A stretch of DNA of 25,462 nucleotides from a virus. The notes below the pieces were generated by a model that was given only the letters and a program-made list of their open reading frames with translations, made no database searches and was not told the DNA's origin. Both the position numbers and the translations under genes were made by a program. Where the stretch lies: positions 1 through 25,462 of IMG/VR virus record IMGVR_UViG_3300027969_000397; one strand, given 5' to 3'. Of the stretch, positions 1 through 25,462 are shown in pieces. Position 1 is the stretch's first letter. Every line of letters begins with the position of its first letter.

Positions 1-96
1 GCTCCACCTGCTGCTCCACCTGCTGCTCCACCTGCTGCTCCACCTGCTGCTCCACCTGCTGCTCCACCTGCTGCTCCACCTGCTGCTCCACCTGCC
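1..96. repeat. 12-bp tandem repeat, 8 copies to window edge
   Basis: The unit GCTCCACCTGCT is repeated head to tail eight times; the last copy (85-96) differs at one base. It lies in frame inside the minus-strand head-type gene and codes for Ala-Gly-Gly-Ala. Identity at the nucleotide level, including third codon positions, indicates recent slippage expansion rather than old protein-level conservation. The array continues beyond the edge, so its full length is unknown. Confidence 0.95.
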
Positions 97-329
97 GATG
101 TTCCGCCATCAGATGGAGTGTCAGCTTCGTCATCTCCTGCACCTGCTACTGTGCTTTTTCCTGCTTGATAACCTTTCTTCATTGCGCCGCCAAGGCCTGC
201 AACACCGCCTGCAACTGCGCCAACTCCTTTGGCTAACGCACCTACACCTTTACCAATAGCACTGCCGATCTTGTTTAAGATAGGGCCTTCTTGTAATTGC
301 GATTCAACTAATATTTCTTTTATTTTCAT
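1..329 (-). CDS. Probable internal head protein, Ala/Gly-rich, 3' end outside window
   Basis: The ATG is at 329-327 on the minus strand. It is preceded by an AAGGA ribosome-binding site (335-340) that overlaps the stop region of the upstream gene, so the two are probably translated together. The visible 109 codons start MKIKEILVESQLQEGP. A glycine-zipper-like stretch follows at residues 20-50, then a short basic segment (MKKGYQAGK), an acidic linker and a tail of Ala-Gly-Gly-Ala repeats that continues past the window edge. LVE|S (residues 7-10) and LQE|G (12-15) fit the (L/I)xE|(A/G/S) consensus of the T4 prohead protease gp21. The first 12 residues match the pattern at the start of the next gene upstream. 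I infer a core/internal capsid protein with a removable capsid-targeting leader, but there is no family I recognise with certainty. It could instead be another low-complexity virion protein. Confidence 0.7.
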   Translation of the reverse strand, partial: MKIKEILVESQLQEGPILNKIGSAIGKGVGALAKGVGAVAGGVAGLGGAMKKGYQAGKSTVAGAGDDEADTPSDGGTSAGGAAGGAAGGAAGGAAGGAAGGAAGGAAGG

Positions 330-338
330 TTTAGGTCC

Positions 339-1907
339 TTATGACATTGTTGGTTCGACTCGACCAAGTGAGTCTTTTTCAGGTGCTGCTGTAGTTGTTG
401 GGGCAGCTGGTTTACTGGTTCCACCTTTCTCTAAAGATTTTAACAGTCGTACTTTTCTATCAGTTGGTAATGTTGCGATCATCTTCTTAACTGCTTCAAT
501 ATCTACTATGGGTGCAGCGGGCTCAGCGCCAGCAGATGATATTTTTAATGATCCATACACTTGTTTAACAATGTCTGCGCTTACTCCTTGCTTCTCTAAA
601 AATTTAGCTAGTTCATCGCTGTCGGTTGGAGCTCCGGCTTTTTGCCAAGCTGAGTTTAATTTATCTGCGGTAACTTTAGTAGTTAGATTGGTTCCTTTAG
701 TTTTAGCCCAATCCATGGCTTTACCGGCGGCGCCTTTAATTGCATCTAACGGTCCTTCATTTAGTTGTTGTTGACTGATCCTATTAAAAATTAAATAGAC
801 CTGACCTTCACTTAAAGGACGCTTTTTATTATTTCTACTTTCTTTAGCGGGAGCTGCTCCGGCCGGAGCAGCTTTATCACCACCTGCTACGCCAGCTGCT
901 GCTACTGCACCTTGACTAGCTGCCTGTAATCCTGTTTTAGCTGCTTTAATAAAATTTAACAACGAATCGTTGTTGACAAGTTCTTGCCTAGAAATTTCTA
1001 AAGTGTTAACAATCATGTCTTTATAGTCTTGACTGTTAATAACATCAGCAACACCTTTTAATTGATCAAACCCTTCAAGGGCAGCATCACCGCCCATTCT
1101 TAACAAGTTCTGTGCTGATTTTACAGCACTGGCCATTTCAGGATCAACAATAATGTCAACACCTTCAAGTTGTTCGGTCCATTCCCATCCTGGACCCCAT
1201 CTTGTTTTCGCAGCACCAAATGTTATCTCTTCAAATCCTGCATTCTCTGGTCCGAAAGACATAGATTTTAATCTCATACCTTCTGCAAACTTGCCCAACA
1301 TTTCAAATGCCTTACCAGATAGATAACCTAGTGCTGCTGTCTTGATACCTTTACCAATAGCTGTGGAAAGTTTTTCACCTTTGAGTAATTCTACAGCACC
1401 TCTTAACACCTGACCAGCAATGGCACCGCCTAGTGGTCCACCTGCTAACGAAGCAATGGCTGTTAGTACCCCGACAATGGCCGCTGTTTTTCCTGGATTC
1501 TCTTTAGCCCATGATCCCATAGCTGTAAGTTTTTTATCCAGGTCCGGAAACTTTGCACCAACCTTTGCCTTAAGCTGTTCGAACTTTTGATCAAATGCCT
1601 TAACTGGAGTAGTATCTTGTAGCCATTTACCAATATTATCAATGATTTCATTTGCTTTATCAGCAACATCTTTGCCTTTACCAATAAGAGTTCTATTACC
1701 GCCAGCTGCTGTGGCCGTTTTTTCAACTTCCCCGAACAGTTGTTTAATTTGATCAGCACTCAAACTAGCTTCAATCAAAGGAAGCATTTCATTGTAGATG
1801 CCCTCTACAATTCTTCGTTGCTCAAGATCTAGTCCATCGCACGATTCCTTAAGCATAGCTCTTGATTTTTCAAGATGTGATTCTATTAATAAATGTTGTA
1901 TACGCAT
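339..1907 (-). CDS. Probable internal/core head protein, 522 aa, two-part
   Basis: I do not recognise a named family. The N-terminus MRIQHLLIESHL shares the pattern M-[K/R]-I-x-x-x-L-[V/I]-E-S-x-L with the next gene downstream. LIE|S at residues 7-10 is a possible prohead-protease site. Residues 25-135 look helical. Residues 140-178 form a Gly/Ala-rich hydrophobic segment that could be amphipathic or membrane-active. After an Ala/Pro linker (about 335-357), a second part begins with LSE|G (365-368) and LNE|G (382-385) followed by GPLDAIKGAAGKA, which resembles the leader of the downstream protein. The C-terminus is Ala/Pro/Thr-rich. The TAA stop sits in the ribosome-binding site of the next gene. 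A late-type promoter lies 25 nt upstream of the ATG, as expected for a virion protein. I infer a packaged internal protein matured by proteolysis; a scaffold or ejected protein is also possible. Confidence 0.75.
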   Translation of the reverse strand: MRIQHLLIESHLEKSRAMLKESCDGLDLEQRRIVEGIYNEMLPLIEASLSADQIKQLFGEVEKTATAAGGNRTLIGKGKDVADKANEIIDNIGKWLQDTTPVKAFDQKFEQLKAKVGAKFPDLDKKLTAMGSWAKENPGKTAAIVGVLTAIASLAGGPLGGAIAGQVLRGAVELLKGEKLSTAIGKGIKTAALGYLSGKAFEMLGKFAEGMRLKSMSFGPENAGFEEITFGAAKTRWGPGWEWTEQLEGVDIIVDPEMASAVKSAQNLLRMGGDAALEGFDQLKGVADVINSQDYKDMIVNTLEISRQELVNNDSLLNFIKAAKTGLQAASQGAVAAAGVAGGDKAAPAGAAPAKESRNNKKRPLSEGQVYLIFNRISQQQLNEGPLDAIKGAAGKAMDWAKTKGTNLTTKVTADKLNSAWQKAGAPTDSDELAKFLEKQGVSADIVKQVYGSLKISSAGAEPAAPIVDIEAVKKMIATLPTDRKVRLLKSLEKGGTSKPAAPTTTAAPEKDSLGRVEPTMS

Positions 1908-1931
1908 TATTCAATCCAAAGATATATTTGT

Positions 1932-1939
1932 TATTTATT
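1932..1939 (-). promoter_or_regulatory. T4-type late promoter for the head-protein genes
   Basis: Read on the minus strand this is AATAAATA, 7 of 8 matches to the T4 late consensus TATAAATA recognised by gp55-RNA polymerase. It lies 25 nt upstream of the 522-aa gene's ATG, close to the spacing of the promoter before gp48 (26 nt). The motif is short and the DNA AT-rich, so position and spacing are the main support. Confidence 0.55.
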
Positions 1940-2062
1940 GTAATTGTGAGCTGAAGCTCACATTCGCTTTCGCTTTCGCTCAGCGAATTTTCTTTCTTCT
2001 AGACTATGTTGATTATTATAATTGCGAAGCAATTCAAGTATTATGCAGATTGTTCAGTCACA

Positions 2063-2082
2063 CTTAGCCCTTGCGGGCTAAG
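2063..2082. repeat. Perfect 8-bp hairpin with TTGC loop
   Basis: CTTAGCCC and GGGCTAAG flank a 4-nt loop. It is the most stable simple hairpin in the interval. No U-run follows it on either strand, so it is unlikely to be an intrinsic terminator. An RNA structural element or 3'-end stabiliser for leftward transcripts is possible. Confidence 0.8.
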
Positions 2083-2230
2083 AAATTGTAGCATTATGCG
2101 AGTTGCACAGTACACACTAGCGTTAGAACTATAAGCATTGCTGCTTGCGTAGGCGGTTATCCGGTACCTACTCATTCCGTCTTAATAATAACGGCGAATC
2201 ACTATGCACACGCTGTCGCACATAGCAATC

Positions 2231-2264
2231 GTGGGTCTTTCTCCCATCTTTTAGCCTTTTTAAT
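2231..2264 (+). terminator. Weak intrinsic-terminator-like hairpin plus T-rich tail
   Basis: GTGGG (2231-2235) can pair with CCCAT (2243-2247, one G-U pair) around a 7-nt loop. The tail CTTTTAGCCTTTTT follows on the plus strand. There is no plus-strand gene upstream, so if it is functional it would end a rightward non-coding transcript. The stem is short and the T-run is interrupted. Confidence 0.3.
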
Positions 2265-2273
2265 TAGTCTCTT

Positions 2274-2281
2274 TATAAATC
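2274..2281 (+). promoter_or_regulatory. Candidate late promoter facing an RNA region
   Basis: TATAAATC matches the T4 late consensus TATAAATA at 7 of 8 positions. No ORF follows. A 7-bp stem begins 6 nt downstream, and a stem plus T-run lies about 130 nt downstream. This is the arrangement expected for a small late RNA. Confidence 0.4.
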
Positions 2282-2286
2282 AAACC

Positions 2287-2423
2287 GGTTGTACATAGGC
2301 ATATCCGATCATCGTCCTGTAAAGGATAGTGATTTACAACCTCTTCACCACATAGAGATTCCTTGCCGTCACACATCAGAACGGATTTAGGGCACAATTT
2401 CAGTCGCCTGTGCGGGCTTTTTT
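2287..2423 (+). ncRNA. Candidate small structured RNA
   Basis: Starting just after a late-promoter-like TATAAATC, the plus strand can fold as GGTTGTA (2287-2293) with TACAACC (2335-2341). This encloses TATCC (2302-2306) with GGATA (2324-2328). CTCT/AGAG (2341-2357) and CCGT (2366-2369) with ACGG (2381-2384) follow. A GCCT/GGGC stem and six T at 2418-2423 close the segment. An alternative GCACA/TGTGC pairing (2392-2413) competes with the last stem and could act as a switch. No known RNA family is recognised. The call rests on pairing and signals only. Confidence 0.35.
2406..2423 (+). terminator. Short intrinsic terminator (stem + T6)
   Basis: GCCT (2406-2409) pairs with GGGC (2414-2417, one G-U pair) around a GTGC loop. 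TTTTTT follows immediately at 2418-2423. It works only for plus-strand transcription, although the annotated neighbours are all on the minus strand. The stem is short, so efficiency is uncertain. Confidence 0.4.
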
Positions 2424-2481
2424 GGTGATTAAATGCCTGGATTTATTGAGTCTAAGTATGCCTAACGGCAGTGTGTGTTTG

Positions 2482-2916
2482 TTAGATTTTGGTTTTTTTG
2501 AGGATATGTGAGCCGTGAACTCGAACCTGTATGTGACCGTTGTACCAGTCAGTTGATTCTAGAACTTTGTGTTTAAATTGTTCTCTTGCCTCGATATAGC
2601 TGCATTCTGATTTGTTTTTGCAGTAGAATAGTATTTCTCTGGTGAAGTTTTCTTTGCCTAAAGTTGCAATATCTGCTGTTAGCGCATCGCTAGAACCGTA
2701 ATAGTCCTTCCAATCGCTTTCAATCTTGCCTCTAATTTTCTTTTTCTTCTTTTTGCCGTTTTTCAAAGTCACTGTTTTATAAGTGGTCTTTGCAAACTTG
2801 GCTAGTTTTTTGCCTATATACTTGCGCCCAGAGATAACATTGGTAATAAGATATACGAAACCGATGTAATCCTCGGAGATTTCCACTACTTCTTTCTTCT
2901 TATAGTACCATGTCAT
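2482..2916 (-). CDS. GIY-YIG family endonuclease, 144 aa
   Basis: The catalytic core starts near residue 19 with FVYLITN, then KYIGKK at about 33-38: the two strands of a GIY-YIG nuclease, with FVY in place of GIY. Downstream blocks DYYGSS, GKENFTREIL, a Glu in YIEAREQ and the Asn in WYNGHI follow the order of the conserved Arg/Glu/Asn positions seen in Seg-like phage nucleases. A Lys-rich insert (about 47-63) could contact DNA. The ATG overlaps the stop of the preceding gene as TAATG, so it is the last cistron of the gp55-gp47-gp46 operon. Such proteins are usually free-standing homing endonucleases. The tight coupling could also mean it has been recruited as a phage nuclease. There is no extra DNA-binding domain. 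Confidence 0.85.
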   Translation of the reverse strand: MTWYYKKKEVVEISEDYIGFVYLITNVISGRKYIGKKLAKFAKTTYKTVTLKNGKKKKKKIRGKIESDWKDYYGSSDALTADIATLGKENFTREILFYCKNKSECSYIEAREQFKHKVLESTDWYNGHIQVRVHGSHILKKTKI

Positions 2917-3146
2917 TAGGTACTTATTTTCTTGGGCCTTCCTATCATGCCTTTTCTGGCTTGTTTGCGTTCTTCTCTTTTTGCCTGTATTTCTATGCGC
3001 CTAGTTGATGCTTCGTTGCGTATTTCTGAAAGCCAATATCGTGCCTTAATGCCTGCTTCGTCTGAGCCTTTGTATTCAAATCGTTCTTGCCACTTAAAAT
3101 ATTCCTGAAAAGCAGCAATCATTTTATCGTGGCTTTCTGAACTCAA
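2916..3146 (-). CDS. Small basic protein after gp46, unknown function
   Basis: 76 aa, unrecognised. It is predicted mostly helical, with an aromatic N-terminal half (AAFQEYFKWQERFEYKG), a middle ARYWLSEIRNEAS helix and a strongly basic C-terminus ending in GRPKK, which resembles an AT-hook core. The start is taken as TTG at 3146, overlapping the gp46 stop as TTGA. GGAG (3155-3158) sits 8 nt upstream of it, whereas the next in-frame ATG (3122) has no good ribosome-binding site. Its place between gp46 and the nuclease suggests a DNA-related role, but that is inference from position and charge only. Confidence 0.75.
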   Translation of the reverse strand: MSSESHDKMIAAFQEYFKWQERFEYKGSDEAGIKARYWLSEIRNEASTRRIEIQAKREERKQARKGMIGRPKKIST

Positions 3147-4921
3147 GCAACAATCTCCACATCGTTTGAATAGCTGGTAAATCCGTTTTCTTTAATAACC
3201 TTGAGCACATGATTAACACGACTGGCCAAATCATCTCTATGACTAATTAAGAATACATTCTTATTGCGTTCACGAGTCATCTTTTTAAGTACCGCAATAC
3301 TTGATTCAACTCCGCTAGCATCCATACCACTATCAACCAGTTCGTCGATGAATAACAGGTTAATTGCTTGATATAAGTTTTCCCATACATCACGGAATGC
3401 CCAGCTCATAGACAAAATAAGCCTATTGCGTTCACCACGTGATAGATTGTCGAAGTCTAGATCCTGTCCTAGCTGTGTAATAATAACAGTTAGATCGTTT
3501 TGAAATTCTACTAGATGTGGCAGACCAATCTTATCTAGATAATAGGTCAGGCGCTGATTTAGATAGGCAAGATTTTGATCGATAATTCGCTTACGGATAA
3601 AGCTATCTTTGTTTGTCAATAACTTATGTAAAAACTCTTGATGATCTTTAACACGCACAAGATTATTCAACCCTTCATAGTCTACTTCCTGTACCGCAGT
3701 ATTGCGTAATTCTTCAATTTGTTCAATGTAAGGATTATCTTCTGCAACTTTAATTTCTAAATCACGCTCTAAACCGCTTAGAGTATTTTTGTGATTAAGG
3801 GCTTGTTCTAGATTGTCATAGATTACTGTAGGACACACGCCTAATTCGCCAACTAGGCTAAGTGCTTCGTTGAGTTCGCTGAGTTCTTCGCTGTGAGTTT
3901 TTAAATGTCCTTGACTTTCTTCAACCTGTTTGCTTTTAGCAGTCATCATTTCATCATGCTTGATGTCATGTAGATCTTGACCGCAACTATGACATTTGTG
4001 ATCTGCAAGAGTTATTAATTCTTTTTCTAACTTTTCCAGTGTTCGTTGTTCTCTTTCTAGTGTACTGGTCTGTTTGGCAACAAGAACTGTTAGACTATCA
4101 CGTTCTTTTTTACTTTTATTCCACTCTACTAGAGCACGTTGATTGGCAATTTCTTCATCAATCTCAACATCCAGTAATTTTTCAATTGCTCTAGCTAAAT
4201 TAGCAAGAGCAGTTTCGTGTTGCTCTTCCCACAGACGTTGTTTACGCTCAAGAGCTTCAATACTCTGTTGAATACGTTCATTGCTGGCTTTGATAGTTTC
4301 GAGTTTTATATTTTCTGTGGAAATACTATCTTTACTCTGCTTGACCTGTTCTTTAAGAGCTTCGGCTTTTTCACTTAATTGTGTAATACCCAACAACTGT
4401 TCAATAATAGCACGTTGATCTGCAGCCTTCATAGAAAGAAACGGCTCTGTATAAGTGTTTAAGGCCACAAGATGTTTGAACATGTCATGGGTCATGCCAA
4501 ATACATCTTCGATATCTTTTTGTGTTTCTCTTGAATCGCCTTGACTTTCATCCTGCTCTAGGTTTTCTTGTTCTTGACCGTTAACGGTAAATTTTAAAAT
4601 GTTAGGTTTACGACCACGTTCAATGTGATAGTCAATACCGTCCTTTTCAAAACTAACAGTACACAACATACCTTTGTTATTGATCTTGTTAACAAGGTTA
4701 TCTTTCTTGATATTTGTTAGCGCAGTACCAAAGATTGCATAGCTAAGGCCATTGATAATAGTGGTTTTACCCGTGCCATTACGAGCTCCGCTGTCGTCGC
4801 CACCTAGATCTAGATTCTCACCTAGCACAAGAGTTAATTGCCCCTTGTCAAAGTTAATTGCCTGAGTCTGTGCGCCCACGCTCATAAAGTTTCTAACTGT
4901 TAGGTCTTTGATTTTAATCAT
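3143..4921 (-). CDS. 46: gp46 recombination endonuclease subunit (Rad50-like ATPase)
   Basis: Large subunit of the T4-type gp46/gp47 exonuclease, which resects DNA ends for recombination-dependent replication and host DNA breakdown. SMC/Rad50 layout: N-terminal Walker A ending NGTGKTT (residues 48-54), coiled coil from about 180, a zinc-hook CHSC (310-313) at the coil apex, a second coil, signature LSRGERNR (493-500), Walker B NLLFIDE (521-527) and the switch His in ISHRDD (559-564). At 592 aa it is slightly longer than T4 gp46 (560). The ATG overlaps the gp47 stop as ATGA, which fits equimolar expression of the partners. All catalytic motifs appear intact. Confidence 0.97.
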   Translation of the reverse strand: MIKIKDLTVRNFMSVGAQTQAINFDKGQLTLVLGENLDLGGDDSGARNGTGKTTIINGLSYAIFGTALTNIKKDNLVNKINNKGMLCTVSFEKDGIDYHIERGRKPNILKFTVNGQEQENLEQDESQGDSRETQKDIEDVFGMTHDMFKHLVALNTYTEPFLSMKAADQRAIIEQLLGITQLSEKAEALKEQVKQSKDSISTENIKLETIKASNERIQQSIEALERKQRLWEEQHETALANLARAIEKLLDVEIDEEIANQRALVEWNKSKKERDSLTVLVAKQTSTLEREQRTLEKLEKELITLADHKCHSCGQDLHDIKHDEMMTAKSKQVEESQGHLKTHSEELSELNEALSLVGELGVCPTVIYDNLEQALNHKNTLSGLERDLEIKVAEDNPYIEQIEELRNTAVQEVDYEGLNNLVRVKDHQEFLHKLLTNKDSFIRKRIIDQNLAYLNQRLTYYLDKIGLPHLVEFQNDLTVIITQLGQDLDFDNLSRGERNRLILSMSWAFRDVWENLYQAINLLFIDELVDSGMDASGVESSIAVLKKMTRERNKNVFLISHRDDLASRVNHVLKVIKENGFTSYSNDVEIVA

Positions 4922-5928
4922 AAGTTATTGTAGATCTCCAACAGCATGGCCTTGTCAAAGGTATCGCTGTCAATAGCATTAATTTGATTCATTACAATTG
5001 TATCAACTGATTCAAAGTTGATATCGATGGGAGTGGATTGTGCATCCACTTCGACTTTTTCAGGAATTAACATAAGCTCACGCAATTTGTATTGCGGCAT
5101 AAATGTTTCTTTGATAAAGTTTGCTTCTTCAAAGCTGATAGGCAAATCAATAGTCACACGGCAATGCATCTTTTCTCTCAGAAGCTCGTCTGGTTTATCA
5201 ATAATCTGACTCAGTTTAAAAGTACGATAAACAGGTTGAGAAGTCCAAGTACGAAACTCAGGCTTGCCACCCCACTCTAACATCATCATGCCGCGGTCAT
5301 CATCGCCTGCGTCGGCATAGTTGTGAGGAAATGCATTGCCAATGTAATGTATGTTTCTATTGTTTTGTCGTTTATGAAAGTGCCCAGTGAACACATATTC
5401 TTGATTGGCAAAGTGCCCCGACTGAATAGTTCCGTGGTCAGGCATCTGCACCATAGCATTCATGTAGAAGCTGGGTAGTTCTAAGTGGCCAAACAGGTAT
5501 CGGCTTTTAATATCCGGAATAGTTTTCCACTCGTCGCCTACCAGCCAAGGCATAATTGTGACATCGTCTTTAGTGAGCCGTTCTCTAACAGGAATAATAT
5601 TAGGAAACAGACGCATAAACTCAATGCTGTTAATTTCACGTTTGTCTTTGTAGAACAAATCGTGATTGCCTAGGATGAAATAGACTTTTTCAAATGATTG
5701 ACTCAGCTTCTCTAAATTAGAAACTGTATAGTTCATGGTTGAGACATCAGTAGTGTTTCTGTTATGATGCCAATCACCTAGAAAGATTGCAGATTCACAA
5801 TTTTCTCGTTTGGCAGTTTCACAAAACCATGTGACAAAATCTTCACAATCCTGATTGTGCGTTCTGCTACCAGACTTTAATCCGAAATGAATATCAGTGA
5901 AGCAGGCTACTTTTTTAAATAATGACAT
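4918..5928 (-). CDS. 47: gp47 recombination endonuclease subunit (Mre11-like)
   Basis: Nuclease partner of gp46. Metallophosphoesterase motifs are all present and in order: TDIHFG (11-16), GDWHH (51-55), GNHD (87-90), GHLE (147-150) and GHFHKRQ (182-188), supplying the two-metal ligands. At 336 aa it matches T4 gp47 (339). A strong AAGGAG ribosome-binding site (5934-5939) precedes the ATG. A sigma70-like promoter candidate overlaps the end of gp55 just upstream. The downstream cistron gp46 begins within its stop codon. Confidence 0.97.
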   Translation of the reverse strand: MSLFKKVACFTDIHFGLKSGSRTHNQDCEDFVTWFCETAKRENCESAIFLGDWHHNRNTTDVSTMNYTVSNLEKLSQSFEKVYFILGNHDLFYKDKREINSIEFMRLFPNIIPVRERLTKDDVTIMPWLVGDEWKTIPDIKSRYLFGHLELPSFYMNAMVQMPDHGTIQSGHFANQEYVFTGHFHKRQNNRNIHYIGNAFPHNYADAGDDDRGMMMLEWGGKPEFRTWTSQPVYRTFKLSQIIDKPDELLREKMHCRVTIDLPISFEEANFIKETFMPQYKLRELMLIPEKVEVDAQSTPIDINFESVDTIVMNQINAIDSDTFDKAMLLEIYNNL

Positions 5929-5943
5929 AGAATCTCCTTAGTT

Positions 5944-5973
5944 ATTGTAACACGTTTACAACCACTAGGTCAA
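5944..5973 (-). promoter_or_regulatory. Sigma70-like promoter candidate for gp47-gp46
   Basis: On the minus strand TTGACC (5973-5968) is separated by 18 nt from TACAAT (5949-5944); each hexamer matches consensus at 5 of 6 positions. It overlaps the gp55 stop codon. The expected transcription start (about 5937) would fall inside the gp47 ribosome-binding site, which weakens the case. Confidence 0.3.
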
Positions 5974-6839
5974 TCCCAATCACTACCACTACCATCTACT
6001 GGTGCAGTACTAACTGGACCATAACTAGCACCACCTTTACCAGCAGCGTTTTGTCTAGTCCAACTTGGATTCATTCCGTTGATTTCTAAAATGTCGTCGC
6101 GAATATTTTGATTGCGTTTTTCAATGTTAATGATTCTAACAAATGAATTCGTGACAGCAGCAGTGTAATAAGCAAACGGGTTATCACTTTTTGATTCGTC
6201 AAATTGTAAACCGATTTGTGTTAATTGTAAAATAGCTTGACCACGCATTTCGTCATTGTAGGTATATCCACGAACATTGCCACGGGTTGCATATCGTTCA
6301 CATAACTTCAAAAACATGCGAGCTAGATTGTTAGTCATCATACCATGTTCTTTGTTAAATGATCCTGTAGTTAAATCGCCCTTCCAATGACTTTTACCTA
6401 CTAGTATTAGATTGTCGTTATCATCAAACTTCCAATGCTGAAACGGAGGAAAGTTTACCTTGTCGTGACTATCAGCAGTATTCTTTAGAGTTTTCTTACG
6501 ACCAGGAGCCAACGGGATGTGTTCAAAAGTCATAACACGAAAAACTACATCTGGTTTTTTAATAGTTTTATAATCAACTTCAAATTCTTTTGCAGGAAAC
6601 TTCTTGCCACCTGACTGTGCTAGTTCGTGGGCTTTTTTACCCATCTTGATCGCTCTATTTCTTTTAGCTTCTGCAATGGTGCGTATGTTAATTTTAGATA
6701 AATTAGGAATAATCAAATCATAGTCACCGTATGCGGGATCTATGTAATAACAATAGGTATTTTTGCTTAGGTGTATTTCTTTTAATAGATCTTTGTTAGT
6801 AAGATATTTGATCTTAGGCGGTTGAGTAGTTATAGTCAT
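5970..6839 (-). CDS. 55: gp55, RNA polymerase sigma factor for late transcription
   Basis: T4 gp55 is the small sigma-like factor that directs host RNA polymerase to TATAAATA late promoters. Here YLTNKDLLKEI (residues 12-22) aligns with the T4 N-terminus. The region NLARMFLKLCERY through GYTYNDEMRGQAILQL, FDESKSDNPFAYYTAAVTNSF and INIEKR (171-242) aligns with the T4 sigma-2-like core. Between them lies about 140 aa not in T4 gp55, so the protein is 289 aa rather than 185. The C-terminus is Gly/Ser-rich and ends SGSDWD, without the T4 clamp-binding SLDFLYE-like motif. GGAG (6852-6855) precedes the ATG at 12 nt, and an extended -10 promoter lies upstream. It is the first gene of the leftward operon. 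Confidence 0.88.
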   Translation of the reverse strand: MTITTQPPKIKYLTNKDLLKEIHLSKNTYCYYIDPAYGDYDLIIPNLSKINIRTIAEAKRNRAIKMGKKAHELAQSGGKKFPAKEFEVDYKTIKKPDVVFRVMTFEHIPLAPGRKKTLKNTADSHDKVNFPPFQHWKFDDNDNLILVGKSHWKGDLTTGSFNKEHGMMTNNLARMFLKLCERYATRGNVRGYTYNDEMRGQAILQLTQIGLQFDESKSDNPFAYYTAAVTNSFVRIINIEKRNQNIRDDILEINGMNPSWTRQNAAGKGGASYGPVSTAPVDGSGSDWD

Positions 6840-6865
6840 TGTTTCAGAATTCTCCAGTAGTTAAT

Positions 6866-6874
6866 ATAATAGCA
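6866..6874 (-). promoter_or_regulatory. Extended -10 promoter for gp55 operon
   Basis: On the minus strand TGC-TATTAT is an extended -10 (TGnTATAAT) with 5 of 6 hexamer matches. A start near 6859 would leave a 20-nt leader containing the GGAG ribosome-binding site. A perfect TTGACA (6885-6880) lies upstream, but only 8 nt from the -10, so it is not a properly spaced -35. Confidence 0.4.
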
Positions 6875-6886
6875 CATTTTGTCAAG

Positions 6887-6894
6887 AATAAATA
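6887..6894 (+). promoter_or_regulatory. T4-type late promoter for baseplate operon
   Basis: AATAAATA matches TATAAATA at 7 of 8 positions and lies 26 nt upstream of the gp48 ATG. It heads the whole plus-strand baseplate operon and shares the divergent 81-bp region with the gp55 promoter. Confidence 0.65.
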
Positions 6895-6920
6895 GAGTAT
6901 AATAAGGAAATATCACCAAA

Positions 6921-8066
6921 ATGGCAAGATCAGAAAACCCTTTGGCAAGTTTAGTTGCAGCCGTTTCAGAACAGGTCAGCGCAGCCGCCGATGCAGCCCC
7001 AGGTGCAATAGCCGCCGCCGCCGGCAAGTTTGATTCATTAAAATCTAATTTAGATGCAACAGTAAGCCAGTTAAGTGGCGGCATTGGAACAGGTCTGAAC
7101 GGATTTACCGCAGCAGCCGGTGATCTAGCCAATGATGCAAGAGGCGCCCTCGCAGGAGCGACAGGAGCATTAGGTGGTGTCGGCAGCACCATACAGAGTC
7201 TAGCATCAAATGCAACAGGTGCACTTGCCGGCGCTGCTGGAGCACTTGGAGGAGTTGCTGGAGGAATTAGTAATGCCGGAGCAGCTATTGGCGCAAGTCT
7301 AGATAAATTAGGCCTAGCTGGAGGTGGGATTGGAGGAGGCCTCGCCTCACTAGCTACATCAATATCGTCAGCTGCTGGGATGGTTAACAATTTATTAAGT
7401 ATGGCACGTGGCAAGAATCTTCCTAGCGGTGCAGAATTATTTAGTAAAGAAGGTTCATTTGTCAAGCTAGAATCGGGATCGGCTAGCGACTGGCGAGTAA
7501 AGTTAAATGCAAACTTTGGTCTATTTGGATCAGCATTTGATCGATTGTCCTCCACTGGAGGATTTGTTTGGCCTTATTTGCCAAGCATCACAGTATCTTC
7601 AAAAGCAAACTATGCTCAAATAGATACAGTACACAGCAATCAACCTTTTCAGGCTTACAAGAGCAGTCAAATAGATGACATTCAAATTTCCGGAGAATTT
7701 TCAGTAGAGAACGAACTAGATGCAGAATACTGGATTCAAGGTACTACATTTTTAAAAACAGCCACACGCATGTTTTTTGGTACCGGGCCTAATGTAGGTA
7801 ATCCACCAATCGTCTGCAACCTCACAGGATACGGTGCTAGAGTATTTGCAGGAGTTCCAGTTATTGTAAAAAGTTTCTCAGTTGACTTTAAAGACGACGT
7901 TGCCTATATTAAACATTCTCTAAATGGTGCACCTCCTACCTGGGTTCCTGCAATGAGTACTATATCAGTGACAGTGTCCCCAATTTATAATAGAACACGT
8001 CTAAGACAATTTAATCTTACAGAATATGCCAACGGTAATATTGTAGCAGGCCAAGGATTTATCTAA
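6921..8066 (+). CDS. 48: gp48-like baseplate tail-tube cap protein
   Basis: Baseplate protein that caps the hub and helps start tail-tube polymerisation. The C-terminal half (about residues 175-381) carries the family pattern: WPYLPSITVSSKANYAQ, HSNQPFQAYKSS, ISGEFSVEN, a YW...TFLKTATRMFFG block, GNPPIV, GYGARVFAGVPVIVKSF and WVPAMS. The N-terminal about 165 residues are Ala/Gly-rich and include two near-identical 13-residue units (75-87 and 100-112) encoded with different codons. Total 381 aa, close to T4 gp48 (364). AAGGA (6904-6908) sits 12 nt before the ATG. gp53 follows after 1 nt. The paralogous gp54 is the main alternative name. Confidence 0.75.
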   Translation: MARSENPLASLVAAVSEQVSAAADAAPGAIAAAAGKFDSLKSNLDATVSQLSGGIGTGLNGFTAAAGDLANDARGALAGATGALGGVGSTIQSLASNATGALAGAAGALGGVAGGISNAGAAIGASLDKLGLAGGGIGGGLASLATSISSAAGMVNNLLSMARGKNLPSGAELFSKEGSFVKLESGSASDWRVKLNANFGLFGSAFDRLSSTGGFVWPYLPSITVSSKANYAQIDTVHSNQPFQAYKSSQIDDIQISGEFSVENELDAEYWIQGTTFLKTATRMFFGTGPNVGNPPIVCNLTGYGARVFAGVPVIVKSFSVDFKDDVAYIKHSLNGAPPTWVPAMSTISVTVSPIYNRTRLRQFNLTEYANGNIVAGQGFI

Positions 8067-8067
8067 A

Positions 8068-8367
8068 ATGGCATCATATAATAAAACATCTCCCTACTAT
8101 AACACGGTTCAAAATAATTTATATCTTGAATTATTAACCATTCGTCCAGTGCCTGCGGAAGCTGACGATTACAAATACATAATAGAAACACAATACAAAC
8201 ATCGCCCTGACCTATTGGCCTTTGACCTGTATGGTAATCCAAGACTATGGTGGGTTTTTGTTCAACGCAATATGGAGACACTAAAAGATCCTATATACGA
8301 TTTTGCTCCTGGAACAATGATCTATTGTCCTAAAAAATCAAACATAGAACGATTTATCGGAATCTAA
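8068..8367 (+). CDS. 53: gp53-like baseplate wedge protein
   Basis: Short wedge component that links wedges in the T4 baseplate. The diagnostic block is HRPDLLAFDLYGNPRLWWVF (residues 50-69), followed by DPIYDFAPGTMIYCPKK, which is typical of this family. At 99 aa it is about half of T4 gp53 (196), keeping only the conserved core. One-base gaps on both sides place it in one translational unit with gp48 and the next gene. Confidence 0.88.
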   Translation: MASYNKTSPYYNTVQNNLYLELLTIRPVPAEADDYKYIIETQYKHRPDLLAFDLYGNPRLWWVFVQRNMETLKDPIYDFAPGTMIYCPKKSNIERFIGI

Positions 8368-8368
8368 G

Positions 8369-10687
8369 ATGACAATTTTTAGAGATATTGGTCAAACAAT
8401 AAGCAATTTATTAACTCCGGCAGGAAATGCAATTTCACAAATTGCAACAACATCTGGATTGTCAGTTGGTTCAGTACAAAATATTACCAACGCTATCAGT
8501 GCCAACGCAGCCAGCTTTAATGTTTCAAAAATTGCAGATGTGATCACAAATCCCAGTACAACTTCTTTGCTAAAAGCCTTTGGTACTGTGACGCCATCTC
8601 CGGGTGGCCCGCCTTACGAGAATGTGCTAGAACAATTTGCCTCCTATTCTCCATTGTGGACACTATGTTGCCTAACACCTGAACAATTTAACAAACCTAG
8701 TTTATACCGAGGTTCTCCTTATTTGTTAGATAATATAGTACTATCTTCTGCAGGTAGATATGACAATCAGCGAACAAATACTCAATATGGTGCGCCGGAA
8801 TACTATATTGATAATGTCACCATGACTTCACAACTAGGCGGTAGTGCGAAGTCTGGAAACACCAATGTGTCAAGTTTTAAATTTGACGTTTACGAACCGT
8901 ATTCTTTGGGAATATTTTTACAAAGTCTACAGGCTGCCGCAATTAATTCAGGCTATCCCTCCTATTTAAATGATTGTCCATATTTGTTAAAACTCGAAAT
9001 TAACGGATCATCTGATGACGGTGCTGTCTATAAAGGTTCCGATGAGCTAACAAAGTATTTTACAATTAAAATTACCAAAGTAGAATTTAAAGTAGATGAA
9101 TCCGGAAGTAGATATACGGTTGAAGCAGCCCCTATGCACTACACTGGATTTAGTGATGTTGTAACTAATATAGCAACAGACGTTCGCGCTACCGGAATGA
9201 CTGTAAGCGAAGTGTTAGTATCCGGCCAACAAAGTGTCTGCACAATATTAAATGAAAAACAATTAGTAAGAGTATCCGATGGTCAAGCAGCGTTTCCTGA
9301 CATTTATGAAATTGTATTTCCTATTGACTCTTCAGATCCCGTCGGAACCGACAGTGAAGCATCGACAGAAATATTAAAAGCTATTGCAGACCCTAACGCA
9401 ACTAAAACTCAAAAAATATCAAAAGCTAATAGAGAAAGTTTTTCTGAAAATTTTGGAGATGGCGAAATTGGCAAAGCTAGCATGGGATTTTCAGAAACGT
9501 CCGGCGGTAATTATAATTTTAAACTTGCCGGAGATGCAGTTGATGATGATGGAAGAATTGTTAGAGATTCAATGACTATTGACCCCAAGCAGCGAGAAAT
9601 TAGATTTCCACAAACAACAAAGATTACTGAAATAATTCAACGTGTGGTATTAGCGTCAGAGTATTGTGTTTCAAAATTAAAACCGGAAGCGGTCAAAGAC
9701 GGATTCGTAGATTGGTTTAGGATTGACGTTCAGATACAATTATTAGAGTTCGACCCTAAACGAAACGTACGGGCAAAAAAATACATTTATCGTGTTGTTC
9801 CTTTTAAGGTAAGCGGAGCAATTTTTCAAAATCCCTCGTCGGTGACTCCAGGAGGTGCAGCCCTAGAACGCATTATTGCCAAGAGATATGATTATCTTTA
9901 TACAGGACAAAATAACAATATATTAAAATTTGATCTACAATTCAACGGACAATTTTATACAGGAATTTCACCAACGCCGTTGCAAAACAATGCTAATGTT
10001 TCTAATAAAGAGACTAATAATATTGCAGAAGAAAAAACACCGCAAGGAAGATTGCAAAAAGGTGCGGCCCCTGAAAGTGCAACAGCGGTCACCGGATCTG
10101 CGCCAACAAAGCCAAATCCTCTATTAACATTCCCGTCGATCTCAGGAGAGAAAACAGTTGAACAAATGGTAGCAGATAATTTTAATCAATCTTTTACTAG
10201 GTCTAGTGACATGGTCAATGTCAAGATAGACATTATGGGAGACTTGTATTTTCTTTCTGACAGTGGTTTGAATTCAAATTACTTTTCAGATCAGGGACCC
10301 AATACTCAAGTTAAACTAGACGGATCAATGAATTGGGAAGGCAGCGAAATTTTTATATACATAACCTGGCGAAACCCAATTGAACCAAATCTAGGAACAA
10401 CCGGTCAAGGCGGACTGTACAATTTTCCTAATGGTGGAACAGTTACGCCTTTCAGCGGAATTTACAAAGTGACTGCCGTAGAAAATAAATTCTCTGGAGG
10501 AGTCTTTCAACAGACACTAGACCTAGCTCGTCAACCTCAACAAGACATTGACTATGTGGGTTCTGCAAAAATCTCTGCAGAAAACTCTGGAATGTACGAT
10601 ACCACAAAAGAAGATCCACCAAAAACTGGGCCTGTTGATTATACAGATGAAGAATTTGAAGGAAATGAAGATGAACTTGATTTTTAA
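8369..10687 (+). CDS. Baseplate hub-type structural protein (VrlC-like / gp27-equivalent candidate)
   Basis: 772 aa, directly before gp5. The N-terminal about 85 residues are low-complexity helix. Residues 85-310 look beta-rich (for example DNVTMTSQLGG, FKFDVYEPYSLGIFLQSL, YFTIKITKVEF) and resemble tube-like hub domains. A mid region follows. Residues 695-721 (FSGIYKVTAVENKF through TLDLAR) match the ending common to tail hub proteins of the gpD/gp27 type. The extreme C-terminus is acidic. Marine T4-like phages often carry a 'VrlC-like' gene here, and I think this is that gene, but the name is from memory of gene order. No other gp27 candidate is in the window, so I infer it connects gp5 to the tail tube. 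The start follows the gp53 stop by 1 nt, with GGAA upstream. Confidence 0.65.
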   Translation: MTIFRDIGQTISNLLTPAGNAISQIATTSGLSVGSVQNITNAISANAASFNVSKIADVITNPSTTSLLKAFGTVTPSPGGPPYENVLEQFASYSPLWTLCCLTPEQFNKPSLYRGSPYLLDNIVLSSAGRYDNQRTNTQYGAPEYYIDNVTMTSQLGGSAKSGNTNVSSFKFDVYEPYSLGIFLQSLQAAAINSGYPSYLNDCPYLLKLEINGSSDDGAVYKGSDELTKYFTIKITKVEFKVDESGSRYTVEAAPMHYTGFSDVVTNIATDVRATGMTVSEVLVSGQQSVCTILNEKQLVRVSDGQAAFPDIYEIVFPIDSSDPVGTDSEASTEILKAIADPNATKTQKISKANRESFSENFGDGEIGKASMGFSETSGGNYNFKLAGDAVDDDGRIVRDSMTIDPKQREIRFPQTTKITEIIQRVVLASEYCVSKLKPEAVKDGFVDWFRIDVQIQLLEFDPKRNVRAKKYIYRVVPFKVSGAIFQNPSSVTPGGAALERIIAKRYDYLYTGQNNNILKFDLQFNGQFYTGISPTPLQNNANVSNKETNNIAEEKTPQGRLQKGAAPESATAVTGSAPTKPNPLLTFPSISGEKTVEQMVADNFNQSFTRSSDMVNVKIDIMGDLYFLSDSGLNSNYFSDQGPNTQVKLDGSMNWEGSEIFIYITWRNPIEPNLGTTGQGGLYNFPNGGTVTPFSGIYKVTAVENKFSGGVFQQTLDLARQPQQDIDYVGSAKISAENSGMYDTTKEDPPKTGPVDYTDEEFEGNEDELDF

Positions 10688-10697
10688 AGGATAACAG

Positions 10698-12197
10698 ATG
10701 TCAATAGAAAAACGGTCGCCAGAAAAACAAGGAGGCTCAAAACTTCCAGTAGGCATCATGATGGCTAAAGTAGTTGGCTACCTAGACCCGTCATTTATGT
10801 GTGGACTTGAAGTGACCCTACTAAGAGAAAACGGCAATGACATAGGAGACACAGGACAATCTTACGCAGTAAAATATGCTAGTCCATTCTACGGATCAAC
10901 GGCATATGAAAATATGGGAATGAATGTTGGAGATTTTAACGACACTCAAAAAACTTACGGCATGTGGTTTCCTACAGTAGAAATAGGAACCACTGTATTA
11001 GTTGCCTTTATTAATGGTGATGCATCTGAAGGATATTTCATAAGTTGTGTCCCTGGACGATTTATGAATCAAATGATTCCGGCAATAAGCGGATCAAAAT
11101 CATTTGAAGCTTCGGCCGAACAAAAAAAGAAATATGATACAACAAACGCCTTACCGGTTGCAGAAATTAACAGAAAAGCTAATACTCTTGAAAAAGGTAC
11201 CAACACTGAGAAAATTAAAAAAGCCATCCACCCTATTGCTGATAGATTTTTAGAGCAAGGTCTATTAGAAGATGATGTACGGGGCGTGACAGATAGTAGT
11301 GGTAGACGAATGGTGCCTAATTCAGTTTTTGGCATTTCAACCCCAGGCCCGTTTGACAGAGGTCCTAACTCTAAAAAACAATACATCGGCAGCTCGCAGA
11401 GTAAAAGCCCCGTGCAAATGCCAGCCAGCAGACTAGGCGGAACCACACTGGTTATGGATGATGGCGATGATAGATATGTTAGAAAAACCCCTGCTGGTAA
11501 AGGCCCAGTCACTTATGCAGAAGTTGAAAAGAAAGAAAAAGGTGAAGTTGATATTCCTATCAATGAATATTTTCGAGTTAGAACAAGAACTGGCCATCAA
11601 ATTCTTTTACACAATAGCGAAGATTTAATTTATATTGGAAACGCTAAAGGAACCACTTGGATTGAGCTTACCAGCAACGGAAAGATAGATATATTTGCCG
11701 AAGATAGTATTTCAATTCACACACAGAATGATTTAAATTTTAGAGCCGACAGAGATATAAATTTTGAAGCAGGTAGGAATGTTAACATTAGAAGTGTTGC
11801 AAGGACACAAATAGAATCCGGCACACTTATGAATTTAGTTGTTGGAACAAATGGAAATATTACAACAGCAGGGACTATGAGTGTAGTTTCTACAGGTGCA
11901 ACATTTTTATCATCATCAGCAACAAATATAAACAGTACAGGAGCGTTGACTGCCACGGGCTCTGTAATTAACTTAAATGGTCCAACAGCAGCAAGAGGAG
12001 TAGCAGCTAAAATTTTACCAAGACATGATAATCCTGTTAGTAGTTCTGCAGAAAAATGGGGGGAGAAAACTAGGTATCAAAGCAAAACCCCAGTAAAGAG
12101 CATAATGAAACGTATACCAATGCACGAGCCTTGGTTGCTACACGAAAACCAAGCTCCGATGTCGTTAACTCCAACCGACACTGATAGAGAAAAATAA
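10698..12197 (+). CDS. 5: gp5-like baseplate hub needle, no lysozyme domain
   Basis: Central spike protein of the tail. The N-terminal OB-fold-like part (about residues 22-125) is followed by a charged, Pro/Gly-rich linker (130-290) where T4 gp5 has its lysozyme. The C-terminal region (293-430) begins YFRVRTRTGHQILLHNSED and continues as beta-strand repeats (IELTSNGKIDIFAEDSISI and onward) typical of the gp5/VgrG triple-stranded beta-helix needle. The end has IPMHEPWLLHENQAP, a motif I associate with marine T4-like gp5. No lysozyme catalytic pattern is visible. Total 499 aa against 575 in T4. AAGGA sits 8 nt before the ATG. gp25 begins 1 nt after the stop. Confidence 0.85.
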   Translation: MSIEKRSPEKQGGSKLPVGIMMAKVVGYLDPSFMCGLEVTLLRENGNDIGDTGQSYAVKYASPFYGSTAYENMGMNVGDFNDTQKTYGMWFPTVEIGTTVLVAFINGDASEGYFISCVPGRFMNQMIPAISGSKSFEASAEQKKKYDTTNALPVAEINRKANTLEKGTNTEKIKKAIHPIADRFLEQGLLEDDVRGVTDSSGRRMVPNSVFGISTPGPFDRGPNSKKQYIGSSQSKSPVQMPASRLGGTTLVMDDGDDRYVRKTPAGKGPVTYAEVEKKEKGEVDIPINEYFRVRTRTGHQILLHNSEDLIYIGNAKGTTWIELTSNGKIDIFAEDSISIHTQNDLNFRADRDINFEAGRNVNIRSVARTQIESGTLMNLVVGTNGNITTAGTMSVVSTGATFLSSSATNINSTGALTATGSVINLNGPTAARGVAAKILPRHDNPVSSSAEKWGEKTRYQSKTPVKSIMKRIPMHEPWLLHENQAPMSLTPTDTDREK

Positions 12198-12198
12198 T

Positions 12199-12636
12199 AT
12201 GACAAAAATATACAATAAAAAAACTGTGGCTTCGCTGACAGCTAACAGCGGCAGTGCTAGTTCTACTGCATTTACCTACAACGGATTTAGTTCTCAAGAA
12301 ACTAAATCTAACTTCAAACTTTATGACATTGATCTAGTTAAACAAGATATTATTAATCATTTTTATATTCGCAAAGGTGAGAAACTGATGAATCCAGATT
12401 TTGGCACAGTTATCTGGGATTTATTGTTTGAACAGTTTACTGAAGAAGTAAAAAAATTAATTACAGAAGACGTCGAACAAATTATCAACTATGATCCTAG
12501 GATAGCAATTAATGGCGTTATTATAGATAGCACAGACATGGGAATAAGAATAGAAGCAAATGTGACATATATCCCATTTAATATTAATGAAAGAATGACT
12601 TTTAATTTTGATAGAGAAAATAAAATTATAAACTGA
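12199..12636 (+). CDS. 25: gp25-like baseplate wedge protein
   Basis: GPW/gp25 family wedge protein that docks to gp6 and templates sheath assembly. The conserved core is INHFYIRKGEKLMNPDFGT (residues 52-70) then VIWDLLFE, followed by the LITEDVEQIINYDPRI helix and terminal beta strands. 145 aa against 132 in T4; the extra length is a Ser/Ala-rich N-terminus of about 35 residues. The weak ribosome-binding site and 1-nt gap suggest coupling to gp5. Confidence 0.93.
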   Translation: MTKIYNKKTVASLTANSGSASSTAFTYNGFSSQETKSNFKLYDIDLVKQDIINHFYIRKGEKLMNPDFGTVIWDLLFEQFTEEVKKLITEDVEQIINYDPRIAINGVIIDSTDMGIRIEANVTYIPFNINERMTFNFDRENKIIN

Positions 12637-12651
12637 TCACTTTATTTTTTA

Positions 12652-12659
12652 GTTAAATA
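12652..12659 (+). promoter_or_regulatory. Candidate late promoter before gp6
   Basis: GTTAAATA keeps the TAAATA core of the T4 late consensus (6 of 8). It lies in the only sizeable gap of the baseplate operon (42 nt), 20 nt upstream of the gp6 ATG. AGGA (12666-12669) is the ribosome-binding site. It could give gp6 and the giant gene a separate late transcript. Confidence 0.45.
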
Positions 12660-12678
12660 CACAATAGGATAGTAAATT

Positions 12679-15600
12679 ATGACAACAACGTCTAGACAAA
12701 ATAACTTAATTTTAAACGAAGACTGGACTAGAATTTATCAGACTTTTCAAAGTGCTGACTTCAAAAGCTATGATTTTGAAAATCTTCGCAGAGTTATTAT
12801 TGCTTATTTTAGAGAAAACTATCCTGAAGATTTCAACGACTATATTGAGTCTAGCGAGTATCTAGCACTCATTGATGCTATTGCATTCCTTGGCCAAAGT
12901 TTAAGTTTCCGAATTGACCTAGCCAGTCGTGAGAATTTTATTGAATTAGCTGAACGTAAAGAAAGTGTATTACGTTTATCTAAAATGTTGAGCTATAATG
13001 CTAAAAGAAATCTTCCGTCAAAGGGCCTATTAAAATTTGACACAGTTAGCACCACGGAAAACGTATTAGATAATAACGGTAAAAATTTAGCCCAACAGAC
13101 AATTGTGTGGAATGACCCAACAAATCAAAACTGGGCCGAACAATTTATCACAGTACTTAATGCAGCAATGACTGATAACACTGAATTTGGTCGCAGTCAA
13201 GGATCCGCAACAATTGATAGTATTCCAACAGAACAGTATAGATTTAGAACTTCGTCAAACGATGTGCCAATCTTTACTTACAGTAAAGTAGTAGCCGGCC
13301 GCCAAATGACATTTGAATTGGTAAGTACCAGTTTTAAAGGTAAAGAAGAATTATACGAAGAACCTCCGGTGCCTGGAAATCAAATTGGTTTTATCTATAG
13401 AAACGACGGCAAAGGTGGTACAAGTTCTAATACTGGATTTTTCCTAATGTTTAAACAGGGCAGTCTCGAACTTGCTGATTTTTCAATAGATATTCCGACT
13501 ACCAATGAACTAATTGCAGTTGATACTAACAATATTAATAATGACGATGTTTGGTTGTTCACACTAAATTCAGCAGGAGTACAGTTAAACGAATGGACAA
13601 AGGTATCCGCACTGATTGGAAATAATATTTCGTATAACAGCATTAATTCTAATATACGAAATATCTATTCTGTAATTACAAAAGAAAACGACAGAGTTGA
13701 CTTGGCATTTGCTGATGGAGTATACGGAAATTTACCACAAGGTGCATTTAGAGTATATTACAGAACCAGCAACGGCCTTAGCTATCAAGTAGCTCCAAGT
13801 GAGATGCGAGGCATCAGCATTGCTATCCCCTATGTTAACAAGTCGGGAGTGCGGCATACACTAACAGTGACACTGAGTTTAAAGTATACAATTAGTTCGT
13901 CTACACCCAGCGAGTCAGTGGCTTCTATTAGAAAAAATGCTCCTGCACAATACTATACACAAAATAGAATGATAACTGGAGAAGATTACAATCTTGCTCC
14001 GTTGTCAACTTCACAAAATATTTTAAAAGTAAAAGCAATTAATCGAGTGTCAAGCGGAATTAGTAGAAATTTTGATTTAATAGATGCCAGTGGAAAATAT
14101 TCAAGTATCAATTTATTTGCAGCAGACGGGTTAGTTTATAAAAGCGACATTGAAAGATCGTTAGCATTTAAATTCACTAACAAGATTGATATTATTAATT
14201 TTATAAGAAATAGTATTGAACCTATTTTTACATCTACTGATGTTTATAATTTCTATCTAACCAAGTTTGATAAAATTTTATTTACAGACATCAATTACAG
14301 ATGGAATCAACTCACAACAGACGTCAACAATTCTACAGGATATTTTTATAATTCTGTTGATTCTACAATTTTAAAAGTTGGATCTTACACAACCAGTACA
14401 CTAAAGTACATAACTCCTGGAACCTTAATAAAATTTACAGCACCCGCGGGCCAGTCGTTTAAGAAAGGAAAATTAGTAGCAACAAATGTAAACGATCCTG
14501 AACAAACTGATCGTCTTTGGACTAAAGTTGTAAAAATAACAGGCGACGGAACCAACGCCGGAAGAGGTGTACTCACGTCGGGCCTAGGTCCAGTACAGTT
14601 CAGCGATATAATTCCCACAGCAGCTATTGCATCTCGTATAGTGCCCAAATTTATTAATAATCTTTCTGTGGGCCTAGAAACAGAAATGATCAATTTAATG
14701 TTGGCTAATCTTAATTTTGGCCTACGTTATTCTATTGCTGACCTAGATTGGAAATTAGTTTCAACATCTAACTTGAATTTGCTGGGGAATTTTAGTCTCG
14801 GTAAAGCAGGAGACATTGCTAACACCAGTCTTGATTCATCGTGGATAGTTGCATTTGTTAAAGAAGCAGACGAATATTTTATTAGAATACGAGGTCTTAA
14901 TTATATATTTGGAAGCCTAGAAGAAACTCGGTTCTATTTTGATTCTGCTCAAAAAACCTATAACGGAAAAACTGGTGACGTTGTAAAAGACCAAATACGG
15001 ATCTTAGGCATTAACACAGATAGTAATCTGGTATACCCGTTAATACAAGATATTAGGTTTGAAGTCAGCGACACTATTAAATTTGATGACGGTTATCAAA
15101 GTACTGACGAAATAAAAATTGCGTTCTTTGATGCAGACAGTGACGGCGTAATTGATAACCCTGAAGCATTTGAACAAGTTGTCGGACCGGATCTAGACCT
15201 TAATTTCCTATTTTTTATAGAGTTAGTTGACATTGCAGGAAACAAGATTAAACAATTTGTCAATAATTCAGATAATCATATAGTAATAATACAAAGAGAA
15301 AGTCTAGTTAATGTGAATGATTATGTAGACGGCACACTGATATATTTCTATGACAGTGATGAAAACGTTGTAAAACGTGTTGATAAATCAACCAATACTT
15401 TGGTATTAGAAAGTACATATAGTGCTAACATCGGTCGTGCCGGATTGAAATTTCAATATATTCATAATGCCAACGTTGATCGAAGAATAGATCCTAGTTC
15501 AAGTAATATAGTAGATGTTTATCTATTAACAAGAAGTTACAACACTGCATTTAGAAATTATCTTGCAGGCGCTGCCGCAAAACCAGAAGAGCCAAACAGC

Positions 15601-16080
15601 GATAGTTTGAGGATTGCATTTGGGTCAAATTTAGATTTAATAAAATCTATATCAGACGAGATAATATATCATCCTGTTTCTTATAAAGTTTTATTTGGCC
15701 CTACGGCTGATGTAAAACTACAGGCAAAATTTAAAATTGTTAAAAATCCCAATAAATTAATTAACGATAATGATCTAAAGGTTAGAGTTATCAATGCAAT
15801 AAACGACTTCTTTGATATTAACAATTGGGATTTTGGCGATAGATTCTATGTGAGTGAAATGATAACATATGTTGTAAACACAGTCTCACCCGATATCAGC
15901 AACATGGTAATTCTTCCAAGGCAAATAACGCAGTCGTTTGGCAGCTTGTTTGAAATACAAAGTAGAGTTGACGAAATTTTTGTTAGCGGTGCTACAGTTG
16001 ATGATATAGAAATAGTTTCTTCTATTTCTGCATCCGAACTTAGAATATCCGTTGATTCAGTTATATCGAGTACAAATTAA
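12679..16080 (+). CDS. 6: gp6-like baseplate wedge protein, enlarged
   Basis: gp6 forms the inner ring of the baseplate wedge, binding gp25, gp53 and gp7. The N-terminus (about residues 20-120: VIIAYFRENYPEDFNDYIESSEYLALIDAIAFLGQSL, then DLASRENFIELAERKESVLRL) aligns well with T4 gp6. QNRMITGEDYNLAPL (428-442) and the C-terminal about 130 residues fit the baseplate J/gp6 fold. At 1133 aa it is nearly twice T4 gp6 (660). The extra material lies mainly between about 480 and 1000 and contains a canonical EF-hand calcium loop at 818-829. The giant gene begins 2 nt after the stop. Confidence 0.92.
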   Translation: MTTTSRQNNLILNEDWTRIYQTFQSADFKSYDFENLRRVIIAYFRENYPEDFNDYIESSEYLALIDAIAFLGQSLSFRIDLASRENFIELAERKESVLRLSKMLSYNAKRNLPSKGLLKFDTVSTTENVLDNNGKNLAQQTIVWNDPTNQNWAEQFITVLNAAMTDNTEFGRSQGSATIDSIPTEQYRFRTSSNDVPIFTYSKVVAGRQMTFELVSTSFKGKEELYEEPPVPGNQIGFIYRNDGKGGTSSNTGFFLMFKQGSLELADFSIDIPTTNELIAVDTNNINNDDVWLFTLNSAGVQLNEWTKVSALIGNNISYNSINSNIRNIYSVITKENDRVDLAFADGVYGNLPQGAFRVYYRTSNGLSYQVAPSEMRGISIAIPYVNKSGVRHTLTVTLSLKYTISSSTPSESVASIRKNAPAQYYTQNRMITGEDYNLAPLSTSQNILKVKAINRVSSGISRNFDLIDASGKYSSINLFAADGLVYKSDIERSLAFKFTNKIDIINFIRNSIEPIFTSTDVYNFYLTKFDKILFTDINYRWNQLTTDVNNSTGYFYNSVDSTILKVGSYTTSTLKYITPGTLIKFTAPAGQSFKKGKLVATNVNDPEQTDRLWTKVVKITGDGTNAGRGVLTSGLGPVQFSDIIPTAAIASRIVPKFINNLSVGLETEMINLMLANLNFGLRYSIADLDWKLVSTSNLNLLGNFSLGKAGDIANTSLDSSWIVAFVKEADEYFIRIRGLNYIFGSLEETRFYFDSAQKTYNGKTGDVVKDQIRILGINTDSNLVYPLIQDIRFEVSDTIKFDDGYQSTDEIKIAFFDADSDGVIDNPEAFEQVVGPDLDLNFLFFIELVDIAGNKIKQFVNNSDNHIVIIQRESLVNVNDYVDGTLIYFYDSDENVVKRVDKSTNTLVLESTYSANIGRAGLKFQYIHNANVDRRIDPSSSNIVDVYLLTRSYNTAFRNYLAGAAAKPEEPNSDSLRIAFGSNLDLIKSISDEIIYHPVSYKVLFGPTADVKLQAKFKIVKNPNKLINDNDLKVRVINAINDFFDINNWDFGDRFYVSEMITYVVNTVSPDISNMVILPRQITQSFGSLFEIQSRVDEIFVSGATVDDIEIVSSISASELRISVDSVISSTN
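15130..15165 (+). other. EF-hand calcium-binding loop inside gp6
   Basis: Residues 818-829 read DADSDGVIDNPE: Asp at 1, 3 and 5, Gly at 6, Ile at 8, Asp at 9 and Glu at 12, a full 12-residue EF-hand ligand set. Only one loop is seen and flanking helices are not obvious, so a single structural calcium site of the thrombospondin/dockerin type is as likely as a true EF hand. Confidence 0.7.
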
Positions 16081-16082
16081 AA

Positions 16083-19000
16083 ATGGCAGATAAAAATTTC
16101 CCCCAAAGTCAAATACCCATTAGAAAAACTTCTGAACTTTTACCTCAGATTTTTCAAACAGCAGCAAACCAAAAATTTCTAGCAGCCACTCTAGATCCGC
16201 TGGTGCAGCCAGGCGTTCTTGAAAAGAAAGTTGGATACGTTGGAAAAAGATATGGAAAAACCTATAAGTCTCAAGATGTTTATCTTGACTCCGACGAAAC
16301 TCTACGAAGCAGGTATCAATTAGAACCCGGAGTCGTAGTCAATCAAAATGAAAAAATAACAAATTTTTACGATTACTTAGATTTTAAAAATCAACTAAAG
16401 TTTTTTGGTAATCTAGGCGATCGAGACGATCTAACAGTATCTCAAGATCATTATACCTGGAATCCTCCTATTGATTGGGACAAGCTGATTAATTATAGAG
16501 AGTATTATTGGGTTCCCGAAGGCCCGCCTGTAATCAAGATTCTTGGACAGGCTCAAAATATCACAAGTACGTATAGAGTTACGGTGGGGGCGGGTAGTGT
16601 TTTTATCTTTACTCCTGACGGATTAACTAACAACCCTGCGTTAACTTTGTACAGAGGTCAAACGTACAAATTTCAAATTTCCGCCGCCGGCAATCCTTTT
16701 GTAATTAGGACAACAATTGATACTGGGTCATTAACTTATAATCCGTTATTTCCGTATTCCAAAGGCCAGTTAACAGTTTTTGATGGAAAAATATGGAAAG
16801 CTAAAAATAATATTAATGCTTCAGACGGTAGTACCATAGATGAAAATTCTGATGACTGGGAATTTGTTGACGTTTCTAACAACACCACATCTTTTGATTA
16901 CACAAAAGGGCTAACAAACAATGGAACAGAAAACGGAACAATTACCTTTACAATTCCGTTAGATTCGCCCGATGTTCTGTTCTACCAAAGTTATACAGAC
17001 CCAAATAAATTTGGTCGATTTATTATCTCTAACATAGAAGACAATACTAAAATTGATATTGAAAAAGAAATTATAGGAAAGGCAACTTATACCAGCAGTA
17101 ATGGTATTTCATTCAGTAATGGCATGGTTGTTTATTTTAGTGGAAAGGTTATTCCTGAAAAATATTCTAAACAATCGATGAACAACAAGTGGGTAGTCGA
17201 GGGAGTGGGCGATCGGATTTCATTAGTAAATGTTGCTGATCTAGTGATTTCTACAACATTTTCAAACACAAGTCCTGAGATCCTATTCGATAACGGTGGA
17301 TTTGATAGTCAGCCGTTTGATGATGCAACAGCATTCCCTAACGACAAAGACTACATTACCGTTAACCGATCCAGCCTAGATTCTAATCCTTGGTCTAGAT
17401 ATAACAGATGGTTTCACCGATCAGTGTTGGATTACGCACATTCTCTTAATGATTCCAGTTTTGAAGCTGCTGAAACAACTAGAGCCAAGCGCCCAATTAT
17501 TGAATTTAAACCAAACTTAAAACTATATAATCACGGAACAGTTGCACAACCAGCAGTAGATTACGTTGATGATTTCACTACCGATGTATTTTCAGTAATA
17601 GAGGGCAGTACTGGTTACATCATCGACGGAGAAAATCTATTTGATGGTGCAAGAATCTTAATCACCAACGATCGTGACATTTTAGCAAATAATCAAATTT
17701 ATATTGTAAAATTTATTACACATCTTAATGTAAAACAGATAAGTCTTATAAGAAGTTCAGAAGTAAACACAGATGTCGGCGAGTGCGTATTAGTTAGACG
17801 CGGCGCAAGAAATAAAGGATTCATGTTCCACTTTGACGGAACAACTTGGATTCGAAGCCAAACAAAAACCAGCGTCAACCAGCAGCCGTTGTTTGACATG
17901 TTTGATAGCGATGAAGTTAGTTTTGGAAACCAAGAAACGTATTCTGTTAGTTCTTTTGCTGGAACACCTATACTAAGTTATAAACTAGGAACCGGTGTAA
18001 TAGATAAAGAGCTTGGATTTAGTATAAGTTATCTTAATATTGATAACGTTGGGGATATACAATTTAATTTTAATTTAGACAGCGACATGTTTGTCTACAA
18101 AGTTGGTCAAAATAGTGTTGAGAAAAATTTAGCAACGGGATTTTATAAATTTAATGACACAAAACAATTTGAAAATGGGTGGATTAAATTAAATCCAGAA
18201 TTCACCCAACCCATAATTGACACAATATTGATTCAGACAACTACTAATAAAATTACAACTACAACAGTTGACTGGGCAACTTTAGATGATAGTGAAATTA
18301 CAAAGATATTATTTTATGTAAACGGAATTCAATCAAGATCTAACTATATTAGAACTGACGGAACTTTTGTTTTTACAAACAATTTTAATATCGGTGATAC
18401 AATAACAATTAAATTATTTGCAAATATTGCCCCAGATGATGGCTATTATGAAATTCCTCTTGGCTTAGAAAAAAATCCTCTAAACGAAAAAATAAAAACG
18501 TTTACACTAGGCCAAGCAGCTGACCATGTGTCTACCGGCTTAGAGATTGCAGATGATTTTATTGGCAAGTATCCGGGAAACAATAATTTACGAGATATAA
18601 GTGGGTATCAAAATTTAACAAGAAGATTTTTAAAACATTCTAGTCCTGCTCCTTTATCAATTATGTTATTATGCGATAAAGAAACAAATATTGTTAAATC
18701 TATTCAGTATGCAAAAAAAGCCTATACTGATTTTAAAAATAGTTTTATAACATTAGCCAATGAATTATATTATGACCAATCGCCTAATGATTTTATAGAT
18801 TCGATATTAGAAGAAATTAGTAAATCTCAAAATTCAAGCAGACCGTTTGCTGGATCAGACATGATTGGTAGCGGTGCATACTCGTCAATTGATTATGTTG
18901 TAGAAGACATAGGAATTAAAACATTTGCACTATCGGAAAAATTTGATTTATTAAAATTAAGTTCTAAGGCTGTATATGTTTACTACAACGGTAGACAGTT

Positions 19001-22000
19001 ATTAGTAAATCGTGATTACGAGTTTAATGCTACCTTTGGTTTTGTTAATTTAAAAATTAATTTAATTGAAGGTGACCGAATTCAAATTAGGGAATATGTT
19101 TCTACAGCCATAAACTTTATTCCTCCAACACCTACTAAATTAGGACTTTACAAAAAGTATACTCCAAGAAAATTTTTAGATGACACCTATCGTGTTCCAA
19201 AAGAAGTTATTCAGGGGCACGATGGCAGCATCACGGTTGCCTACGGCGATTTTAGAGATAATGTGCTGTTAGAATTAGAATATAGAATTTACAATAATAT
19301 TAAACAAGAGTATAACGAAAAAACATTTGACATTGATAGTGTGTTAGGCGGCTACTACGGGAATACACCGTTTGGTAAAGCTGAAGTAGACACTATAGTG
19401 ACCAATGAATTTTTAAAATGGACTTCAGGTACAAGTATTGATTATGTAAGTAATAGCTATTTTGATACAGAACAGGCATTTACGTATACCTATTCAAATA
19501 TGGCTGATCCAACCGGCACTAAAAATTTGCCGGGATACTGGAGAGGAGTATATCTATGGTTCTATGATACAACAAGACCACACCAATGTCCGTGGGAAAT
19601 GTTGGGATTTAGTGAAAAGCCTACATGGTGGGAAAGTGAGTACGGTCCTGCGCCTTACACGTCTAATAATTTAATTCTTTGGGAAGATATTCGTGACGGC
19701 AATATCCGTCAGGGTAATCGCGCTGGTATACAAGATAGATACAAACGCCCGTCGATAACACAACATATTCCGGTAGACAGTGATGGAAATTTATTAAGCC
19801 CGTTAGACTCGGGACTTGCTAGAAACTTTTCATTAATTAATAATCGAGGAGATTTTGTACTAGGTGACATTGGCCCTGTAGAATATGCATGGAGATCTAG
19901 CAGTGAGTGGCCGTTTGCTGTTGCAACTGTGCTTTGTCTATTAAAACCTATTGAATATATTGCTGACGGATTTAATCGATCTACAGTTTCTACAAACAAA
20001 TTAGGTCAAACAACTCATTCTACTACAGAATTATTTTTAACCATTGACGATTTGCTTTATCAGACAACTTTAGATACTCCTGTATCTGGATTGGTAATTT
20101 ATATTACAAATTATTTAAAGAGTAAAGCTTCGGATATTTCTATTTTAAAAGACAAATTGTCGAACCTAGATGTAAAATTATCTAGCAGACTTTCTGGATT
20201 TGTTGACCAAACTCAACAAAAATATATTTTAGATAGTAAAAATCCTAAATCGGTTACAAGCAGTATTTTTATTCCTCCTGAAAATTACGACATACATTTC
20301 AATGTAAGCTCACCAATATCAAATCTTACATATAGTGGAGTTATTTTAGAAAAAACTAATCGTGGATATAAAGTTTCTGGATATGACAATTCTATACCGT
20401 TATTCTATTATTATGAGGCAGTAAATTCTCAAACCGACCCAATCGTGACAATTGGTGGTGTTAGCGACAATTTCTTAGATTGGGCCGGTAATCAATTTTA
20501 TGGAAATGGTATTGTAGCTAGATTTAAAAATAATTATTACAGAAGCTTAAGCAGCCATACAAGTGATTTTGAATTTTCCGAAACTCAGAATAATGTTGTA
20601 ATTTGGAAACAATTGCCTAAGTTGCCAATGATTGGCGGAACTGAGGCACGTAAACGTAGAAATTTCAATAAACTTCAAGTTAAAAAATTATCCTACGGAA
20701 CAGTATTACCTACGATTCAGCAGGTAGTTGATTTTTTATTAGGCTACCAGGAATATCTAAAAAGCGTAGGATTTATTTTTGATTTTTATGATACTGAAAA
20801 TGCAACTGCCAGAGATTGGTTTACGTCAGTTAAAGAGTTTATGTTCTGGAGTCAGCATAACTGGGCTGATGGATCTCTGTTAACCTTAAGTCCGGCCGCG
20901 TCGTTTATAAAATTAAAATTCTCTGTGGGTGTTGCTGACAATATATTAGACAGTTTCTATGACTATCAGGTATTTAAAAATAACGGAACCCCACTTCTAC
21001 CTAGATATATTAATGTAAATAGAGACTTTCAAGAAATATCCATCTCTACTGTAGACACAAATGACGGTATTTATTTTTTAAAATTACATTTTGTTCTCAA
21101 AGAACATATTGTGGTGTTTGACGATAGAACAGTATTCAACGATGTAATCTATGACAAGCCAACTGGCTATCGTCAAGAACGTATAAAAAGTCGTGGCTTC
21201 CGCACCGTTGATTGGGATGGAGATTACACTAGTCCTGGATTCCTATTCGACAATGTTAATATCCAAATATGGCAACCATTTACAGATTATAAACTAGGAG
21301 ATATTGTTGCTTACAAGTCGTATTATTGGACTAGCAAATACAATCAACTAGGATTAGAAGAATTTCAAGATGCAGGATGGACTAAATTAGATTCTACTCC
21401 AAGTAAATCACTAATTCCCAACTTTGATTATAGAATAAATCAGTTTGAAGATTACTACGAAGTCAATACAGACGGTGTTGGATCGAGTCAGCGAGATCTA
21501 GCAAGACATGCAATCGGTTATCAACCAAGAGAATATCTACAAAATCTAGCAGAAGACGAAATAACTCAATTCAGAATTTATCAAGGTTTCATAAGGGAAA
21601 AAGGAACAGCAAACGCTATTGTTAAAGTTTTTGATAAAATCAGTAGAACTCAAGATGATAGTGTTGTGTTAAATGAGGAATGGGCATTTAAATTAGCTCA
21701 ATACGGCGGAACAGACCAGCTCAAAGAATTCGAATTTGAAATTACAAAAGACCAATTCAAAATTAACCCGCAGCCAATTTTAATAACTTACAGCGAAACC
21801 AGCGGAGTTTTGTTAGACCAGTATTTGCAAATCAATTCTTCTAAATTTACAATAGCAGACACTCCGTTTACCACAACGTTAAATCCTTTAGTAAACTATA
21901 CCAATAATTCACGCTCGGCTGGATTTGTCAACAAAAAACATGTTGATTTTATTTTAAAAAATAGAGATGACATATTAAATTTAAACATACGAGAAGTATT

Positions 22001-25000
22001 TGATAATACACATCTTTGGATTACATTTGACAATTCGTCGTGGACGGTTCTACGTTATAATGAAGAATTAGCACTAGGGATAGTTAGGGTAGAAAAAATT
22101 ATTCCCACCGAAATAGAAGTAGAGTTGAGTCGTATTCACAATTTAAAAGTAGGAGACATTGTAGGAATTCGATATGTATTAAATTTAAACGGATTCTTTA
22201 AGATCACAGCAGTCACTAATAAGACTATTATAGTAACTCCTAGTTCTACAGATGTTCCAGAAATAGAAGATAGTACGTCTTCAGTTTTAGGAATATTTAC
22301 AGTTGTAAGATTTTCAACATATCAACAGCTTGATCCACAAAAAACTTCAGTGCTCAAGTTAGGATCAAAGTTGTGGGTAGACAATAACGGGTCTGACAAA
22401 TGGGAAGTCATTGAAAAGACTAAGCAATATACCACATATGAATTTGGTGATTATGGAATTACCACCCCAATAGGGACAGGTACGTCTATTGTCTATCTTG
22501 ATAGCTTAAAACAAATTGCTACCGGTATTCCAGGTTCTGGTTATGTGATGATCTACACCGCTCAGACTGCTGGATCACAAATAACGCTAAAGCAAATTGT
22601 AGCACCACCCGATGGGTTTGAAACAGTAGTATCTGGTTCCTTTGGCAAAGTACTAGCAACAAGCCCAGACAACAAATGGTTGGCAGTGGGATCCCCAAAT
22701 GCCAGCGGTGTAAAAAGCGCCTACCAGGGAGAACTATATCAGTATAGAAGTTATCTTGCAGGAGAGATAGTTCTATATCAAGGTAAACTTTGGGAAGCAG
22801 TCAACAACATTGCATTAGGTGACGGCAGCTCAATTAATTTTAACAGCGAAGATTGGAAACCAGCAACAATTGTAAATGCTAATCCGGCCGCTAGGGGCAA
22901 CGGATTTACCGACCAGGGAATGATATCCTTGTACAAATATGTACAGGGACAATGGGAAATTGCAACTAGTTTTGTTAGTCCAAGACAAGCGGAATTTGAA
23001 GAATTTGGCAGTGCAATATCGATCGGAGTTTCTGGTACAACTTATTACATGGCGGTGTCGGCAGTTGGCTCACTATGTGATCCTGTAATAGGTCCTAACA
23101 CAGGTAAAGGTAGAGTATATCTTTACACATACAATGGAACTGAGTGGGCGCATTTAGAAAATACCAAGTATCTAGGAGTTTACCAACCATCGGCCTTATC
23201 TTTTTACCCTGCTGGATCAATAGTGTGGTCCGAAGGCAGTCTATGGGAAGCATTATACGACAACTATGGAGACGGTAGTTCGTTATCCCTATTGTCAAAC
23301 GACTGGAAAAAATTAGATCCAGTTTCTACCCAATCTTCTTTGCCGACTAACATTGCCATGGACGATGACGGCTCAACTCTAGCAGAAGGTCTGTTAAGTC
23401 CAACTCAACTGGCCGAATTAGTAAAAGAAGGTGACCAATTCGGTATTAGTTTAACTATGAGTCGTGATGGTGGAATTTTAGTTGTTGGGGCACCAAACAG
23501 CGACGGTCAATATTTTGCCAACTATCGAGGAAACTGGAATGTCTATCAAGAATATAGAGAAAATGATGTTGTAAAATGGCAAGGTGGCTATCATAGATTA
23601 ACTGACTCAACAACATCATCAATTACCAGCCTCAATCAATACCCAGATAATGGACTACCTTGGCTAAATGTAGGCGATAGTGCATCACCATCAACAGGTA
23701 AAATTTATGTATACGAAAGAGATGCAAATAATTTGTATTCTCTATCTCAGACAATTACAGCAGAATCTCTTTCTAGTATTAACGATACCACAAATTCTGG
23801 CATCATCGCATCTGGTGATCAATTTGGTTTTGCCATAGACATTGATGCATCGGGAACTACTATTGTTGCAAGTAGTCCGTTAGCCGATATTAATAAACAG
23901 AATCAAGGTGCAGCCTATGTATTTAGACGTGATTCAACTCAACAGCAATATAGATTAAAGCAAAAATTACAAAGTTTTGAATATTTTACCAATGAATATT
24001 TTGGTTCTAGTTTATCTATTACCCCATCGACAGAAAAGATTGTTATATCTGCAAAAAATTCTGGATACTTTATAACAACACAGTTTAACTTAGGTACAAC
24101 ATTTGATAAACGTAGAACTACATTTACTGATCCTAGAGGTTTTCCGGGCCAGGTTTATGTCTACGAACGAAAAGATGAAGGATATTTTTTAGTTGAAAAA
24201 CTAGAAGCTGACTTTCAGTCAGGCGAATCATTTGGATATTCTATAGATGCAGCAAGTTCAATCGTGGTAGTGGGCTCACCTACTTACCAAATTGACGGAT
24301 TGTCGGCCGGTAGAATTAGACTGTTTAAAAAGACTCCAGATACAAATAGTTTTAACACCATTGCACAACAAACTGATCTTATAGATATTGATTTGTTAAA
24401 AAATATTGAACTATACGATAATGTCAATAATAAAAAAATTGCCGACTTAGATATAATTGACGGATTTAAACTTAAAATCTTAGGTACTGCTGAACAAGAA
24501 ATTTCTTTTAAAACTGTTTACGATCCTGCAATATACATAACAGCCACTGAAGATCAAGTAATTGACGAGACACAGGCTTGGTTTGAAAAGAATGTTGGTC
24601 AGATATGGTGGGATCTCAGCGCAGTAAAATATTTAAATTACGAACAAGATGATTTTTCCTATAGAATAGGCAATTGGAATGCACAGGCAGTTGGATCATC
24701 TATAGACATATATGAATGGGTAGCAAGTCCGTTATTACCGTCCGAATGGAGCATATTGGCCGATACCGTAGAAGGACTGGTAGAAGGTATATCAGGCCAA
24801 CCTAAGTTTGTTGATGATACAGTTTTTAACACAAAAGTTTTTTATAATCCTAATACAGGATTAGAAACAGGAACAACTTATTATTACTGGGTCAAATCTA
24901 AAGCAACACTGCCAGACACCAATGGCCGTAGAATATCGGCGGCTTCGATCAAAACAGCAATAGATAATCCAATTGGTTCCGGTATTCCTTTTATTGCGGT

Positions 25001-25462
25001 AATAGGAGTTGACAAGTTTTTAGCTTACAATTTGCCAGCTGCAATTTCTACAAATACTGCCTTGATAAATTTTGAATACGTAAAAAATCTTAACCAGTTA
25101 AATCCTATTCATAGAGAATATCAGTTGTTAACCAGCGGCGTTGCTGACAGCTTGCCTTCAGTATATCTAGAGAAAAAGTGGATAGATAGTCTGGTCGGAT
25201 CAGACGAAGCAGGTAATTCTATTCCTGATCCTAAATTACCAGCTAAGAAAAAATACGGGCTAAGTTTTAGACCTCGTCAGAGTATGTTTATTAATAGAGA
25301 CAAGGCTCTAAAAATTGCTATTGATAATATTAATTTTATTTTATCAACTAGACCGTTTACAGATTTAATTAATTTTGAAAACTTAGATAAGTTAGATCCT
25401 ATTCCTAGCGAAGAATTAAATCAGTATGATATTAAGATAGATACTAATATAGATCTAGAGCA
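16083..25462 (+). CDS. Giant baseplate/tail structural protein, at least 3126 aa, 3' end outside window
   Basis: One frame stays open from the ATG at 16083 (2 nt after the gp6 stop) to the window edge, checked codon by codon. The N-terminus (residues 1-155: FPQSQIPIRKTSELLPQIF, YVGKRYGKTY, DWDKLINYREYYWVPEGP) looks like a conserved docking region of marine T4-like phages. A beta segment with NPALTLYRGQTYKF (184-197) is followed by a carbohydrate-binding-like module at 225-263. A Trp-rich block (1150-1296: GYWRGVYLWF, CPWEMLGF, PTWWESEYGP, YAWRSSSEWPF) follows. A second module lies at 1730-1770. Six FG-GAP-like repeats with inserted modules span 2186-2751. No signal peptide or enzyme motif is seen. 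Position after gp6 corresponds to T4 gp7 (1032 aa). I infer a wedge/peripheral protein that also displays host-binding domains. The ribosome-binding site is poor, suggesting translational coupling to gp6. Confidence 0.88.
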   Translation, partial: MADKNFPQSQIPIRKTSELLPQIFQTAANQKFLAATLDPLVQPGVLEKKVGYVGKRYGKTYKSQDVYLDSDETLRSRYQLEPGVVVNQNEKITNFYDYLDFKNQLKFFGNLGDRDDLTVSQDHYTWNPPIDWDKLINYREYYWVPEGPPVIKILGQAQNITSTYRVTVGAGSVFIFTPDGLTNNPALTLYRGQTYKFQISAAGNPFVIRTTIDTGSLTYNPLFPYSKGQLTVFDGKIWKAKNNINASDGSTIDENSDDWEFVDVSNNTTSFDYTKGLTNNGTENGTITFTIPLDSPDVLFYQSYTDPNKFGRFIISNIEDNTKIDIEKEIIGKATYTSSNGISFSNGMVVYFSGKVIPEKYSKQSMNNKWVVEGVGDRISLVNVADLVISTTFSNTSPEILFDNGGFDSQPFDDATAFPNDKDYITVNRSSLDSNPWSRYNRWFHRSVLDYAHSLNDSSFEAAETTRAKRPIIEFKPNLKLYNHGTVAQPAVDYVDDFTTDVFSVIEGSTGYIIDGENLFDGARILITNDRDILANNQIYIVKFITHLNVKQISLIRSSEVNTDVGECVLVRRGARNKGFMFHFDGTTWIRSQTKTSVNQQPLFDMFDSDEVSFGNQETYSVSSFAGTPILSYKLGTGVIDKELGFSISYLNIDNVGDIQFNFNLDSDMFVYKVGQNSVEKNLATGFYKFNDTKQFENGWIKLNPEFTQPIIDTILIQTTTNKITTTTVDWATLDDSEITKILFYVNGIQSRSNYIRTDGTFVFTNNFNIGDTITIKLFANIAPDDGYYEIPLGLEKNPLNEKIKTFTLGQAADHVSTGLEIADDFIGKYPGNNNLRDISGYQNLTRRFLKHSSPAPLSIMLLCDKETNIVKSIQYAKKAYTDFKNSFITLANELYYDQSPNDFIDSILEEISKSQNSSRPFAGSDMIGSGAYSSIDYVVEDIGIKTFALSEKFDLLKLSSKAVYVYYNGRQLLVNRDYEFNATFGFVNLKINLIEGDRIQIREYVSTAINFIPPTPTKLGLYKKYTPRKFLDDTYRVPKEVIQGHDGSITVAYGDFRDNVLLELEYRIYNNIKQEYNEKTFDIDSVLGGYYGNTPFGKAEVDTIVTNEFLKWTSGTSIDYVSNSYFDTEQAFTYTYSNMADPTGTKNLPGYWRGVYLWFYDTTRPHQCPWEMLGFSEKPTWWESEYGPAPYTSNNLILWEDIRDGNIRQGNRAGIQDRYKRPSITQHIPVDSDGNLLSPLDSGLARNFSLINNRGDFVLGDIGPVEYAWRSSSEWPFAVATVLCLLKPIEYIADGFNRSTVSTNKLGQTTHSTTELFLTIDDLLYQTTLDTPVSGLVIYITNYLKSKASDISILKDKLSNLDVKLSSRLSGFVDQTQQKYILDSKNPKSVTSSIFIPPENYDIHFNVSSPISNLTYSGVILEKTNRGYKVSGYDNSIPLFYYYEAVNSQTDPIVTIGGVSDNFLDWAGNQFYGNGIVARFKNNYYRSLSSHTSDFEFSETQNNVVIWKQLPKLPMIGGTEARKRRNFNKLQVKKLSYGTVLPTIQQVVDFLLGYQEYLKSVGFIFDFYDTENATARDWFTSVKEFMFWSQHNWADGSLLTLSPAASFIKLKFSVGVADNILDSFYDYQVFKNNGTPLLPRYINVNRDFQEISISTVDTNDGIYFLKLHFVLKEHIVVFDDRTVFNDVIYDKPTGYRQERIKSRGFRTVDWDGDYTSPGFLFDNVNIQIWQPFTDYKLGDIVAYKSYYWTSKYNQLGLEEFQDAGWTKLDSTPSKSLIPNFDYRINQFEDYYEVNTDGVGSSQRDLARHAIGYQPREYLQNLAEDEITQFRIYQGFIREKGTANAIVKVFDKISRTQDDSVVLNEEWAFKLAQYGGTDQLKEFEFEITKDQFKINPQPILITYSETSGVLLDQYLQINSSKFTIADTPFTTTLNPLVNYTNNSRSAGFVNKKHVDFILKNRDDILNLNIREVFDNTHLWITFDNSSWTVLRYNEELALGIVRVEKIIPTEIEVELSRIHNLKVGDIVGIRYVLNLNGFFKITAVTNKTIIVTPSSTDVPEIEDSTSSVLGIFTVVRFSTYQQLDPQKTSVLKLGSKLWVDNNGSDKWEVIEKTKQYTTYEFGDYGITTPIGTGTSIVYLDSLKQIATGIPGSGYVMIYTAQTAGSQITLKQIVAPPDGFETVVSGSFGKVLATSPDNKWLAVGSPNASGVKSAYQGELYQYRSYLAGEIVLYQGKLWEAVNNIALGDGSSINFNSEDWKPATIVNANPAARGNGFTDQGMISLYKYVQGQWEIATSFVSPRQAEFEEFGSAISIGVSGTTYYMAVSAVGSLCDPVIGPNTGKGRVYLYTYNGTEWAHLENTKYLGVYQPSALSFYPAGSIVWSEGSLWEALYDNYGDGSSLSLLSNDWKKLDPVSTQSSLPTNIAMDDDGSTLAEGLLSPTQLAELVKEGDQFGISLTMSRDGGILVVGAPNSDGQYFANYRGNWNVYQEYRENDVVKWQGGYHRLTDSTTSSITSLNQYPDNGLPWLNVGDSASPSTGKIYVYERDANNLYSLSQTITAESLSSINDTTNSGIIASGDQFGFAIDIDASGTTIVASSPLADINKQNQGAAYVFRRDSTQQQYRLKQKLQSFEYFTNEYFGSSLSITPSTEKIVISAKNSGYFITTQFNLGTTFDKRRTTFTDPRGFPGQVYVYERKDEGYFLVEKLEADFQSGESFGYSIDAASSIVVVGSPTYQIDGLSAGRIRLFKKTPDTNSFNTIAQQTDLIDIDLLKNIELYDNVNNKKIADLDIIDGFKLKILGTAEQEISFKTVYDPAIYITATEDQVIDETQAWFEKNVGQIWWDLSAVKYLNYEQDDFSYRIGNWNAQAVGSSIDIYEWVASPLLPSEWSILADTVEGLVEGISGQPKFVDDTVFNTKVFYNPNTGLETGTTYYYWVKSKATLPDTNGRRISAASIKTAIDNPIGSGIPFIAVIGVDKFLAYNLPAAISTNTALINFEYVKNLNQLNPIHREYQLLTSGVADSLPSVYLEKKWIDSLVGSDEAGNSIPDPKLPAKKKYGLSFRPRQSMFINRDKALKIAIDNINFILSTRPFTDLINFENLDKLDPIPSEELNQYDIKIDTNIDLE
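22638..24335 (+). other. FG-GAP beta-propeller-like region within the giant protein
   Basis: Six repeats start with an FG pair (residues 2187, 2308, 2453, 2581, 2640, 2717). Each is followed by hydrophobic strands and a GAP-like turn: VGSPNASG, VSAVGS, VGAPNSDG, ASSPLAD, ISAKNSG and VGSPTYQ. Blades then close with strands such as GKIYVYERD, GQVYVYERKD and GRIRLFKK. Three blades are interrupted by about 40-residue Trp/Tyr modules at about 2221-2260, 2361-2412 and 2486-2508. Six blades fit one closed propeller, though a seventh degenerate blade cannot be excluded by eye. Confidence 0.65.

Follow-up and report, generated by a model that had tools for sequence, protein, structure and literature searches.

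A predicted seven-bladed integrin-type propeller with CBM5/12-like modules inside a giant baseplate protein of a contractile phage

Introduction

FG-GAP propellers, CBM5/12-like modules, baseplate propellers and insertions of carbohydrate-binding modules (CBMs) are each already known, singly. In integrins, the FG/GAP motifs and the DxDxDG calcium motif have been defined, the latter in the 1-2 loops of blades 4/5-7 (PMC3192720). The FG/Cage face of the integrin ring, to which the 2-3 and 4-1 loops belong, is the one that receives the I domain, located between blades 2 and 3 (PMC12422189). Among phages, phiKZ gp131C (seven-bladed) and phi11 Gp45 (five-bladed, with glutamine cyclotransferase as its best match) are baseplate propellers proposed or modelled to function in receptor binding (PMC4901313). 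CBMs have been found inserted in a structural baseplate protein in the evolved Dit proteins of siphophages of Gram-positive hosts, where their function has been reported (PMC8540738 and its reference 10).

In the open-access literature, we found nothing relevant that links FG-GAP propellers with a phage baseplate or tail, and no description of an integrin-type propeller inserted in a wedge protein or of its stepwise decoration. In UniProt, at least one relative, A0A6J5L0K2, is not described as such. Here we report a computational analysis of a record of 25,462 bases from an uncultured large phage (the window), covering the insertion of such a propeller, its seven-bladed fold, the loop positions of its modules, cassette turnover, the order of propeller-free, bare and decorated forms on a tree, and purifying selection.

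The Giant Protein and Its Operon

The propeller occupies the middle of a single ORF of the plus strand that continues past the window's 3' end (Table 1); complete relatives of the encoded giant protein have about 4577 aa. Its core is homologous to the giant virion protein family phrog_10938 (E=1.3e-298) and has BLAST matches in six cultured phages; for the PA5oct homologue, the record marks detection by ESI-MS/MS. The gene follows gp6 in a gp53/gp5/gp25/gp6 operon, which is the place of gp7 in T4. No sequence homology to gp7 was detected by hhalign against seven gp7 sequences, a comparison of shallow profiles, and 'gp7' therefore denotes operon position only. Among the genes downstream of the giant protein in one relative (L017) is that of a collar/gp10-like protein. 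Assignment as gp8-like, through phrog_438, which T4 gp8 also matches, was rejected, the match being to a widespread module elsewhere in the profile. A small module of L017 (residues 3135-3210) is common to many unrelated virion proteins (phrog_438, 460, 701, 2885 and 708) and is apparently a promiscuous building block.

In three relatives (L107, L144 and L149) the giant ORF ends early, 2469, 1548 and 2250 aa past the core start as against about 2990, which may reflect a split protein or a miscalled contig. On the strand opposite to the structural operon, the window also encodes an SbcC/SbcD-like pair of the T4 gp46/gp47 type (3143-5928, minus) and, between recombination and other genes, a SegE-like GIY-YIG homing endonuclease (2482-2916, minus; 113.9 bits).

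Table 1. Features of the window that bear on the propeller and its surroundings
Feature	Position	Strand	Basis or remark
gp53-like baseplate wedge protein	8068..8367	+	above Pfam cut-off
gp5-like hub/lysozyme protein	10698..12197	+	
gp25-like baseplate wedge protein	12199..12636	+	above Pfam cut-off
gp6-like baseplate wedge protein, directly upstream of giant protein	12679..16080	+	
Giant baseplate protein, gp7 position	16083..25460	+	3126 aa in window, truncated by contig end
Fourth CBM5/12-like module, residues 225-262, N-terminal part, outside propeller	16755..16868	+	combined HMM
Core common to PA5oct, Atu_ph07, Phosso, SCTP-2, 121Q, Vibrio 2.275	19080..21953	+	BLAST
Left arm of host hairpin (WEVIEKTKQY)	22401..22430	+	propeller-free relatives run almost straight into right arm
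Seven-bladed FG-GAP (integrin-type) beta-propeller, residues 2114-2754	22422..24344	+	AF2 model, VIA-align, Pfam
Blade 1 (YG...GIP), residues 2123-2173	22449..22601	+	AF2 model, motif conservation
Blade 2, module 1 in 2-3 loop	22641..22973	+	AF2 model
CBM5/12-like module 1, residues 2222-2261, 2-3 loop of blade 2	22746..22865	+	combined HMM, CBM_5_12
Blade 3	23001..23180	+	AF2 model
CBM5/12-like module 2, residues 2373-2411, blade 3 to 4 connection	23199..23315	+	combined HMM
Blade 4, module 3 in 2-3 loop	23436..23759	+	AF2 model
CBM5/12-like module 3, residues 2489-2531, 2-3 loop of blade 4	23547..23675	+	combined HMM
Blade 5	23820..23969	+	AF2 model
Blade 6	23997..24200	+	AF2 model
Blade 7	24228..24368	+	AF2 model
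Right arm of host hairpin (NSFNTIAQQTDLID...)	24345..24392	+	comparison with propeller-free relatives
Conserved core 3' of propeller, present also in propeller-free jumbo phages	24420..25460	+	sequence comparison

The Propeller

An AlphaFold2 (AF2) model of residues 2107-2806, built from 38 sequences, has seven four-stranded blades in a closed ring (pLDDT 81, pTM 0.82), and a second model, of residues 1900-3010 (pLDDT 82, pTM 0.69), is consistent with it. By VIA-align, the propeller superposes best on integrin alphaL (Z 35.6, 3.1 A over 360 residues). The best solved matches are integrin alphaL, M, X and V (Z 32-35.6, 2.8-3.6 A, 351-379 residues), and dozens of further integrin alpha chains reach Z 32 or more. 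Foldseek also ranks integrins at the top, and Pfam FG-GAP_2 (PF14312) is matched with E=6.7e-18 (65.1 bits vs a cut-off of 23). Model, superposition and a relative with a bare propeller and seven clear FG blades (L209) agree on an integrin-type ring.

The F/Y-G pair is found in all seven blades of the window propeller and the GAP/Cage proline in five, blades 3 and 6 being without it. A set of 76 non-redundant relatives retains the pair throughout the ring; its glycine is present in 68-76 of them, least often in blade 1. None of the blades of the window propeller has the DxDxDG calcium motif, and the rare matches to it in relatives lie mostly within modules.

An earlier note on this DNA had described a six-bladed propeller at 22638-24335, made of six FG...GAP-like repeats. 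Six FG dipeptides with GAP/GSP-like partners do occur in that interval, but a six-bladed ring is ruled out by a seventh blade (YG) that adjoins it just upstream, and the domain extends over 22422-24344. Structure prediction, which the note had named as the test of a closed propeller, gave the closed ring, with integrin alpha propellers as the nearest solved structures. The attachment to the baseplate of a contractile phage also proposed there agrees with the position of the gene, in a baseplate operon with gp53, the gp5-like hub, gp25 and gp6 upstream.

The Insertion Site

In the window, WEVIEKTKQY is followed by about 640 residues and then by NSFNTIAQQTDLID. At the same site PA5oct, Atu_ph07, Phosso and SCTP-2 have a short W.V, about 10-20 residues and an I.....vD segment. 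The bounds of the insertion drawn from these empty-site relatives match the limits of the integrin superposition. BLAST against cultured jumbo phages finds the core to be common up to about residue 1957 and from about residue 2743 of L017; the part in between, about 150-1520 residues long, is not shared. In the giant proteins of the empty-site phages profile search found no blades, and neither did Pfam in the four phages examined with it. The propeller is missing also from 121Q and Vibrio 2.275, and is thus not part of a universal jumbo-phage protein; since these two align poorly at the site, an empty site is claimed for the other four only.

The Laminin_G-like domain of SCTP-2 was considered as an occupant of the site and rejected, since it lies beyond it, at residues about 3006-3160. 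Atu_ph07 (L098), whose giant protein has the site empty, encodes a stand-alone 393-aa FG-GAP protein annotated 'hemagglutinin' (243018-244199). The propeller had no tblastn match in 50,697 phage records, and a search of genome contigs gave one weak bacterial FG-GAP match only.

Modules and Loop Cassettes

Against a combined module HMM, modules 1, 2 and 3 score 3e-18, 2e-16 and 3e-13, E-values that are inflated and not independent because the HMM includes the window's own copies. This HMM delimits modules 1 and 2 slightly more narrowly than Table 1, at residues 2223-2260 and 2374-2410, and the fourth copy at 233-262. In an independent test with Pfam CBM_5_12 (PF02839), module 1 has E=1e-4 and 22.7 bits, below the cut-off of 26.2; 12 of 19 module sequences from the window and its relatives match this family, all below the cut-off. 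In profile comparisons with the PDB, the modules match chitin-binding domains of chitinases (2rts, 2e-4; 1ed7, 0.034) and a phage tail spike (8fqc, 0.012). Of the 76 propellers, between 57 and 75 retain each of the Tyr, Trp and Val residues of the signature. The aromatics characteristic of CBM5/12 (Y..G..V...G.LW ... W) persist in modules 1 and 2 as the Y (66-75 of 76), the Trp of LW (57-66, plus Y in 10-13) and the final W (73-74), and in module 3 as Y in 75, Y in 73 and the final W in 73.

Because the 2-3 and 4-1 loops of a four-stranded antiparallel blade share a face, all three modules would stand on one face of the propeller, as judged from the strand order of the model. This fits the display of modules from propeller loops that the earlier note had envisaged. 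That note had placed modules of about 40 aa in at least three blades; three are present, two of them (modules 1 and 3) inside a blade and one (module 2) between blades. The pattern given for them, Y..G.IV...G.LWEA...GDGSS...DW, is recognizable in all three, more loosely in module 3, which is without the GDGSS stretch.

Modules of this type are not confined to the ring. Besides the fourth copy of Table 1, the combined HMM finds weaker ones in the giant protein core near residues 1473 and 1735, and a similar module occurs in All3316/Cis13, a baseplate protein of the Anabaena (cyanobacterial) injection system. The copies outside the propeller suggest a module that is ancient and in general use in these baseplates. 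The giant protein of L017 scores 26.1 bits against the CBM_5_12 cut-off of 26.2, its best stretch (residues 1467-1502) being outside the propeller. This type of module is also named in the annotation (carbohydrate-binding module family 5/12) of a neighbouring wedge protein, the gp6-like protein of Vibrio phage 2.275 (L038, 3575-7438).

Decoration varies among the 76 propellers: 65 have three CBM-like modules, seven have two, two have one and two have four. Module 2 is missing in L066, L145, L148, L121, L122 and L159, and module 3 also in L159. Other cassettes, of 26-394 residues, occupy loops at ten further sites in relatives, seven on the module face (162, 266, 332, 459, 465, 564 and 629) and three on the opposite face (182, 212 and 248). 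Some correspond to segments found in wedge proteins of other families (phrog_708, 1e-20; phrog_2885; phrog_32294). The 373-394 aa insertion at propeller position about 212 in L168 and L171-L173, in the 1-2 loop of blade 3, has CBM-like stretches inside. Within the family, the length of the middle segment as a whole ranges from about 150 to 3000 aa.

Strong purifying selection acts on modules and blades to a similar degree. Pooled over 16 pairs sharing no sequence, and with synonymous sites partly saturated, modules have a dN/dS of 0.068, as against 0.050 in blade strands and 0.055 in blade loops. Low dN/dS with frequent cassette change indicates that these propellers change through whole cassettes rather than through rapid point mutation. 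Hypervariable receptor-binding tips were not seen, dN/dS being low everywhere.

Relatives and History

A search that used the core only, and so did not depend on the propeller, recovered 80 relatives close to the window, and every one with enough sequence has the propeller (L177 is diverged and partly matched). A PA5oct-centred search reached more distant relatives; of 60 in which the right-hand flank was found, 42 have at least three blade matches and 18 have none. In a core tree of 98 rows, the members without a propeller form one side of a single branch, and CBM-bearing propellers are nested within the rest. With the longest branches removed (72 rows), forms with no propeller, a bare propeller and a CBM-bearing propeller are separated, both splits at 100/99. 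No modules were detected in L177, yet it falls within the CBM-bearing group of the 72-row tree. L209 and L236 read as bare seven-bladed propellers.

The simplest reading of these relatives is that the propeller was built up stepwise, from hairpin to bare ring to decorated ring. The tree is unrooted, so that gain of the ring is not proven over loss. In L023 and L025 the propeller match has 30 stop codons when read in one frame, which makes a frameshift likely, through sequencing error or real.

Possible Functions

The best explanation, to which we give an even chance, is that the propeller is a wedge-mounted, modular platform for adhesion to the host surface, and thus a candidate host-gripping device other than the tail fibre. 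A complete integrin-type ring set into a beta-hairpin turn of the conserved giant protein at the gp7 position would give each wedge one propeller, and six wedges would present 18 modules. The ring would be a rigid display platform with the CBM5/12-like modules on its FG/Cage face, where relatives also have other cassettes; the decorated face would most likely be turned outward on the virion. Many weak, conserved contacts with host polysaccharide or other surface polymers may then help the baseplate to settle on the cell before fibre binding and tail contraction. An adhesive role is favoured by the baseplate location, the kept aromatics, the PDB matches to chitin-binding domains and a tail spike, and the phage precedents. 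Against it, the module dN/dS is nearly as low as that of the blade strands, with no sign of the diversifying selection typical of host-range parts; the modules score below the CBM_5_12 cut-off and have counterparts in the giant protein core and other baseplate proteins; and some cassettes are on the face opposite the modules. Moreover, whole lineages keep a module-free propeller, so the modules are not the reason the propeller is kept.

Several of these observations suit a serious rival, docking inside the baseplate, which is quite possible although we lean against it. The propeller and its modules would then serve as protein-protein interfaces, keeping adjacent baseplate proteins or the stems of tail fibres in place, and the module would be a generic structural mini-domain that lost sugar binding or never had it. 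The uniformity of purifying selection and the existence of bare-propeller lineages fit such a role, as do the modules of the same kind in the conserved core, the Vibrio phage gp6-like protein, the tail spike and All3316/Cis13, the likeness of loop cassettes to pieces of other wedge proteins, and the general standing of propellers as classic interaction platforms. However, the loss of entire modules (L066, L145, L148 and L159) and the turnover of large cassettes on both faces would be odd for a tight interface, and the aromatic positions typical of CBM5/12 are kept. That the closest CBM relatives are chitin-binding domains, and that conserved, non-diversifying modules suit a common environmental polymer, could instead point to an adhesin of relaxed specificity for particles, algae or chitin, by which the phage would stay in the vicinity of hosts without binding a host receptor; we regard this as improbable, a baseplate being generally less suited to it than head-mounted Ig-like domains. 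Gain and loss of beta-rich domains without selected function in a giant modular protein would account for the wide span of the middle segment, but is very improbable in view of the purifying selection on blades and modules, the conservation of the glycine in all seven FG/YG pairs and the presence of the propeller in every member of the window's clade with enough sequence.

An extension of the adhesion platform can be put forward tentatively, with more doubt than confidence: a fibre-independent, integrin-like adhesion head of contractile phages, for which a jumbo-phage lineage would have gained the propeller once and then, step by step, loop cassettes acting as exchangeable host-binding slots, in parallel with the later gain of the I domain by integrins. 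If the modules contact the host, these phages would grip cells by a domain built into the baseplate, not by fibres alone, and the integrin-like layout of a ring with loop-inserted binding domains would have arisen independently in a virus machine. The family forms a natural series, from empty hairpin through bare propeller and one to three modules to large cassettes, of which each step is testable, and the propeller site marks a position of the wedge protein that tolerates insertions.

Comparison with Known Systems

The phrog_10938 giant virion proteins of the RaK2/121Q/PA5oct/Atu_ph07 jumbo phages have a homologous core on both sides and the same place in the operon, but are without the propeller, its site being taken by unrelated beta-rich segments or a short hairpin. 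The baseplate propellers phiKZ gp131C and phi11 Gp45, likened here by their published description (PMC4901313), are separate proteins, unlike the wedge insertion. Evolved Dit proteins share with the window protein the insertion of sugar-binding modules (sugar-binding-like in the window) in a structural baseplate protein, but have no propeller, carry other CBM families and belong to long-tailed non-contractile phages.

Bacterial and giant-virus FG-GAP proteins (Pfam FG-GAP_2; BFVD matches) have the same repeat family and ring, but are not known as insertions in a baseplate wedge loop, and the structural matches have 10-15% identity. A0A6J5L0K2, from an uncultured Caudovirales member, is probably a true relative of the window propeller (22-25% identity).

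With the integrin alpha propeller the window propeller shares seven four-stranded blades, FG...GAP motifs (the aromatic-Gly pair in all seven blades, the proline in five) and its best superposition (PMC3192720, PMC12422189), as well as the insertion of domains into FG/Cage-face loops, of which the I domain is the integrin example. It differs in lying in a phage baseplate protein, where its flanks are baseplate core and not the thigh/calf and beta partner of a whole integrin alpha subunit, and in being without DxDxDG in the 1-2 loops of its blades. Whereas the integrin I domain, a von Willebrand A domain, is inserted between blades 2 and 3, the modules of the window propeller are CBM5/12-like and occupy the 2-3 loops of blades 2 and 4 and the 4-1 connection between blades 3 and 4.
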